A model generated the notes under the pieces. That model made no database searches. It was not told where the DNA came from and saw only the letters and a list, made by a program, of their open reading frames with translations. From assembly GCF_001887355.1 (NCBI RefSeq), contig NZ_MPIN01000003.1:441939-505938 (forward strand): a DNA stretch of 64,000 bases. Reading direction: 5' to 3'. Shown one piece after another: positions 1 to 64,000 of this stretch (within the stretch, counting starts at the first letter, position 1; each line of letters begins with the position of its first letter). Origin of the DNA: Cystobacter ferrugineus (lineage in GTDB: Bacteria > Myxococcota > Myxococcia > Myxococcales > Myxococcaceae). The position numbers were made by a program, and so were the translations under genes.

Positions 1-345
1 CGCCTTGTCGGAGTAGGGGGGTTGCTCGTGCGGCGGCAGGTGCTCCCAGAGCGAGGAGACGAGGCGGCCCAGGAGGACGAACTCGCTCGTCGCCTCCTCC
101 TGGTTGTAGCCGGAGCGCAAGCGCATGCCGATGTGCGTCTCCTCCAGGCGTCGCCGGGTCTTCTCGGGGTTCCCCCGGTGGCCCTGGCGGGAGATGGTGG
201 CGAGCGTCGCGAGGTACTCGGGCACGTTGTCGGTGAGCTGGTGCGGCGTGAGACCCCGGGCCGACTCCAACCTGCCCGCCTCTTCCAGGAAGCGCTGGAC
301 GAGGAGGTCGAGGTTGTTCTCGATGAAGTCGGCCACCTGGGGCAT
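1..345 (-). CDS. RsbRD-like N-terminal sensor domain protein, partial
   Basis: The reading frame opens at the ATG at 345-343 and runs off the left edge with no stop, so only the first 115 residues are visible. The helical segment (MPQVADFIENNLDLLVQRF, later LTDNVPEYLATLATI and GYNQEEATSEFVLLGRL) resembles the RsbRD N-terminal domain that precedes PAS and histidine-kinase modules in many myxobacterial sensors. In that family it is thought to be a regulatory or sensory helical bundle. A kinase or other output domain would lie outside the window, so the overall function is inferred only. A 10-bp palindrome sits 43 bp upstream of the start. Confidence 0.6.
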   Translation of the reverse strand, partial: MPQVADFIENNLDLLVQRFLEEAGRLESARGLTPHQLTDNVPEYLATLATISRQGHRGNPEKTRRRLEETHIGMRLRSGYNQEEATSEFVLLGRLVSSLWEHLPPHEQPPYSDKA

Positions 346-387
346 GAGGCTCGATCTCCGGGGTCGTGCATTCGGTGGGACCGCGGC

Positions 388-397
388 GTGCTAGCAC
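388..397. promoter_or_regulatory. Palindrome GTGCTAGCAC in divergent intergenic region
   Basis: A perfect 10-bp palindrome lies between the left-edge sensor gene and the MBL-fold gene. Closely similar GTGCTAG words occur just upstream of mrpA (10065-10073) and of the RCK protein gene (38190-38200). It may be a -10 element or operator, but this is pattern only. Confidence 0.25.
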
Positions 398-577
398 AAT
401 GTATTTCCCCTCCTTCCCGGGTGAGGGGCGCCCTGGTGGCGGGGTGACACTGGGACCGCGGATGATGTCGCCCAGGCGGCTTTCGCGAGGGACCGCTCCG
501 ATGCCCGCCGGGCACCCGGGCGAGAGGGGCCAGAAGACGTGCATGCCCGCCCGGACGCGCTATACCCAGCGTCTCCC

Positions 578-1555
578 ATGAGCGTCGAACTGCGAAGGAA
601 TGGGCTGCAACTGGCCGGAACGCCCCTGTTCCTGGACGCCACCCGGAAGACGCCGCTGTCCTTCGTCAGCCACGCGCACGCGGACCACATCGCCCGGCAC
701 GAGCGCACCATCGCCACGGCCGCCACGCTGCGCTTCATGGCGCACCGCCTGGGCAAGGTCGCCGCGCCCCTGCCCGCGCCCTATGGCCGCCCCTTCGAGC
801 TGGGCCCGCTCTCGCTCGAGCTGTTGCCCGCGGGCCACGTGCTCGGCAGCGCCCAGCTGCGCATCATCCGCGAGGACGGCAAGCGCATCGTCTTCACGGG
901 GGACCTGAACCTCGAGCCCTCCCTCACCGCCGAGCCCGCCCAGGTGGCCGAGTGCGACATGCTCATCATCGAGTCCACCTTCGGGCACCCGCGCTACACC
1001 TTTCCGCCGCGCGAGGAGGTGCTCGGGCAGGTGGAGTCCTGGGTGCGCCGCCACCTGGAGCGTGGGGCGGTGCCGGTGCTCCTGGGGTACTCCCTGGGCA
1101 AGAGCCAGGAGGCGATGAAGTACCTGTCGGGCCGGGGCTTCTCGCTCGTGGCGCACGAGTCCATCCACGAGGTGGCCGTGCTCTATGGCGAGCTGGGGGT
1201 GCCCATCGAGCGCATGCGCCGCTTCGACGGCCGGGTGGAGCCGGGCGAGGTGCTCTTCTTCCCGCCGCACCTGGCGCGCAACGGGGCGCTCGCGCCCTTC
1301 TGGCCCCGGGCCACCGCCGTGCTCACTGGCTGGGCGCTGGATGGACCGGGGACCGCGCGGCGCTACGGCGCCGACGTGGCCTTCCCGGTGTCCGACCACG
1401 CCGACTGCGCGGCCCTGGTGCGCTACGCCAAGGCCACCGGCGCCCGCGACATCATCACCCACCACGGCTTCGCCGAGGAGCTGGCCGAGGTGCTGCGCGG
1501 GGAGGGACTGGACGCGCGAGCGCTCGGGAAGCCCCGGCAGCTCGCGCTCCTGTAG
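578..1555 (+). CDS. MBL-fold metallo-hydrolase, RNA/DNA exonuclease-like
   Basis: A 325-residue protein of the metallo-beta-lactamase fold. The metal-binding motif SHAHADH lies near residue 33, followed by GDLNLEP (second metal site), ESTFGHPRY, SDHADC and a late HHGF, the order seen in COG1236-type nucleases related to mRNA 3'-end processing and ligase-associated exonucleases. It probably binds two zinc ions and cleaves a nucleic-acid phosphodiester, but the substrate cannot be told from sequence. An upstream in-frame ATG exists at 539; the ATG at 578 was chosen because the protein then begins directly with the conserved first strand. It converges on the pentapeptide gene, leaving 4 bp between the two stops. 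Confidence 0.8.
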   Translation: MSVELRRNGLQLAGTPLFLDATRKTPLSFVSHAHADHIARHERTIATAATLRFMAHRLGKVAAPLPAPYGRPFELGPLSLELLPAGHVLGSAQLRIIREDGKRIVFTGDLNLEPSLTAEPAQVAECDMLIIESTFGHPRYTFPPREEVLGQVESWVRRHLERGAVPVLLGYSLGKSQEAMKYLSGRGFSLVAHESIHEVAVLYGELGVPIERMRRFDGRVEPGEVLFFPPHLARNGALAPFWPRATAVLTGWALDGPGTARRYGADVAFPVSDHADCAALVRYAKATGARDIITHHGFAEELAEVLRGEGLDARALGKPRQLALL

Positions 1556-1559
1556 CGCC

Positions 1560-3035
1560 TCACGCCTCGCCGGGCGACTGGACGATGAGCTTCTCCTTGC
1601 CGCACACGTCACAGCGCAGGTGGACGAAGAGATCCTCGTCGCTCTCCTCGGGCACCTCGCCCTCGGGCACGCCCAGCTCGCTCTTGCCCAGCGCGGGCAC
1701 CTTCTTGGGGATGTCCTCGGCGCGCAGCGACTGCACGTAGCTCATCTCCCGGTCGTGGCACTCGCGCGTCTCGGGGCCGGTGAGCCACGCGGGCTCCATG
1801 CCCTCGGGCAGCCGGCCGAGCAGCTCCAGGTGGCCCAGGGCCTCGGCGAGGTAGGCCAGACGCCGCAGCCGGGCCTCCTCGGGGAGGGCGGCGAACACCT
1901 GGAAGCCCTCGAGCAGCGCCTGCCGGTCGTCTCCGGTGGCGAGCTGCGCCAGCTCCATGGCCGCGTCGGCCGACTCGAGCGCCTCGTCCCAGTTGTTCTC
2001 CGGGTTGAAGCCGGCCTCCAGCAGGGCCGAGTAGAGCTGGGTGGCGGCGTGGCGGCGGCGCACCTCGTGGGTGTGCTCCACCACTTCCTGGGGCAGGCGC
2101 AGCTCGAGCAGGGCGCCCGTGGTGCGCGGGTCCACCGTGCCGGTGAGGTCATCCACCTGGAGCTCCTCGCGCAGGGCCTCCTTGAGCACCTTGGCCGCGG
2201 AGAAGCGGAAGGAGGGCACCACGCCCACCTCGCGCAGGTACATGGCGGCGAGGTTGGCGTCCTTGGAGCCCATGCGCAGCGAGCGCTGGGCGCGCTCCAC
2301 GGCGGCCGGGTCCGCCGAGGGCTTCTTGTTCTCCAGGCGCGTCTTCACCGCCTCGCGGTAGAGCGTCTCCAGGGAGCTGCCCGGCGGCAGGCGCGTGGGG
2401 ATGAGGGGGCGCAGGCCGGGCACGTCGAGCACCCACACCGGTGGGGCTCCCAGCCGCTTGAGGGCGCGGAAGAAGAGCTGGCCGGGGTTGTCCTGGGGAC
2501 GGAAGGGGGGCAGCTCGCCCTCGGCGGTCGCCTCCGCGGCGGGCAGGCCCAGCACCGCTCCCGGTCCCATCACCTTGTCGCGCTGCTCGCGGGTGAAGGC
2601 GGTGATGCCCTGGACGGGCGGGGGAGGGGGCGGGGGGGCTTCCTGGCCGTCCAGACCGATGACGCGGTCCATGTCCACGTCATCGAAGTCCGCCTCCTCC
2701 AGGCCCTGGGCGCCGGTGAAGTCGCAGCGCAGGAGCTTGAGCTTCTCGAAGGTGGCGCCTTCCAGGTTGGCGCCGCGGAAGTCGCAGTCCTGCATGCGAC
2801 CTCCGTGGAAGTAGGCGTTGGAGAGGTCCGCGTCCCGGAAGTTCATCTTGGACAGGTCGCAGCGCTCCCACTCGCTGCCCACCAGTCCCAGGCCCGACAG
2901 GTCGGCGTTGGCGGAGAAGAGCTGCGAGAAGGTCGCGCCCGTGTGCTCGGTTGGCACCTTGCCGGCCTTGCGCAGGCGGTTCCAGTCCGAGCTTCCGTTC
3001 TGCAGGAGCTGTTCAATCGTGGGGGCTTTCGGCAT
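1560..3035 (-). CDS. Pentapeptide-repeat protein with CxxC tail
   Basis: 491 residues. Residues of about 38-120 form a run of five-residue repeats of the A(D/N)LxX type (ANADLSGLGL, CDLSKMNFRDADLSNAYF, RGANLEGATF), expected to build a right-handed quadrilateral beta-helix. A proline linker (APPPPPPPVQG, about 142-150) joins this to a long, mostly helical region that I do not recognise. The extreme C-terminus carries RCDVCGKEK, a possible metal-binding CxxC. No signal peptide is visible, so it is probably cytoplasmic. Its start is only 43 bp from the divergent rluA-family start, so the two genes must share promoter DNA. The role is unknown; pentapeptide proteins range from DNA mimics to scaffolds. 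Confidence 0.75.
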   Translation of the reverse strand: MPKAPTIEQLLQNGSSDWNRLRKAGKVPTEHTGATFSQLFSANADLSGLGLVGSEWERCDLSKMNFRDADLSNAYFHGGRMQDCDFRGANLEGATFEKLKLLRCDFTGAQGLEEADFDDVDMDRVIGLDGQEAPPPPPPPVQGITAFTREQRDKVMGPGAVLGLPAAEATAEGELPPFRPQDNPGQLFFRALKRLGAPPVWVLDVPGLRPLIPTRLPPGSSLETLYREAVKTRLENKKPSADPAAVERAQRSLRMGSKDANLAAMYLREVGVVPSFRFSAAKVLKEALREELQVDDLTGTVDPRTTGALLELRLPQEVVEHTHEVRRRHAATQLYSALLEAGFNPENNWDEALESADAAMELAQLATGDDRQALLEGFQVFAALPEEARLRRLAYLAEALGHLELLGRLPEGMEPAWLTGPETRECHDREMSYVQSLRAEDIPKKVPALGKSELGVPEGEVPEESDEDLFVHLRCDVCGKEKLIVQSPGEA

Positions 3036-3078
3036 GGACCCGAATTTATCGGTGTGGTGTGGTCCGGGCGCCAGTCAA

Positions 3079-4044
3079 ATGATCGAGTTCCGAATCGAGG
3101 AAGACAGCGCGGGCATGCGGTTGGACAAGTTCCTCCGCAAGAAGCTCGCGAACGTGCCCACCTCCCACCTCTTCAAGATGATTCGCGTGAAGAAGGTGAG
3201 GGTGAACGGCAAGCGTGCCCAACCCGAGCAGCCCCTGGCCGCCGGGGACACCATCTCCATCCGGGGGACGCAGGAGCAGCTGCTCGCCCCCTCCGCGCCC
3301 GAGGAGCGCAAACCCCCACCCCCACCCGCGGTGGACCCCTCCGAGCTGGACATCCTGCTCGAGGACGACTGGCTCATGGCGGTCAACAAGCCCAGTGGCA
3401 TGGCCGTCCACACCGGCAGCGGCATCACCGGGGGCACACTCGTGGACTATGTGCGCGCCTACCTCGGCCCCAAGGCGGTGCGCAACGACTTCACCGCCAG
3501 TCCCGCCCACCGGTTGGACCGGGAGACCAGCGGCGTCATCCTGGTGGCCAAGCGCCGCCCGGCCATGGTCCATTTCACGGATCTCTTCACCAACGGACAT
3601 CCGCGCAAGCGCTACCTCACTCTGGTGAAGGGCAAGATGCCGCGCGACTCCGGGGTCATTAACCTGCCGCTCGCCGAACACCAGCAGACGGCCGAGTCCA
3701 AGGCCCGTCGTGGGGTGAACATGCAGGACGCCATTACCCGGTGGAAGGTCATCCGGCAGTCGAGCGAGGCAGCCCTCCTCTCCTGCGTCATCGAAACCGG
3801 GCGCACCCATCAGATAAGAAGGCATCTGGTGGCCATCGGACACCCGGTGGCGGGCGACAAGAAATATGGAGACTTCGCCTTCAACCGGGACGTGCGGGCG
3901 CGCTGGGGTCTCAAGCGGCTGTTCCTGCACGCCGAGTTCATCGAATTTCCCCACCCGGCCCATCAAGGCAAGGTGGCAGTGGAGGCGGAGTTGCCGCCGG
4001 AGTTGAAGGACGTGTTGAAGCGCGCCGCGCTGGATCCCTCATGA
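3079..4044 (+). CDS. RluA-family 23S rRNA pseudouridine synthase
   Basis: 321 residues. An N-terminal S4 RNA-binding domain (MRLDKFLRKKL, KVRVNGKRA; about 1-60) is followed by the catalytic domain with the hallmark HRLDRETSGV near residue 145, whose Asp is the family nucleophile, then GRTHQIRRHL and GHPVAGDKKYG. This is the RluC/RluD architecture, which isomerises uridines in large-subunit rRNA; the exact target uridine is not predictable. The frame is open further upstream, but the ATG at 3079 begins the S4 domain correctly. Its stop overlaps the start of the penicillin-binding protein gene (ATGA at 4041-4044), so the two are probably translationally coupled. Confidence 0.9.
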   Translation: MIEFRIEEDSAGMRLDKFLRKKLANVPTSHLFKMIRVKKVRVNGKRAQPEQPLAAGDTISIRGTQEQLLAPSAPEERKPPPPPAVDPSELDILLEDDWLMAVNKPSGMAVHTGSGITGGTLVDYVRAYLGPKAVRNDFTASPAHRLDRETSGVILVAKRRPAMVHFTDLFTNGHPRKRYLTLVKGKMPRDSGVINLPLAEHQQTAESKARRGVNMQDAITRWKVIRQSSEAALLSCVIETGRTHQIRRHLVAIGHPVAGDKKYGDFAFNRDVRARWGLKRLFLHAEFIEFPHPAHQGKVAVEAELPPELKDVLKRAALDPS

Positions 4045-6626
4045 GCACGAATTCCCCCAAGTCCAACCGCTCCGAGTCGAAGCTGGTGCTCGACGGTGTT
4101 CCTCCCAAGCGTGTCTGGTGGGTGCGCCTGCTGAAGTTCGCCGCCTGGGCCACGCTCACCGGCGCCACGGCCGCGGGCGTGACGGGCTTCGCCCTCTACT
4201 ACCACTTCTCCGATGGGCTGCCGGACATCCCCCAGGTCCACCGCTACTGGCCCCCCATCACCAGTGAGGTCTTCACGGACGACGCGGTGCTGGCCGGCGA
4301 GTTCTACCACCACCGGCGCAAGGTCGTGCCCTACGAGCACATCCCCAAGCGCTTCGTGCAGGCCTTCATCGCCAGCGAGGACTCGAGCTTCTTCGATCAC
4401 CACGGCGTGGACGTGCTCGGCACGGCGCGCGCCGCCTTCAAGACGATCTCCAAGAAGCTGGGCCTGGGTGGCAGCACCCAGGGTGGCTCCACCCTGACGC
4501 AGCAGACGGCCAAGGCGGTGCTCATCGAGGCCGAGGGCTACGCGTCCGCCACGGCCAAGAACCTCACCCGCAAGGCGCGCGAGGCCATCCTCGCCCGGCG
4601 CCTGGAGGCGGCGCTCACCAAGGAGGAGATCCTCTACCTCTACCTCAACAACGTCTTCCTCGGGCACCACAGCTACGGCGTGCAGAGCGCGGCGGAGAAC
4701 TACTACCGCAAGGACGTGCGCGACCTGACACTCGGGGAGATGACGCTCATCGCGGGCCTGCCCCAGGCGCCCAGCCGCTACTCGCCCTTCCTGCGGCCAG
4801 AGGCGGCCAAGAAGCGCCGCTCGTACGTGCTGCGGCGCATGCTGGACGAGGGGATGATCTCCGAGGCCGAGCGCAAGCAGGCCGACGAGGAGCCGGTGCG
4901 CGTGTACCCGGTGGAGGACGTCTTCCACGAGTTCGCCCCGTACTTCACCGAGCAGGTGCGCCGCAACATGGTGGACCGCTACACCAACAAGGCGCTGCTC
5001 AACGAGGGTCTGAAGATCTTCGCCACCATGGACAGCGAGCGCCAGCGCGCCGCCCAGGAGTCGGTGCTCGAGGGGCTGCTCGCCATCGACAAGCGCCAGG
5101 GCTACCGCGGGCCGGTGCTGCAGCTCGCCACCGAGCAGGAGCGCCGCGCCTTCCTCGACAAGGCCATCAAGGTCATGGGCGACGAGAAGCTCGTGGAGAA
5201 CAAGTTCTACGTGGCGCTCGTCACCAGCATCGAGCCGGACGGCTCGGGCGCGCAGGTGCAGGTGGGGCCGCACAAGGGCCTGCTGCCGCTGCTCGGCATG
5301 CGCTGGGCGCGCAAGGTCAACCCCGAGGGCTACTACCCGGGCGCGCAGCTCACCTCCGTCAAGAAGGCCGTCGCCGTGGGTGACGTCATCGTGGTGCGCC
5401 ACGTGGTGCAGAAGGATCTCACGGACGACAACGTCCAGTTCGACCGCAAGCTGAACAAGGAGATCCCCGAGGGCGTGACGCTCTTCCGCCTGGAGCAGGA
5501 GCCGGAGCTGCAGAGCGCGCTGGTGTCCATCGATCCGCACCGCCAGTACCTCACCGCCATGGTGGGCGGCTACGACTTCGACGCCAACGAGTTCAACCGC
5601 GCCTTCCAGGCGTGCCGCCAGCCGGGCAGCTCCTTCAAGCCGCTCGTGTACTCGGCGGCGCTCGAGCAGCTCGGGTGGACGGGCGCCACCATCATCGTGG
5701 ACTCGCCCATCGTCGAGCATGATCCCGAGAGCGGCGTGGCGTGGAAGCCGGACAACTACAGCGACGAGTTCCTCGGCGACGTGCTCTTGCGCACGGCGCT
5801 GGTCAACTCGATGAACATCCCCGCGGTGAAGACGTTCGGCGCGGTGGGCGTGAAGCCCATGGCCGAGTGGTCCACGCGCCTGGGCCTGACCACGCCCATG
5901 AACATGGACTTCTCCGCGGCGCTGGGCTCCTCGTGCGTGTACCCGTACGACCTGGCCAACGTGTACGCCACCTTCAACCGCTACGGCCGCAAGAAGCCCA
6001 CGTACTTCGTGCGCAAGGTGGAGGATCGCTTCGGGCGCACGCTGGAGGATCACACCTCCTACGACGACCCGTGGGCGCCCCTGCGGGACCGGGTGGCGGC
6101 GGGCTACGCGCGGCTGTTCGAGCCGGGCGAGCAGGTGATGAGCCCCGAGACGGGCTTCATCCTCACGTCCATGCTGCGCGGCGTGGTGCAGGAGGGCACG
6201 GGCGGGCCGGCGCAGAGGCTGGGCAAGCCCGCGGCGGGCAAGACGGGCACCACCAACGACTCCTTCGACACCTGGTTCGCCGGCTACACGCGCGACCTGG
6301 TGACGGTGACGTGGGTGGGCTACGACAAGAACGAGCACCCGCTCAGCCGCTACGAGACGGGTGGCCGCGCCTCCCTGCCCATCTGGCTCAACTACATGAA
6401 GCCGGCGCTCGCGGCGCGTCCCCAGAGCGAGTTCTGGCCGCCCGAGTGGCTGCGCGAGAACCTGCGGCTTTTGCGCATCGACAAGAAGACGGGGAAGCTC
6501 GCCGCGGCGGGGGCCCGCGACAAGGACGCGGTGAACATCTGGTTCAAGAAGGGCACCCAGCCCGAGGACGCGGCCCCGGAGAAGGGGGCCGTGGGTGCTC
6601 AGGACTTCATGATGAGCGCGCCCTGA
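4041..6626 (+). CDS. Class A penicillin-binding protein (PBP1A type)
   Basis: 861 residues. One membrane anchor lies at about 28-53, followed by a GT51 glycosyltransferase domain (IASEDSSFFDHHGVD with catalytic Glu113; TQGGSTLTQQTAK at 147-158) and a C-terminal transpeptidase. The transpeptidase triad is complete: SxxK as PGSSFKP (Ser530, Lys533), SxN as NSMNIP, and KTGT at 734-737. It should polymerise and cross-link peptidoglycan in the periplasm. The start was chosen at the ATG overlapping the upstream stop; the longer frame only extends back into the pseudouridine synthase gene. A charged, Ala-rich tail of about 60 residues follows the transpeptidase. No symbol is given because paralogues are common in these genomes. 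Confidence 0.92.
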   Translation: MSTNSPKSNRSESKLVLDGVPPKRVWWVRLLKFAAWATLTGATAAGVTGFALYYHFSDGLPDIPQVHRYWPPITSEVFTDDAVLAGEFYHHRRKVVPYEHIPKRFVQAFIASEDSSFFDHHGVDVLGTARAAFKTISKKLGLGGSTQGGSTLTQQTAKAVLIEAEGYASATAKNLTRKAREAILARRLEAALTKEEILYLYLNNVFLGHHSYGVQSAAENYYRKDVRDLTLGEMTLIAGLPQAPSRYSPFLRPEAAKKRRSYVLRRMLDEGMISEAERKQADEEPVRVYPVEDVFHEFAPYFTEQVRRNMVDRYTNKALLNEGLKIFATMDSERQRAAQESVLEGLLAIDKRQGYRGPVLQLATEQERRAFLDKAIKVMGDEKLVENKFYVALVTSIEPDGSGAQVQVGPHKGLLPLLGMRWARKVNPEGYYPGAQLTSVKKAVAVGDVIVVRHVVQKDLTDDNVQFDRKLNKEIPEGVTLFRLEQEPELQSALVSIDPHRQYLTAMVGGYDFDANEFNRAFQACRQPGSSFKPLVYSAALEQLGWTGATIIVDSPIVEHDPESGVAWKPDNYSDEFLGDVLLRTALVNSMNIPAVKTFGAVGVKPMAEWSTRLGLTTPMNMDFSAALGSSCVYPYDLANVYATFNRYGRKKPTYFVRKVEDRFGRTLEDHTSYDDPWAPLRDRVAAGYARLFEPGEQVMSPETGFILTSMLRGVVQEGTGGPAQRLGKPAAGKTGTTNDSFDTWFAGYTRDLVTVTWVGYDKNEHPLSRYETGGRASLPIWLNYMKPALAARPQSEFWPPEWLRENLRLLRIDKKTGKLAAAGARDKDAVNIWFKKGTQPEDAAPEKGAVGAQDFMMSAP

Positions 6627-6648
6627 GCGCGCCCTCGTGCGCCGGGCC

Positions 6649-7410
6649 TCAGCGGGCGCGGCGCGCGATGCCGTCGAAGAGACCATTGGGCAGGTGCTTC
6701 ACCAGCCCCATGACGCCCTTCATCTGCCAGGGGAAGGCGTACTCGGCCTCCCCGCGCAGGATGGCCTGGCCCATGAGCTCCACGGCCGCCTCCGTCTCCA
6801 GGAGGAAGGGCATGGCGAACTTGTTCTGGGCCGTCATCTCGCTCTTGACGAAGCCCGGGTAGAGGCAGCTCACCTTCACCCCGGTGCCCTGCAGGTCCAC
6901 GCGCAGGCTCTCCATGAAGATGTGGAGGAAGGCCTTGGAGGCGGAGTAGGCGGCGTTGCGCGGCAGGCCCCGGAAGGCGGCCATGCTGGCCACGCCCACG
7001 ACGTGGCCCCGCTTGCGCTCCACCATGCGCGGCAGCACCGCGCTCAGCGTGGCGGCGGTCCCACTGACGTTGACGTCGATTGTCTGCTTCACCGTCTCCC
7101 ACTTGATGCGCTTGCCGGACGTCTCCTGGCCATAGCCGGCGTTGGCGACGATGAGGTCCAACCCCTCGCAGGCGTCATCCAGCTCGCGCACCCGGGCGAG
7201 CGTGGCGTCCGCCTGGGCGATGTCCAACTCCACCGGCTCGATGTGGGCATGGGCCGCGCGGGCCTGTTGGGCCAGCGCCTCCAGGTTCTCCTTGCGCCGG
7301 GCCGCCGCGTACACCTTGACCCCTCGCCGGGCGAACCACAGGGCCAACCCGCGCCCCAGGCCACTCGAGGCCCCCGTGATCAACGCCGTCCGATAGCTCG
7401 ACTCCGCCAT
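6649..7410 (-). CDS. Short-chain dehydrogenase/reductase
   Basis: 253 residues, classical SDR length. The cofactor motif TGASSGLG is at about 12-19, NAGYG follows beta-4, the catalytic Ser lies in GVASMAAFRG, and YSASK supplies the active Tyr and Lys; LYPGFVKSEM is the usual post-catalytic turn. AAARRK after beta-2 favours NADP. The substrate is unknown. The ATG at 7410 was preferred over one 12 codons upstream because a strong Shine-Dalgarno (AAGGAGG) lies just before it. It is convergent with the penicillin-binding protein gene, 22 bp away. Confidence 0.88.
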   Translation of the reverse strand: MAESSYRTALITGASSGLGRGLALWFARRGVKVYAAARRKENLEALAQQARAAHAHIEPVELDIAQADATLARVRELDDACEGLDLIVANAGYGQETSGKRIKWETVKQTIDVNVSGTAATLSAVLPRMVERKRGHVVGVASMAAFRGLPRNAAYSASKAFLHIFMESLRVDLQGTGVKVSCLYPGFVKSEMTAQNKFAMPFLLETEAAVELMGQAILRGEAEYAFPWQMKGVMGLVKHLPNGLFDGIARRAR

Positions 7411-7571
7411 GTGTGTGCCTCCTTGAGTCCGGGGGATTCCTGCCACGGAAAGCCCTGGCGGGGGAGGGAAAGCGGCGGGCAGGGACGACGTGGGACGGCA
7501 AAGGCCACTTCATGACCCGACTTCTGCATGGTTTCCTCTCCATGCACCACACCGGGAGGAACCTGTTGGAT

Positions 7572-8023
7572 ATGAGAGGGCGTGGGGCCAGGACGCGTAG
7601 CACCTTGGGGCTGGCAGGTTTTCTCCTGGTGCTCGTGGCGGCTCTCGGTGCCCAGGCGGAGCCTCCCTCCTTCACGCTCCCTGGCCGTAAGCCGGACTCC
7701 AGGGTGCCCTGGGGCGCTTTTGTGGGGAAGAGAGAGAACAAGCGGGACGCTGCCTGACGGCGCTCAATGAGGCCGTCAAACCTGACAAGAAACTCGTGGG
7801 AGGCATTGGCTTCGAGGGGTCCCTCTTCCTCGAATTCGAGAATGGGGGAGCACTCTGGCATTTGTCTTGGCGCACACCAGAGCCCGGCGTGACTCTGTAC
7901 CGCTGGAACTATCGGCGCAAGAAGCCCAGTGCTTCCTGGAAGGAGCGGGCGGCCCAGAAGGCAGAAGAGTTGCCCAGGGGAGAAATAGCGCGGCGCGGTG
8001 AATTGGCAGAGCAGGCCACCTGA
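7572..8023 (+). pseudogene. Secreted protein gene with frame break at an (AG)4 run
   Basis: The ATG at 7572 follows GGGAGGA (7554-7560) and opens a clear signal peptide (STLGLAGFLLVLVAALGAQA), but this frame stops at 7757. A second frame, open from 7691 to 8023, reads smoothly as CLTALNEAVKPDKK, GGIGFEGSLFLEFENGG, WHLSWRTPEPGVTLY and RRKKPSASWKERAAQKAEEL. Removing one AG from the run at 7729-7736 joins the two as VGKREQAGRCLTALNEAV, giving a protein of about 149 residues. I do not recognise the family. It lies 23 bp upstream of the unknown gene at 8047, so they are probably one operon. The break may be real or a sequencing error. Confidence 0.55.
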
Positions 8024-8046
8024 ACTCGGTGTTAGGGCGAAAAGCC

Positions 8047-8847
8047 ATGACCCAGGAACACTCACCGGTGCTCGAGTTTCCAGCGATGCTCTACGGCTCC
8101 TCCTCCGCCATTCTCCGCAAAGTGAGAGCTGAGGGCCATTGGTGGGCCCGGGAGTATCGCAAGACCGGTGCCTTTCCCCAGCCCCGGCAGATGCGCCAGG
8201 TGCTGCCCGGCGAGGTACTGGTGGTGCGCCCAGGGGCCGAATTCGACTTGAACCGCACACGCTGGTGGATGCACATGTTCGTCGGCGTCTTCACCAGCGT
8301 GGACGAATGCGTCCCCAAGGAGGAGCGTCAACGCACGGAAGATGCCTTCGAGTCCTTTTGCCTGAGCACCCCTTGGGGGGCCCTCTACCATGTCGTGTCT
8401 CCGCCCCCCTTACGGAGCGCTGAGCACATGGCGAACCGGCTCGCCTCGGTGCTCCGCTTCTGGGATGTGCTCCAGGGCCTTCGCTATGCGTTCTGGTTCG
8501 GCAAGAAGTACACGCTGGAAGAACTCATGGAGGATATCTACCGCAAGACATTGGAGGCATGGTGCCCTGGAGGCCCTGCCTCGGTTCGCGAGCACCTGGC
8601 CCTGACGGTGGATCGCATGTCTCGCGCTACCCGAGAGGATTGTCTGGAGGCCGTGCTCCGGATGATGCCTATCCTGGCGAAGGAGGACACTGACTTGAAG
8701 CACCGCGAGGTGCTCGGCGACCCGGGCTTCCTGCGCGAGCGCCTCTGCGCGCTTCCCCTGAAGGACTTCGAGGATTTCTCCAGCGCCTACAAATACACGG
8801 TGTCCGTACAGTTGGCTGCCTGGGACAGGGAGTTGGGACGGCATTAG
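8047..8847 (+). CDS. Hypothetical protein, partner of frame-broken secreted protein
   Basis: 266 residues, unrecognised. It is rich in aromatic residues in its first half (GHWWAREYRK, RTRWWMHMFVGVF, RFWDVLQGLRYAFWFGKKY) and helical later (TREDCLEAVLRMMPILAKED). No signal peptide or transmembrane span is apparent, so a cytosolic location is likely. A GTG at 8029 would add six residues; ATG 8047 is preferred. It follows the frame-broken secreted gene by 23 bp. A small secreted protein plus a cytosolic partner is the usual shape of an effector-immunity pair, but nothing in the sequence proves that. Confidence 0.6.
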   Translation: MTQEHSPVLEFPAMLYGSSSAILRKVRAEGHWWAREYRKTGAFPQPRQMRQVLPGEVLVVRPGAEFDLNRTRWWMHMFVGVFTSVDECVPKEERQRTEDAFESFCLSTPWGALYHVVSPPPLRSAEHMANRLASVLRFWDVLQGLRYAFWFGKKYTLEELMEDIYRKTLEAWCPGGPASVREHLALTVDRMSRATREDCLEAVLRMMPILAKEDTDLKHREVLGDPGFLRERLCALPLKDFEDFSSAYKYTVSVQLAAWDRELGRH

Positions 8848-8870
8848 GGCATAGGGCGCGGGAAAGGTGC

Positions 8871-8899
8871 GCCTGACGGGCCTCGGTGGGAGGTCAGGC
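8871..8899. terminator. Convergent hairpin between 8047 gene and GST
   Basis: A 7-bp stem GCCTGAC/GTCAGGC with a 15-nt loop lies at the junction of two convergent genes and overlaps the GST stop codon. It has no T tract. A weak bidirectional terminator is plausible. Confidence 0.3.
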
Positions 8900-9667
8900 C
8901 ACCGGGGTTCGAGCCTGGGCCGCGCTCGCCGTGTTGGGGCCCCGGGTGGCCGCGTCCACCCGGTCCAGGTAGCGCGTCAGTCGGGGCCGCGCGGCGATCT
9001 GATCGCGCTGCCATGGGGTGATGTCCTGGCGCAGGCTGAAGAGCTGGCTGAACAGGCCGAGGTCCGCGGCGGAGAACGTCCCCAGCCAGAAGCCCTCCTC
9101 GGGGGCGCGAGTCTCCAGTGAGTCGAGCAGTTCCTGGAAGCGCCGCCAGCACACCTCGGGGCCCGCGCGCCAGACATCACGCGCCACGAGTCCTTTCACG
9201 ATGCGCTTGCGCAACTGTCCGCCGATGAGGAGCCGCAGGGGCGCCGGTATGCTCGAGAAGGCCGCGTCGCGGAAGCGCGCCCAGTTGCGCTCGTCGGCCC
9301 AGCGGGCGCTGACGAGGAAGCCGCAGAGCGAGGTATCGGCGAACTCCTCCCACAGGTTGGCCTCGCCGGCGAGCTTGGGGTCCGTCGTCCCGTGGAAGGT
9401 GCGGCCCGCGAGCTTCTGGATGCGCTGGAGGATGTCGGTGGAGTCGCCCACCGCCTCGGTGTCGCCAATGAGCAGCACGGGCACCTGGCCGGTGGCGTGG
9501 TACTTCTTGAAACTGCTGGGGATGCCATGGCGGCGCTCGTAGGGCAGGCCCAGGTACTTCAGGGCGCGGTTCGCCTTGAGGCAGAAGGGGGAGTAGCTCT
9601 CCAGGCCCGGGACGCGGGTCTCTCCGAGTTCACACAGGACGAGCTTCGGGACGGTGGGGGTTGCCAT
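8894..9667 (-). CDS. Glutathione S-transferase family protein
   Basis: 257 residues. The N-terminal thioredoxin-like half shows SYSPFCLKANRALKYLGLPY (active-site region and first helix), the cis-proline segment GQVPVLLIGD and the glutathione-binding turn EAVGDSTDILQRI. The C-terminal helical half ends with SAADLGLFSQLFSL, the usual N-capping box region. It probably conjugates or reduces small electrophiles in the cytosol; the class is unclear. The ATG at 9667 is used because it is preceded by GGAGCC; an ATG 11 codons upstream is possible. The product is unrelated at operon level to the mrp genes that follow on the other strand. Confidence 0.85.
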   Translation of the reverse strand: MATPTVPKLVLCELGETRVPGLESYSPFCLKANRALKYLGLPYERRHGIPSSFKKYHATGQVPVLLIGDTEAVGDSTDILQRIQKLAGRTFHGTTDPKLAGEANLWEEFADTSLCGFLVSARWADERNWARFRDAAFSSIPAPLRLLIGGQLRKRIVKGLVARDVWRAGPEVCWRRFQELLDSLETRAPEEGFWLGTFSAADLGLFSQLFSLRQDITPWQRDQIAARPRLTRYLDRVDAATRGPNTASAAQARTPVA

Positions 9668-10149
9668 GAGGGCTCCTTGGGCGGTGGCCTGGGACGCCAC
9701 TTCCTACTACGGGGTGATGCGGGCCGCGGTGTTCCGGGGCCGCTCGGCGAGCCGAAGCATGGCGGTGGGGGCGCCTGGACGACCTGGAGCGACTGATGCC
9801 CGGCCTCGGTCCGAGCGTCGACCCGCGCGGAGCGTTGTTTCCCTCGTACCCCGCGGTGCTCCATCTGCCAAGTACCCAACCGCCATACGGCCGCCGCCGT
9901 TCTTTCTCTTGTGGCGCGGCATGGGAACGAACAGGCTGGCTCGATGCCCAAGATGACTCGAGACCATCGTGCCTGCCACGAGGCTGGGCAGACCAGGGCC
10001 CACGCCTTTCATTTCCTTCGGGAAGTGCCGTGCGACGTTCTGGTGGTTCCCCCCGGGCGCCAGGGTGCTAGCAAGAGATGAAGGGCCGAAGCTCCCCATG
10101 ACTGGGAGGAGAGTGGCTGGCTCCTCCCCCCACCCACTCACCTCTCCTG
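9668..10149. other. Intergenic region with mrpG-like scrap, upstream of mrp operon
   Basis: About 480 bp without a convincing gene; the ORFs here have no recognisable product. It contains a 22-bp exact copy of part of mrpG (9715-9736) with weaker similarity for about 25 bp more, and a GTGCTAG word at 10065-10071. No strong Shine-Dalgarno precedes the mrpA ATG. The mrp promoter is presumably here, but I could not place it with confidence. Confidence 0.5.
9715..9736. repeat. Direct repeat, copy 1, upstream of mrp operon
   Basis: Twenty-two bases starting TGATGCGGGCC are identical to 16047-16068 inside mrpG and in the same orientation. Similarity continues with gaps to about 9755. Translated, the copy reads MRAAVFRGR, as in the MrpG tail. 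Confidence 0.8.
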
Positions 10150-13041
10150 ATGCCGCTCCTTGCCCTCCTGGTCATTCCCTGGATTTCCGGTGCCATCGCG
10201 GCACTGCTGCCCACGCGCGCCCGGAACCGCGCGGCGGGGCTCGCGGGCCTCACCGCGCTGGTGGGCCTGGTGGGCGTGGCGCTCCACTTCCCGGGTGTCC
10301 AGGGCGGAGGTCTGCGGGTCGAGCACTTCTCGTGGGTGCCGTCGCTTGGGCTCGACTTCGTGCTGCGGCTCGACGGCCTCTCCTGGACGTTCTGCGTGCT
10401 CGTCCTGGGCATCGGCGCGCTGGTGATGCTGTATGCGCGGTACTACCTCTCGCCGTCGGATCCCGTGCCGAGGTTCTTCGCGTTCCTCCTGGCCTTCATG
10501 GGGGCGATGCTGGGCGTGGTTCTCTCGGGGAACCTGCTGCAGATGGCCTTCTTCTGGGAGCTGACCTCCCTCTTCTCGTTCCTGCTCATTGGCTACTGGA
10601 ACCAGCGGAAGGACGCACAGCGCGGGGCTCGGATGGCGCTCACGGTCACCGGCATGGGCGGCCTGTGCCTCCTGGCTGGGCTGCTGGTGCTCGGCCAGAT
10701 GGCCGGCAGCTACGAGCTGGAGACCGTTCTCGGAAGCGCGCAGCGGGTCAAGGCCCACCCGCTCTACCCGGTAGCACTCTGCCTCCTCCTGCTCGGCGCG
10801 TTCACCAAGAGCGCCCAGTTTCCCTTCCATTTCTGGCTCCCGAACGCGATGGCGGCCCCGACGCCGGTGTCGGCGTATCTGCACTCGGCGACCATGGTGA
10901 AGCTGGGCGTGTTCCTGCTGGCGAGGCTGTGGCCGGTGCTATCGGGAACGGAGACCTGGTTCTGGCTCACCGGCTCCGCGGGGCTCGTCACGCTGTTGCT
11001 CGGCGCGTGGGCGGCGCTGTTCCAGCGCGACCTGAAGGGACTGCTCGCCTACTCCACCATCTCGCACCTCGGGCTGGTGGTGTTGCTGCTGGGGCTCAAC
11101 AGTCCGCTCGCGGCGGTGGCGGCGGTGTTTCACCTCATGAACCACGCGGCCTTCAAGGCGTCGCTGTTCATGGCGGTGGGGATCATCGATCATGAGACGG
11201 GGACGCGGGACATCCGGCGGTTGTCGGGGCTCTTCCGCCTGATGCCCATCACCGGCACGCTCGCGCTCGTCGCCACGGCGGCGATGGCGGGAGTTCCGCT
11301 GCTCAATGGCTTCTTGTCGAAGGAGATGTTCTTCGCCGAGACCGTCTTCATCGACGCCATCCCCGCCGTCCAGTGGGGCCTGCCGGTCGCGGCGACCCTG
11401 GCCGGCATGGGGAGCGTCGCCTACTCGCTCCGGTTCGCGGTGAGGGTGTTCTTCGGGCCCGTCAGCGCGCTGAACACGCCACGTGTCCCGGAGGAGCCCC
11501 CCAAGTGGCTGCGCGTCCCCGTCGAGGTACTGGTCCTCATGTGCCTGGTGGTGGGGGTGGCGCCCGCGGTGTCGATCGGGCCCATCCTCGAGGCCGCGTC
11601 CCGGTCGGTGGTGGGTGGGCAGGTCCCGCCGTACAGCCTCAAGCTCTGGCATGGGTTCACCCCTCCGCTCTTCATGAGCGCGCTGGCGCTCGGCGGTGGC
11701 GCGGTGTTGTACCTGCTGATCCAGGGGCTGGAGGCGAGGCGGGTGCGCCTCGGGGGCCGCTTCATGGCGCGGTTGGATGGCGCGAGGCTCTTCACGTCAC
11801 TGCTGGCGTGGCTCACCGCGTTGAGCAGATGGCTCCGCCGCTGGCTGCTCACCACGGGGCTCCAGCGGCAGTTGCTGGCGATGGTTCTGGTCACGTTGCT
11901 GGTGGGCGTCGTGGCGCTTTGGGGGGGCATTGGCAAGGGGGATCGCCCGCTGGTGCCCCTCTCGCCGGTGTTCGTCGCGCTATGGGTGACGGGAGGCGTC
12001 GCGGCGCTGGGGGCGGCATGGCAGGCGAAGTTCCACCGGCTCGCCGCGCTCATGCTCTTGGGGACCGCGGGCGCGGTGTGCTGCGTCACCTTCATCTGGT
12101 TCTCCGCTCCGGATCTGGCGCTCACCCAGCTCACCGTCGAGGTGGTGACGACGCTGCTCATCCTGCTCGGGCTCAGGTGGTTGCCCCCACGGGAGCCGGC
12201 TCGCGGCGTGTACGACGCGCACACCCGGCGGGTCGCCAGGGTCCGGCGAGCCCGCGACTTCATCATCGCGGTGAGCGCCGGCGGCGCGATGGCGATCCTC
12301 GCCTACGCGGTGATGACGCGCGAGCTCCCCGAGCGCACCTCCTTCTTCCTGGAGAACGCGCTGAGCGGCGGAGGTGGGCGGAACGTGGTGAACGTGATGC
12401 TGGTGGACTTCCGCGGGTTCGACACCTTCGGGGAAGGGGTGGTGCTGTCACTCGTGGCGCTCACGGTCTACGCGCTCCTGCGGCGCTTCCGGCCGGCGCA
12501 CGAGGTGATGGCGCTTCCGCCACAGCAGCAGGCGCTGCCGGAGGACCTGCGGACGGACCTGGTGAATCCCCGCCTGGCGCAGGACACCGCGGTGGGGTAC
12601 CTGATGGTCCCGGCGGTGCTGGTCCGCTTGCTCCTGCCCGTCTCGGGAGTCGTGGCGACGTTCTTCTTCCTGCGTGGGCACAACGCGCCAGGGGGTGGAT
12701 TCGTGGCGGGGTTGGTGATGTCGGTGGGGTTCCTGCTCCAGTACATCGTCTCCGGCACCGAGTGGGTCGAGCAGCGGCTGAACCTCGCGCCTCGCGTGCT
12801 GATAGGCGCCGGTCTCCTGTTGGTCCTCGGCACGGCCGCGGGATCGTTCGTGGCCGGGTATCCGCTCCTCACCTCACACACCTTCCATCTGAGCGTGCCG
12901 GTGCTGGGCGAGCTTCACATTGGAAGCGCGATGTTCTTCGACCTGGGCGTGTTCTGTCTGGTGTTGGGCTCCACGTTGCTCATCCTCGTGGCGCTCGCGC
13001 ACCAGTCGATCCGCGCTCATCGTGCCTCGGGAGATGACTGA
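10150..13041 (+). CDS. mrpA: Na+/H+ antiporter subunit A (MrpA-MrpB fusion)
   Basis: 963 residues, matching the length of the fused A/B subunit found in many proteobacteria. The N-terminal part is a NuoL-like antiporter module of about 14 membrane helices with the conserved charged helix and KSAQFPFHFWLPNAMAAPTP (about 218-237), then HLMNHAAFKASLFMAVGIID. The C-terminal part carries the MbhE-like region (APDLALTQLTVEVVTTLLIL) and an MrpB domain with FFLRGHNAPGGGFVAGLVMS (about 838-857). It works in the inner membrane within the Mrp complex, exchanging Na+ or K+ for protons. Its stop overlaps the mrpC start by one base (TGATG). Confidence 0.95.
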   Translation: MPLLALLVIPWISGAIAALLPTRARNRAAGLAGLTALVGLVGVALHFPGVQGGGLRVEHFSWVPSLGLDFVLRLDGLSWTFCVLVLGIGALVMLYARYYLSPSDPVPRFFAFLLAFMGAMLGVVLSGNLLQMAFFWELTSLFSFLLIGYWNQRKDAQRGARMALTVTGMGGLCLLAGLLVLGQMAGSYELETVLGSAQRVKAHPLYPVALCLLLLGAFTKSAQFPFHFWLPNAMAAPTPVSAYLHSATMVKLGVFLLARLWPVLSGTETWFWLTGSAGLVTLLLGAWAALFQRDLKGLLAYSTISHLGLVVLLLGLNSPLAAVAAVFHLMNHAAFKASLFMAVGIIDHETGTRDIRRLSGLFRLMPITGTLALVATAAMAGVPLLNGFLSKEMFFAETVFIDAIPAVQWGLPVAATLAGMGSVAYSLRFAVRVFFGPVSALNTPRVPEEPPKWLRVPVEVLVLMCLVVGVAPAVSIGPILEAASRSVVGGQVPPYSLKLWHGFTPPLFMSALALGGGAVLYLLIQGLEARRVRLGGRFMARLDGARLFTSLLAWLTALSRWLRRWLLTTGLQRQLLAMVLVTLLVGVVALWGGIGKGDRPLVPLSPVFVALWVTGGVAALGAAWQAKFHRLAALMLLGTAGAVCCVTFIWFSAPDLALTQLTVEVVTTLLILLGLRWLPPREPARGVYDAHTRRVARVRRARDFIIAVSAGGAMAILAYAVMTRELPERTSFFLENALSGGGGRNVVNVMLVDFRGFDTFGEGVVLSLVALTVYALLRRFRPAHEVMALPPQQQALPEDLRTDLVNPRLAQDTAVGYLMVPAVLVRLLLPVSGVVATFFFLRGHNAPGGGFVAGLVMSVGFLLQYIVSGTEWVEQRLNLAPRVLIGAGLLLVLGTAAGSFVAGYPLLTSHTFHLSVPVLGELHIGSAMFFDLGVFCLVLGSTLLILVALAHQSIRAHRASGDD

Positions 13042-13379
13042 TGGAGGTGGTGCTCGCGATCGCTATCGGCGTCTTGACCGGCTCGGGCGTCTGGCTCCTT
13101 CTACGGCCCCGCACGTTTCAGCTGGTCGTTGGCTTGTCGCTCCTGTCCTATGCGGTCAACCTCTTCATCTTCAGCATCGGCGGCCTGGCCATCGACAAGG
13201 AGCCCATCCTCGTGGACGGCGTCCCCCGGGACCTCGCCCACTACACGGATCCGGTTCCTCAGGCGCTCGTGCTGACCGCCATCGTCATCAGCTTCGCGAT
13301 GACGGCCCTCCTCCTGGTCATCACCCTGGCCTCGCGCGGGATGACCGGGACCGACCACGTGGACGGCACCGACGCATGA
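13041..13379 (+). CDS. mrpC: Na+/H+ antiporter subunit C
   Basis: 112 residues with three membrane spans, homologous to NuoK. The family segment LSLLSYAVNLFIFSIGGL is followed by PVPQALVLTAIVISFAMTAL, the conserved second and third helices. It belongs to the membrane core of the Mrp antiporter. It starts one base into the mrpA stop and ends in an ATGA overlap with mrpD, so coupled translation is expected. Confidence 0.95.
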   Translation: MEVVLAIAIGVLTGSGVWLLLRPRTFQLVVGLSLLSYAVNLFIFSIGGLAIDKEPILVDGVPRDLAHYTDPVPQALVLTAIVISFAMTALLLVITLASRGMTGTDHVDGTDA

Positions 13380-15016
13380 AAGCGCTCGTTCAAGACCTGA
13401 TGCCCCACTTGATGGTGGTTCCCATCCTCCTGCCGATGTTGAGCGCGGCGGTGATGCTTCTGCTGGGCGAGGGCAAGCGCCCCGCCAAGCTGGTGTTGGG
13501 GATGAGCTCCGCGCTCCTGGGGCTCGCTGTCTCGGCGGCGCTCCTGGCGTGGGTGGACGAATACGGCGTCGTGGCCTACCTCCCCGGCAACTGGCCCGCG
13601 CCATTCGGGATTACCCTCGCGGTGGACCGTCTGTCGGCGGGAATGCTGGTGCTGACCTGGATCCTGGGCACCTGCGCGCTCTCCTTCGCCTTCACGCGCT
13701 GGCACCGCGCGGGTGTTCACTTCCACCCGATCTTCCAGTTGCAGCTCATGGGGCTCTCCGGCGCATTCCTGACGGCGGATGTCTTCAATCTCTTCGTCTT
13801 CTTCGAGATCCTGCTCGCCGCCTCGTATGGCCTGTTGCTGCATGGCTCTGGAAGGCCGCGGGTCCGCGCGGGCTTGCACTACGTGGCGGTGAATCTCGCC
13901 GCCTCGTCGCTCTTCCTCATTGGCGTGTCGATGATCTACGGCGTCACGGGGACACTCAACATGGCGGAACTCTCCGCGCGCCTGTCCGAGGGGAGTGTGG
14001 CCAACCGACACCTCATCGACGCGGGAGCGGCCATCCTCGCGGTGGCGTTCCTGGCCAAGGCGGGAATCTGGCCGCTCAACTTCTGGCTCGTCCCCGCCTA
14101 TTCGTCGGCGACTCCGCCCGTGGCGGCGATGTTCGCGGTGCTCACGAAGGTCGGCGTCTACGCCCTGGTGCGGCTCTGGACGCTGATGTTCGCCGGGGGG
14201 CCACTGGCGGGGTTTGGCGCGGACGGTCTGCTCGCGTTCGGAGTGCTCTCCGCGGTGCTCGCGGCTCTGGGGATGCTCGCCACGCAGCGGCTCGCGGTCC
14301 AGGCGGCGGCGGGGGTGATGGTCTCCGCCGGTACGCTCCTGGCCGCGTTGGGGCTGGGTGAGCAAGCGGTCCTCGGCTCCGCGGTGTTCTACCTGGTGGG
14401 CTCCACGCTGGCCTCCAGCGCGTTCTTCCTGCTCGTCGACCTCGTCGAGCGTTGGCGTGCGGGCGCCACCGTCGTGGACGAGGCGCCCTTCTTGACCGCG
14501 ACGCTCGAAGCGCAGGAAGTCAACCTCGACGACGCGGAGGAGCCGCTCGTCGCCCTGCCGTTCCCTGCCTCCACCGCGTTGTTGGGTATGGCATTCATCG
14601 CGTGCGCGCTGCTCACCTCCGGCCTGCCTCCCCTGCCAACCTTCATCGGCAAGCTCGGCATGTTGTCGGCGGCGCTCGGAGCGAGCGAGGGGAGCGGACC
14701 GGTCTCCGCCCGTGCATGGCTGTTCACCGGCGTGCTGCTGGGCTGTGGTCTGCTCACCCTCATCGCGCTCACGCGAACGGGAATCCGGACCTTCTGGTCG
14801 GAGATGCAGCGCGAGCCGCCTCGGGTCCGGGCGCCGGAGGGATTGCCCATCGTGGCGCTCCTCACCGCGTGCGGAGTGCTGACGCTCGCGGCGGGACCCG
14901 CGATGGAGCTCGCGCGCGCAACGGCCCAGTCCCTCTATGATCGCCGCGGGTACATTGCCGCGGTCCTCGGAGCAGAGGTGCGGCCGCCAGCCACGGCGCC
15001 GGAGGCGGGGCGATGA
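13376..15016 (+). CDS. mrpD: Na+/H+ antiporter subunit D
   Basis: 546 residues, a NuoM/NuoN-like antiporter subunit with about 14 helices. Typical segments are GAFLTADVFNLFVFFEILLA (about 127-146), LAKAGIWPLNFWLVPAYSSA with the conserved Lys, and PLPTFIGKLGML. Together with MrpA it forms a proton or cation channel half of the complex. The ATG at 13376 overlaps the mrpC stop; the longer frame upstream lies within mrpA and mrpC. A hydrophilic stretch near residues 370-395 (DEAPFLTATLEAQEVNLDD) lies between late helices. Confidence 0.95.
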   Translation: MKALVQDLMPHLMVVPILLPMLSAAVMLLLGEGKRPAKLVLGMSSALLGLAVSAALLAWVDEYGVVAYLPGNWPAPFGITLAVDRLSAGMLVLTWILGTCALSFAFTRWHRAGVHFHPIFQLQLMGLSGAFLTADVFNLFVFFEILLAASYGLLLHGSGRPRVRAGLHYVAVNLAASSLFLIGVSMIYGVTGTLNMAELSARLSEGSVANRHLIDAGAAILAVAFLAKAGIWPLNFWLVPAYSSATPPVAAMFAVLTKVGVYALVRLWTLMFAGGPLAGFGADGLLAFGVLSAVLAALGMLATQRLAVQAAAGVMVSAGTLLAALGLGEQAVLGSAVFYLVGSTLASSAFFLLVDLVERWRAGATVVDEAPFLTATLEAQEVNLDDAEEPLVALPFPASTALLGMAFIACALLTSGLPPLPTFIGKLGMLSAALGASEGSGPVSARAWLFTGVLLGCGLLTLIALTRTGIRTFWSEMQREPPRVRAPEGLPIVALLTACGVLTLAAGPAMELARATAQSLYDRRGYIAAVLGAEVRPPATAPEAGR

Positions 15017-15501
15017 GGAGGCTCATCCCTTCCCCCGCGCTCTCGGTGGCGCTGCTCCTGCTCTGGATCCTGCTCATGCAGTCGTTGAGCGCGGGGACAC
15101 TGGTGATGGGCGCCGCCTTGGCGCTGTTCTGGCCCGCGGTGACCGTCAAGCTCAGGCCCACCCCCGTGCGGTTGCGCAGGCCCCTCGTCATGGCACGCCT
15201 GTTCTGCCGGGTGCTGCTCGAGATGCTGCGGTCGAACGCCGAGGTGTCGTGGGTGATTCTCACACGGCGCTCGCGCGACATCCGCTCCGGCTTCGTTCTC
15301 ATTCCGCTCGAACTGAAGGATCCGAACGGCCTGGCCGTGCTGGCGATGATCGTCACGTTCACGCCGGGCACCGCCTGGGCGCAGGTGTCGGCGGATGATC
15401 GCGTCCTGCTGTTGCACGTGCTCGCCATTCAGAGCGAGACGGACCTGGTGGCCTTCATCAAGCATCACTACGAGCGTCCGCTCCGGGAGATCTTCGAATG
15501 A
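15013..15501 (+). CDS. mrpE: Na+/H+ antiporter subunit E
   Basis: 162 residues. Two N-terminal hydrophobic segments precede a cytoplasmic domain with the family features SRDIRSGFVLIPLELKD, AMIVTFTPGTAWAQVS and LLLHVLAI. MrpE has no respiratory-complex homologue and is needed for assembly and stability of the antiporter. Overlaps mrpD and mrpF by four bases each (ATGA). Confidence 0.95.
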   Translation: MRRLIPSPALSVALLLLWILLMQSLSAGTLVMGAALALFWPAVTVKLRPTPVRLRRPLVMARLFCRVLLEMLRSNAEVSWVILTRRSRDIRSGFVLIPLELKDPNGLAVLAMIVTFTPGTAWAQVSADDRVLLLHVLAIQSETDLVAFIKHHYERPLREIFE

Positions 15502-15776
15502 GCTCTCTGCTCTCCTGGGCACTGGCCTTCGCCCTCGGCTGTCTTGCCCTCGCGATGATGCTGGCGCTGGCACGGATGATTGTTGGGCCGAGGGCGGAGG
15601 ATCGCGTGTTGGCGTTTGACTGCCTGTACCAGAACACGATGCTGGTCATCCTCGCGCTCGGGCTCATCTATCGCAGCAGCTCCTACTTCGAGGCGGCGCT
15701 CTTGATCGCCCTCTTCGGGTTCGTGGGCTCCACGGCGATGTCCAAGTTCCTCCTGCGCGGGGAGATCATCGAATGA
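15498..15776 (+). CDS. mrpF: Na+/H+ antiporter subunit F
   Basis: 92 residues with three membrane helices. The motif ARMIVGPRAEDRVLAFDCL (about 26-44) is the signature loop of MrpF/PhaF, and the last helix contains ALLIALFGFVGSTAMSKFL. It is a small structural subunit of the Mrp complex, linked to mrpE and mrpG by ATGA overlaps. Confidence 0.95.
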   Translation: MSSLLSWALAFALGCLALAMMLALARMIVGPRAEDRVLAFDCLYQNTMLVILALGLIYRSSSYFEAALLIALFGFVGSTAMSKFLLRGEIIE

Positions 15777-16129
15777 ACACGTGGGCGCCTCTGTGGGTGG
15801 ATGCGCTGACCGCGGTGCTCGTGGTGGTGGGCGCGCTGGCGGCACTGATCGGCTCGTTCGGAGTGCTGCGACTGAAGAGCTTCTTCCAGCGTGTCCACGC
15901 GCCCACCCTGGGCGCGACGCTGGGAACCTGGGGCTTCACGCTCGCGACGGCGGTGCAGGTCTCCTTCGAGCGCGGCCAGCTCTACCTTCATGCGCTGCTC
16001 ATCGCGGTGTTCATCGCGCTCACCGTGCCGGTCACCACGGTATTGCTGATGCGGGCCGCGGTGTTCCGAGGACGTACTCGGGGCGAGGAGATTCCGGTGC
16101 CCAGCACGGACGAACCACCCCGGGAATGA
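15773..16129 (+). CDS. mrpG: Na+/H+ antiporter subunit G
   Basis: 118 residues with three helices. LIGSFGVLRLKSFFQRVHAP and TLGATLGTWGFTLATAV are conserved MrpG segments. It closes the operon. The polar tail (MRAAVFRGRTRGEE onward) includes the 22 bases repeated upstream of mrpA, so the whole operon sits between two copies of this short sequence. The next gene begins 67 bp downstream and may be read through. Confidence 0.95.
   Translation: MNTWAPLWVDALTAVLVVVGALAALIGSFGVLRLKSFFQRVHAPTLGATLGTWGFTLATAVQVSFERGQLYLHALLIAVFIALTVPVTTVLLMRAAVFRGRTRGEEIPVPSTDEPPRE
16047..16068. repeat. Direct repeat, copy 2, inside mrpG
   Basis: Identical to 9715-9736, same orientation. This copy lies in the coding region of the MrpG C-terminal tail, so it is presumably the source of the upstream scrap. 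Confidence 0.8.
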
Positions 16130-16196
16130 CGCCTCCTCATGTCCGCGAAGCTCATTGGCCTCCCCACCCGCGGGAAGTTCTGATTCGGTATCGACC

Positions 16197-17096
16197 ATGA
16201 GCCCGTTCCTCCACCCGCCCCTCCGCCCCTGGGTGTCCTTCCTGCTTCTCTTGCCGTGGCTCGTCCTCGCGGGCTGCGCGCTTCCCGCGCCCACCGAGGG
16301 CCGCCTCCTGCGCACGGAACCTACTCCCGTCGCCGAGGCCCTCTTCGAGGTGCGCGCCCGCCACACGGATCTCGTCCCGGTGCGGGTGGTGTTTCCCTCG
16401 GACTCGGGAGGACGCCCCCTCCGGCCCGCCGACGGCTCGCGGCTCCCGGCGCTCGTTCTCGTCCAGGGCGCCTTCGTCCCTCCCGAGGATTATCTCTGGC
16501 TCGCCGAGTCCCTCGCCGCCCGCGGCCATGTCGTCGCACTGCCGTCGCACCCACTCGACTTCGCCCTGTCCGCCGCCGACAACGGCCGCTCCGCCCGGCA
16601 ACTCCTCTCCCAGCCTCCAGAGGGCTCACTGCTCACGGACCTCGTGGACCCCTCGCGCATCGCCGTGGCCGGGCACTCGCTCGGCGGCGTCATCGCCAGC
16701 AAGCTCGCGCTCGAGGGCGGTTTCGCGGCGCTCGCCTTGCTCGCCAGCTACCCCGACCCCGCCGACGCCGAGCGCGTCCCCACGCTCGCGGCGCCTTCGC
16801 TCTCGCTCGCGGGCGCATTGGACTGTTCGGCCCAACTGCCCCGTGTCCGGGACGAGGCCTCCCGTCTTCCCTCGCCCTCGGTGCTCGTCGTGCTCCAAGG
16901 CGTCACCCACTACCAGTTCACCGTCAGTGACCAGAAGGATCGGGAAGGTGGCTGTGCGCCCACCGAGCCACTCGACACCGCGCACGAGCGCATCACCGAG
17001 GTGCTCGCGCGCTTCCTGGACGCCGCGCTCTCCGGGCAGGGGACGGGCGCCGATGACCTCCGCCAGGTGCCAGGCACCGAGGTGACCGTCCGATGA
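16197..17096 (+). CDS. Lipoprotein alpha/beta hydrolase
   Basis: 299 residues. A lipoprotein signal peptide ends in LVLAGC, so the mature protein is probably membrane-anchored and envelope-facing. The fold is alpha/beta hydrolase: LVLVQGAFVPPEDY holds the oxyanion strand, AGHSLGGVIASKLALEG the nucleophile elbow (GxSxG with Ser), and a late VTHYQFT the likely His. The best general match is the dienelactone hydrolase or PAF-acetylhydrolase-like group. The ATG at 16197 gives a proper signal peptide; an in-frame start 14 codons earlier does not. Its stop overlaps the start of the next gene (ATGA), indicating a two-gene operon. Confidence 0.8.
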   Translation: MSPFLHPPLRPWVSFLLLLPWLVLAGCALPAPTEGRLLRTEPTPVAEALFEVRARHTDLVPVRVVFPSDSGGRPLRPADGSRLPALVLVQGAFVPPEDYLWLAESLAARGHVVALPSHPLDFALSAADNGRSARQLLSQPPEGSLLTDLVDPSRIAVAGHSLGGVIASKLALEGGFAALALLASYPDPADAERVPTLAAPSLSLAGALDCSAQLPRVRDEASRLPSPSVLVVLQGVTHYQFTVSDQKDREGGCAPTEPLDTAHERITEVLARFLDAALSGQGTGADDLRQVPGTEVTVR

Positions 17097-17734
17097 AGCG
17101 CCTCGTCTTCTCCTGTGTCCTGCTGTTCGCCTCCGTGGCCGCCGCCGAGGCGCCCCTGCTCACCGCGCGCGGCCGGGTGGACGCCTCGCACCTGTCACTG
17201 CTCGCGGGAACGCAGGGCGTGGGCGTGGGCTTCCTCCTGGCCCGGGCTCCCCAGCCCGACGCCCGTCCCAGTGCCTACGGCGGCGAGTTCTTCATCCAGC
17301 CCACAGCCGGCGTGCTGGAGTTGCGCGGCGCGGGCCAGTGGCAGCTCTCCCCGGGCCCGGGGCCCTTCAGTGCCTCGGCGCAGCTCGGTCTCACCGCGTA
17401 TGGGGTGGTGCGGGGCCCCGCCGACGTGGGACTCGGGCCCCACGCGGGACTCTTCGTGGGCCTTGGCGGCACGCGCGTGGAGGGCTTTCTCGGCGCCCAG
17501 GCCGGACTCGAGGCCTTCCTGCGGACGGGCGGACCGCGCGTGCCCCTGCGCCTGCTCCTCGGCGGGCGGGGGCGGCTGGGGGCCGTGGGCCTCGCCCTCT
17601 CCGCGCGCGCCGGGGTGGACCTGGAGCGTGGCGTCCAGGCCACCTGGCGTGGCGATGTGCTGCTCTCCCTGGACTGGTACGGCACGGACCCGAACCCGGA
17701 GACCGGACGCGTCCCGGTGACGCCCCCGTCGTGA
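17093..17734 (+). CDS. Secreted protein, probable outer-membrane barrel-like
   Basis: 213 residues with a Sec signal peptide (MKRLVFSCVLLFASVAAAEA). The mature part is rich in Gly, Leu and aromatic residues in short alternating strands (GVGVGFLLARAP, GEFFIQPTAGVLELRGAGQ, HAGLFVGLGGTRVEGFLGA, GDVLLSLDWYG), as in small beta-barrels of the outer membrane. There are no cysteines in the mature part. Translationally coupled to the lipoprotein hydrolase, so they may act together in the envelope. The family is not recognised and the barrel call is by composition only. Confidence 0.6.
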   Translation: MKRLVFSCVLLFASVAAAEAPLLTARGRVDASHLSLLAGTQGVGVGFLLARAPQPDARPSAYGGEFFIQPTAGVLELRGAGQWQLSPGPGPFSASAQLGLTAYGVVRGPADVGLGPHAGLFVGLGGTRVEGFLGAQAGLEAFLRTGGPRVPLRLLLGGRGRLGAVGLALSARAGVDLERGVQATWRGDVLLSLDWYGTDPNPETGRVPVTPPS

Positions 17735-17769
17735 CGCGGGAGGCCGCACGAGGGAAAGATACCTGGCCC

Positions 17770-19830
17770 TTAGTTCGGGATGTCGATCGTGGTGCCGCTG
17801 ACACTGATCGCGTCCGCCCCCGGCGACGCCGAGATCGGCGGCACATGGGTGTTCGTGATCGGCGTCGTCGCGTCCGTCCGCGTCACGGTGCGCACGACCT
17901 GCGAGGGCGGCAGCTCGGCGCCGCTCTTGAGATGGGCGAAGGCCGCGTCCAGCGCGCGGAACAGATAGACGTGCATCGGCACGATGTTGGCGGGCAGCAC
18001 GCTGGCGAGGAAATCGAAGTGGTTGGCGTTCGTCACCTCGATGTAGCGCAGCTTGCTGCTGCTGCCCTCCGCCGCCGCGTTCAGGCCCAGGTAGGCGCGC
18101 GACGCGTGGTTCACCGGGAGCAGCGTATCGCTACGGCCCGTCACGATGATGGCGGGCTTGCCGTGCAGGTTTCCTGTCGCTTGCACCTCGGCGAGGCCGG
18201 CGCGCACGCGGGCGCTTTGCTCCGCCATGGTGCCCGTCAGTGGCGCGCCCGTGACCGCGTCCACGCCCGTCGCCAGCGAACGCAGGCAGAGGAAGCCGTC
18301 CAGCGCCTGATCGGCCGCGTTGGTGGATGGGGAGATCGCCGCGCTGTAGGCCTTGGCGCCGCCCACCGAGTTCTCATAGACCGGTGTGCCGATGATGCCG
18401 CTCTGGGTGGCGAAGCTGGAGGCCTTCTGCGCGGCGGTAAAGGCCACCGGATTGCCGTTCGCATCGGTGTTCGCCGAGCTGAAGCCGCAGACGTTGTCGG
18501 TCACCGAGAACCTGCCGTAGGCGTTCACGTAGGTCACCGCGATGCCGATGCTGCTCGCCGCGTTCAGGCCATGCAGTGGCTCCGCATCCGGCAGCCAGCC
18601 ATAGGCATTCATGCGCGCCCTGGCATCGTTCATCTGCGCCGTCAGGTCGGCCCCTGACAGCAGGCCCTTGGCGGCCAGCGATGCGCAACGGCCGGCGACA
18701 CCGGCGATGCAGGGCTGGTACAGCGCCGCGTAGGTGGAGAAGTCCAGCAGCGACTTGCCTTGCGCCGCCTCCGTCGCCCCGCCTTGCTTCACCGTGTAGC
18801 CGGTGCTGCTCTTCGGCTGGATCTGCGGCTCGGTCACGGCCACGGCGTCGATCAGCCCTTTCGTATCCTGCTCGGCGGCCAGCAGCGCCGCGCCCGCGCC
18901 GTTCGAGATGCTGGAGGCCAGGGTCCAGGTGTTCTCGGGCGTCAGGCGCACGAGCCTGCTCTTGCCGTCCGGCGCCAGCGCGCCGTACTTCTCGTTCAGC
19001 ACATAGAAGGCGAACTCCACGGCCTGCAGCGTCATCCTGCCCCAGTCCTTCTCGGGATTCTGCTGGGAGTGCGCGTGCTTGGAGGCGATACGGCCGGGGA
19101 AACTGGCGGCATAGGCGCTGCGCTCCTCGTCGCCGAGGGCTGGCGCGAAGATGGCGTCCTTGCCCGCCTCCGTGCGCGTCGCGCGCTTGCCGTTCCGCAG
19201 GTTGACGCTGTCGTCGTCGAAGGTATAGAGGCCGGTGCTGCCACCCTTGTCCGTGTAGGCGACGGCGCAATTGTTCTTCAGGCCCCACTCGCCCGCGCTG
19301 CCGATCGCCCCATAGATGCCGCGCGAGCCGCTGGAGGCGCCGGTGACGATGCAGGGATTGTGGGTGGGATCGAAGCCGTCCGGCACCTGCACCATCAGCG
19401 TCACGTTCTGCTTGCCGCTGCCGTCGTCCGCATAGGCAATGTATTCGGTGCCCGCGACCTTGCCGGTGCCGGTGGTCGCCTCGCCCGCCGCGTTCACGTT
19501 CGGGCCGTACATCGTGCCGTAGCCACTGTTGGCGGCGATATCGAGCACGGCCCTGTAGTTGGCGTGGATGGCGTTGCGGCGCAGCTCGGCCGCGGTTGGA
19601 TTGTTGGGATCGGCATAGGCGGGCGGAGTGGCGGCGGCAATGCCGCTGGCGCCGAGGCCCGCGGTCAGCAGATCGTCGCTGTTGCCGTCGTAGGTGGTGG
19701 CCGTGACCGTGCCGAGGTAACTGGGTTTCTGGTTCAGCGGGCCGCTGTCCTCGTCACGGTCGCCCTTACAGGAAACCAGGGCGAGCAGCGTCGCGCTGGC
19801 GATGGCCAGTGGATGGGTGTTTTTATGCAT
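17770..19830 (-). CDS. D-(-)-3-hydroxybutyrate oligomer hydrolase
   Basis: 686 residues, the usual length of the 3HB-oligomer hydrolase family. It starts with a lipoprotein-type signal (lipobox LVSC, about residues 18-21), then family segments such as RAVLDIAANSGYG, TEYIAYADDGSGKQNVTLMV, VTGASSGSRGIYG (likely nucleophile region), EWGLKNNCAVAYTDKGG and a late VTGRSDTLLPVNHASRAYLG with the acid/His region after it. The enzyme splits soluble oligomers released from polyhydroxybutyrate into monomer. An ATG four codons upstream (19842) is an equal alternative. The family is chiefly betaproteobacterial and the gene has no pathway neighbours, which suggests acquisition by transfer. Confidence 0.85.
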   Translation of the reverse strand: MHKNTHPLAIASATLLALVSCKGDRDEDSGPLNQKPSYLGTVTATTYDGNSDDLLTAGLGASGIAAATPPAYADPNNPTAAELRRNAIHANYRAVLDIAANSGYGTMYGPNVNAAGEATTGTGKVAGTEYIAYADDGSGKQNVTLMVQVPDGFDPTHNPCIVTGASSGSRGIYGAIGSAGEWGLKNNCAVAYTDKGGSTGLYTFDDDSVNLRNGKRATRTEAGKDAIFAPALGDEERSAYAASFPGRIASKHAHSQQNPEKDWGRMTLQAVEFAFYVLNEKYGALAPDGKSRLVRLTPENTWTLASSISNGAGAALLAAEQDTKGLIDAVAVTEPQIQPKSSTGYTVKQGGATEAAQGKSLLDFSTYAALYQPCIAGVAGRCASLAAKGLLSGADLTAQMNDARARMNAYGWLPDAEPLHGLNAASSIGIAVTYVNAYGRFSVTDNVCGFSSANTDANGNPVAFTAAQKASSFATQSGIIGTPVYENSVGGAKAYSAAISPSTNAADQALDGFLCLRSLATGVDAVTGAPLTGTMAEQSARVRAGLAEVQATGNLHGKPAIIVTGRSDTLLPVNHASRAYLGLNAAAEGSSSKLRYIEVTNANHFDFLASVLPANIVPMHVYLFRALDAAFAHLKSGAELPPSQVVRTVTRTDATTPITNTHVPPISASPGADAISVSGTTIDIPN

Positions 19831-19952
19831 GTCGCCATCCATCTTCTGCTTTCTGGGCGTTCGGCGGCAGGGGTTCTTTGATGTACGGCGCCCTACCGAA
19901 GCAGGCTGACACGATCCACCGAGGCGGGTAGCGGCTCGAGAGCCGGGACTTC

Positions 19953-19986
19953 ACGGGGCCCGTCATTCACCCGATGTGGGCCCCGT
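19953..19986 (-). terminator. Hairpin downstream of the 20010-20486 gene
   Basis: A perfect 9-bp stem, ACGGGGCCC paired with GGGCCCCGT around a 16-nt loop, begins 24 bp after the stop of the gene at 20010-20486. It has no T tract. Confidence 0.45.
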
Positions 19987-20009
19987 CATCCTTCGCTGGG
20001 GGATGACGT

Positions 20010-20486
20010 TCACTCTCCGCGGAAGTTCTCCTTGGGGAAAGCCTTGACCGCGAGCTTTCGAATCAGCTCCAGGTCGCGAAAGGAACCGCCATCGAGCGGT
20101 TGGCCCTTCGTATCGAAGAATATGATGTCCCCGCAGCCGAAACACACCACCGCATCCACCCATGCGTTGCCATGCGAGAAGCGCAGGGCGACGTCCGGAT
20201 TGAAGGTGCAACGCTTGGGGTCCGTGGGCCGCACGTCCTTGGGTGATACCCAGGTCTTCGCCAGCGCCTGGCGCTCTTCCTCCTTCAACTCGGGGCCGCC
20301 GCGGGTGAAGACGAATCCGTGAACGCGAGGGCGCCGATCCTTCTTGGATGGCTTTTCAAACGAGAAGTCCAGATCGGCGAGAAAGAGCTGGACGCGCTCT
20401 GGCTGGAGCATGAAGGCCGTCAGGGGTTGCTCCGCGGGAGTGGCTGGGGCACCTGACAGATAGAGGGCGAGGAGGAGGGTGAGCAT
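20010..20486 (-). CDS. Small secreted hypothetical protein
   Basis: 158 residues. A short hydrophobic N-terminus (MLTLLLALYLSGAPA) looks like a signal peptide. The mature part has RCTFNPDVALRFSHGNAWVD and VVCFGCGDIIFFDTKG; the clustered cysteines (Cys-x2-Cys plus one upstream) could form a disulphide or bind metal. I know no function for this family. It lies 27 bp downstream of the TolB/TPR gene on the same strand and may be the last member of that operon, followed by a hairpin. Confidence 0.65.
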   Translation of the reverse strand: MLTLLLALYLSGAPATPAEQPLTAFMLQPERVQLFLADLDFSFEKPSKKDRRPRVHGFVFTRGGPELKEEERQALAKTWVSPKDVRPTDPKRCTFNPDVALRFSHGNAWVDAVVCFGCGDIIFFDTKGQPLDGGSFRDLELIRKLAVKAFPKENFRGE

Positions 20487-20513
20487 GGTGACTCCAGCCT
20501 ATCTCGTTTCATC

Positions 20514-23500
20514 TCACTCGGCGGGTGGGGTTGCGCTGAGCGCCAGATAGATCTCGAACCACGCCAGATATGAGCGCCAGGAAGGATCACGCTGGTCGAT
20601 GAGGGAGCGTTGCGCCTGGCCCAGACGCTTGGGCACGTCGAAAGGCACCTGCGTGTTCCCATCCGAGTGCAACTGCGCCGCGAACCAGAGCACGTCCAGC
20701 TGCGCGATATCGACGGGTGCGTGGGTGCGCTCGATCAGGGTGTCGGCGTGCTCGATCGCCTTGCCCAACCAGCGGGCCGCCCGCGCCGTGTCTTGGCGAT
20801 CCACTGCGTTCTCGGCCAGCCGCATCTCCGCCAGCGTCATCGCGCGGATGTCCTCATCGCGATCCGACTCGGCGAACTGTTCCACGAACAGCGCGCGCCG
20901 CTGCTCGAGTGCGTGGGCGGCGGCGTCCAGGTGTCCGAGTCGGGTCTCCGCATTGGCGCGTAGTCCCGCGGCGATGATGCGATAGGTGCGCTGAACGTGC
21001 CGGGGAGTGGCGCGCGCCCAGTTCAGCGTGGCTTGAACCGCTGGTGTTGCCAGGTCGCGATCGACTTTGTCCAGGTCCTCCAATGCCCTCTGGGGTTGAC
21101 CCGCCCCCAACGCCGCGGCGCAGCGGGCCAGCCGCACCACCAACCGGTTGCGCAGGCCCTGCGCGTCGCTGGGTCCCGTTTCCACGGCGGGCAGTTCGCG
21201 ATCGTAGAGCGCCAACGCACGCTCGAATCGGCCCGCGGCGAGGTTGTAGAGTGCCGCGCGATCCAGTGCCAGGGGGAGGAACCTGGCCAGCTTCGGTGTG
21301 GCGTCCACCATGGCCAGGGCCTGTTCCGCCGCCTGCGCTGACTCTTCCTCGCGGTCGACGTGCAGGAGCGCCCGGGCGCGGGCAAGGGACACCGCCAGCC
21401 CCGCCGCGTTGTCCACGTAGGGCAACTTGTCCCGCTGCTCGAGGTAGCCCAGGGCGATGTGGAAGTTGCCCACCTGGGTGTGCAACAGCCCCAACGCGCC
21501 GAGGATCATCGCCCGGTAGCGCAGGTTGTTGCGCACCAGATCCAGGGCGATCAAGTAGTGCCGGTTGGCGCGCTCGGCGGCGGAAGGTGCGTGGCCGCGG
21601 AGGAAGTCCTCGTGCTGGATGGCACCCGAGAGGACATGCGCCGCGCGCTGGTTCTTGAGCTCTGGCCACGATGCGCGCAGCTCCTTCATGGCGGCCACCA
21701 CCGCGAGGGCGTGGGCCCGGTCATCCAGCTTGGGCAACCGGCGCGCCATCAGGTAGGCCTTCACGAAGTGCGCGAGCGGCCTGGCCATTTTCGCGGAGGT
21801 GGTGGTGACTTCCTTTTCCACCACCTCGGGACTGATGCCGGCACGCAGCCGCAGGCTCATGGACTCGACAGCACTTTCCAGTGAGCCGGTCCGTTGGGTC
21901 ACGAGGTCGAAGTCGGCACGGGCATCGTTCAGGCGCTGCCTCCCCAACCGGCGGTAGGCGCGGCCCATCATCGCGCGGCGAAACAACCGTTCGGCCCGGC
22001 GGCGTTCCTCGGTGCCAGGTGGGGAGTCTTCGACGTAGGCCGTCGCCAACGCCTCCAGCACGCCGTCGGCGCCGAGGCCCGCCGCGCGCTCGACGGCGTC
22101 TTGCACCAGTGCGCGCCGGCGAAGGGGATCCGTTTGCTGATGGTAGAACGAGAGCAACGCCTCCCGAACGGCTCGGGGGGGACGCTCTTCGTGCAACGCG
22201 TTGACGTGCCGGCCCATCTCCAAGGCGAACGCGTAGGCCGAGCCGGCTGGGGCCGAGGCGAGTGCCTGGGCCATGGCGGCATCCGCCTCGTCATAGGGAC
22301 GTCCCCGGTACAGCGCGCGGACGGCGGCGCGAGCGAAGTCGAGCTGGTCGTCTTCACGAAACACTTTGTTCATGGAGAGCCGGCGGCCGGCTTCGACCAG
22401 GGCCTCCCGATCGTCGAGCTTGCGGTACAGTGCGTCCGCTTGTTCGAAGTAGGCTTCCAACACCGCGCGCGGCGTGGTGTCGGTCACCTGGGCTGCCTCC
22501 AACTCCTGACGCGCCAGCGTGAAGTCGCCGGCGGCATCCGCCAGTTCACTGCGCACCACGTGTTGAAACACGGCGGAGGGCGGGCTGGGAGCAGCGGCGG
22601 GATCCAACGCGGCCATGCGTTGCCGGTCGGTGTCGCTCGACTCGTCCACCATGCGGCCGCGTTCGCGCTCCTTCATGGCGCGCCGGTGGTCGATGAGGAG
22701 CCGTAGCGGCTCCGCCAGTCCCGCGGTGGCGGGATCGTCCACCGAACGCATGTGGCGGGCGTAGAACTCCGCCGCATCGAAGTCCTCGAAAGCCAGGTGG
22801 AGCTGGCTCAGGCGCATCATCAGCAGACGGCGGGGTTTGGGCCGGGCTTCGAGCAGCAGGCGTTGACGATAGAGCAGGAGTTGATCCGCGCGCCTGCCGA
22901 CCATTTTCAACTCCTCGTTGAGACGAGGAACGTCCCAGTTGCTGGGAACCTGGCCATCCAGCGGCAGTTGATACACATCCAGCGATTGATCGCGCGAACA
23001 GGTCGCGATGAGTGACGCGGCCGCGGGCGCCGGGTACTCGCAGCTCCAGGATTCACTGGTGAGCTGGTCCGGACTGGAGGCGGCGGCCAACTCGGGCGCG
23101 TCCTCGCGCTCAGCGGCGAAAGGCACCCGGAACAGCACTCCGCTGTCGCTGGCGTCGATCACCCCGTCCTCATTGGAGTCGGTGAAGAATTGCACCACGT
23201 ACAGGGAGCGCCCATCGCGCGCGAACACCGGCTGTCCGGTCCGTCCCGGAAGATCGAGCGCCAGCCGTACGGGGGTAGCGCCGGGGCGATCCAGCCGAAG
23301 TGCCTCCAGATGGGACGCGGCTCGCGCGGCGAAGCCGGGGCCCACCTGCTGCACGGAGCGTTCGATCGGGACGTACACCAGCCATCGTCCATCGGGTGAG
23401 AGGGTGGGACTGGTCAGGTTGCGATCGAGCATGGGGCTCACGCTCAACTCGCGTCCCACCGAGACCCGCGACAACCGCAGATCGCCCTGGATGGTTGTCC

Positions 23501-23945
23501 GGCTCACCAACGCCACATGCGAGGCATCGATCCATTCCGCCTGCAGCGCGCTGGTTTCTTCTTCGAGGCAGCGGCGTCCTTCCGCGCCAGGCAGATCCCG
23601 CACACATAGCTGACCGCTGGCCTGGTTTCGGAACGAGATGTAGAGCAGGTGTTTGCCATCGGGGCTGACCCGCGGCCAGGTCACGTCGGCACCTTCGTCG
23701 AAGAGGCGGCGCTCGCGGCCCTGTTCCAGATCCTGGACGTAGATCTCGGTCGCGATGTTGCGGTTGGACACGAAGAGCAGCGTGTTCCCATCGGGCGCCA
23801 ACTGCCCCAGGAAGTGATCTCCCACGCCCACGGTGAGCCGCGAGGGCGTGCGCAAGCCCGTGTCCTGCTCATCATCCTGCGCCCAGGCGCTGCCCGCGAT
23901 GAGAACGGCCAGGGCCATGGCGCACCAGCCACGCGGCGTCAGCAC
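20514..23945 (-). CDS. TolB-like beta-propeller and TPR secreted protein
   Basis: 1143 residues. A signal peptide ends at about residue 22 (AGSAWA). Residues of about 35-330 hold PD40/TolB-type propeller blades (LAPDGNTLLFVSNRN, VSPDGKHLLYISF, LSPDGRWLVYVP, ARDGRSLYVVQFF). The remaining roughly 750 residues are a long alpha-helical solenoid of TPR-like hairpins (DFTLARQELEAAQ, FHIALGYLEQRDKLPY, RFERALALYDRELPAV). It should be a periplasmic scaffold. Its start overlaps the end of the YdbL-like lipoprotein gene by 7 bp, so it belongs to the same operon as the AsmA/YdbH-like protein and probably works on the same envelope task, though no enzyme motif is visible. Confidence 0.75.
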   Translation of the reverse strand: MLTPRGWCAMALAVLIAGSAWAQDDEQDTGLRTPSRLTVGVGDHFLGQLAPDGNTLLFVSNRNIATEIYVQDLEQGRERRLFDEGADVTWPRVSPDGKHLLYISFRNQASGQLCVRDLPGAEGRRCLEEETSALQAEWIDASHVALVSRTTIQGDLRLSRVSVGRELSVSPMLDRNLTSPTLSPDGRWLVYVPIERSVQQVGPGFAARAASHLEALRLDRPGATPVRLALDLPGRTGQPVFARDGRSLYVVQFFTDSNEDGVIDASDSGVLFRVPFAAEREDAPELAAASSPDQLTSESWSCEYPAPAAASLIATCSRDQSLDVYQLPLDGQVPSNWDVPRLNEELKMVGRRADQLLLYRQRLLLEARPKPRRLLMMRLSQLHLAFEDFDAAEFYARHMRSVDDPATAGLAEPLRLLIDHRRAMKERERGRMVDESSDTDRQRMAALDPAAAPSPPSAVFQHVVRSELADAAGDFTLARQELEAAQVTDTTPRAVLEAYFEQADALYRKLDDREALVEAGRRLSMNKVFREDDQLDFARAAVRALYRGRPYDEADAAMAQALASAPAGSAYAFALEMGRHVNALHEERPPRAVREALLSFYHQQTDPLRRRALVQDAVERAAGLGADGVLEALATAYVEDSPPGTEERRRAERLFRRAMMGRAYRRLGRQRLNDARADFDLVTQRTGSLESAVESMSLRLRAGISPEVVEKEVTTTSAKMARPLAHFVKAYLMARRLPKLDDRAHALAVVAAMKELRASWPELKNQRAAHVLSGAIQHEDFLRGHAPSAAERANRHYLIALDLVRNNLRYRAMILGALGLLHTQVGNFHIALGYLEQRDKLPYVDNAAGLAVSLARARALLHVDREEESAQAAEQALAMVDATPKLARFLPLALDRAALYNLAAGRFERALALYDRELPAVETGPSDAQGLRNRLVVRLARCAAALGAGQPQRALEDLDKVDRDLATPAVQATLNWARATPRHVQRTYRIIAAGLRANAETRLGHLDAAAHALEQRRALFVEQFAESDRDEDIRAMTLAEMRLAENAVDRQDTARAARWLGKAIEHADTLIERTHAPVDIAQLDVLWFAAQLHSDGNTQVPFDVPKRLGQAQRSLIDQRDPSWRSYLAWFEIYLALSATPPAE

Positions 23946-24478
23946 TTCTTTTCTCCCCAGGTGCCGTCATCGGATTCAACCCAGCCGCCGCAGATCACAC
24001 CCTCCGCGTGGACCCGTTGCCAACTCTGGCGCAGCGACTCCTCGGACACACCGGGGCGGACCGTCCGCATCCACTGCCACAGTTGCCGCCGGGACCGGTT
24101 CACCCTTTCCACCAGGGCGGCATCATCGGCCGACAAGCGCCCGGCCCGGCATTGGCGCCGGGTGTCCACCAGCAGCCCGTCCCGTCCTTCGCCCACGCAG
24201 TGGCGCCGCAGCAACTCGTCGACGCGGTCCGCTGGCGTCCTGCCGATGTTCTCGACCAACGGCGTGGGTTGGATGCCCAGCTCCTCCAGTTGGTTGGGCG
24301 TGAGTGGCACGGGCGTTGGGTTCATGCCCGCGCGGGCGAGACGCTGTTCCACGTCCTTGAACGAGCCCGACGCCTGTTCTTCGAGCGCCGTCGCGCGATC
24401 GACCATGACGATCTCCGGGGCGCGGATGCACCCGGGAAGGGCGAGGGCGGCGAGAAGCAGCAACCCGCGGCGTTTCAT
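23939..24478 (-). CDS. YdbL family (DUF1318) lipoprotein
   Basis: 179 residues. The lipobox is LALPGC (Cys at about 17), followed by VMVDRATALEEQASGSF and, in the C-terminal half, VGEGRDGLLV, ALVERVNRSRRQLW, a helical segment and WVESDDGTWGEKKC. This C-terminal pattern is that of DUF1318, the YdbL family. In E. coli ydbL lies with ydbH and the small lipoprotein gene ynbE; here a lipidated N-terminus is joined to the YdbL-like domain in one chain and no separate ynbE is seen. The gene starts inside the stop of the AsmA-like gene (ATGA), so expression is coupled. Confidence 0.78.
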   Translation of the reverse strand: MKRRGLLLLAALALPGCIRAPEIVMVDRATALEEQASGSFKDVEQRLARAGMNPTPVPLTPNQLEELGIQPTPLVENIGRTPADRVDELLRRHCVGEGRDGLLVDTRRQCRAGRLSADDAALVERVNRSRRQLWQWMRTVRPGVSEESLRQSWQRVHAEGVICGGWVESDDGTWGEKKC

Positions 24479-27400
24479 GGCGTGGTCTCCGGGGGATACA
24501 AGGAGTTGATGAGACGGTCGACGATGGGGCCCATGGGGATGCCTCGGATCTCGTCGATGCTGATCAGCCTGGCCAGGCCGCCCATGGTGATGCTCAGCCG
24601 GCCGAAGCCGTGGTTGAAGCTCACCCGTACGTGTTCCGGGTAGCCCAATCCCAACGCGTAGCGGACGCGATTGGTGGCGGGATCGGTGTGGAGCGGATCC
24701 TCCAGATCGAGCAGGTCGAGCAGGTGACGGTTGCCAATGCGCAGGATCTCCGCGCGTCCGTTGACGCTGCGATCCTTGCCAGAGATGACCACGGCTGCAT
24801 TTCCGTCAAAGGGCTCTCCCCGGGACGATTTCACTCCGGTCGCCCGCACGTGTGCCTCCAGGGTGGAGTACTTTCCCTGCCAATCCAACATACACTGTCC
24901 GGTGACACGCCCGCCGCGGACGCCCATCTCGAGCTGACTCAAGGAAACCATGTTCTGGTTGATGGACAGGTTTCCGGCCAGGGGCGCGATGGAAATGAGC
25001 GGCGTGGTGATGCTGCCCACCGACATGAATCCATTGCGCGAGAGCAAGGGATGTTGGTCGGCGAAACGAAGCATCGAGTACGGGTTCACGTCGATGTCGT
25101 TCATCAGACGCACCTGGCCCTCGGTGAGCTCCAGGTTCTGGGTCAGCGGCACGTGGCCATCGAGCGTTTCGATCGCGACCCCCGAGTCGGGCAGCCGCAG
25201 GTTCACGTTCTGGAGGTGCACGTTGGAGAGGGTCCGGAAGACCACCAGGTTGGGCGAGGCCATCCCGAAATCGACCGTGACCTTGCCGCTGCTCTCGATG
25301 AGGCCGGGCTGCGCGAGCTTGGACAAGTCCTGCTCCAGCTCTCCCCTGACCGCCAGTCGGCGCCGGTCGTCACCGAGCTCGAGCCGGCCTTTGACCTTCA
25401 GTTGGGTACTCGTCCCGGCATTGGACACTTGCAGGTCGGGGATGTGAATGACGCCATTGGGCTTGCGGCGAGCGGAGAACGACCCTTCCAGGTCCTGGAC
25501 CGGATAGGGCAGCGCTGGCCTCTGTTCGAGGGCGCGGACCTTCAGGAATTGTCTCAGTTCGATGTCGTCCGCTTCCCACTTCTCGGGGAGGGTGGCGGTG
25601 GTGTCGCTGGTCACGTCGGCGAATGACAGCCGGCGATCGCCCATGCCCACGGCGAGTTTTTCCACCGTCAGGTTGCTGTGGACGATTCGCCGTGGCCCCT
25701 CGGCGCGCGACTCGACCTGCCAATGCAGAGCGGGGAGGTTGATCGACCGGCCCTCCTGCCTCCAGCGGATGCCGCGTGCGTCCACCACCGCCTTTCCCTC
25801 GAAGCTGGCGGTACGCAGCGGGGCAGGGGTCAGGCTCGGGGTTCCGTCGGCGGCGATGTCCGTGAGCACACCGCGCAGCGTGCCATGCAGCTCGACGTTC
25901 AGCGCGAGCCGCGAGGAGTCCAGTTCCGCGGGCACCTGGGCCTTGGCCAGGAGAGGTGTCAGCGCACCGAGGGGCGGAAGGTCACCCTTGACATCACAGC
26001 GAAGCGCGCGGGCTTTCCGGTCGAACGCCAGTGCGGCGTCGAGTGCGATCTTCAGCCCCGCCTGGCTGGTGAGCCCCAACCGGAGCGACGGCTTCCGGCG
26101 ATCGAGGTCCAGCGTCAGTGTCTGGTGCTGAGAACCCGCGTCGTTCTCTCCGACGCGCAGCCCTTCGATTCGAAGATCCAGTTCGCCCTTGTGCCGCCAG
26201 GCATCTCCTTGCGAACGCATCACGGCGGCGATGTTGCTGGCCGACACGTCGTCCCATCCCGGCCGTTGCAGGCGCAGCTCCGTCCGATGCTCCAACCGTG
26301 GCGAGGAGGAAAAGAGCGCCGCCAGTCTGCCCGTGGATGCCAGGTCCACGGCCAGGTGGTTCCAGGGAACGCGTGCGGCGACCGACTCGGGGATGAAGGG
26401 CCGGGCGGCGACGAGGTCCGGGGTCTGGACGGCCAGGGTGTACGCCACCTCATTGGTTCCCTTGGTGGCATCCAGCGACGCGTGCATCGTGCCAACGTCG
26501 AGCTCCAGACGGGCGCGGGCCCGGCCAAGCCGTGGCTCGTCCAACCGAGGGAACACCTCCGACGCGTTGAGGTCCATGTGCACGGGGCCCTTCAGCACCT
26601 CGCGTCCATCCGCCGTGTGCACCTGGAGTGCCCCTACGGACGCGTCCGCTTTCAGCGTGAAGGGCGGCTCACCCACCAAGGGGGCTTGGAGCTGGAATCC
26701 CAGACGTTGAGCCGTCGCACGGAGCCCGGATGCACGGATGTCCAACGCATCCACCCCTCCGGACAGGGCAGCCTCCCCCGCGACCTTGATGGGCGATGAG
26801 GGGTCTGGTCTCAACTGGTGACCCTTCAGTTCGCCGTGGGCCTTCGGAACACGAAGCATGGTGGGGCCCCCGACATCGAGCCCCTGGAGCGCGAAGGAGA
26901 GTCGAGTGGCCAGCCCCTGTTGGGGATCAGGGGTCGCCACCAAGGAGACGCGCCCACCGCCAAGTGCCATCCGAAGATCGTCTTGAACGAACTGGAGCGC
27001 CGCGATGTCGACGTCCAGCCCGAGTTTTCCCTGGGCTCCCAACTGTGGCAGGGCGCTGAGCGTGATCTCCTGGGCGTCCAGATGCACTTTGCCGCGCTCG
27101 ATCGAGAAGGGGCGCCAATGAGCGGGGAGCTGTTGCATCAGCCGTCCGAGATCGAGATCCGCCAAGGCCCGCGTCACGACGGGCGGAACATCCGCTGCAT
27201 CCGGAAGCACCAACCGGGCTTGCACTTCGGCGCTGTCGGTCAACTGGGTGCGGTCCAGCTCGATGGCGATGTGCCGCTTCTCGCCATCGAACTTCGCGGA
27301 GGCCGTACCGTGCAGCAGTGTGTGGAGCGTGAACCGCGGGTCGAAGGTCTGCCGCGCGACATCAAGGTCCACCCGCGCGTGAGCGGCCGACGCCCCTGCC

Positions 27401-28188
27401 TCCGCCGAGAGGGTCAGCTCCAGTTGGGCCAGGGCCAACGGAATGGCTGGGCCTTCACGGCTCAACTCCAGGGGAAGCGGCGTACCGGTCTGGCCCATTG
27501 TCGCGAAGACCTTCCATCCACCGTCCTGCTTCGCTTCGACGGCGGCCGCGAGTCCACGCAAGGACCAGCGCTCGAGCACTTCACCGTTCCGGACGCGGAC
27601 GTAACTCAACGACACGTCCGACACTTCCACCTTCCCGACGGGAGGCGCGGAGGCCAGAAGGGCAGCGACCTGCTGAGAGGCTCCAAGTGGCGCTTCAACG
27701 GGCGGCGGCTCAGGCGCTTCCGGCCCCATCAATCCCGTGAGAGACGTGGGCCCCGCCTCGTCGGCCACCAGGGTGAAGGCCACGTTCCGTACCGCCACCT
27801 GCTCAACCAGGGGGGCTCCGCTCAGCAGCGAGCCGGGCGACCATTGCGCCTCCAGCGTGCCGACGCGCAGCAGCTCGGGCGCGACGCTTTGAAACGGCGA
27901 CGGGGTTCGCACCACCAGCCCTTCCAGTCGCAGCCCCGAGAGCACGGCGACCTGGGTCGTCTGGTAGTCCAGCTGCAGGCCAGTGGCCGCTTCCACCCCG
28001 GAGACGAGGTGCTGTTTCAGCCAGGGGCGATCGAGGAGGTGCAGCGCGGCCACCGCCGTGACCAGCACCAGCGCGAGGAGCGCACCGAGAATCAGGAGCA
28101 CGCCCGCGATGATTCGTGCCAACCGCCGAAGAGGTCGTCCAGCTCCGAGGAGTTCCATGATTTTCGATCGGGAGCGAGCGGTCACCAT
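24475..28188 (-). CDS. AsmA/YdbH-like intermembrane protein
   Basis: 1237 residues. One N-terminal membrane helix (about 25-50) is followed by a very long beta-rich periplasmic chain with many short amphipathic strands, and a C-terminal YdbH-like end containing VRLMNDIDVNPYSMLRFAD, LEMGVRGGRVTGQCMLDW and HVRVSFNHGFGRLSITMGG. Proteins of this group (YhdP, TamB, YdbH) form hydrophobic grooves spanning the periplasm and move phospholipid to the outer membrane. The partner DUF1318 lipoprotein directly downstream supports assignment to the YdbH branch. Expected topology: anchored in the inner membrane, reaching the outer membrane. The operon reads minus and continues into the TolB/TPR gene. Confidence 0.8.
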   Translation of the reverse strand: MVTARSRSKIMELLGAGRPLRRLARIIAGVLLILGALLALVLVTAVAALHLLDRPWLKQHLVSGVEAATGLQLDYQTTQVAVLSGLRLEGLVVRTPSPFQSVAPELLRVGTLEAQWSPGSLLSGAPLVEQVAVRNVAFTLVADEAGPTSLTGLMGPEAPEPPPVEAPLGASQQVAALLASAPPVGKVEVSDVSLSYVRVRNGEVLERWSLRGLAAAVEAKQDGGWKVFATMGQTGTPLPLELSREGPAIPLALAQLELTLSAEAGASAAHARVDLDVARQTFDPRFTLHTLLHGTASAKFDGEKRHIAIELDRTQLTDSAEVQARLVLPDAADVPPVVTRALADLDLGRLMQQLPAHWRPFSIERGKVHLDAQEITLSALPQLGAQGKLGLDVDIAALQFVQDDLRMALGGGRVSLVATPDPQQGLATRLSFALQGLDVGGPTMLRVPKAHGELKGHQLRPDPSSPIKVAGEAALSGGVDALDIRASGLRATAQRLGFQLQAPLVGEPPFTLKADASVGALQVHTADGREVLKGPVHMDLNASEVFPRLDEPRLGRARARLELDVGTMHASLDATKGTNEVAYTLAVQTPDLVAARPFIPESVAARVPWNHLAVDLASTGRLAALFSSSPRLEHRTELRLQRPGWDDVSASNIAAVMRSQGDAWRHKGELDLRIEGLRVGENDAGSQHQTLTLDLDRRKPSLRLGLTSQAGLKIALDAALAFDRKARALRCDVKGDLPPLGALTPLLAKAQVPAELDSSRLALNVELHGTLRGVLTDIAADGTPSLTPAPLRTASFEGKAVVDARGIRWRQEGRSINLPALHWQVESRAEGPRRIVHSNLTVEKLAVGMGDRRLSFADVTSDTTATLPEKWEADDIELRQFLKVRALEQRPALPYPVQDLEGSFSARRKPNGVIHIPDLQVSNAGTSTQLKVKGRLELGDDRRRLAVRGELEQDLSKLAQPGLIESSGKVTVDFGMASPNLVVFRTLSNVHLQNVNLRLPDSGVAIETLDGHVPLTQNLELTEGQVRLMNDIDVNPYSMLRFADQHPLLSRNGFMSVGSITTPLISIAPLAGNLSINQNMVSLSQLEMGVRGGRVTGQCMLDWQGKYSTLEAHVRATGVKSSRGEPFDGNAAVVISGKDRSVNGRAEILRIGNRHLLDLLDLEDPLHTDPATNRVRYALGLGYPEHVRVSFNHGFGRLSITMGGLARLISIDEIRGIPMGPIVDRLINSLYPPETTP

Positions 28189-28245
28189 CGTACTACCATG
28201 CGGCGGAATCGGATTTCAATCGGCGGGGCCAGCGGGCCATCCGGC

Positions 28246-29394
28246 TCAGGGCTTGAGCTTCTTCTTGTCGGCCCACTCCAGCGTCGCGACGATCTCCCGC
28301 ATCCAGAGGAAGCCAGGGTCGAGCGAGGGTTCGATGACTCCCTCCGCTTCCGCTGCCTTGAAATGAAATCGGGCGCGTTCGTACCCAGGGGTGTGAAGCC
28401 GTTTGATCATCTCGAGGATTTCCGTTTGGGGAAGACGCTCCTCGGAGAGCAAGTTCAACAGATGGGTCAATCCATCGTCTCCCAGGAAGTCCTTGAGACT
28501 GAGGTCGCACAGGAGGAGTTTCTTGGGGCCAAATTCCGCCTCATCGTACTGACAGCCGTCTGGCCGCGGACTGGCCGCTCGCTGATGGACAAGGCGAAGC
28601 CCCCTGCCCTCGATCCGGTTCTTATGCAGCTTCTCGAGCCATTCGACAACACCCTCCTCTGGTCGCTGGATCAGTGTGTTGCACGCATCGCACACCCAGA
28701 AGGTGGTTCTGGGTTTTGGTTCGAGCGAGCGAGGCACCCGGTGATTTCGCATGGTCAAGAATGACGCAATGCGCTCGGCGTCGTCCGAAACGAAAGTGAT
28801 GACTGGAATGGGATAGTCGAAGAAGGCACTGACCAACCTGTTGAGCCGGTTGGCGAGCCGTTCGCCATCTGGATGGGCTTCCAGTCGCGTGATGAACTCG
28901 TGCCGATCTTCGGCATGCAGGAGCATCGAGAGGGGAAACTCCCAGGGCGCGTTGGGTTCAGCACCTCGGAGCTTGAAGGTCCGGGCCCTCAAATCGAAGT
29001 TGATTCGCGTACGCGCCTTTGGAATGGGTGAGCGGGAACGGCGATCGTGCCTGTGATCAGTGCGCCAGAACGATTCGCCGAAGACCTCGAACAGGACGCG
29101 AAGCCGATCACTTCCCTCCAACACATAGTCGCGTGGAGCCTCATCCTCATCACCATCGCCGACAGGAATGCCTCCCAACTCCCCAGCATGAGAGAAGCGG
29201 AGCGTGGTGCGGCACAGCGTGATGCTTCCCATGGGCACCCCTCGGTAGATGGCCTCGAACAGTTCCAACCGCCGCGTGTCGTCCCAGGGTGCTTCGTCGT
29301 CCGCCAGGATCAGCAGGTGCCCGTGGTACACCTGACGCATCAACACGGGAAGCGAGAACGTGGCGAACTGCTGCTGCACAGAGTGGGAGGCCAT
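28246..29394 (-). CDS. DUF262 (GmrSD N-like) protein with degenerate motif
   Basis: 382 residues. The N-terminal 110 residues follow the DUF262 plan: FSLPVLMRQVYHG, PWDDTRRLELFEAIYRGVPM with GSITL, then the signature position reads VLEGSDRLRVL (about 91-101) where active members have (I/V)DGQQR. The catalytic Asp and both Gln are therefore replaced. A CxxC (VCDACNTLI) lies at mid-protein, then ASFLTMRNHRVPRS upstream of it, and the tail is helical. It is the third gene of the ATPase/Toprim operon, 7 bp after the Toprim-like gene. GmrSD family proteins cut modified phage DNA; this one is more likely a sensor, regulator or structural partner than a nuclease. Family call by pattern, not by search. 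Confidence 0.6.
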   Translation of the reverse strand: MASHSVQQQFATFSLPVLMRQVYHGHLLILADDEAPWDDTRRLELFEAIYRGVPMGSITLCRTTLRFSHAGELGGIPVGDGDEDEAPRDYVLEGSDRLRVLFEVFGESFWRTDHRHDRRSRSPIPKARTRINFDLRARTFKLRGAEPNAPWEFPLSMLLHAEDRHEFITRLEAHPDGERLANRLNRLVSAFFDYPIPVITFVSDDAERIASFLTMRNHRVPRSLEPKPRTTFWVCDACNTLIQRPEEGVVEWLEKLHKNRIEGRGLRLVHQRAASPRPDGCQYDEAEFGPKKLLLCDLSLKDFLGDDGLTHLLNLLSEERLPQTEILEMIKRLHTPGYERARFHFKAAEAEGVIEPSLDPGFLWMREIVATLEWADKKKLKP

Positions 29395-29401
29395 GTCCTA
29401 C

Positions 29402-30316
29402 CTACATTCGCTCGAAGAGTTTCCGCATGATCTTGTCGATCTCCGCCTTCTGGCCGTCCTCCACGAACCAGTGATGCTCGAGCGGGAAATCCTTTTCCAG
29501 GAAGAGGTCCGCGATACTCGAACTCACCTCGTCCTTCATGCTCACATGTTGCCTGTCGGTCGGCTTGATGGACAGCACATGCTCCACCTTCTTCTGTCGA
29601 TCCTTGCGCTGGGTCGGTCCGGGAGCGTGGTTGACCCATTTGTGGAGAGCTTGCGGAGGGAGGTAGTTCTCGATGCTCCTGCGTTCAAGCGGGTGGTGTG
29701 GCATGAGCCGATTCTCGCACTTCGTCTGGAGGCTCTTCGCGCTGTCGGAGGGCTCTCCCGAGGGTTGCGTGTCCCGGTCGAACATGAACCACGAGCGAAG
29801 ACCCTCCACGGAGGAGTCCTGGATGCTGGCGAGGTACTTCTTCATGTTCTCCAAGCCTCCACCATGCTCGATATGGCACCAGCCCCGTGCCAATGCCTTC
29901 TGGAGGAACTCCCGCTGGGCGGCGGGGGCGATGCAGAGCAGGAAGTGCTTGTCCGAGAGCCGATCCTCGAGAACCAGACGCAAGGGCGTGGCCAGCAAAA
30001 GCGCCGCATCTTGGACGGAGAGCTGGGGGTTGTCCTTGTGCCAATCCGAGTGTTCGCGGTGGGAGACGTGGACCTCCAGGCGGGAAGTGGAGTTCGGATA
30101 GGTCTTCAGTCCTCGGTCCAAGGCTTCCCAGACCGCCTCGCGAACAATCTCATCCCGCTGCGCCAACCACTGATTCACCTGGCTCTTGCCTGTCTTCTTG
30201 AAGGATGGGTCCGTCAAGAGGATGTGCCGGCCTTCCAGGCCGTAGCGCAGCAAGGAGATCAACAGCAGGGGCTCCGCCCGCCCATCGAACAAGGCCTGGT
30301 CGAGCGTGACGATCAC
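29402..30316 (-). CDS. Toprim/DUF4435-like putative nuclease (AriB-like)
   Basis: 304 residues. After an N-terminal segment of about 110 residues, a Toprim-like arrangement is visible: LRLVLEDRLSDKHFLL (acidic Glu117-Asp118), a glycine turn HGGG (151-154), and SWFMFDRDTQP with DxD (Asp180, Asp182). The segment LERRSIENYLPP (210-221) matches the RxxIENYL block found after Toprim in DUF4435 and OLD-type proteins. These residues would chelate metal for DNA or RNA cleavage. The start overlaps the ATPase stop by four bases (ATGA), as expected for an ATPase-nuclease pair such as AriA-AriB of PARIS. The N-terminal extension is unlike the minimal AriB. A Toprim nuclease is probable, not proven. Confidence 0.6.
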   Translation of the reverse strand: MIVTLDQALFDGRAEPLLLISLLRYGLEGRHILLTDPSFKKTGKSQVNQWLAQRDEIVREAVWEALDRGLKTYPNSTSRLEVHVSHREHSDWHKDNPQLSVQDAALLLATPLRLVLEDRLSDKHFLLCIAPAAQREFLQKALARGWCHIEHGGGLENMKKYLASIQDSSVEGLRSWFMFDRDTQPSGEPSDSAKSLQTKCENRLMPHHPLERRSIENYLPPQALHKWVNHAPGPTQRKDRQKKVEHVLSIKPTDRQHVSMKDEVSSSIADLFLEKDFPLEHHWFVEDGQKAEIDKIMRKLFERM

Positions 30317-31590
30317 GGTCGCGCTCGTCCCCGACGCGCGAGCAGGAGCTCGGCGGACATGTCGTTGATCTCGGTGTAGACGTCGGGAGGCCAGTTGCCT
30401 TGGAGTCGGCCCGTTTCATCGATGTGGATGGGGTCGGCCATGCTGCGGCCCTCCTCATCTTGGTGCACCCAGTAGACCTGGACCTGCTCCGGACGCAGCA
30501 GCCCCTTGGCCACTTGAATCTGCACTCCCAGCAGGAGGTGCTGGGAATGGGTTTCCAGGAGGAGACAGGGAAGAGCACCATCCTGACTCAGGATGGTCCC
30601 GATGTGCTCGGCCAGGGCACGTTGAAGTACGGGGTGCAGATTTGACTCGGGTTCCTCGATGGCCAGGATCCGGGGAGCGGCGGAGCTGGGCGAGCGACAC
30701 AGCGCGAGCGCCGTCAAGACGGGCAGCACCTTGAGTACGCCCTCGCCTGAATCCAGCACGTCCACGTCAAGTTCGGCCCTGGCCGTATGGCGCAGATGTA
30801 GCCCAAAGAGAGACGAGGGCAGGTCTTGGACCTCTAACGCTCGCTTGAGGTTCTTCCTGAACCAGGAGGAGACCTCCTCGAGCACTTCAGGCTGGGACGC
30901 CAGGACGGCACCAAAGTCGCCGCCATCGGATTTCATGGTCCACACGGGCCCCACGGGACGTGGCTGGAAACGATCGGTCACCGTGCGCGAGCTGAGCCAG
31001 AGCAGGGAACGGCGCAGCGCGAGCAATCGCGTCCGGAGCATGGCCCAGATGGGCTCGGTCCGTCCTTCCGGCGCATCGGGTATGAGTCCACGGAACCGCA
31101 CCGGCACTTCCAGTCGTTCATCTCCCAGCTCAAGTGCGTAGGTGAGCGCGGGGGAAGACTGCTCCTCGGAGCGAAAACGCCAGACGCCGCGGAGCAGGAG
31201 TGCGCCGGTGGCACTCAAGAAGGCGAAGCGCTTGATGATCAACCGCTTCCAGGTGGGCTCCATGTCGAAGACGAACTCGGCGCGAGCCAGCTCTGGAGCG
31301 TCCCTCCATTCAAGCTCGATGGACATCTCCACGGGTGCATCTTCCTCGTCCTCGGGAACACCCTTCCATCGCAGATCCGCATAGGTATTGCGACGAGCCG
31401 CGGGACCACTGAGGTCGAGTGGGGCCGAGTCCTCTGTGCCCATTGAATCCGCGAGCAGCGGGAGCAGCCGCACCAGGGCGCTCTTTCCAGCACTGTTCTC
31501 CCCATAAAACAGGGTGAGCGGACGGAGCTGAACCTCCTGCGTAAGAGGATACGAGCGGTAGTTCCGAACGCGGAGGGTACTCGGCTGCAT
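30313..31590 (-). CDS. ABC-type AAA ATPase of putative defence operon
   Basis: 425 residues. Walker A is YGENSAGKSALV (Gly30-Ser37), the ABC-like signature LDSGEGVLKVLPVL spans 279-292, Walker B with catalytic acids is ILAIEEPESNLHP (308-320), and the H-loop is LLETHSQHLLL (344-354). A C-terminal block, YWVHQDEEGRSMADPIHID, resembles DUF3696-type ends of AAA_15/AAA_21 proteins. These SMC-like ATPases act as sensors or motors in OLD, Gabija and PARIS defence. The start has a good Shine-Dalgarno (AGGAGGT at 31596-31602). First gene of a three-gene operon with the Toprim-like and DUF262-like genes. Confidence 0.85.
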   Translation of the reverse strand: MQPSTLRVRNYRSYPLTQEVQLRPLTLFYGENSAGKSALVRLLPLLADSMGTEDSAPLDLSGPAARRNTYADLRWKGVPEDEEDAPVEMSIELEWRDAPELARAEFVFDMEPTWKRLIIKRFAFLSATGALLLRGVWRFRSEEQSSPALTYALELGDERLEVPVRFRGLIPDAPEGRTEPIWAMLRTRLLALRRSLLWLSSRTVTDRFQPRPVGPVWTMKSDGGDFGAVLASQPEVLEEVSSWFRKNLKRALEVQDLPSSLFGLHLRHTARAELDVDVLDSGEGVLKVLPVLTALALCRSPSSAAPRILAIEEPESNLHPVLQRALAEHIGTILSQDGALPCLLLETHSQHLLLGVQIQVAKGLLRPEQVQVYWVHQDEEGRSMADPIHIDETGRLQGNWPPDVYTEINDMSAELLLARRGRARP

Positions 31591-31640
31591 GCCGACCTCC
31601 TACCACACGCTCACTCCCCCGACGAGGTCTGGACGGTGAA

Positions 31641-31669
31641 GGTATAAGGAAGGTGGGAGATCGATTGAA
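31641..31669 (-). promoter_or_regulatory. Candidate promoter of the ATPase-Toprim-DUF262 operon
   Basis: On the minus strand, TTCAAT (31669-31664) and TATACC (31646-31641) are separated by 17 bp and lie about 50 bp upstream of the ATPase start. Both boxes are imperfect sigma-70 matches. Confidence 0.3.
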
Positions 31670-31752
31670 GGCGAGGACAGGAGCGCAGAGGGGCCAGGAA
31701 GGCCCACTGGCCCACTGACGGAGGTCGCCCGAGCTGTGCGCCCGGCTGGTGC

Positions 31753-31775
31753 AGGGGGGGCCGCACAGCCCCCCT
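31753..31775. terminator. Hairpin between GST gene and defence operon
   Basis: A 7-bp stem, AGGGGGG paired with CCCCCCT, lies 54 bp beyond the GST stop. It would end transcription of the GST gene before it enters the ATPase operon, which reads in the same direction. The short TTT tract is on the plus-strand side only. Confidence 0.45.
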
Positions 31776-31829
31776 TTCGTCCGAAGTTCGTGGGGCTCGT
31801 TCTGGCTCGCTGCCCTGCTGGCGGGCGGG

Positions 31830-32504
31830 CTAGCGCTGGAGGATCGACTGGGCGGACTGGACGGCCTGGGTCGGGTTGGTGAGGTCGAGCTTCGACTCGT
31901 GCGGCACGGTGAGGCCCTTGCGCGCCGCTGGCCGCTGCTCGATGGCGGCGAGCCAGCGTTGCAGGTTCGGCAGCCCGTCCACGGACACGCCCGCCCAGGC
32001 GTGGCTGCGCACCCAGGCCCAGTTGGCGATGTCGGCGATGCTGTAGTCCCCCGCGAGGTACTCGCTACGCGACAGTTGGGTGTCGAGCACGGTGTACAGC
32101 CGCCGCGTCTCGTTCTGGTAGCGGTCGATGGCCGGTTGGAGCTTCTCCGGGAAGTAGCGGAAGAAGACGTTGGCCTGGCCCTGCATGGGCCCCACGCCCG
32201 CCATCTGGAACATCAACCACTGCGTCACCCGCGAGCGGCCCTTGCGGTCCGTGGGCATGAGTTTGCCCGTCTTCTCCGCCAGGTAGAGCATGATGGCCCC
32301 CGACTCGAAGATGGGGAAGTCACCCTCCTCGCGGTCCACGATGGCCGGGATGCGCCCGTTGGGGTTGATCTTCAGGAAGTCGGGCTGCTTCTGCACTCCC
32401 GTGCCGATGTCGATGGGGTGCACCGTGTAGGGCAGTCCCAGCTCCTCCAGCGTGACGGAAATCTTGTAACCATTGGGCGTCGCCCACGTGTACAGGTCGA
32501 TCAT
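31830..32504 (-). CDS. Glutathione S-transferase, YfcG/YghU-like
   Basis: 224 residues. The N-terminus [20 protein letters not shown] contains the TxNGxK pattern of nu-class GSTs (YfcG, YghU), which act as disulphide-bond reductases with glutathione. [13 protein letters not shown] carries the cis-Pro and [15 protein letters not shown] the glutathione-binding Glu-Ser. The C-terminal helical domain includes [18 protein letters not shown] 32504 is preceded by AAGGAGAA at good spacing and matches family starts; the frame is open 30 codons further but without support. The gene lies 20 bp after the hypothetical gene at 32525-33067, so the two are likely co-transcribed. Confidence 0.88.
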
Positions 32505-32524
32505 GGCCGTTCTCCTTGCGCGTC

Positions 32525-33067
32525 TCAGGCTCCAAATAGCTTCTGGAGCACCTCGCGGTGGTAGTTGGTACTGCCCACGTGCGTGGAATGCCACCTTGCG
32601 GACTGACTCAGCCGGTTGAGCACCGCCTCGAACTCGGCCTGGCTCGTGTCGCGCAGGGACAGGTACAGCCGCGCCGCCCCTCTCAGGTACGAGAAGAGCG
32701 GGTGGGGGTCGCGTCCCTCCGGCTTGCGGCGGAGCTGGCGGTAGAGCCGCTCGAAGGTGTCATCCGTCTCGGGCTTGCCCGTGGCCGCGCAATAGTTGGC
32801 GGCCGTCGACTCCAGCAGCAGCAGGAAGGCGTGGTACTCGGGCGGCGGCGTCCGGCTCAGGTCCGGCGGCACCGCCGTTCCCGTCCACAGGCGCGAGATG
32901 GGCTGGAGCGAGACCATCACCAGGCCCTCGTTGCCCATCACCGGCACCGCGTCTCCCACCTCCAGTATCCTGCCCGCCTCGTCGCGCTGGACGGGCACCC
33001 GCAGCAGCTCGGGCTGCTCCACCTTCAGGCCCGCGCGCTGCAACTTCTCCACGGCTTCACGATCCAC
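32525..33067 (-). CDS. Hypothetical protein
   Basis: 180 residues, beginning with GTG after a GGGGTGAG ribosome site. The N-terminal part contains short beta segments ([36 protein letters not shown]) and the rest is helical ([32 protein letters not shown]). No signal peptide, membrane span or known motif. The mid-region helices with AANYC and [12 protein letters not shown] might form a compact bundle. It sits between a histone-deacetylase-like gene (41 bp upstream) and a GST (20 bp downstream) on the same strand, so an operon of three is possible, but no shared pathway is evident. Confidence 0.65.
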
Positions 33068-33108
33068 GTCTCACCCCGGCCCTGTGCAAGTCCTCGTCGT
33101 GCTCCGCC

Positions 33109-34140
33109 TCACTGGCCCAGCACGGGCCAGTGGGGTTGGAGCGCCTCGCGGCTGCGGCGCAGGGCATCGGCCGCGTCGCGCGAGACGCCCTCCACGAAGT
33201 GCTCCTCGCGCCGCCCCGCCATCACCTCCACGCACGCGTGCACCGAGCGTGACAGGCCCTCCAGCGAGTAACCCCCCTCGAGCAGCAGCACGAGCCGTCC
33301 GCCGCAGAAGTCCCGCGCCAGTTGCTGGAACGCCGTGCACATGGCGGCGAAGCCGCGCTCGGTGACGACCATGCCGCCGATGGGGTCCTCGCGGTGCGCG
33401 TCGAACCCCGCGGAGATGATCACCAGGTCGGGCCGGAAGGCGCGTGCCACCGGGAGGAAGAGCCGCTCGCAGAGCGCGCCATAATCCGCGTCGCCCGAGC
33501 CCCCGGGCACCCCGCAGTTGACGGTGTAGCCCAGGCCCTCGCCCTCGCCGATCTCCGTGGGGGCCCCCGTGCCCGGGTAGTAGGGGAACTGGTGCGCGGA
33601 CATGTAGAGCACGTCCCGCCGCTTCCAGAAGGCCGCCTGGGTGCCGTTGCCGTGGTGCACGTCCCAGTCGAAGACGAGCACCCGCTGGGCACCCAGCCGG
33701 CGCGCGGCCTCGGCGGCGATGGCCGCGTTGTTCAGCAGGCAGAAGCCCATGGCCTGATCCGGCTCGGCGTGGTGGCCCGGGGGGCGCACCAGCGCGAAGG
33801 CGTTGCGCGCCCGGCCCGCCATGACCTCCTCCACCGCCTGCACCGACGCCCCGGCCGCCAGCACCGCCGCGTCGTAGCTGTCCGGGGACATCGCCGTGTC
33901 CGGATCCAGGCTCGTGCTCTTGCCGCGCAGCCCCCGCAGGGCCTCGAGCAGCCGGGGGGAGTGCACCGCGGCGAGCTCCTCGTCGGTGGCCGGGCGGGGG
34001 GCCCGGCGCTCCGTTCCTGGGATGGGCTGGCTGTCCAGCAGGCTCAGGATGCGCCCCAACCGCTCAGGGCACTCGGGGTGTTCGGGTCCCGGGTCGTGCC
34101 GGAGGAAGAGCGCGTCGGTCAGCAGCAGCGTCGGGGTCAT
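33109..34140 (-). CDS. Histone deacetylase family amidohydrolase
   Basis: 343 residues, full-length HDAC fold. The catalytic features are present in order: [20 protein letters not shown] (tandem His of the charge relay), [12 protein letters not shown] (zinc Asp and His), [27 protein letters not shown] (second zinc Asp) and [10 protein letters not shown]. The catalytic Tyr is replaced by other residues around LEGGYS as in class II-type enzymes, where Tyr lies in this GGY. Bacterial members remove acetyl groups from polyamines, small amides or proteins; the substrate here is unknown. The start at ATG 34140 matches the conserved first strand ([14 protein letters not shown]); the longer frame upstream is unsupported. 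Confidence 0.9.
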
Positions 34141-34285
34141 CGGATCTCCCACCCATGCAGTATGGCGAGGCGGAAGTCCAGACGCTCGCCATCTCCCCAT
34201 CCAGCCGGGGGATGGCGCGTCCAGCAGGCGGAGGAGCGCCGGTTCCTTGCCCTCCACGGGAGATCCTCTCTACAGTCCGAACGCC

Positions 34286-36343
34286 TTGTTCAGACGCCTG
34301 AAAAAGCCCGGTCTCCGAGTTGCTCTCCTCGCCACGTTCACGCTGACCCTGTCCGTCATCCTGGCGACCCTCTACATCTCCATCTCCTGGCTGGTTTCGC
34401 ACTACCTGGAGACCCGGCTGATGGAGCATGGTCGCGCCAAGGCGCAGGAACTGGCGGGCCTGCTGGCCCGGCCCGATGCGGACCGGCTCGCCATGAGGAC
34501 CATTGGCGGGGTGGCCGACTCGGACAAGGACTTCATCTACGCGGCCATCGTCGCCAGCGACGGCGGCATCCTCCTGGAGGGGGGGGAGCCTCCCCAGCGG
34601 CTCCCGGAGTTGCAGTCCCGGTTCTTCCGGCCGGGCGCCGAGTCCTTCTTCACCCTGCCCAACGGGGACATGCTCCTGACGGAGCCGGCGCCGGGGCCCC
34701 AGTGCCGGGCCGAGTCGTGCCGGGTGGTGCTGGTGGTGAGCTTCGAGGCCCTGCGTTCCATGCAGCGCCAGCTCACCGTCATGTTGGTGGCCGTCTTCGT
34801 CATCGGGCTCGTGCTGGTGGTGACGCTCGTCTACTTCGTCACGAACAAGCTCATCCTCCAGCCCCTGGAGCGGATGATGGCGGTGGCGCGCAAGATGGCC
34901 GAGGGCGATCTCACCAACCGGGTGTCGGTGGACTCCGGAGGCGAGCTGGGCCAGCTCGCCGAGGCGCTCGACAGCATTGGCCAGTCCGTGCGCAAGACGC
35001 TCAGCCAGGTGCGGGGCGTGTCCGAGGTGGTCTCCAACGTCATCGAGCAACTGTCGCGCGCGGGCAACACCGTGTCCTCGGGCGCCGCCACCACCCAGGG
35101 CCGGGTGGCCGAGACGTCCTCCTCCATGGAGCAGATGCTCGCGTCGCTGCGCGGCATCGCGGAGAACGTCGAGGTGCTCTACCAGAGCGCCGAGGAGAGC
35201 AGCTCCTCCATCATGGAGATGGCCGCCACCAACGACGAGGTGGCCGAGAACGTCCAGGCCATGGCGGGCAGCGTGGAGGAGACCACGAGCGCCATCGAGG
35301 AGATGACGTTCTCCATCAAGGAAGTGGCCAAGAACATCGACGAGCTGCGCGACTCCACCGAGGAGACCAGCTCGTCCATCAGCCAGATGGACAGCTCCAT
35401 CAGCCAGGTGGAGGCCAACGCCAACGAGACGGCGCGCCTGTCCGAGCAGGTGTCCGAGGACGCCAAGACGGGCGTGGAGGCGCTGCGCAAGACGATGAAG
35501 GGCATGGACCGCATCAAGGAGTCCAGCCTCACCGCCTCGGGCGTCATCGACAGCCTGGGCCGGCGCATCTCGGAGATCGGCAACATCCTCAACGTCATCG
35601 ACGACGTGGCCGAGCAGACCAACCTGCTCGCGCTCAACGCGGCCATCATCGCCGCGCAGTCGGGCGAGCACGGCAAGGGCTTCGCGGTGGTGGCGGACGA
35701 AATCAAGGACCTGGCCGACCGCACCGGCAAGTCCACCAAGGAGATCGCCGACCTCATCAGCAGCGTGCAGGAGGAGAGCCGCAACGCGGTGCAGGTGATG
35801 AACCAGGGCGTGCGCAACGTGGAGGAGGGCGTGCAACTGGGTCTCGAGGCCGAGGCCACGTTGCGTAAGATCAACGACAGTGCCCAGAAGTCCACGCAGA
35901 TGGTCAAGGCCATTGCCCGCGCCACGGTGGAGCAGGCGCGCGGCAGCAAGCAGGTGACGCAGGCCATCCAGCGCATCTCGCAGACGGTGCAGATGATCTC
36001 CAAGGCCTCCAACGAGCAGGCCAAGGGCGGCGAGCAGATCATGAACAGCGCCGAGCGGATGAAGGCCATCACCGTGCACGTGCAGAGAAGCAGCCAGGAG
36101 CAGGCCCACGGCAGCAAGCAGATCACCCGCTCCATCGAGAACATCAACGAGATGGTCACCCACCTCAACCGTGCCCAGAAGGAGCAGACCAAGGGCAGCG
36201 AGCAGGTGCTCAAGGCGGTGGAGGCCATCAAGGGCGTGTCCGACCACCAGGCGCGCTCGGTCAAGGCGCTGGAAGAGGCGATCGACAGCCTGCAACGCCA
36301 GTCCGAGGTGCTGCGCGCCGAGAGCCGGCGTTTCAAGGTCTAG
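34286..36343 (+). CDS. Methyl-accepting chemotaxis protein
   Basis: 685 residues. TM1 is at about 11-32, a short periplasmic sensor of about 115 residues follows, TM2 is at about 162-188, then HAMP ([20 protein letters not shown]) and a long methyl-accepting coiled coil. The hairpin tip reads [20 protein letters not shown] then [18 protein letters not shown]; the usual Glu of the AIEAA block is Ile, a variant seen in other deltaproteobacterial receptors. It signals to a CheA/CheW array. No ATG fits: the frame is open far upstream only as antisense of the HDAC gene, so TTG 34286, just before [10 protein letters not shown] and TM1, is proposed. Confidence 0.85.
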
Positions 36344-36460
36344 GAAAGCGCGGGTCTTGTGTCCGCACTGGACGGATGCCGGGCGAACAGGCACTCATCG
36401 GGTTGCACCAGGCCGCCCGGGGCGTCATAACCCGGGGCGGTTCCTTCGGAGTCCGCGAGC

Positions 36461-36904
36461 ATGTTCAACGTCGGTGCAGGCGAGCTGATCTTCATCTTGG
36501 TGGCGGCGTTGGTCGTGCTCGGCCCGCGGCAGTTGCCCGAGTTCGCTCGGGCCATCGGCAAGTTCGTGCGCGAGTTCCGCCGGCAGACGGATGACGTGCG
36601 CACGGTGGTGGAGCGCGAGTTCTACAAGATGGACCAGGAGTTCAACGACGAGCCGCGCCCCCCGGTGCCCATGGGCAAGCCCGCGGTGCTGCCCTCGCCG
36701 GTGCCGGCCGTGTCGCCCGAGTCCTTGTCCTCCCTTCCCGCGCCGGAGGCCTCGCCCGCCGCCACGGTGGCGCCCGTGCCGGTCCCGGGTGCCCTGGCCG
36801 CCTCGGCCTCCGCCGACTCCCCCGAACTGCCCGCCCCCTCTCCCGTTACCCCCGCCGAGCCGCCGCCCGGCACGGTGGTGCGGGACCCCTCCCAGGGCGG
36901 CTAG
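36461..36904 (+). CDS. tatB: Sec-independent translocase subunit TatB/TatA
   Basis: 147 residues. A single N-terminal membrane helix (AGELIFILVAALVVLGPRQLP) ends in the conserved Gly-Pro hinge, followed by an amphipathic helix (EFARAIGKFVREFRRQTDD) and a long, flexible Pro/Ala-rich tail (about 65-147). Glu at position 8 in place of the TatA polar Gln supports TatB. It forms the twin-arginine substrate receptor with TatC, whose gene follows 18 bp downstream. The extended tail is low in complexity and unlikely to be catalytic. Confidence 0.88.
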   Translation: MFNVGAGELIFILVAALVVLGPRQLPEFARAIGKFVREFRRQTDDVRTVVEREFYKMDQEFNDEPRPPVPMGKPAVLPSPVPAVSPESLSSLPAPEASPAATVAPVPVPGALAASASADSPELPAPSPVTPAEPPPGTVVRDPSQGG

Positions 36905-36922
36905 CCCCCGAGATTCGTACCC

Positions 36923-38152
36923 GTGGAAAATGACCTTCGGATGAGTTTGATGGAGCACCTGTCGGAGCTCCGTTCCCGCCTGCTCAAATGCATCGCCGCG
37001 GTGTTCGTCCTCGGGGCCGTGTCGCTCGTCTTCGCCCGGCCCATCTTCGGCCTGTTGATGACGCCGGTGCTGGACGCGCTGCCGCCCGATGGGCGCGCGC
37101 TCGTCTACACGTCGGGCATCGAGGAAATCAACGTCCTCATGAAGGTAGGTGTCTACTGCGGCATCTTCCTGACGACGCCCGTCATCCTCTGGCAGATCTG
37201 GGGCTTCGTGTCGCCAGGGCTCTACCCCGAGGAGCGCCGCTACGCCTCGCCGTTCGTCTTCCTGGGCACGCTCGCGTTCCTGCTGGGTGGGCTGTTCTGC
37301 TACTTCGCGGTGTTGCCCTCGATGTTCCAGTTCCTGCTCAACGAGGAGGAGAGCACGGCGACGGCGCAGCGGTTGGACGTGGGCCGGCTGCGCGCGGACG
37401 ACGCGCTGCGCTTTCTGAGCATCGGTGAGGCCGAGCGCGCGGGAAAGCTGGCCCAGGAGGCGAGCGTGGCGCTCAAGGCGGCCGGAGAAGGGGCGATGCC
37501 GGAGGCCACGCGCGAGCCCTCGGAGAAGGTGGAGGTGGAGGCGCGGTTGAGCGGACTGGGCCGGCTGGTGGACGCGGCGGCGCAGGGCTTCAACACGGTG
37601 CCGGCGCGCGTCGTGTTGCGGCAGACGGTGGAGAAGCGCGCGGAGGCGGTGGAGGCGTTCGCGAAGGAGGACTTCTCGGTCTCCAGCCGGGCCATGGACG
37701 AGGCGGCGAGCCTGCTGGCCGGCGTGGCGCCCTCCCGGGCCGAGGAGCTGGCGGGCCTGTGGCGCCTGGAGAAGGAGCTGGCGCTGGGCAAGGCGCGTCA
37801 CGTGGCCCAGTCGTGGACGCGGCCGATGCTCACCATGGAGGAGCAGTTGTCGCTGGTGCTGCTCTTGCTCCTGTCCTTCGGCATCATCTTCGAGCTGCCG
37901 CTGGTGATGGCGTTGCTGGGCGTGGTGGGCGTCATCAAGGCGGGCTTCCTCATCCGGTACCAGCGGCACGCGTTCGTCGTGTGCCTCATCCTGGCGGCGA
38001 TCCTCACCCCCACCGGTGACGTGGTGAACCTGTCGCTCATGGCCGGGCCCATGCTGCTCTGCTACGAGATGGGGGTGATCGCGGTGTGGATCATCGAGCG
38101 TCGGCGGGCGAAGAACGCGGCCGAGACAGGCATCACCCCGACGGGCGTCTGA
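36923..38152 (+). CDS. tatC: Sec-independent translocase subunit TatC with large insert
   Basis: 409 residues against about 250 for typical TatC. The N-terminal MSLMEHLSELRSRLLKC and the C-terminal half (FGIIFELPLVMALLGVVG, ILTPTGDVVNLSLMAGPML) are canonical, with six helices. Between TM3 and TM4 about 160 residues (140-300) are inserted, mostly charged helix (FLSIGEAERAGKLAQEASVA, FAKEDFSVSSRAMDEAASLL), placing them in the periplasmic P2 loop. TatC recognises twin-arginine signals of folded exported proteins. GTG 36923 is taken as start; ATG 36941, six codons later, is an alternative. Confidence 0.92.
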   Translation: MENDLRMSLMEHLSELRSRLLKCIAAVFVLGAVSLVFARPIFGLLMTPVLDALPPDGRALVYTSGIEEINVLMKVGVYCGIFLTTPVILWQIWGFVSPGLYPEERRYASPFVFLGTLAFLLGGLFCYFAVLPSMFQFLLNEEESTATAQRLDVGRLRADDALRFLSIGEAERAGKLAQEASVALKAAGEGAMPEATREPSEKVEVEARLSGLGRLVDAAAQGFNTVPARVVLRQTVEKRAEAVEAFAKEDFSVSSRAMDEAASLLAGVAPSRAEELAGLWRLEKELALGKARHVAQSWTRPMLTMEEQLSLVLLLLLSFGIIFELPLVMALLGVVGVIKAGFLIRYQRHAFVVCLILAAILTPTGDVVNLSLMAGPMLLCYEMGVIAVWIIERRRAKNAAETGITPTGV

Positions 38153-38206
38153 GCCGGGGTCCGGCGCCGGTGGCCGGGCCGCGGGGGGCGTGCTAGGCAC
38201 GGGGGC

Positions 38207-39292
38207 GTGTTGGTGACTCCCTCCCCCCGCCGCCGCCTGGCCAATGATCTGCGCTACCTGGTGGCGCTGCTGCGCCGCTTCCGCCCCACGGTGCTCATGG
38301 CGGTGGTCATCTTCGGCTTCATGCCCCTGGTGTACCGCTGGCGGCATGTGGGGGCGGACGGCCACGGGGTGAGCCTGGGCAAGGCGCTGCGGCACGTCTA
38401 CTTCCTGCTCTACGGGCAGCCCTCGCTGGATGTGGATGACACCTTGTTGATGGTGCTCGACATGGTGATTCCCCCGGTGGGCATCGCCGTGTTGGTGGAC
38501 GGCGTGGTGCGCTTCGCCTACCTCTTCTTCGCCAGGCACCGGCAGGACAAGGAGTGGTTCGAGGTGATCGCCGAGACGATGAAGGGCCACGTGGTGGTGT
38601 GCGGCGCGGGGCGCGTGGGCTACCGGGTGGTGTCGCAGCTCCGGGCCCTGGGCCGGGACGTGGTGGTGGTGGAGAAGCGCGAGGAAGCGGCCTTCGTGGC
38701 GGTGCTCCGCGACGAGCAGGTGCCGCTGCTCATCGACGACATCCGCAGCCAGCAGTGCCTGCCGCGCACCAACGTGAAGACGGCGGCGGCCATCGTCTGC
38801 GCCACGGATGATGACCTGGCCAACCTGAACATCGCGCTGGATGCCCGGAAGGTGAACCCGAACATCCGCGTGGTCATCCGGCTCTTCGATGACGACCTGG
38901 TGGCCAAGGTGCGCGACACCTTCAAGGCCGAGGCGCTGAGCAGCTCGTCGCTGGCGGCCCCCGCCATGGCGCTCGCGGCGTTGGATCCGCGCATCATCCA
39001 CTCGTTCCGCATCGGCACGCACCTGATGGTGGTGTCCGTCTTCGAGGCGCGCGAGAAGCTGCCGGGGATGACGCTCTCCGAGGTGCGCGACCGCTTCGGC
39101 GGCCTGGCCCTGTCCATGCGCCGGCACGGGGGAGGGGACGAGCGGCTGCATCCCCCCGGAAACACCCTCATCGAGCCGGGAGACCTGCTGACGCTGCAGG
39201 CCGAGTACGAGGACTACCGCAAGCTGCGCGACTTCACCCTGGAGGCCGAGGCCCCGGTGTTCGCGCCCCCTCGCCCCGAGTCCATGTCCTGA
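38207..39292 (+). CDS. RCK (TrkA-N/C) membrane protein, ion-channel-like
   Basis: 361 residues. Two or three hydrophobic segments in the first 105 residues (VLMAVVIFGFMPLVYRW; LMVLDMVIPPVGIAVLVDGV) resemble a two-helix potassium channel, then an RCK domain begins with VVVCGAGRVGYRVVSQL and continues through AAIVCATDDDLANLNIALDA; a C-terminal TrkA-C domain ends with NTLIEPGDLLTLQAEYEDY. The selectivity filter TVGYG is absent: the pore position reads YFLLYGQPSLDVDD. It is probably a ligand-gated cation channel relative with an altered pore. Start GTG; a GTGCTAG word lies at 38190, just upstream. Confidence 0.8.
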   Translation: MLVTPSPRRRLANDLRYLVALLRRFRPTVLMAVVIFGFMPLVYRWRHVGADGHGVSLGKALRHVYFLLYGQPSLDVDDTLLMVLDMVIPPVGIAVLVDGVVRFAYLFFARHRQDKEWFEVIAETMKGHVVVCGAGRVGYRVVSQLRALGRDVVVVEKREEAAFVAVLRDEQVPLLIDDIRSQQCLPRTNVKTAAAIVCATDDDLANLNIALDARKVNPNIRVVIRLFDDDLVAKVRDTFKAEALSSSSLAAPAMALAALDPRIIHSFRIGTHLMVVSVFEAREKLPGMTLSEVRDRFGGLALSMRRHGGGDERLHPPGNTLIEPGDLLTLQAEYEDYRKLRDFTLEAEAPVFAPPRPESMS

Positions 39293-39333
39293 ACCCGCCT
39301 CCGCCCCTCGTTCGACGCGTGGGCCGCCAAGGG

Positions 39334-39355
39334 GGTGGTGACTTCAGTCACCACC
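39334..39355 (+). terminator. Hairpin downstream of the RCK gene
   Basis: A perfect 9-bp stem, GGTGGTGAC/GTCACCACC, with a TTCA tetraloop lies 41 bp after the RCK stop. There is no T tract. It may also be a dyad operator for the calpain-like gene 148 bp downstream. Confidence 0.45.
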
Positions 39356-39502
39356 TGGGACAACTGTCATCAGGTGACGGCGGGGGGGAAAGGCGCTTCT
39401 CTCGAGACGTTCCCGAGGAAATCCGGGGTCTTCCCCGGCGGGGTGGGTTGGCCTCCTTCTTGCTGATGGACATGGCAACTCCCCTTTCTCCCGGATTCGC
39501 TC

Positions 39503-40528
39503 ATGCCCTCCGACGTCCGTCGTTCCGGAAGCAGTTCCGCCTATCTTTCTTCTTCCCGGACCCATGGCCATGCGCGCTCGTCGAGCAACTCTCCCTCGCG
39601 GGCCAGCAGTTCGAGTTCTTCTTCCCGGGCTTCCAACGTCTCCGCCGAGCCCTCCACCAGTGCCGCGGTTCATGACCAGTACGCCTCCTATCGGGAGGAA
39701 GACCGTCGCACGTTGAGCGACCCCTACGCCCAGCCCCAGTGGGGCTCCCCGTACTCGGGGCAGAATCCCTATGCGCAGGTCCAGAACCACACGCTGTATG
39801 GGCGTGGCGGTCCTCAGCCCAAGCATGTCAGACAGGGCAATCTCGGGGATTGCCACGTGCTGGCGTCACTGGCGGGCGTCGCCAGCGACCCCAACGCCAT
39901 CCAGCAAATGGTGCAGCCACATGGACCCGGTTCGTACCAGGTCAATCTTCACGACCCCAGGACCATGCAGCCGGTGCAAGTGCAGGTGGACAGCCAGCTC
40001 CCCGTGGGAATGGAGCCCAGCTTCCACACGTCCCAGAGACACAAGGTCATCTGGCCGCACATGGTTGAGAAGGGCTACGCCAAGGTTCACGACGCCAGCG
40101 AGTCCGTCTATCGGGGACAGGACACGAGTACTCGCCAGACCAGGGGGTACGGTGACCTGGAGGGAGGGACGGGCATCCACGCCATGCAGTCCTTCACGGG
40201 GCGGCCCGCGGATTATATGCCCATCCAGAATATGCCGGACCAGCAGCTCGTGAACCTCCTCAGCATGGCCAACACGCCGGGCGTCGCGGTGGTCGCCGGG
40301 TCCAACTACCATGAGACCGCCGGGATGAGTTCGAGAGTTGAAACCGCTCACGCCTACACCGTGACCGGTGTTCGGACTTCCAGCCGCACGGGCGAGGTCA
40401 TGGTCGAGTTGCGCAATCCACACGGAGGGGACCAGTACCCGCTCGTGGGCACCAGGAATGACACCTTCGAACTGCCGCTGAGAAAATTCCGGGCCTCTTT
40501 TGAATCCGTGACCTATCCGACCCGGTAG
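39503..40528 (+). CDS. Calpain-family (C2) cysteine protease
   Basis: 341 residues. The first 55 residues are Ser/Arg-rich and low in complexity. The catalytic block RQGNLGDCHVLASLAGVA (nucleophile Cys117, oxyanion Gln111) matches calpain QGxLGDCWFLAAL; the His appears in ETAHAYTVTGV (His283) and the Asn in ELRNPHG (Asn305), giving the complete Cys-His-Asn triad. No signal peptide or calcium-binding domain is seen. It should be a protease, perhaps exported by another route or acting inside the cell. The following DUF1810 gene is 55 bp downstream on the same strand. The usual Trp after the catalytic Cys is His. Confidence 0.82.
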   Translation: MPSDVRRSGSSSAYLSSSRTHGHARSSSNSPSRASSSSSSSRASNVSAEPSTSAAVHDQYASYREEDRRTLSDPYAQPQWGSPYSGQNPYAQVQNHTLYGRGGPQPKHVRQGNLGDCHVLASLAGVASDPNAIQQMVQPHGPGSYQVNLHDPRTMQPVQVQVDSQLPVGMEPSFHTSQRHKVIWPHMVEKGYAKVHDASESVYRGQDTSTRQTRGYGDLEGGTGIHAMQSFTGRPADYMPIQNMPDQQLVNLLSMANTPGVAVVAGSNYHETAGMSSRVETAHAYTVTGVRTSSRTGEVMVELRNPHGGDQYPLVGTRNDTFELPLRKFRASFESVTYPTR

Positions 40529-40583
40529 CCCCATTCGAGGCGAGGTCGTCGACCTTTTCCGCGTGCGCGCGTAGCGTCACGGC

Positions 40584-41012
40584 ATGAACGACGATCCCCA
40601 CGACCTCGCCCGCTTCGTGCGAGCCCAGGACGACGGTGGTACCTACGACCGGGCTCTCACGGAGCTGCGCCGCGGTCGCAAGACCTCGCATTGGATGTGG
40701 TTCGTGTTCCCGCAGATCGCCGGCCTCGGGCGCAGCTCCATGGCCCAGCGGTATGCGATCGCGTCCCTCGACGAGGCGCGGGCGTACCTCGCGCATCCGA
40801 CGCTGGGTCCGCGGCTCGTCGAGTGCGCGAGGGTCGTGGCCGGCACCTCCGCGCCCTCGGCGGAGGCGATCTTCGGCGACATCGACGCGCAGAAACTCCG
40901 GTCCTCGATGACGCTGTTCCTGCGTGCCGACCCGTCGCAACCGGTGTTCCAGCGGGTCCTCGACGCCTTCTTCGGCGGCAAGGCCGATGAGGCGACGGAC
41001 CGCCTGTTCTGA
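40584..41012 (+). CDS. DUF1810 family protein
   Basis: 142 residues, the full family length. Typical segments are LARFVRAQ, the HWMWFVFPQIAGLG block (about 35-48), AQRYAIASLDEARAYLAHP and SMTLFLRADP. The family has no established biochemical role; some database entries carry the name calpastatin, on weak grounds. It follows the calpain-like protease gene, so an operon is possible, which makes that name worth testing. It is probably cytosolic; there is no signal or membrane segment. Confidence 0.85.
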   Translation: MNDDPHDLARFVRAQDDGGTYDRALTELRRGRKTSHWMWFVFPQIAGLGRSSMAQRYAIASLDEARAYLAHPTLGPRLVECARVVAGTSAPSAEAIFGDIDAQKLRSSMTLFLRADPSQPVFQRVLDAFFGGKADEATDRLF

Positions 41013-41045
41013 CCCGGGCGTCGGCGGGGCGGAAGCCCCGTCACC

Positions 41046-41168
41046 TCATGCGCCGACCCAGACTCCGCTGTTCTTGATCTCCGCCTTCTTGAGGTCGGCG
41101 AAGGTCGCGTACTCCTTGGGCGCATCGTGGTTGTAGCTGTCGTAGCTGTACCACTTGCTGGAGTCTAC
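41046..41168 (-). pseudogene. 3'-end fragment of an unknown gene
   Basis: On the minus strand a frame ending in TGA at 41048-41046 reads VDSSKWYSYDSYNHDAPKEY followed by ATFADLKKAEIKNSGVWVGA. This is good protein-like sequence with no start codon and no matching upstream part: further upstream it dissolves into the leader of the ELWxxDGT gene. It looks like the carboxy-terminal remnant of a secreted enzyme, but I cannot name the family. Confidence 0.45.
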
Positions 41169-41297
41169 GCGTGCCCCCGTGATGTCAGATGTTGCCCCTA
41201 CGGTTACGTCCGTGCGCGCGCAGTGCGCACCCCGGGGGTGAGTGGCTCTCGTTTCGAGCGCCCGGCCGGAATGCCCGGGGTCGAGGGGAATCGACAG

Positions 41298-43997
41298 ATG
41301 ACATCGATGCGAGGGGTCGTGGGCTGTCTCGTCTCGGGACTGATGGCCTTGAGTGGTTGCGCGGATTCACCGGACGAGCCCGGGGGGAGCTCGAATCGTT
41401 GGGGGGAGGCCCGGAGCGCGCTGTCCGTGGGCACTCCCGAGCGGGTGCGTGACATCCGCTCACCCGTCTCCACTCCGTCCAACGACGGCAGCAGTCCGGG
41501 GGACGTCGTGAAGATCGGAAACACGTTCTTCTTCGCCGCCTCGGATGCCCGTCACGGCGAGGAGCTGTGGGCAAGCGATGGCACGCCCGCGGGCACCCAC
41601 CTGGTGCGGGACATCCATCCTGGTCCGGAGGGCTCCGGTATGAGGCAGTTCGCCGTCATGAATGGAGTCCTCTACTTCATCGCGTTTGACGGCGGCACGC
41701 GTGAGCAACTGTGGCGCAGTGACGGAACTCCCGAGGGCACCCGGCCCGTGGCCGAGCAGGGACCGATTGTGGATGGCGCCTCGTTCGCGGTCATGGGGGA
41801 CGCGCTCTACTTCGCTGGCGGCGAGGGCGAGGAGGTGAGCCTGTGGAAGACGGACGGGACGTCCGCTGGCACCGTATTGGTGAAGGACTTCGACCCGAAC
41901 GGCCCTTCCCAACTGCAGCGGCTCGTGCACGTGAACGGCACGCTCTATCTCGTGGCGCGTGACGGGGTCCACGGCAAGGAGTTGTGGATGAGCGACGGGA
42001 CCGAGGCCGGCACCACACTGGTGAAGGATCTCAACCCGGGCGGTGCCGACACGTGGTTCGAGCAGATGGTGGAGTTCAACGGCGCCCTCTTCTTCCTCGC
42101 GGAGGTACCGGGCCATGGCGCGGAGTTGTGGAAGACGGATGGCACCGAGGCGGGCACGGTGATGGTGAAGGACATCAACCCTGGCATCGATCCCTCGTTT
42201 CCCTACAACTTCCAGCCGGTGGGGAGCACGCTCTACTTCTCCGCGTATCACGGCGCCTTCGGCTACGAGTTGTGGAAGACGGATGGCACCGAGGCGGGCA
42301 CGGTGATGGTGAAGGACATCAACCCCGGTGCCGAGTTCTCCGAGCCGGGCAACCTGCAAGACTTCAAGGGGACGCTCTACTTCACCGCCACGGATGGCGT
42401 GTCGGGCCGGGAGCTGTGGAAGAGCGATGGTACCGAAGCGGGCACCGTGCGCGTCATCGACGTCCGCCCGGGCGCGGAGGATGGCATGTCCTCGAGCCTC
42501 ACCCAGGCCGGGGGGCGGCTGTACTTCGTCCCCCCCTTCTCCCTGTGGAGCACCACCGCCGAGCTGTGGACGAGTGATGGCACCGCCGCGGGCACGGTCG
42601 CGCTGCGCAATTTCTCCGTGGGGAGTGGCGGGTATCCCATCCGCCTCCCCGAGGACCCCGTCTCCGCGGACACCCTCTTCTTCTCCGCGAACGACGGCGT
42701 CCATGGCCTCGAGCTGTGGAAGACGGATGGGACGCTGCCGGGCACCGTCCTCGTCGTGGACGTCAACCCGCCAGACCGTGGCAGCGCGCCCCGGTTCCTG
42801 ATGGACGTGAACGGGACGACGTACTTCGTGGCCACCGGGGACAGCGGTACCGGGTTGTGGAAGAGCGACGGCACCGAGGCGGGCACCGTGCGGGTGAAGG
42901 AAGGCTTCTCCGCCCCCTTCCGCGAGCTGCGGGCAGTGGGCAACGCGCTCTTCTTCTCCTTGCAGTCCAGCTCCGTCTTCGAGCTGTGGTGGAGCGATGG
43001 AACGGAGGCGGGGACCCGGCGCATCAAGCCGAGACCCGGTTGGTCCTGGAGCCCATCGTGGAACCTGACCGAGGTGAACGGGATGCTCTACTTCACCAGC
43101 AGTGCAGGTGGGGGCGGGAGCGAGCTGTGGAAGAGCGACGGCACCGAGGCGGGCACCGTGCAGGTGAAGGACATCCGGCCAGGTTCCTCGAGCAGCTTGC
43201 CTCAGAACCTCGTGAACGTGGGCGGGACGCTCTACTTCACCGCCGACGATGGAGTGAACGGGCTCGAGCTGTGGAAGAGCGATGGAACGGAGGCGGGCAC
43301 CCGGCTCGTCGCGGACATGGTGCCGGGCCCGGGCTCCTCCTCCCCGTCCCTGCTGACGGTGGTGGAGGGGCACCTCTTCTTCACCGCGAGCGACGAAGAG
43401 TTCCAGCGGGAGATGTGGACGCTGGATGCCTCGGGTGCGCCTCGGCGCATTCCCGTGTCCGCTCCGGGGGCGAGCGGCTCCTGGCCGGAGATGTTGACCG
43501 GGGTGGGCAACACCCTCTTCTTCGTCACCAACACCTTCACCACCCTCGAACTCTGGAAGTACGACGGGATGTCCGAGGGCGCCACCCTGGTGTCCCGGGG
43601 CCGCTTCGAAGCCATCTACTCCCTGGCGGCCGTGGGCAACACGCTCTGCTTCAGCGCGAGGGAGGCGGAGTCCGGTACCGAGCTGTGGTGCTCGGATGGC
43701 ACGGACGCGGGGACGCACCGGGTGAAGGACATCCTTCCTGGCCCGCTGGGAGGCGTGGAGCGCACCCCGCTGCTCGGGCTGCCCGAGGGGCTGCTGTTCT
43801 TCCGCGCGTCGGATGGGGTGCACGGCTCGGAGTTGTGGGTGACGGATGGCACCACGGCGGGCACCCGCATGGTGGGGGATATCGCCCCGGGGACCCGCTC
43901 CTCGGATCCCCGCGAACTCACGCGCAGCGGTCAGCACCTCTTCTTCCGCGCGGACGACGGCACCCAGGGCGCCGAGCCGTGGCGCGTCCCGCTGTAA
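41298..43997 (+). CDS. ELWxxDGT-repeat lipoprotein
   Basis: 899 residues. A lipoprotein signal peptide ends in LMALSGC, so it is an envelope or surface protein. The body consists of about 17 tandem units of roughly 48 residues with the core ELWxxDGTxxGTxxVKDI and LYFxAxDG, the TIGRFAM ELWxxDGT repeat, which should form beta-propeller blades. Two adjacent units near 42.1-42.3 kb share 59 identical bases, a sign of recent duplication. Start ATG 41298 follows GAGGGGA; earlier starts do not give a signal peptide. The function of these proteins is unknown; adhesion or substrate binding is a guess. Confidence 0.88.
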   Translation: MTSMRGVVGCLVSGLMALSGCADSPDEPGGSSNRWGEARSALSVGTPERVRDIRSPVSTPSNDGSSPGDVVKIGNTFFFAASDARHGEELWASDGTPAGTHLVRDIHPGPEGSGMRQFAVMNGVLYFIAFDGGTREQLWRSDGTPEGTRPVAEQGPIVDGASFAVMGDALYFAGGEGEEVSLWKTDGTSAGTVLVKDFDPNGPSQLQRLVHVNGTLYLVARDGVHGKELWMSDGTEAGTTLVKDLNPGGADTWFEQMVEFNGALFFLAEVPGHGAELWKTDGTEAGTVMVKDINPGIDPSFPYNFQPVGSTLYFSAYHGAFGYELWKTDGTEAGTVMVKDINPGAEFSEPGNLQDFKGTLYFTATDGVSGRELWKSDGTEAGTVRVIDVRPGAEDGMSSSLTQAGGRLYFVPPFSLWSTTAELWTSDGTAAGTVALRNFSVGSGGYPIRLPEDPVSADTLFFSANDGVHGLELWKTDGTLPGTVLVVDVNPPDRGSAPRFLMDVNGTTYFVATGDSGTGLWKSDGTEAGTVRVKEGFSAPFRELRAVGNALFFSLQSSSVFELWWSDGTEAGTRRIKPRPGWSWSPSWNLTEVNGMLYFTSSAGGGGSELWKSDGTEAGTVQVKDIRPGSSSSLPQNLVNVGGTLYFTADDGVNGLELWKSDGTEAGTRLVADMVPGPGSSSPSLLTVVEGHLFFTASDEEFQREMWTLDASGAPRRIPVSAPGASGSWPEMLTGVGNTLFFVTNTFTTLELWKYDGMSEGATLVSRGRFEAIYSLAAVGNTLCFSAREAESGTELWCSDGTDAGTHRVKDILPGPLGGVERTPLLGLPEGLLFFRASDGVHGSELWVTDGTTAGTRMVGDIAPGTRSSDPRELTRSGQHLFFRADDGTQGAEPWRVPL

Positions 43998-44015
43998 CGC
44001 CCTGACGTCTGGCCC

Positions 44016-44053
44016 GGGCGCCGGCATCCAGGAGTCGTTGGATGCCGGCGCCC
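44016..44053 (+). terminator. Perfect 14-bp hairpin after ELWxxDGT gene
   Basis: GGGCGCCGGCATCC pairs with GGATGCCGGCGCCC around a 10-nt loop, starting 18 bp after the stop. It is very stable; the T tract is absent. Confidence 0.6.
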
Positions 44054-44164
44054 GCCTTGGAGACTCTGCTGAACGTTTCACCCTGGAAGGACTTGAACGG
44101 CAGGCTCGAGCTGGATCAGCCTCTCCACCGTTTTCGACCACACCTGTTTTGAAGCGGAGGCTTC

Positions 44165-44524
44165 ATGAGCTACGTCGATGGCTTCGTCGTGCCCGTGCCC
44201 AAGGACAACGTGCAGGCCTATCGCCGCCTGGCCCAGAAGGCGGGGAAGATCTGGAAGGAGCATGGTGCGCTCGCGTACGTCGAATGTGTCGGCGATGACG
44301 TGAAACCGGGAAAGCGCACGTCGTTCCCTCAGAGTGTCAAGCTCAAGCCAGACGAGACCGTGATGTTCTCGTGGATTGTCTTCAAGTCGCGCGCGCATCG
44401 CGATCGCGTCAACAAGAAGGTCATGGAAGATCCGCGGCTGGCCGACATGATGAAGTCGAAGGACAATCCCTTCGACGCCAGGCGGATGATCTTCGGCGGC
44501 TTCAAGACACTGGTCCAGCTCTGA
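44165..44524 (+). CDS. DUF1428 family protein
   Basis: 119 residues, the family length. MSYVDGFVVPVPKDNVQAYR at the start, then HGALAYVECVGDDV, MFSWIVFKSRAHRDRVNKKV and a closing RMIFGGFKTLV are typical of DUF1428 (E. coli YbaA group), a ferredoxin-like alpha/beta dimer with unknown function. It stands alone between a terminator and a convergent cupin gene. Confidence 0.9.
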   Translation: MSYVDGFVVPVPKDNVQAYRRLAQKAGKIWKEHGALAYVECVGDDVKPGKRTSFPQSVKLKPDETVMFSWIVFKSRAHRDRVNKKVMEDPRLADMMKSKDNPFDARRMIFGGFKTLVQL

Positions 44525-44539
44525 GTGGTTTCCGGTGGG

Positions 44540-44571
44540 ACCCCGCGAGAGGCGGCTTGCCCTCGCGGGGT
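44540..44571. terminator. Convergent terminator between DUF1428 and cupin genes
   Basis: A 10-bp stem, ACCCCGCGAG/CTCGCGGGGT, with a 12-nt loop that can itself pair (GGC/GCC) lies between two convergent stops, 15 bp from each. It probably works in both directions. Confidence 0.65.
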
Positions 44572-44586
44572 GCATTTCCCTCGCTG

Positions 44587-44964
44587 TCAGGTGGCCGCGA
44601 GCTTGCCGGCGGGTGCATCGACCTTGTCGCCGGGCACCTTCGGCACGTGAAAGACGATCAGCCGCACCTTGTGGGGCACTGGCACCGCGCCGTGCACGTC
44701 ATTCGGCTCCAGCACGAGCACGTCACCGGGCTGAAGGTGGAGCAGCGTGCCATTGACCCAGTAGTCCGCCGCGTCCAGGAAGTAGAAGATCTCGTGGAGC
44801 GACTGGTGGTGGTGCCTTCCCTCGGTGAAGTTCGCGGGGTGCTCGACGAACAGGATGGCCGTCTGGTTCACCGGAACATTCACCGGCAGATCGAGCAGGG
44901 GCAGGACGACCCGCCCATCCGGGCGATGCCCGGGCTTGACGTCCGCACAATGCACTACACGCAT
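44587..44964 (-). CDS. Cupin-domain protein
   Basis: 125 residues, a single cupin barrel. Motif 1 is GRHHHQSLHEIFYFL (three His then Glu as metal ligands) and motif 2 is GDVLVLEPNDVHGAV with the fourth ligand His. Such small cupins bind Fe, Mn or Ni and may be isomerases, dioxygenases or epimerase-like sugar enzymes. The ATG at 44964 overlaps the end of the kinase-like gene by 10 bp, so it is the last gene of the modification cluster. The substrate is unknown; a sugar or small-molecule intermediate is an inference from its neighbours. Confidence 0.8.
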   Translation of the reverse strand: MRVVHCADVKPGHRPDGRVVLPLLDLPVNVPVNQTAILFVEHPANFTEGRHHHQSLHEIFYFLDAADYWVNGTLLHLQPGDVLVLEPNDVHGAVPVPHKVRLIVFHVPKVPGDKVDAPAGKLAAT

Positions 44965-46622
44965 TCGGCTGCATCCTTTCTGTCGGTCCACGGGTCCAAC
45001 GGGGCGGGAGCCGACGTCAGATCCGCGTAGAGGCTGTTGATCAGCTCGAGCCCGCGTGCGTAGCAAGCGAGCGCGACCGTGTCTTTTTGATCCCGGGCGA
45101 TGTGGAAGGGCATGACGCTGCACATGTGGGCGGCCTCGGCCAGACGCACCTTGAGCATCCAGTAGGGATCTCCCTGGCCCCACCCGGTGGCGGTGAGCCA
45201 GGAGCGGATGCGCTCGCGCACCCTGCGATAGAACGCCACCATGCGCGGTGAGGTGAGGGTGTAGTTGAGCTCGTCCCCCTGGGCTTCGACTCGCACGTGG
45301 CCATCGTGAATCAGGTCGTACATGGAGTTGACGGAGTGCCAGATCTTCCCCAGGTCATACGCCACGTCGTAGCCGTCATTCCCGCGGGGATCGATCAGGA
45401 AGAAGCGGTAGCTGTTCCTGTCGATCAGGATGTTGTCGAAGTGCGGGTCTCCATGGGTGCGCACCAGGTGGCTGGGCGTCAGGATGCGCAACGCCTTCTG
45501 GTCGTGCGTCAGGGCCGTGACGAGGTCATGGACGTTCCTCAGCCACACCCCGTTCACGCGCACCTTCTCGGCGCTCCACAGCGCCTGCCTCTCCGGAAGC
45601 GCGCTCGCCGTCTCCGCGAGTCTCTCCTCGATACGGCGCAGATGGGTGCGCCACACGTAATCGCCAGGCGCGGGTCGCTGGCCGCCCGGGTGGATGTCGT
45701 GCTTGAGGGCGGCGAGGACCCGGCACGCCCACCTCGCTGCTTCCGCCTCGTCGATCTCTCCGGAGAGGATGAGCCGGCGCAGCGTGGGGAGGTGGTGGTA
45801 CGAGAGGTCCATCGAGACGCCGTACGGCTCGATGCGGTGGTCGACCACCTCCGGGAAATACCGGCTCGCCGGGCCCTCCAGGCCACGCAGCCAGCGGATT
45901 TCCTCGGTCAGCTTGCCGCGGCCGACGCCCATCGCCTCCTTGCGGACGGTCCGGCGTCCGGACGCGGCATGCATCCGCAGGTACGTGCGGGCGTAGGAGC
46001 CGCCGGCCAGCCTGTGCTCGATGACGGTTTCACTCCCGTGGATGTCCCGGGAGAACACGGCGCTTCGGAGCCGGATGCGGCGTGACAGCAGGCCGAGCGC
46101 TCCATGCCAGGAGATCAGGAAGTCGCTCTCCTCGAGGATGGCGCACAGATCGGGCCGCTCCGCGCTCGTCAGGAGGAGCGCCCCGAGATAGTTCCCGGCG
46201 CTCGCGGTTCCGAGGCCCTCCAGTTGCAAGGAGGGGCGGCCTTCCTGGCTGACCGTGGCCTTCGCCGGCTTTCCGCCATCCACCGGGTCGGCCATCAGCA
46301 CGGTGGCGGTGGTGAGGTTGGCGAAGGTGTGCAGGACTTCCGGCCGGATGTTGCAGGAGCAGTCGAAGATCAACACGTTGCCGACGCCGCACTTCAGCGC
46401 CTCGGCCAGCGTGCGGGAGCGCTCCTCTTCGTCCACGGGCGAGGTCTGCTTCACCATCCCCGGCCACGAAGTACATTCACAGGTTCCTGTCTCTTTTCCT
46501 TCTGAAAGAATCGTAATCCGGTTGATGAGGCCATTGAGGACGGCCTCGCGCATGCGGTCCACCACGCAGATGTGGGTATCAGGGTGTCGCGGGCAGATGG
46601 TGTTGCGCACGATGACTTCCAA
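44955..46622 (-). CDS. Nucleotidyltransferase-like/APH-type phosphotransferase fusion
   Basis: 555 residues. The N-terminal 230 residues resemble a LicC-type sugar or choline nucleotidyltransferase (VGNVLIFDCSCNIRPEVLHT, then PAKATVSQEGRPSL and AGNYLGALLL) but lack the glycine-rich GxGxR nucleotide loop at the start. The C-terminal part is an aminoglycoside/choline-kinase fold with the catalytic loop RTHGDPHFDNILIDRN (about 410-425) and metal site FFLIDPRGNDGYDVAYDLGK. The start is TTG, set by AAGGGAGG six bases upstream. It probably phosphorylates a small hydroxylated molecule. It overlaps the cupin gene and follows the reductase gene by 87 bp. Confidence 0.65.
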   Translation of the reverse strand: MEVIVRNTICPRHPDTHICVVDRMREAVLNGLINRITILSEGKETGTCECTSWPGMVKQTSPVDEEERSRTLAEALKCGVGNVLIFDCSCNIRPEVLHTFANLTTATVLMADPVDGGKPAKATVSQEGRPSLQLEGLGTASAGNYLGALLLTSAERPDLCAILEESDFLISWHGALGLLSRRIRLRSAVFSRDIHGSETVIEHRLAGGSYARTYLRMHAASGRRTVRKEAMGVGRGKLTEEIRWLRGLEGPASRYFPEVVDHRIEPYGVSMDLSYHHLPTLRRLILSGEIDEAEAARWACRVLAALKHDIHPGGQRPAPGDYVWRTHLRRIEERLAETASALPERQALWSAEKVRVNGVWLRNVHDLVTALTHDQKALRILTPSHLVRTHGDPHFDNILIDRNSYRFFLIDPRGNDGYDVAYDLGKIWHSVNSMYDLIHDGHVRVEAQGDELNYTLTSPRMVAFYRRVRERIRSWLTATGWGQGDPYWMLKVRLAEAAHMCSVMPFHIARDQKDTVALACYARGLELINSLYADLTSAPAPLDPWTDRKDAAECV

Positions 46623-46709
46623 GCAAACCTCCCTTCGCCAGAACAGCAGTGGGGTGACGGGTGGCCCTGGCGGGCCCGCGTCACGTCGTGTACGACATGA
46701 TGGGAAGGC

Positions 46710-47603
46710 CTACGTCCTCCACGCTCCTCCGAGCGAGCGCACATAAGCGGCGGCACGTTCCGAGACGCCGGGAGGTGGAGAGATTCCCAATTGTTGCAAT
46801 CGGTGTGTGTGCAGCCAGGGACGAGCCGGTTTCCTGGGCCCCGAGGTCTCGGGCGGGGCGGGGACGGGACGCAGCAGCGAGGACGGCAGGCCCGCCGCCT
46901 CCGCCACCTTCACCCCCCAGGCGTATTTCGTGAGGCCTTCCTGGGTGGCTACGTGGAGGATGCCCTCGACTTCCTCGTCGATGGCGCGAGCCAGCACCGT
47001 GGCCACGTCGTATGACCATGTCGGCTGTCGCTCGAAGTGGTCGTCGAGCTCCACGGGCAAGCCCTGCTCCAGCGACCGGAGCATGGCCTCGAGCCACGTC
47101 GGCTTGCGGCCCGGAACCGGTCCTCCATAGAGGACGGGAAGGCGGACCGTCAGGTGGTGGGGCACCTGGGCGGCGTGCTCCTCTCCACGCAGTTTGGTTT
47201 CTCCGTAGATTTGCAGCGGCCGGGGCTGGCTGTCTTCGGTGTAACCATCACTCGCGGTACCGTCGAAAACGTACTCCGAGGAAATGTAGACGAGCTTCGC
47301 ACCATATTCCGTGCAGGCCCTCGCGACCTGTTTCGTGGTCTGTGAATTCAACTGAGCCGCCATGTGTGGGTCACGCTCGCAGGCCAGGACGTCGGGGCTC
47401 GCGATGCAATGCACACAAACCTCTGGCGTATGGGTGCGGAAGAATTGTTCGACCTGGCCGGCATGGGTCGCATCGATCCGGTGGAGAGGGGCACGGTCCG
47501 CGCCGTGGGACCAGCCGAGCACGTCATTCTTCGCGCTGAGCACCGACAGCACGTGGCTCCCCAGCATGCCGCTTGCACCGGTGACAAGGATTCTTCGAGA
47601 CAT
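46710..47603 (-). CDS. RmlD-like sugar-nucleotide reductase (SDR)
   Basis: 297 residues. The NAD(P) site is ILVTGASGMLGSHVLSVL, followed by VCVHCIASPDVLACERDP, the catalytic Ser in VYISSEYVFDG and YGETK with active Tyr and Lys. This is the dTDP-4-dehydrorhamnose reductase (RmlD) family, also containing regulatory MAT2B-like members. No RmlA, B or C neighbours are present, so the substrate may differ. It heads the minus-strand operon with the kinase-like and cupin genes and is divergent from the acyl-CoA ligase gene across an unusually AT-rich promoter region. Confidence 0.8.
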   Translation of the reverse strand: MSRRILVTGASGMLGSHVLSVLSAKNDVLGWSHGADRAPLHRIDATHAGQVEQFFRTHTPEVCVHCIASPDVLACERDPHMAAQLNSQTTKQVARACTEYGAKLVYISSEYVFDGTASDGYTEDSQPRPLQIYGETKLRGEEHAAQVPHHLTVRLPVLYGGPVPGRKPTWLEAMLRSLEQGLPVELDDHFERQPTWSYDVATVLARAIDEEVEGILHVATQEGLTKYAWGVKVAEAAGLPSSLLRPVPAPPETSGPRKPARPWLHTHRLQQLGISPPPGVSERAAAYVRSLGGAWRT

Positions 47604-47768
47604 GGGCGTTTGTTTCTCCCGTGGCGGGCTCTGTCATTGATGAATCGATTCCGCAAGAAAGGCAAACAGAAAAATCGCAAACAAGAAGTGGAGGAGTGAT
47701 GGAGTCAGCGTGGCGGGGTGATTACCGGATCGGCAAGCATATGCCGCGCCACTGACTTTTGATTTCTC

Positions 47769-47781
47769 TCTCAAATTGAGA
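47769..47781. promoter_or_regulatory. 13-bp palindrome in AT-rich divergent promoter region
   Basis: TCTCAAATTGAGA is a perfect dyad around a central A, within an AT-rich block (about 47630-47795) between the divergent reductase and ligase genes. It is placed as expected for a regulator binding site controlling one or both directions. Confidence 0.35.
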
Positions 47782-47858
47782 AAAACCAGGACTCGTTGCC
47801 ATCACGGCTCATGGATGAAGCGTTGAACTCCCTGGAGCGCTGTCTCATAGTGGTTCGC

Positions 47859-49376
47859 ATGAGCGACCTCATGTTTCCCCAAACCGTTCTCGATCAGATG
47901 CGTGACGACGGCGACCGGATCTGGTTCGAACACGGGAGCCGGGTGGTTACCGCGGCCGACGTGCTGCGCACGGCCCGGCGCGTGGCCTCGGGCCTGCGAG
48001 CCGCTGGTGTGGGGCCGGGCACCGGCCTGGCCGTGTCCGCCAGCGTCACGCCGGAAGCCTTCGCGGCGATGATGGCGGCCTGGGCGCTGGGCGCCCGCAT
48101 CGCGGGCATCCGTCCGGGTCTGACGTCCGGGCAGCTGACCCACCTGCTCGGAGATCGCGTCGACGCACTGCTCATCGATCCGGCGAACAACACCACCGAG
48201 ATGCGCAAGGCGGCCGGGAAGCTACCGGTGCTGTGCCTCGGCGCGGCGGCGGATCTGCCGGATGTGCTTGCCGCGGAGGACGATGGGGCGCCCCTACGGG
48301 CCTCGGGGCGGCCGGAGGACGTCGCCCGGATCATCTATACCAGCGGCAGCACCGGCAACCCCAAGGGAGGCGTCCAGACGTACGCGGCGATGAGCCTGGA
48401 TTGGCCGGCCTACCCCGAGTACTGGAGTCCCGCCATCCGCGAGATGGCCTCCGGGATGCAGCGCCATCTGCTGTTCGGCACGCTGAACAGCCAGGTCGCG
48501 CTGGACTACGCGCTGGTGGCGGTGCTCAGTGGTGGCATCGTCGTCATCCCGGAGAACATGGACCTGCGACCGTTCTTCCCGGCCGTGATCGCCCGCCACC
48601 GCATCACCAGCAGCATCATGAGCGTGCCGCGGCTCTACCAGATGCTCGACAGCCTGCGCACGGACCCGGTCGATGTCAGCAGCCTGCGCACCCTCATGGT
48701 CTCCGGCTCGCCCTTGAACCCGCAGCGCTATGCCGATGCCCTGCGGCGGCTCGGTCCGGTGGTCTTCCAGGGCTACGGCCAGACGGAGGCGGGTCTGCTG
48801 TCGATGTTGACGCCACGGGAAGCCCTGGCGTCGAAGGGGGCTCTGGAATCCGTGGGCCGTTTTCAGCACAGGGCGAAGCTGGAGGTTCGCGGCCCCGACG
48901 GCGCCCCGGTACCACCTGGAGAGGTGGGCGAGCTGTTCGTGCAGACTCCGCACCAGGCGTCCGGTTACTGGGCGGATCCGCAGGAGGCCGCCGAGGTGTT
49001 CGTCGAGGGTTGGATTCGCACCCGCGACCTGGGCTACGTCGACGGCGACGGTTATGTGCACCTCGTGGGCCGGGCGCGCGAGGTGATCATCGTCAACGCG
49101 AACGTCTATTACGCCGGCCCCATCGAGCGGGTACTCGCGGAGCACCCCTCCGTCGATCAAGCCTATGTCGTCGGCAAGGACGACGAGCAGACCGGGGAGG
49201 CGGTGCATGCCTTCGTGGTGCCGCGGCCGGGCGCGCAGCCGGACATCGGTGAACTGCGGGACTGGGTGCAGAGCCGGTTGGGGCAGGCCTGCGTGCCACG
49301 CACCGTGACTTTCATCACCGAGGTTCCCATCGGGCCGAGCGGCAAGCCGAACAAGCGCGCGCTGGCCAGCCGCTGA
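47859..49376 (+). CDS. AMP-dependent acyl-CoA synthetase/ligase
   Basis: 505 residues, ANL superfamily. The phosphate loop is RIIYTSGSTGNPKGGVQT (A3), the A5 motif is GYGQTEAGLL, A7/A8 are WIRTRDLGYVDGDGYVHLVG and REVIIVNANVYYAGPIE, and the C-terminal catalytic Lys is in PIGPSGKPNKRAL. It activates a carboxylic acid as acyl-AMP and normally transfers it to CoA or a carrier. The A8 loop reads VIIVNANVYYAG where many have IIxxGGxNIxP. ATG 47859 is used; ATG 47811 is also in frame. It is divergent from the reductase-kinase-cupin operon and may share its pathway. Confidence 0.87.
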   Translation: MSDLMFPQTVLDQMRDDGDRIWFEHGSRVVTAADVLRTARRVASGLRAAGVGPGTGLAVSASVTPEAFAAMMAAWALGARIAGIRPGLTSGQLTHLLGDRVDALLIDPANNTTEMRKAAGKLPVLCLGAAADLPDVLAAEDDGAPLRASGRPEDVARIIYTSGSTGNPKGGVQTYAAMSLDWPAYPEYWSPAIREMASGMQRHLLFGTLNSQVALDYALVAVLSGGIVVIPENMDLRPFFPAVIARHRITSSIMSVPRLYQMLDSLRTDPVDVSSLRTLMVSGSPLNPQRYADALRRLGPVVFQGYGQTEAGLLSMLTPREALASKGALESVGRFQHRAKLEVRGPDGAPVPPGEVGELFVQTPHQASGYWADPQEAAEVFVEGWIRTRDLGYVDGDGYVHLVGRAREVIIVNANVYYAGPIERVLAEHPSVDQAYVVGKDDEQTGEAVHAFVVPRPGAQPDIGELRDWVQSRLGQACVPRTVTFITEVPIGPSGKPNKRALASR

Positions 49377-49417
49377 CGAGGTGTCTCTGACGAGGTGTTT
49401 GACACCCTTCTGGGCGC

Positions 49418-50527
49418 TCACCCGGTGACGGTGAAACTCCCCAGGTCGGTGGCCCGGCCATTCACGAGCGCCTCGACCCGGTGCGTGCCCGCGTAGTGCT
49501 TGCGGGTCGTCATCGTGGCGAGGGAGATCGTCTTCTCGAGGATGCAAGACGCGCCGGGAGGGAGATCGATCTTCCCTCCCTTGAAGACCTTGGGGCTGGC
49601 CGAGCCGTTCGCCTTGATGAAGTGCACGGCCAGGTCGACGATGGCCTGCTGACGTGTCCTCGCGCCGTTGGTGACGGACAGGCTCATCCTGACGCTCTCG
49701 CCGAGCCGCACCCGCCTGGGTTGGAACGAGGCCGTCACCTCGAGCGAGCCGCCGCCGCTGAACCCGAGCACCTCGAGCGCGCGGAGATCCCCGCGCTTCA
49801 CCGAGGAGCGGAGTGCGTGGCGGATGACCCACAGCCGCTCCGGTGAGGCGCCTTCCTTCCACCGCGCGCAGGTGTCCACCAGGACGTCGGGGTGATCCTT
49901 GCCGATGTCATTGAGGTTGTTGGCGACGGAGCGTCGCACGTAGAGCTCGGGGTCGTCCTTGAGCCGATCGAGCAGGGCGAGCACCGGGCGAGGATCCTCC
50001 TGGAAGGCTCGGAGCCGGGAGGCCCAGGGCAGCCGGGGCCGCGTACCCTCCGAGACGAGCCGCCGGACGTGGACGTTCGGATCTTCCGTCCATGCCTGGA
50101 GTCGCGCCAGGGTCTCGCGGGGGTAGCGCTCGAGGAAGGGGCGGATGGAGAACTCCGCGGTGAACCGCTTGGTGAGCTCGTACTGGGCGCGCATCGAGGT
50201 CTCGAAATGGCCGAGCCCGTGCTCCGCGACGTACATCGTGTGCGGCAGGTAGATGAACACCCCCATGCCCTGCGATTCCTGTCGCGCGGACTCCGGTTCG
50301 AGCGAGCGCAGGAGGATTCCGGCCGCGCGCTCGAAGTCATCGGGGAGCGCCCGGTGCATCGCCTGCATGATGTGACGGGCTCGGCCCACGAGCTCGTGGT
50401 CCCCGAGTCTATCGGTGGCTTCGGCCACGAACCGTTGCTCCGGGAAGGAGGGGTGAGCGGTACGCAGCATGGTGGCGATGCGCTCCACCAATTTCCGGTC
50501 GAAGAAGGTCTTGAGCTGTTCCGGCAT
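49418..50527 (-). CDS. AlkC-type DNA alkylation repair glycosylase with Ig-like tail
   Basis: 369 residues. The first 250 residues form HEAT-like helical repeats (FSIRPFLERYPRETLARLQA, HVRRLVSEGTRPRLPW, YVRRSVANNLNDIGKDHPDV), the AlkD/AlkC DNA-glycosylase solenoid. The last about 110 residues are beta-rich (LEVTASFQPRRVRLGESVRM, LVNGRATDLGSFTV), matching the Ig-like DNA-binding domain of one AlkC branch. It should excise 3-methyladenine-type lesions. It lies 9 bp after a DUF952 gene on the same strand, so the two are one operon. Confidence 0.85.
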   Translation of the reverse strand: MPEQLKTFFDRKLVERIATMLRTAHPSFPEQRFVAEATDRLGDHELVGRARHIMQAMHRALPDDFERAAGILLRSLEPESARQESQGMGVFIYLPHTMYVAEHGLGHFETSMRAQYELTKRFTAEFSIRPFLERYPRETLARLQAWTEDPNVHVRRLVSEGTRPRLPWASRLRAFQEDPRPVLALLDRLKDDPELYVRRSVANNLNDIGKDHPDVLVDTCARWKEGASPERLWVIRHALRSSVKRGDLRALEVLGFSGGGSLEVTASFQPRRVRLGESVRMSLSVTNGARTRQQAIVDLAVHFIKANGSASPKVFKGGKIDLPPGASCILEKTISLATMTTRKHYAGTHRVEALVNGRATDLGSFTVTG

Positions 50528-50536
50528 GGCTGGGAC

Positions 50537-50893
50537 TTACCGCACCTCGTCGGGGAAGACATGCTGTCCGTTCTCGCCCAGCGGCAGCGGAACCTCCGAC
50601 AACACGGCCGACATGGGCAGCGGGCCGTACAGGTGCGGGAACAGTCCTGGGCGACGGCCACCCGAGGCCGGCTCCCAGCGCAGCGCCGCGCCCAGTGCGG
50701 CCGGGTCGACGGCCACCAGCCACAGGTCCTGTTCCCCCGAGCGGTGCTTGCGCGCGCTCTCGCGCACCTGCTCGGCCGTGGAGAGGTGCAGGAAGCCGTC
50801 ACGCGTGTCGTCGGCCGAGCCGAGATAGGCGCCAGTCGTCTTGGCGGCCCGCCAGTCGGCGCCGCGGACGAGCGTATAGATCGGGGAGTTCAT
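50537..50893 (-). CDS. DUF952 family protein
   Basis: 118 residues, the usual size. IYTLVRGADWRAAKTTGAYL, DGFLHLSTAEQV, DLWLVAVDPAALGAAL and RWEPASGGRRPGLFPHLYGP mark DUF952, a fold thought to be related to ADP-ribosyltransferase-like or RNase-like scaffolds but of unknown function. The ATG at 50893 follows GAAGAGG. First gene of a pair with alkC. Confidence 0.88.
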   Translation of the reverse strand: MNSPIYTLVRGADWRAAKTTGAYLGSADDTRDGFLHLSTAEQVRESARKHRSGEQDLWLVAVDPAALGAALRWEPASGGRRPGLFPHLYGPLPMSAVLSEVPLPLGENGQHVFPDEVR

Positions 50894-51042
50894 GCCCTCT
50901 TCCCTATCGCACCTGCACTCGTGGTGACACCTACTAGGCGGGCCGGCATGAACGGAACCCAACTCGCCCCGTGGGTACACCTTCCATTCACCGCCAGAGC
51001 TCCGATGGCTTCGCCTCCGCGCATCGGGCATTCTGCCGGAAC

Positions 51043-51730
51043 ATGAGGATGGCCCCCTTGCTGCTGCGTATGGCGCTGGCTTTCTGTTTCGCCCTTCCTG
51101 CCGCATGTGCGTCCCCACGGATGCAGGGGCTGGTGGACGAGGAGCTGTCGCGGGCTCCTGTGAGTGTGTCCCAACGGGAGCAGGTGCCTGTCGCGGCACG
51201 GATACCCTCGGGAGGGACCGACTGGGTCGATCCTCCACCCGTACGAATTAGCCCCTTGCTCGGAGGCAGACTTCGGTTTTCGTCTCTTGCCTGGGTGCCC
51301 CTCCCTGAGATGAAGAAGCTGAGCGCGGGGGATATACGCCCTTTGCTCGCGGCTTTCGATTTCCTCCCGCCTCGGAGCATTCCTCGGCTGCGACTGACGC
51401 TGGAGTCTCCAGGCGCAGCCAGTCGGAGTTTGAGAACCTCCCCATGGGAATTACGGCTGCGCGAGGACTTCATCTCTCGTTTCGGGCCCGCGCTTCTCCC
51501 CGTACCGGAGTCTTTGGAGACGAGCCGCCTCTATCTCGCCCTCAAGCTCTCTTCTCGCTATGTCGACGAGGGCATTCGTGAAGCCGCCCAGGAACTCTTC
51601 AGCGCCCCGGCCTTCCTGGGAAGCCTTCGAGTCCCTGGTCCGCGCGGACCAGAATGCCATTCACGAGCTATATCGGCTCGACGGAACATTGGTCAGAAGA
51701 TACGTCCCTCCTGGCGTGAGCTTCCCCTAG
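51043..51730 (+). pseudogene. Lipoprotein gene with frame break at a CCCC run
   Basis: A lipoprotein signal (MAPLLLRMALAFCFALPAAC) opens at ATG 51043 and the frame reads well to YVDEGIREAAQELFSAP near 51605. Beyond that the frame turns to Arg/Pro noise and ends at 51777 inside the next gene. In the +1 frame the sequence reads SWEAFESLVRADQNAIHELY then RLDGTLVRRYVPPGVSFP and stops at 51730. Deleting one C at 51605-51608 joins the two. The rebuilt protein is about 228 residues, of unknown family, and ends 25 bp before the HEAT-repeat gene, so the two are likely an operon. Confidence 0.6.
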
Positions 51731-51755
51731 GAAGAAAAGGACAGGAAGACGAGCC

Positions 51756-52721
51756 ATGGCACGAGAGCTGGACGTGAAGCAGTGGCGAGACGCATTGGTT
51801 GAGGCATGCGAGGACGGGGATGGTACTCGCGCGAGAACGCTCGTGTTGCAGCCGGGCCCTCGCAGGGCCAGGGCCTTGCTGGAAGGCATGCTGGAAGACC
51901 CGGATGCGCTCGTACGGCAGGCGGCGAGTTGGGGCCTGGGCGAATTGGGCGGCGGGGCCAGTGCCAGACGCCTGGAGCAACAACTGCCCATCGAGGAGTC
52001 CCGCCGGGATCATGACGGGGCCTCCGTCGTGGAGGCCATCACCCAGGCGTTGGGTCGTATCAAGGAAGCGGGTTCACGGGCGACCCTGGTGCGCAGGCTG
52101 AAACGGTTGGTTCCTGGCAGGGACATTCTTTCGGAGGTCAATCCGTTGGCCCGAGCCCTGTGGCGCCACCGCCATCCCGACCTGTTACCGGATATTCGCG
52201 AAGCGTTGGAGCGACTTGACCTGTCGGAGTTGAACTCCCTGCGGGGGTTGCGACTACTTCTGGAGAAGTCACCCGAGGAACTCCGCACGTGGGCCCAGGA
52301 CATGTCGGTGCCCGTGAAGGATAAGACGGAAGTTCTTACGGTGCTCGAAGAAGAGGTGCCCGACGCATGGATGCCTGCCCTTTCCGCCTTCATCTCCACA
52401 GCGGAGGCTATGGTCGATAGTGCGGTGAGCCAGGGTGGAGAGGCCGCTTACTTTTGCGAGCGCTTGCTGCTCCTCCTGCTCGGGCAGGAGCGGCTCCTCC
52501 CGAGGGTTGCTCCTGAAGTCCGCTCTGATTTGCGCATCCTGGCCCGGAGACTGCTCGCTGCGACGTCTCTTAACAGCTCCACGAGAGCAGCCAGCCTCCT
52601 GGCGTTGATAGGCCAGCCAGAGGATGTGATTCTCCTGGAGAGACACCGTCCGGCGGAGCCAATTCTGGCCAGGCTCTTCGATGATGTGGCCCGGGCTTTG
52701 CTCCGCATCCATGTGAAGTGA
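51756..52721 (+). CDS. HEAT-repeat protein
   Basis: 321 residues, all helical. DPDALVRQAASWGLGELGGG (about 47-66) and VVEAITQALGRIKEAGSRAT are HEAT/PBS-type repeats, and LRILARRLLAATSLNSSTRA with LIGQPEDVILLERHRP continue the pattern to the end. Such solenoids bind proteins; no catalytic motif is seen. The ribosome site is GGAAG upstream of ATG 51756. It follows the frame-broken lipoprotein gene by 25 bp after correction. Confidence 0.75.
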   Translation: MARELDVKQWRDALVEACEDGDGTRARTLVLQPGPRRARALLEGMLEDPDALVRQAASWGLGELGGGASARRLEQQLPIEESRRDHDGASVVEAITQALGRIKEAGSRATLVRRLKRLVPGRDILSEVNPLARALWRHRHPDLLPDIREALERLDLSELNSLRGLRLLLEKSPEELRTWAQDMSVPVKDKTEVLTVLEEEVPDAWMPALSAFISTAEAMVDSAVSQGGEAAYFCERLLLLLLGQERLLPRVAPEVRSDLRILARRLLAATSLNSSTRAASLLALIGQPEDVILLERHRPAEPILARLFDDVARALLRIHVK

Positions 52722-52779
52722 GCGATTGAAGAAAGGGGGCGGCGTCGCTGGTCGGAAGCCGCTCGGCCTGTCTCAATAC

Positions 52780-53001
52780 CTACCAGTTCCCATCGCGTGG
52801 CCCCACCCGCAGCACCGGCCGTTCTCCTCTCCTGGGCGATTCGATGTGCGCCAGGTAGCGCAGCACCCGGCCCTCGACGCGCACGCCCTCCAGCCGCGCG
52901 GCGAAAGTCCTATCCAGTGACTCCAGCGAGGACAGGAAACGGCCTACGTCCTCCTGCGCGCGCAACTCCTGGGGCACGAGCGGATCCACCTCGATGTCCC
53001 G
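52780..53001 (-). pseudogene. C-terminal scrap of homoserine dehydrogenase
   Basis: Immediately after the MetX core, in another frame, the sequence reads RDIEVDPLVPQELRAQEDVG, then FLSSLESLDRTFAARLEGVR and VEGRVLRYLAHIES before a stop at 52780. This aligns in order with the end region of ThrA/MetL-type homoserine dehydrogenases (DIEIEPVLP, LDDLFAARV, GKVLRYVGNID). The Rossmann and catalytic parts are missing and the true C-terminus is truncated, so it cannot be an enzyme. Removing one base near 53002 would fuse it to MetX. Confidence 0.65.
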
Positions 53002-54274
53002 GCGGCAGGGCGAGCGCGCGCCGCAACAGCACGTCGAGCGGCTCCCACTCGATGAGGAAGCCATCGTGGCCGTAGGAGCTGGAGATCGCGGCGTACTCCG
53101 CGTGACGGCCCAGGTCGCGCAGGCTCCGGGCCAGCTCTTCCATGTGCCGCGCGGAGAAGAGCTGATCCTCCTCGATGCCCACGCACAGCGCGCTCGCCTG
53201 GATGCGCGGCACGCCCCACTCTTCCCGGGTATCGGGCTCGGGGGGCCGCGAGAGATCGTGGTGATCCATGGCGCCCAGGAGCGCCAGGTAGGACCGGGCA
53301 TCGAAGCGCGCCCGGAGCTTGGTGCCCTGGTGTTCCAGATAACTCTGGATGGGGTAGTGCCCCCGCGAGGACCAGCCCGGGGCCTGGGTCTCTCCGGGTC
53401 GGGGCCGGCCGCGTCCGTGGTGCGCGTCCATGCCCGGCTCCGCGCGGTAGGTGAGGGTGGCGAGCTGGCGCGCCAGCTCCAGTCCCCGCTCGGCGTTGTT
53501 CGGATACCCGGGGTCCGCCAGTAGCGTCTGCCGCGCCACGTGGTTCCATCCCACCACCCACGCGCTCGACTCGCTCGCGGCGGCGATGGGCGCGATGCGC
53601 TCGAAGCGCTCGGGCGCCAGCACCGCGAGGCACAGGACGATCATCCCCCCGAGCGAGCCACCCGTGAGGAGCGACACGCGCTCGATGCCCAGCGCGTCCA
53701 GGGACTGGAGGATGGCGCGCGCCTGATCCCACGGGGTGATCGTCGCCGGGAGGTGCGTCTCGTCGAGCCGCGGGTCTCCCTTGAGCAGCGGAGCGGGGGG
53801 CCCGAAGCGCGCGTCCTCCCCGCGCCGGGGAAAGCCCTCGTCCGCCGGGCCCGAGCTGCCATAACAGGAGCCCAGGTTGTTGAAACACAGCAGCCGCACC
53901 CGCTCGGGCTCCAACGCGCGGCCCGGTCCGATGACGGGCTCCCACCAGCCGCCCGGCCCTCCGGCGCGCATGTCCCCGGTGAGCGCGTGCACGAGCAGCA
54001 CCGTGGGCACGGACGTGTCGAGGGGCACTCGCTCCGGGGGCGGGAGCGAGTCGGTCAGCTCCTCCAGTTCCGCCCGGGTGCGGTGGACGACCTTCAGGGC
54101 ATTGTCCCGCACCGCCTCCTCCGAGAGGAGGTGGGCGCGGGATTGGAGCCAGGGGAGATCCCCGGCGGGTCCCCACCACCAGCCCCGCGCGATGTGGGAG
54201 CGGATCCGGGCACCGGCCTCGAGGGGCAGGTCGGGCAGGGGGAGGTCGAAGACGCGGGAGGAGGAAGAGGACAT
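52910..54274 (-). CDS. metX: Homoserine O-acetyltransferase family (MetX)
   Basis: 454 residues as read. The alpha/beta-hydrolase features are VLLVHALTGDMRAGG, WWEPVIGPGRAL, CFNNLGSCYGSSGPAD, the nucleophile elbow TGGSLGGMIVL (Ser) and the late acid/His pair in VGIEEDQLF and SYGHDGFLIEWEP. It acetylates (or succinylates) homoserine for methionine synthesis. The natural end of the family is near LLRRALAL; the last 30 residues as read are Gly/Arg/Pro noise, and another frame carries a homoserine dehydrogenase scrap, so the 3' end is damaged. It follows metY by 31 bp in one operon. Confidence 0.85.
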   Translation of the reverse strand: MSSSSSRVFDLPLPDLPLEAGARIRSHIARGWWWGPAGDLPWLQSRAHLLSEEAVRDNALKVVHRTRAELEELTDSLPPPERVPLDTSVPTVLLVHALTGDMRAGGPGGWWEPVIGPGRALEPERVRLLCFNNLGSCYGSSGPADEGFPRRGEDARFGPPAPLLKGDPRLDETHLPATITPWDQARAILQSLDALGIERVSLLTGGSLGGMIVLCLAVLAPERFERIAPIAAASESSAWVVGWNHVARQTLLADPGYPNNAERGLELARQLATLTYRAEPGMDAHHGRGRPRPGETQAPGWSSRGHYPIQSYLEHQGTKLRARFDARSYLALLGAMDHHDLSRPPEPDTREEWGVPRIQASALCVGIEEDQLFSARHMEELARSLRDLGRHAEYAAISSSYGHDGFLIEWEPLDVLLRRALALPPGHRGGSARAPGVARAGGRRPFPVLAGVTG

Positions 54275-54305
54275 GGAGGGTCTCCAGGAAGAGCGAGGGA
54301 GGGGT

Positions 54306-55729
<1,424 letters not shown>

Positions 55730-55800
55730 CGGGCGGGCGCCCACCACTCGGCATCAACATTCGACGGCTGTTCCGAGCCACGGAGATCATGACGGGCGGC

Positions 55801-55829
55801 AAGATGCCCCTCCTCCGCCATCTTGTCAA
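55801..55829 (-). promoter_or_regulatory. Sigma-70-like promoter of metY-metX
   Basis: On the minus strand a perfect TTGACA (-35, 55829-55824) is followed after exactly 17 bp by CATCTT (-10, 55806-55801, three of six consensus bases). Initiation near 55794 gives a leader of about 200 nt that contains both dyads. Confidence 0.5.
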
Positions 55830-55984
55830 TACATCCGCCGTAACGGATACGTGACGGCTTGAAAGCAGGCGAGCAGGCGTGCATGACTCGCGGACAAGAA
55901 GGACGTCTTCCATCCATCATCTGGAGGAGGACGCCAGCGGGGGGCCCCGTGGACTAATAGGAAAAGCAAGGAGAAGATGCGGGG

Positions 55985-57553
55985 GTGACTCCCTCGGTTC
56001 CTCCCCCCGCTCCAGGCAAGTTCACCGCGTCGGGCCGTTTCGCGGCGGTCAACGCGGCGGTCAAGTCGCTCTGGCTGGTGCCGCCCCGGGTGATGTTGCA
56101 GCGCCGCGCCTCGCGCACGCTGCTGATGCACGCGCTGCGGGCCTCCGCCCGGGTGCTGTTCCTGCTGGCCGCGGACGCCACGGCCTTCGTGCTGGCGCGC
56201 GCCGCGCTCAATGCGTTCAAGACGAGCCATCGCCTCGAGCCGCTCGACGCTGCCACGCGCTGGGCGGTGCCTCCGCTGGGCTCCGCGGGCGGCTGGCAGA
56301 TGGGGGCCGCGCTCGTGGTGGGGCTGCTGGTGGCGGGGGCCTACCACTCGGGGGATGACTGGCGCTCGCCGCGGAAGATCGTCAGTGGCGTGCTGCTCGC
56401 CGTGGGCCTGGTGCTCTGGCGAGACCTGTGGCTGCGCGGCATCGCGCCCGTGGTGGTGCACTACCTCACGGCGGTGGCGGGCCTGGGCATCGCCCTGGTG
56501 GGGGCGCGCCGGCTCCTGGCCTGGCTCATCGCCCGGCTCATCCGCATTCCCCTCTTCAGCTCGCCCGCCGAGCGTGTGCTGCTGGTGGGAGATCCCGAGG
56601 CCCCGGAGAGTCGCCGGGTGCTCGAGCGCCTGGAGCACTTCGGCGTGCTGGACATGATGGGCTGGGTGTCCATCCAGAAGAACGCGCAGGTGTCTGGCGG
56701 GGACAAGCTGCTCGGCTCGTTGGATGACCTGTGGAGCGTGCTGCAGAACAACTCCGCGGACACCGTGGTGCTCTGTGGGATGCTCGGGGACGCGCAGCTC
56801 AGGCAGTTGCTCGAGGCGGTGGACTCCGCGGGCGTGCGGCTGCTCGCCGTGTCCCGGTATGACCGGCTCGGGGGCTGGGTGCGCCCCTCACCCATCTCCT
56901 ACCGCGCCATGCCCTTCATGGAGCTGACACTGCCGTCGCTGCGCGCGCAGCAGCTCTGGGTGAAGCGGATCGTGGACCTGATGGGCGCGGGGCTGGGGCT
57001 GCTCATCATCTCGCCGCTGCTCGCGCTGATCGCCATGGCCATCAAGCTCGACTCGCGCGGGCCCGTCTTCTTCGCCCAGGAGCGCGTGGGGCGCGGCGGC
57101 CGCACCTTCCGCATGATGAAGTTCCGCACCATGCGGGTGGGCGCGGACGCGGAGAAGGCGAAGCTGGCGCACCTCAACACCAGCGGCGACGCGCGCCTGT
57201 TCAAGATTCCCAATGATCCGCGCGTCACGCGCGTGGGGGCCGTCCTGCGCAAGTGGAGCCTGGACGAGCTGCCCCAGCTCTTCAACGTGCTGCGCGGGGA
57301 GATGTCCATCGTGGGGCCCCGGCCCTTCTTCGAGTCGGACCTGGCGACCTACCGCGACCACCACTTCGGCCGGCTGGGGGCCCGTCCGGGCATCACCGGC
57401 CTGTGGCAGGTCAGCGGCCGCAGCTCCATCACCGACTTCGAGGAGGTGGTTCGGCTGGACTGCGAGTACATCCACCGCTGGTCGCTCTGGCTGGACATTG
57501 AAATCCTCTTCCGCACGTTGCCAGCGGTGCTCCGGCGCACGGGCGCCTACTGA
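55985..57553 (+). CDS. Polyprenyl glycosylphosphotransferase (exopolysaccharide)
   Basis: 522 residues. Four to five N-terminal membrane helices (about 50-190) precede a CoA-binding-like domain ([20 protein letters not shown]) and a C-terminal bacterial sugar-transferase domain (323-522) with [66 protein letters not shown] and [13 protein letters not shown]. It transfers a sugar-1-phosphate to undecaprenyl phosphate, the first step of capsule or exopolysaccharide units, in the inner membrane. Start GTG 55985. Convergent with deoD, overlapping by 7 bp. No other polysaccharide gene adjoins it. Confidence 0.93.
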
Positions 57554-58263
57554 GCGGCGGCCACGTCCAGGGCCAGTTCGATCATCTCGTCGAACGTGGT
57601 CTGGCGGTCGGCGGCGCTGAGGGACTCGTGGGTGAGGATGTGGTCGGACACCGTGAGCAGGCCGAGGGCCCGGGCGCCGAACTCGGCCGCGACGCCGTAG
57701 AGGCCCGCCACCTCCATCTCCACCGCGAGCATGCCCATGCGGGCGTACACGGCGTTCTTGGCCACCTCGCCCTCGGGGGCGTAGAAGAGATCCGAGGTGA
57801 ACACGCTGCCCACGCGCACGGGCCGTCCGCGCTTCTCGGCGGCCTCCACCGCCTGACGGGCGAGCATGAAGTCCGCCACGGCGGGGAAGTCATGGCCGCC
57901 CAGGCGCATGCGGTTGACGTTGGAGTCGGTGCCCGCGGCCGTCGCCACGATGATGTCGCGCAGCTTCACGTCCTGGCGCAGGGCGCCGCAGCTCCCCACG
58001 CGGAGGATGACGCGCACGCCGTACTCGCGGATGAGCTCGGTGGTGTAGATGGAGAGCGAGGGGATGCCCATGCCATGGCCCATCACGGACAGGCGGCGGC
58101 CCTGGTAGCTGCCCGTGTAGCCGAACATGTTGCGGACCGAGGTGACCTCGCGCGCGTCCTGGAGGAAGCGCTGGGCGATGTAGCGGGCGCGCAGCGGATC
58201 TCCGGGCATGAGAATCACCTCGGCGAAGTCTCCGGGTGCGGCGGAAATGTGAGGAGTTGGCAT
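57547..58263 (-). CDS. deoD: Purine-nucleoside phosphorylase DeoD
   Basis: 238 residues, hexameric trimeric-type NP-I family. [18 protein letters not shown] at the N-terminus (phosphate site), [40 protein letters not shown] (substrate Glu) and [10 protein letters not shown] (catalytic Asp) are all present. It splits purine (deoxy)nucleosides with phosphate. ATG 58263 gives the family N-terminus; the frame extends 43 codons upstream without support. The start is 184 bp from the divergent sensor-kinase start. Confidence 0.95.
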
Positions 58264-58446
58264 GGGGCGGCAGCATAGCCCCTCCCCCGAGGACGAGATG
58301 AAGTTCCGGAATCCACCGCAACGGTGACTCCGCCCTGGAGCGTCAGGGGCCACGCCCCGGCCGGAGGCCGCGCCGCGCGAGGGGAACGCCATGCCCCGCG
58401 ATGCGTTGGCGCCGGTCTTGCTCGTGACAATCCTTGCGCGCAGACC

Positions 58447-61188
58447 ATGCGCTCCCTGTCCTTCCGTTCACTCTTTCTGCTGCTGATGGTGACACCAGTG
58501 GTGGTGGCGACGGGGCTGTTGGGCTGGTTGTCCTACCGGGCCGCCTACGAGGTGGTGGCGCAGGACGCCACCCGGGCGGTGGAGATCGCCGCGAACGCAC
58601 GGGAGCAAGCGCTGCGGGTCCGCCTCTCCCGGCAGCGCGAGCGCGCGTACGGCTTCCTGAACCTCTCACGCGTGCGGTGTGCGCCCATGCCCGAGCGCGA
58701 GCGCACCCGGTGTTTCTGGGACGCGCTCGCCGACTTCGCCTTCACCGAGACGGCGCTGGGGGCACGGCTCCAGCTCTCCCACGGCGAGCCCCTGCGGGTG
58801 GGCACCCCACCGGAGGACCCGGTACCCCTGGCGCGATTGCCTCCCGGCCAGTGGGTGCGCTTCGAGCCGAGGTCGGGCTTCGAGCGCGTGTACGAGCTCA
58901 TCGTCCACTCCGGAGACGATCTGTTGGGAATACGCTTCGGCCTGGGCCCCATCAACGACATCTTCCAGGAGCGCTATGGGTTGGGGTCCTCCGGAGAGAC
59001 CTTCCTGGTGGACCCCGAGGGTTTCTTCCTGACGATGCCGAGGTATTCCGGGTACGGAGTGGAGAGCCATCCCCTCGACTCGCGGCCCCTCGGGCTGTGT
59101 CTGGAGGGGCGGGACGGTGAGATGGCGGGGGTGGACTATCGTGGCGTCCAGGTCATCCACGCCTTTCGCTACGTCGAGGAGATAGGCGGGGGCTGCATCA
59201 TGGCCCACATCGAGCAGTCCGAGGCCTTCGCCCCGGCGTACAGGTTGCGCCTCCGGGTGGCCCAGGCCTCCGCCGCGCTGGTGTCGCTCACCGTGGGGCT
59301 GTCCTTCCTCTTCGCGCGCCGGCTGTCGCGCCCCGTGCACAACCTCACGCGCACGGCGCGGGCGCTGCAGGCGGGCGACTTCGACGTCGCGGTGCCGGCC
59401 GAGGGTCCCGGGGAGTTGAAGACCTTCGCCACCACCTTCGCGCGGATGGCGCGCTCACTCCAGGCCTCCACGGACGAGCGCAACCAGTTGCTCGTGCGCG
59501 AGACGGAGGCCCGCCAGGAGGCCGAGTCCCAGAAGGCGCTGCTGCGGCTCATCATCGAGCAGAGCGGCGAGGGCCTCATCATGGCGGACACGCAGGGCAT
59601 CGTCCGCCTCTTCAATGCCGCCGCCGAGCGTCACCATGGGGTCTCCGCGGAGCAGGCGACCGCGCCGGAGCAGGCTCCGACCTTCAGGCTCTTCACGGTG
59701 GACGGGCGGGTCATGCCGCTCGAGGAGACTCCCTTGCAAAGGGCGGTGCGGGGCGAGGTGGTGGCCAACGCCCGCTGGCGGGTGCTCCGGCCGGACGGCC
59801 AGTGGCGCACGTTGGAGGGAACGGCCTCGCCGCTGCGCCAGCCCGACGGCACTCCCGTGGGCGCGGTCCTCATCGCCCATGACGTCACCCAACAGCAGCA
59901 GGCCGAGGCCGATCGCGAGCGGTTGGTGCACGAGCTGAAGATGGAGCGCACGCGCCTGGTGGCGCTCGCGGGCCTGTCGCGCGCCCTGGCCGAGTCCCGG
60001 TTATCGCTGGAGTCCATCCTGGACACCACGTGCCGGCAACTGGCCGAGCACGTCGGGGACGTCTGCTGCTGGCGGAAGGTCTCCGTGGATGGCGGCCTGT
60101 TGGAGGCCCGGGTGATTCATGGCCGGGACCCGGAGCTGGAGGCCAGTGCCCGCCAGTTCTTGATGGAGGTGCCCCTGCGCACCCGGGATGAGGAGCCGGC
60201 CCGGGCGCTGGCCTCGGGCGAGCCCCTGCTCGTGTCTCCCCGCGCACCCGGTGTCCAGGACATATTCCTGGCGGTGCCGCCCAAGGGGGTTGCGGCGCTC
60301 GAGCGGTGGCGGCCGAGTGGTGCCGCCCTGCTTCCCTTGCGCGCTCCGGGGCGGCCGCTCGGCCTGATGGTGCTCTACCGGTTCGAGCCCAACCCGGCCT
60401 ACACCGAGGACGATCTCGTGCTCTTCCGCGAGCTGGTCGACCGCACGGCGCTGGCCATCGAGAACGCCCGGCTCTTCCAGCAGGAGCAGCAGGCGGTGCG
60501 CATCCGGGACGATCTGGTGGCCGTGGTGTCCCACGACTTGCGCAATCCCATCTCCGCCATCTCCATGTCGGCCAGCGTGATGCTCAAGCGCAATGAGCTC
60601 ACCGACTGGCAGGCCAAGGGGCTCAGCCGCATCTACTCGGCGGCGGACCGGGCGCTGCGGATGATTCGGGATCTGCTCGACTCCACCCAGGCGCGAGTGG
60701 GGGGCATCCCCGTGTCGCCCAGGCCGCTCGACCTGCACGGGCTCGCCCGGCACGTGGTGGAGGAAGTGCAGCTCGCGCACCCCGAGCGGCACATCCTCTT
60801 CCAGGCGAGTGGCGACGCGCACGGCGTGTGGGACGCGGACCGCATGGCCCAGGTCATCACCAACCTGGTGGGCAATGCCGTGCAGCACAGCCCCGCGGAC
60901 AGCGTGGTGCGCGTGGAGATGCGGGGCCTGGAGACGGAGGTCCAGTTGAGCGTGCACAACGAGGGCACACCCATTGTCGCCGAGGAGCTGTCGACCTTGT
61001 TCGAGCCCTTCCGGCGGGGGCGGGGGGCGGCGGGTGCCCCGGGCAGCGTGGGCCTGGGCCTCTTCATCACCCGGCAGATCGTGGAGGCGCACGGGGGCGT
61101 CATCGAGGTGCGCTCCCAGGAGGGGGAGGGGACCTTGTTCCGGGCCCGCTTCCCCCGCGACCGGATGCCCCCTCCCCCGGCGGTGTGA
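58447..61188 (+). CDS. Sensor histidine kinase (extracytoplasmic sensor-HAMP-PAS-GAF)
   Basis: 913 residues. TM1 at about 9-29, a periplasmic Cache-like domain ([19 protein letters not shown], about 180-198), TM2 near 278-298, HAMP ([20 protein letters not shown]), PAS ([20 protein letters not shown]), GAF (about 510-680), HisKA with [15 protein letters not shown] (His696) and HATPase with [11 protein letters not shown], and [19 protein letters not shown]. It autophosphorylates on His696 and would pass the phosphate to an unlinked response regulator. ATG 58447 precedes TM1 directly; an upstream open frame has no support. It converges on the nucleotidase gene one base apart. Confidence 0.92.
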
Positions 61189-61189
61189 G

Positions 61190-63025
61190 CTACAGCGCCG
61201 GGCACTTCGCCGGGCCGGCCGTGCCCTGGAAGAAGTAGCGGTAGGGGTCTGGCTTGAGCACGAAGTTGCAGGTGTTCACGCTGTCCGGATCGAGGTCGGG
61301 GTGGTTGCGCACGTAGCTGGCGATGTAGTCGCGCACGCCATCGGCCGACGTCCACAGCACGCGGCCCTCGCGGTACATGGAGTAGCCGCCGCCGCCGCCC
61401 GCCCGGTAGTTGTTGATGGCGACGCGGAAGACGTCGGTGTCGCTCACGTCCTTGCCCTGGAAGCGCAGGTGGGTGAGGCGCGAGCCGGCGGGCCGGGTGA
61501 GGTCGTACCCGTACTCGATGCCCGAGTAGAGATCCCAGTTGTAGTCGGCCACGGTGCCGACCAGGGCGCTCCGGGGCCGCGAGACATCGGGCGGGGCCTG
61601 GGTGTTCCAGGGCGCGAAGTAGTTCGCGTTCCACTCCAGGGCGCGGCGCAGGATGGAGCCGGTGATCTCCATCACGTAGAGCGTGTTGTCATAGATGTAG
61701 ATGCTGTAGGCATCGCGCAGGGTGAGGTCTCCCTTGGGGAGCTGGCCCTCGTCGGTGAAGAGGGCCGCGAGCGAGAAGTCCACGGGGTGGCCATTGGCCG
61801 CGGCCGCCTCCTCCTGCACGGTGTTGATGAGATCCGCGAGCGCGCTGTCCACGTAGCGCGCCGGGAGGCCGCCGGGAAACGCCGCGCGCGTGGAGCCGAT
61901 GGGCGTGTTGACGTAGGCGAGGGTGGTGTCGTGGTAGCCGCGCACGAGCCGCGTCACTTCCGCGTCCTCCTCCACGCTGGCGTCCACCTTGAGCAGGCGC
62001 GAGTCCTTGCCCTCCACCTTCCAGTGCCCGTCCTCATGGACGAGCGACAGGTCCACCACGCCCAGGTGGCTGCCCCAGCGGTTGGGCTGGATGAGCAGCA
62101 CGTCCTGGCCGCTCGTGTTGCGCAGCAGCATCTTGGGGATGGGCTGGTGGGTGTGGCCGGTGAGCATCACGTCGATGCCCTCGACCTGCTGGGCGATCTG
62201 CACGGCCTGGTTCTCGCCGGGCAGGTTGCCACGGTCGGCCCACTTCGACGTGTCCGCGTAGTCCACGAGCCAGCTCGCCGGATCGCTCGCGCTGCCGGTG
62301 GGCTGCTTGTCCGGGCCACTGTGGATGGCCACCACCACCACGTCCGCGCCCGCGCGCCGCAGCTCGGGCACGTACTCCCGGGCCGTCTCCAAGGGGTCCA
62401 CGAAGCGCAGGCCGGGGATGTTCTCCGGGCGCTCCCAGGTGGGCACGCCCGGTGTCACCAGGCCGAGGATGCCGACCTTCACCCCGCACACGTCCTTGAG
62501 GAGGTAGGGAGTGAAGGCCTCGCCGTCATCCGCGCTCTTGCGCACGTTGGCGCCGAGCACGGGGAAGTCCAGCTCGCGCTGGAACCTGCCGAGGGTGTCC
62601 AGGCCGTAGTTGAACTCGTGGTTGCCCAGCGCCATGGCGTCATAGCGCAGCGCGTTCATGGCCACGGCCATGGGGTGCTTGGACGTCTTGTCCACCAGGG
62701 CGTAGTAGGTGCCCAGGGGCGTGCCCTGGATGGTGTCGCCCGTGTCGAGCAGGAGGCTGCACTCGGGGTTCTCCGCGCGGGCCTGCTGCACGAGCGTGGC
62801 GACCTTGGCGAGGCCCCGCTGCGCGTCCGCCTTGCCGGTGAAGTAGTCCCAGGCGAACACGTTGGTGTGCAGGTCGCTCGTCTGCAGCAGCCGCAGGGTG
62901 CGCGGAGTGGGTTGGGAGGGAGGCGGAGGCTCTGGGGTTTCACAGGCGGCGAGTGGGAGGAGGGCGCAGGAGAGGACGCGGAGGAAGGCCGCGTGACGCG
63001 GGCGCGTCGCGGAACGTGGAGTCAT
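61190..63025 (-). CDS. 5'-nucleotidase / cyclic phosphodiesterase lipoprotein (UshA-CpdB like)
   Basis: 611 residues. A lipobox (LLPLAAC) indicates envelope anchoring. The calcineurin-like domain shows the metal motifs LQTSDLHTN, LLDTGDTIQGT, ALGNHEFNYG, AIHSGPD and LTGHTHQPI in order; the C-terminal 5'-nucleotidase domain carries LRDAYSIYIYDNTLYVMEIT and VAINNYRAGGGGGYSMY. It hydrolyses nucleotides or 2',3'-cyclic nucleotides outside the cytoplasm, freeing phosphate and nucleoside. Divergent from the pectin-acetylesterase-like gene, 183 bp apart. Confidence 0.92.
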   Translation of the reverse strand: MTPRSATRPRHAAFLRVLSCALLPLAACETPEPPPPSQPTPRTLRLLQTSDLHTNVFAWDYFTGKADAQRGLAKVATLVQQARAENPECSLLLDTGDTIQGTPLGTYYALVDKTSKHPMAVAMNALRYDAMALGNHEFNYGLDTLGRFQRELDFPVLGANVRKSADDGEAFTPYLLKDVCGVKVGILGLVTPGVPTWERPENIPGLRFVDPLETAREYVPELRRAGADVVVVAIHSGPDKQPTGSASDPASWLVDYADTSKWADRGNLPGENQAVQIAQQVEGIDVMLTGHTHQPIPKMLLRNTSGQDVLLIQPNRWGSHLGVVDLSLVHEDGHWKVEGKDSRLLKVDASVEEDAEVTRLVRGYHDTTLAYVNTPIGSTRAAFPGGLPARYVDSALADLINTVQEEAAAANGHPVDFSLAALFTDEGQLPKGDLTLRDAYSIYIYDNTLYVMEITGSILRRALEWNANYFAPWNTQAPPDVSRPRSALVGTVADYNWDLYSGIEYGYDLTRPAGSRLTHLRFQGKDVSDTDVFRVAINNYRAGGGGGYSMYREGRVLWTSADGVRDYIASYVRNHPDLDPDSVNTCNFVLKPDPYRYFFQGTAGPAKCPAL

Positions 63026-63208
63026 GGAAGAGGACCTCGAGGCAGGGCCCGGAACACCTCGCCGGGCGCGCGCACCCTACTACCTGGCCCTGACCCCGGC
63101 CCTGTCCGATGGAGGACCGAGCGCTCGCATGCCGCTCATTGGAGTGGAGCTGCGCATGCCCCCTTCTTATTGTCCTGCCCCCCTCATCCTCGAAGGACAG
63201 GACGGACG

Positions 63209-64000
63209 ATGCGCGGTTTGCGTGAGACGAGAAAGCTGTGGGCGGTGCTGGCGGCGGTGTCGGTGCTGGGCGTGGGGTGCCGGGAGGACGAGACGCCGGA
63301 CAACCCGGCTCCGGTGGAGCCCCCCATCACCACCCCGACCCATACGTGGAGCTGGGTCGATTTCCCCAACACCCAGTGTGACGAAGGAACGCCCACGGGC
63401 CTGGGCGTCAACCTGTCGGAGAGCAAGAACCTCGTCATCTTCTTCAACGGCGGCGGGGCCTGCTGGGACGCGCGCACCTGCCTGGAGCAGAACACCTCCT
63501 CACATGGGCCCTTCACCAAGACCCAGTTCGATCAGCTCGCCCCGCGCATCTCGACGGGGAACATCTTCGACCGGGCGCTGGCCAACAATCCGTACAAGGA
63601 CTGGAACCACTTCTTCATCCCGTACTGCACGGGCGACCTGCACATCGGCAACGCGGACAACGTGTACACGAGCGGCTCCGTCTCCGTGACGTTCCACCAC
63701 AAGGGCCGGCCGAACGCCGAGGCCTTCCTCGCGCGCATCGCCTCCACGGTGCCCGAGCCCGAGCAGGTGGTCGTCACCGGCTCGAGCGCGGGTGGCTACG
63801 GCGCGGTGCTCAACTACGCGCTCGTGCGCTCGCACTTCCCCACGGCGAAGGTCTTCCTGCTGGACGACTCGGGGCCGATGCTCAAGAGCAACGCCATCCC
63901 CGCCCCCCTGCGGGCCGCCTGGGCCAACGCGTGGAAGTACGACGCGGTGATGAACGACATCGACCCCGCGGTGAAGGATGACTTCTCGGCCATCCACCCG
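63209..64000 (+). CDS. Pectin-acetylesterase-family lipoprotein, partial
   Basis: The frame starts at ATG 63209 after AAGGA and is open to the right edge (264 codons), so the C-terminus is missing. The signal peptide ends in a lipobox (LGVGC). The hydrolase core shows VIFFNGGGACWDARTC (oxyanion region) and VVTGSSAGGYGAVLNYALV with the GxSxG nucleophile, as in plant-type pectin acetylesterases and their bacterial relatives. The acid and His would lie beyond the edge. It probably removes ester groups from polysaccharides at the cell surface; in bacteria the true substrate is not established. Confidence 0.85.
   Translation, partial: MRGLRETRKLWAVLAAVSVLGVGCREDETPDNPAPVEPPITTPTHTWSWVDFPNTQCDEGTPTGLGVNLSESKNLVIFFNGGGACWDARTCLEQNTSSHGPFTKTQFDQLAPRISTGNIFDRALANNPYKDWNHFFIPYCTGDLHIGNADNVYTSGSVSVTFHHKGRPNAEAFLARIASTVPEPEQVVVTGSSAGGYGAVLNYALVRSHFPTAKVFLLDDSGPMLKSNAIPAPLRAAWANAWKYDAVMNDIDPAVKDDFSAIHP

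Follow-up and report, generated by a model that had tools for sequence, protein, structure and literature searches.

A short-C variant of the candidate defence operon PDC-M55 in Cystobacter ferrugineus: a likely split OLD-type ATPase–Toprim nuclease with an altered putative sensing subunit

To what kind of system does an operon belong that places an ABC-type ATPase next to a Toprim-like protein, and what does its third gene, which is barely recognizable as DUF262-derived, contribute? ATPase–Toprim modules recur in defence, and the sensing of invaders by their partner subunits is mostly open. The operon in question lies within a 64,000-nt stretch of the Cystobacter ferrugineus genome (contig NZ_MPIN01000003.1), which we refer to as the window, and has the following features:

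31596..31601, minus strand: Shine-Dalgarno-like AGGAGG before gene A, read from the sequence
30313..31590, minus strand: gene A, ATPase of 425 aa, AAA_15/AAA_21-type with a DUF3696 C-terminal stretch; matches PDC-M55A
31477..31506, minus strand: Walker A of A, residues 29–38, YGENSAGKSA; GxNxxGKS in 11/11 triads scored
30646..30669, minus strand: Walker B of A, residues 308–315, ILAIEEPE; E-[EQ]-P-E in 11/11 triads scored
29402..30316, minus strand: gene B, probable Toprim nuclease of 304 aa with a GTG start; matches PDC-M55B
29405..30001, minus strand: Toprim-like region of B, residues 106–304, from conserved acidic residues and structural comparison
29966–29968, 29777–29779 and 29771–29773, minus strand: acidic residues E117, D180 and D182 of B, kept in 11/11 triads scored
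28246..29394, minus strand: gene C, short-form third subunit of 382 aa; matches the first part of the PDC-M55C model
28729..29394, minus strand: degenerate DUF262/GmrSD_N domain, C residues 1–222, FQR and DGxQR motifs lost
28249..28707, minus strand: CxxC/H/C domain of ∼150 aa without a name, C residues 230–382, homologous to stand-alone plasmid and phage proteins

The three-gene operon is real, with open reading frames, strands and sizes agreeing with those given in the initial annotation. The tight spacing described there also holds, with a 4-bp overlap between A and B and a 7-bp gap between B and C, except that the shared letters are GTGA rather than ATGA, since the start codon of B is GTG. 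A hairpin and promoter had been thought to isolate the operon from a GST gene, which neither scanning nor folding bore out: 0 promoter-like sites were found across 27900–32000 and no terminator-like site within 31590–31830, and three folds of the latter interval gave z-scores of -1.67, 0.80 and 0.81, so an isolating promoter or terminator was rejected.

All three proteins match PDC-M55, a phage defence candidate in PADLOC-DB 2.0.0 (models PDLC04707-04709), with A at E 6.9e-53 over residues 4–418, B at 8.6e-30 over residues 1–266 and C at 1.8e-9. PMC11514479 gives 'PDC' as 'phage defence candidate'. Because PADLOC-DB 2.0.0 already contains this triad it is not undescribed, contrary to the initial annotation, though our literature search found neither PDC-M55 by name nor the short-C subtype. 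The defence role of PDC-M55 is a PADLOC prediction, and for the window triad we infer defence from sequence. The window has the same three genes in the same order, with A and B matched over most of their length. C differs: its residues 37–175 align to positions 40–176 of a 554-position model only, its DUF262 pocket motifs are lost and its C-terminal part is replaced, and with the remainder of the model replaced we file the operon as a PDC-M55 variant. We consider it likely that this short-C variant is a split OLD-type ATPase–Toprim nuclease with an altered sensing subunit.

The proposal of a DUF262-derived third partner was borne out by a neighbourhood survey, in which the third gene, far from never being co-located with the pair, was present at each of the 12 B loci found (the window and 11 others), always in the order A-B-C. 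This conservation of content and order indicates that the operon is more than a chance arrangement. The B loci comprise eight in Myxococcota, one in Nonomuraea, two on Leclercia plasmids and one on a Paracoccus plasmid. Motif counts were made on 11 triads; the remaining locus (L085), whose B is broken by an IS1 element, was for that reason kept out of both the counts and the trees. A scan of genome contigs with B returned no matches, and a scan with the A alignment returned four loci, two of which are the Archangium triads and two of which, in Eisenbacteria and Phycisphaerales, gave matches to the ATPase only, with no B or C. Carriage of the triad by phages was rejected: window B had no match among phage records, and no relative of it could be confirmed in IMG/VR.

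Gene A encodes an ABC-type ATPase, as initially proposed. In addition to Walker A and Walker B it carries a D-x-G-x-G stretch and an ETHS H-loop, the latter likewise found in all 11 triads scored. Its Pfam matches are to AAA_15 (8.9e-18), AAA_21 (1.2e-15) and DUF3696 (26.6 bits, cut-off 22), and the best solved relative of its profile is the OLD-family protein 6p74 (E 3.1e-10).

Conserved residues and a structural model suggest that gene B probably encodes a Toprim nuclease. The acidic residues initially pointed out in B, E117 and D180-x-D182, are present and conserved throughout the scored triads, and B bears an RRxIENY motif. The 110-residue N-terminal extension ascribed to it is ordinary for the family; the match to PDC-M55B begins at residue 1. 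In a structural second look, the OLD C-terminal regions ranked first (6nk8, rmsd 4.4 over 175 residues), although the B model is weak (mean pLDDT 52.8) and the top Z of 8.6 is barely over the 7–8 usual where a model has no clear counterpart; ranks 2 and 3 were OLD 6njv and 6njx (Z 7.6 and 7.5), rank 4 was GajA 8j4t (5.9), and the first unrelated row scored 5.8. Foldseek returned nothing significant for this model (best E 0.38), and the B profile found nothing convincing among PDB sequences (best E 1.6). Pfam yielded no Toprim or DUF4435 match for window B at E<=1 and none for seven further members, one of which had a sub-threshold DUF3226 hit (E 0.058). When compared by hhalign, B scored 9.6% against OLD Toprim and 13.2% against DUF4435, values that are low in absolute terms, with reversed controls at 0.3% and 0.2%. 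An earlier hhalign comparison using eight B sequences had given 28% against DUF4435, and DUF4435 scored 16.6% against OLD Toprim. In profile comparison, the distance between B and DUF4435 is roughly that between DUF4435 and OLD Toprim. The triad resembles OLD/GajA nucleases in that OLD structures come first for the predicted Toprim region of B and an OLD protein is the best solved relative of the A profile, and it differs from them in splitting ATPase and probable nuclease into two genes and in having a DUF262-derived partner rather than a GajB helicase.

What is new here is the short C, which lacks both DUF262 pocket motifs and carries a mobile-element domain. The FQR and DGxQR motifs are present in eight of eight long C proteins (521–576 aa) and in none of the three short ones (382–390 aa), with window C having EGSDR at the DUF262 nucleotide motif (I/V)DGQQR and reaching only 23.6 bits against GmrSD_N/DUF262 in Pfam, below the cut-off of 33.2. 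A DUF1524-type nuclease motif, [DE]H[ILV]xP (DHIxP-like), occurs in 0 of 11 C proteins scored, and no DUF1524 match at E<=0.5 was found among the eight scanned. Like the GmrSD and BrxU type IV restriction enzymes (7p9k being BrxU), C retains a remnant DUF262 (GmrSD_N) domain; unlike them, window C has neither the DGQQR pocket nor the DHIxP motif, and the probable nuclease is B. Membership in GmrSD was rejected on the loss of (I/V)DGQQR from all three short C proteins, the missing DHIxP and the sub-threshold Pfam score.

The short-C subtype consists of the window and two Archangium species. Their C proteins are 42–44% identical over the full length, with 35–46% identity in the N-domain and 48–53% in the C-terminal domain, and their triads form one group in both the A tree and the tree of the C N-domain (100/100 each). 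The B tree does not unite them (2 changes; united in 40% of bootstraps). The three triads have no flanking DNA in common (blastn, E 1e-8). The fusion of a degenerate DUF262 to a mobile-element domain, the unusual part of the locus, had been missed in the initial annotation.

Four residues of the C-terminal domain, C235, C238, H270 and C281, make up a zinc-finger-like CxxC/H/C set that may bind metal, and this set is conserved in all three short C proteins as well as in the alignment of full-length stand-alone relatives. By tblastn, relatives of the domain occur in 24–25 plasmid records and one phage record, encoded as a separate small gene with homology spanning the whole domain; gene maps were viewed for six of these plasmid records and for the phage. 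A Halomonas plasmid and Bacillus phage vB_BpuM-ZY1 each carry a version of the stand-alone protein. Stand-alone relatives are also carried by IMG/VR loci, and one sequence (L044, 38% over 47 residues) was dropped from the stand-alone set. Within the C model it is this domain that is predicted with more confidence, block means of pLDDT being 70–93 from residue 231 on. The family matched no Pfam family above cut-off and nothing in NCBIfam, four stand-alone members had no match in PADLOC, and C gave only a weak match to a PHROGs family of unknown function. A fold search with the C model found nothing above Z 3.0 among solved structures, and the domain profile gave an unconvincing best hit among PDB sequences, a sodium channel subunit at E 0.023. 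Against viral predicted structures a single row passed E<=0.001: a protein without a name, 174 aa long, from Gordonia phage Lamberg (E 4.1e-5).

In the mechanism we propose, A and B would together make up an OLD-type nuclease split over two genes, with A as an ABC-type ATPase holding and gating its partner and B as a metal-dependent Toprim nuclease. The ordinary C, a DUF262 protein whose nucleotide pocket is intact and which lacks a DUF1524-type nuclease motif, would probably be a sensor or licensing subunit for A–B. The short C most likely still docks on A–B via its degenerate DUF262 domain, and its zinc-finger-like domain would do the recognition or release inhibition, such that upon invasion A–B would cut DNA or RNA and the infection would be stopped. 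Docking and sensing by C, metal binding, nuclease activity and defence are all sequence-based predictions. In an unlikely elaboration, the C-terminal domain would be an integrated decoy of a small zinc-finger-like protein of conjugative plasmids and phages, built into a sensor whose DUF262 switch had become dispensable and decayed; such a guard would sense the mobile-element protein or its usual binding partner and trigger A–B, by analogy with plant immune receptors, which contain copies of pathogen targets.

Within the short-C subtype the ATPase and the probable nuclease are intact and only the putative sensor is altered, with a domain swapped in, which suggests that specificity resides in C. 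The stand-alone domain protein is a directly testable candidate trigger, and a small protein family without a name is now tied to a candidate defence operon.

Rather than a PDC-M55 variant, the operon could be a branch of Menshen (NsnA-NsnB-NsnC) that kept a common ATPase–DUF262 core and exchanged its effector, though we find this improbable. The ATPases are related, with A matching NsnB at 6.8e-32 and the A family scoring 99.6% (hhalign) against two Menshen-like ATPases, and in ordinary PDC-M55 the DUF262 protein is related to NsnA, as the C family scores 96.6% (hhalign) against Menshen-like DUF262 proteins and the long C relatives match NsnA at 3.4e-8 to 7.7e-7 (five) and 1.2e-11 (Leclercia); at E<=1 the NsnA model does not match window C. 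A review also places an OLD-type Toprim domain in a Menshen component (PMC10952713). However, the PDC-M55 models outscore those of Menshen, and the B family scored only 0.2% (hhalign) against two NsnC-like ORFs, which themselves match the NsnC model (5.0e-7 and 7.4e-7) only at positions 165–304, so that this comparison is not with tested Menshen proteins. The gene order at the two Menshen-like loci (L069 and L070) is DUF262–ATPase–NsnC-like, unlike A-B-C. NsnC itself matched neither B nor C at E<=1 and nothing in the window's own genome at E<=0.001, and with NsnC absent plain Menshen membership was rejected.

The initial annotation had favoured a PARIS-like core with AriB, a DUF4435 protein. 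As an explanation, PARIS (AriA-AriB, 'class 4' OLD) with an accessory gene would have the ATPase sense a phage protein and release a tRNA-cutting Toprim, and we regard it as quite unlikely. A does match the AriA models (2.5e-18 and 4.7e-17) and B is probably a Toprim protein, and separate, adjacent ATPase and Toprim genes are the layout described for PARIS in PMC10568477. Yet the AriA models fall far below PDC-M55A and NsnB, also trail HEC-03B and do no better than the general AAA_15, and at E<=1 window B matches no PADLOC model except PDC-M55B. PARIS membership was rejected because window B has no DUF4435 match at E<=1, and the window's own genome has none either. The constant presence of C at the B loci makes it hardly accessory.

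That the triad serves housekeeping or repair, as a complex unconnected with defence, is similarly unlikely. The neighbours of six Myxococcota triads, viewed by eye, are unlike a defence island, as that explanation would have it, but the distribution is patchy and at unrelated sites: the eight Myxococcota loci fall in 7 of 147 genomes of the class, the same 7 among 195 of the phylum, and while one congener (G075) has a long-C triad, PDC-M55B finds no match in two others (G073 and G074). Further, the plasmid-borne triads lie near recombinase genes, and the triad genes have a G+C of 0.60–0.635 against 0.678 in the window. Least probable of all is that C is a decaying passenger, its DUF262 domain dying, its fusion accidental and A–B acting alone; the lost DUF262 motifs and the lower similarity of the N-domain would fit, but all three ORFs of the triad are intact in three genomes at unrelated sites, and the short C proteins are similar throughout their length and preserve the CxxC/H/C residues.

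The three genes form an intact operon on the minus strand of the window, as the initial annotation had described it:

30313-31590, minus strand: gene A (ATPase), intact ORF of 425 aa
29402-30316, minus strand: gene B (probable Toprim nuclease), intact ORF of 304 aa with a GTG start
28246-29394, minus strand: gene C (DUF262-derived third subunit), intact ORF of 382 aa

The 7-bp spacing between B and C was confirmed, as was the 4-bp overlap of A and B, though the shared letters are GTGA, not ATGA. G+C content is 0.635 (A), 0.605 (B) and 0.598 (C), against 0.678 for the whole window. The hairpin and promoter said to isolate the operon are unsupported, since scans returned no promoter-like site across 27900-32000 and, for 31590-31830, neither a terminator-like site nor RNA folds out of the ordinary.

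Pfam assigned A to AAA_15, AAA_21 and DUF3696, each above cut-off, gave no match above cut-off for B, and matched C to GmrSD_N below cut-off. Since the best PADLOC-DB matches were PDC-M55A (6.9e-53), PDC-M55B (8.6e-30) and PDC-M55C (1.8e-9) for A, B and C, respectively, the gene set is already listed there as a phage defence candidate and cannot be called undescribed, as had been proposed; the name PDC-M55 was not found in the literature searched. Judged by these profile matches, the window triad is a variant of PDC-M55 by membership, with C aligned only to model positions 40-176 of 554: a new subtype, with a striking subunit change, of a predicted system.

That change consists of motif loss and a domain swap in C. 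All eight long C proteins (521-576 aa) carry FQR and DGxQR, the two DUF262 pocket motifs; all three short C proteins, those of the window, Archangium lansinium and A. violaceum (382-390 aa), have neither. The DUF262 domain of BrxU and SspE is described as hydrolysing NTPs and controlling a nuclease (PMC10952713); with the pocket motifs lost, the short C is unlikely to work through this usual switch. A DHIxP-like DUF1524 motif was found in 0/11 C proteins, which leaves B as the nuclease of the system, if it has one.

Residues 230-382 of the short C form a domain different from that of the long C. As sole query, this region matched 24 plasmid records (20 Xanthomonas, 3 Paenibacillus, 1 Halomonas) and one Bacillus phage, and an alignment of the domain also matched IMG/VR contigs. 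In all seven annotated stretches viewed, drawn from the plasmid records and the phage, the stand-alone domain is a separate small gene of 144-169 aa. Within the host's bacterial family the domain occurs in 4/96 genomes, namely the three with short-C triads and G063, whose copy is a half-length ORF of 110 aa; the same four were recovered across the phylum (4/189). C281 is invariant in an 11-row alignment, and C235, C238 and H270 are present in every row except the G063 ORF, which is missing that part; together these residues may form a zinc site. The stand-alone members scanned gave no Pfam family above cut-off and no NCBIfam or PADLOC match. Among short C proteins, identity is 48-53% in the added domain versus 35-46% in the DUF262 remnant. 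On two Xanthomonas plasmids (L034 1810-3094; L035 4193-5477) the stand-alone gene has an annotated recombinase gene next to it, and on one IMG/VR contig (L040 3989-5429) a resolvase-like ORF, identified by eye, lies nearby. In Bacillus phage vB_BpuM-ZY1 (L037 5995-6450) it sits between the tail sheath and tail collar genes on the opposite strand, like a cargo gene.

The catalytic parts of the other two subunits are conserved. Across the 11 triads scored together, A always keeps Walker A (GxNxxGKS), Walker B (E-[EQ]-P-E) and the ETHS H-loop, and B always keeps E117, D180 and D182. The closest solved relative of the A profile is the OLD-family protein 6p74 (E 3.1e-10). For B, Foldseek alone found no significant match between solved structures and a weak AlphaFold model built from three sequences (mean pLDDT 52.8). 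A structural second look with this model ranked three OLD C-terminal regions at the top (Z 8.6, 7.6 and 7.5), with GajA fourth (5.9) and the first unrelated entry following at 5.8; the tool itself cautions that a best Z of 7-8 is usual even where nothing clearly matches. In profile comparison, B scored 9.6% against OLD Toprim (reversed control 0.3%) and 13.2% against DUF4435 (reversed control 0.2%), with DUF4435 versus OLD at 16.6%; an earlier run with eight B sequences had scored B at 28% against DUF4435. From the ranking and these comparisons, B is probably a Toprim protein, and its distance from DUF4435 is probably similar to that between DUF4435 and OLD. By the tests made, B is not the AriB (DUF4435) that had been proposed. 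Elsewhere, the host genome has two more OLD-like_TOPRIM matches (C1:1204531-1204722 and C1:159786-159977).

The three-gene unit is constant, and its spread is patchy and mobile-like. PDC-M55B matched eight loci in 7/147 genomes of the class, and an alignment search across the phylum recovered the same seven (7/195). Outside the phylum, plasmid-collection searches gave four records, from Nonomuraea gerenzanensis, Leclercia adecarboxylata (two IncFII plasmids) and Paracoccus yeei. The order A-B-C holds in 8/8 Myxococcota loci and, as ATPase-B-DUF262, in 4/4 outside records (taken from annotation for the second Leclercia plasmid, L085, whose B contains an IS1 element), so that the third gene is co-located with the ATPase and probable Toprim pair in all 12 B loci found. 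Window B had no match among phage records, and IMG/VR yielded no confirmed relative of B. A. violaceum (G046) carries both subtypes, a long-C triad (L011 6500-10493) adjoining an mnmG-like gene, identified by eye, and a short-C triad elsewhere in the genome (L013 7400-10766).

In working, the triad would resemble a split ATPase-Toprim module of the OLD/PARIS type. A would gate B, C would sense or license, with recognition in the short-C subtype falling to the added C-terminal domain, and the invader would be stopped through DNA or tRNA cutting; AriB of PARIS is described as a tRNA cutter (PMC12409363). That this domain is an integrated decoy of a mobile-element protein, we consider improbable. 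Menshen, one component of which has an OLD-type Toprim domain according to a review (PMC10952713), is related through its ATPase (hhalign 99.6% with the A family) and its DUF262 protein (96.6% with the C family); no relation was seen (0.2%) between the B family and the NsnC-like ORFs of two Menshen-like loci in relatives (DUF262, ATPase, NsnC-like; L069 3410-6789 and L070 5379-9819). These ORFs align with only part of the NsnC model, and because the two loci may be atypical, the kinship of PDC-M55 to Menshen may be closer than this comparison indicates.

The short-C group forms one side of a branch in both the A tree and the C N-domain tree (100/100 in each). The A tree places the long-C triad of genome G064 beside it (99/97, on a long branch), which suggests that the short C arose within long-C systems; this sister relation was not seen in the C N-domain tree, and in the B tree, which implies two changes, the group came out as a single clade in 40% of bootstraps and so was not resolved. 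By blastn, window 15001-47000 matched the two Archangium short-C loci only at 28234-31608, and these loci matched each other only within the triad; the short-C triads therefore lie at unrelated sites. Among congeners, G075 carries a long-C triad, and G073 and G074 gave no PDC-M55B match. Some 0.7 Mb separates the window blocks 20.5-28.2 kb and 31.8-41.0 kb in G074, which places the triad at a rearrangement junction. The distant 20.5-28.2 kb block is AsmA-like and lacks the triad, and the flanks at 16.2-19.9 kb and 31.8-41.0 kb adjoin in G074 with 2.7 kb between them (rearranged window stretch 19876-31831).
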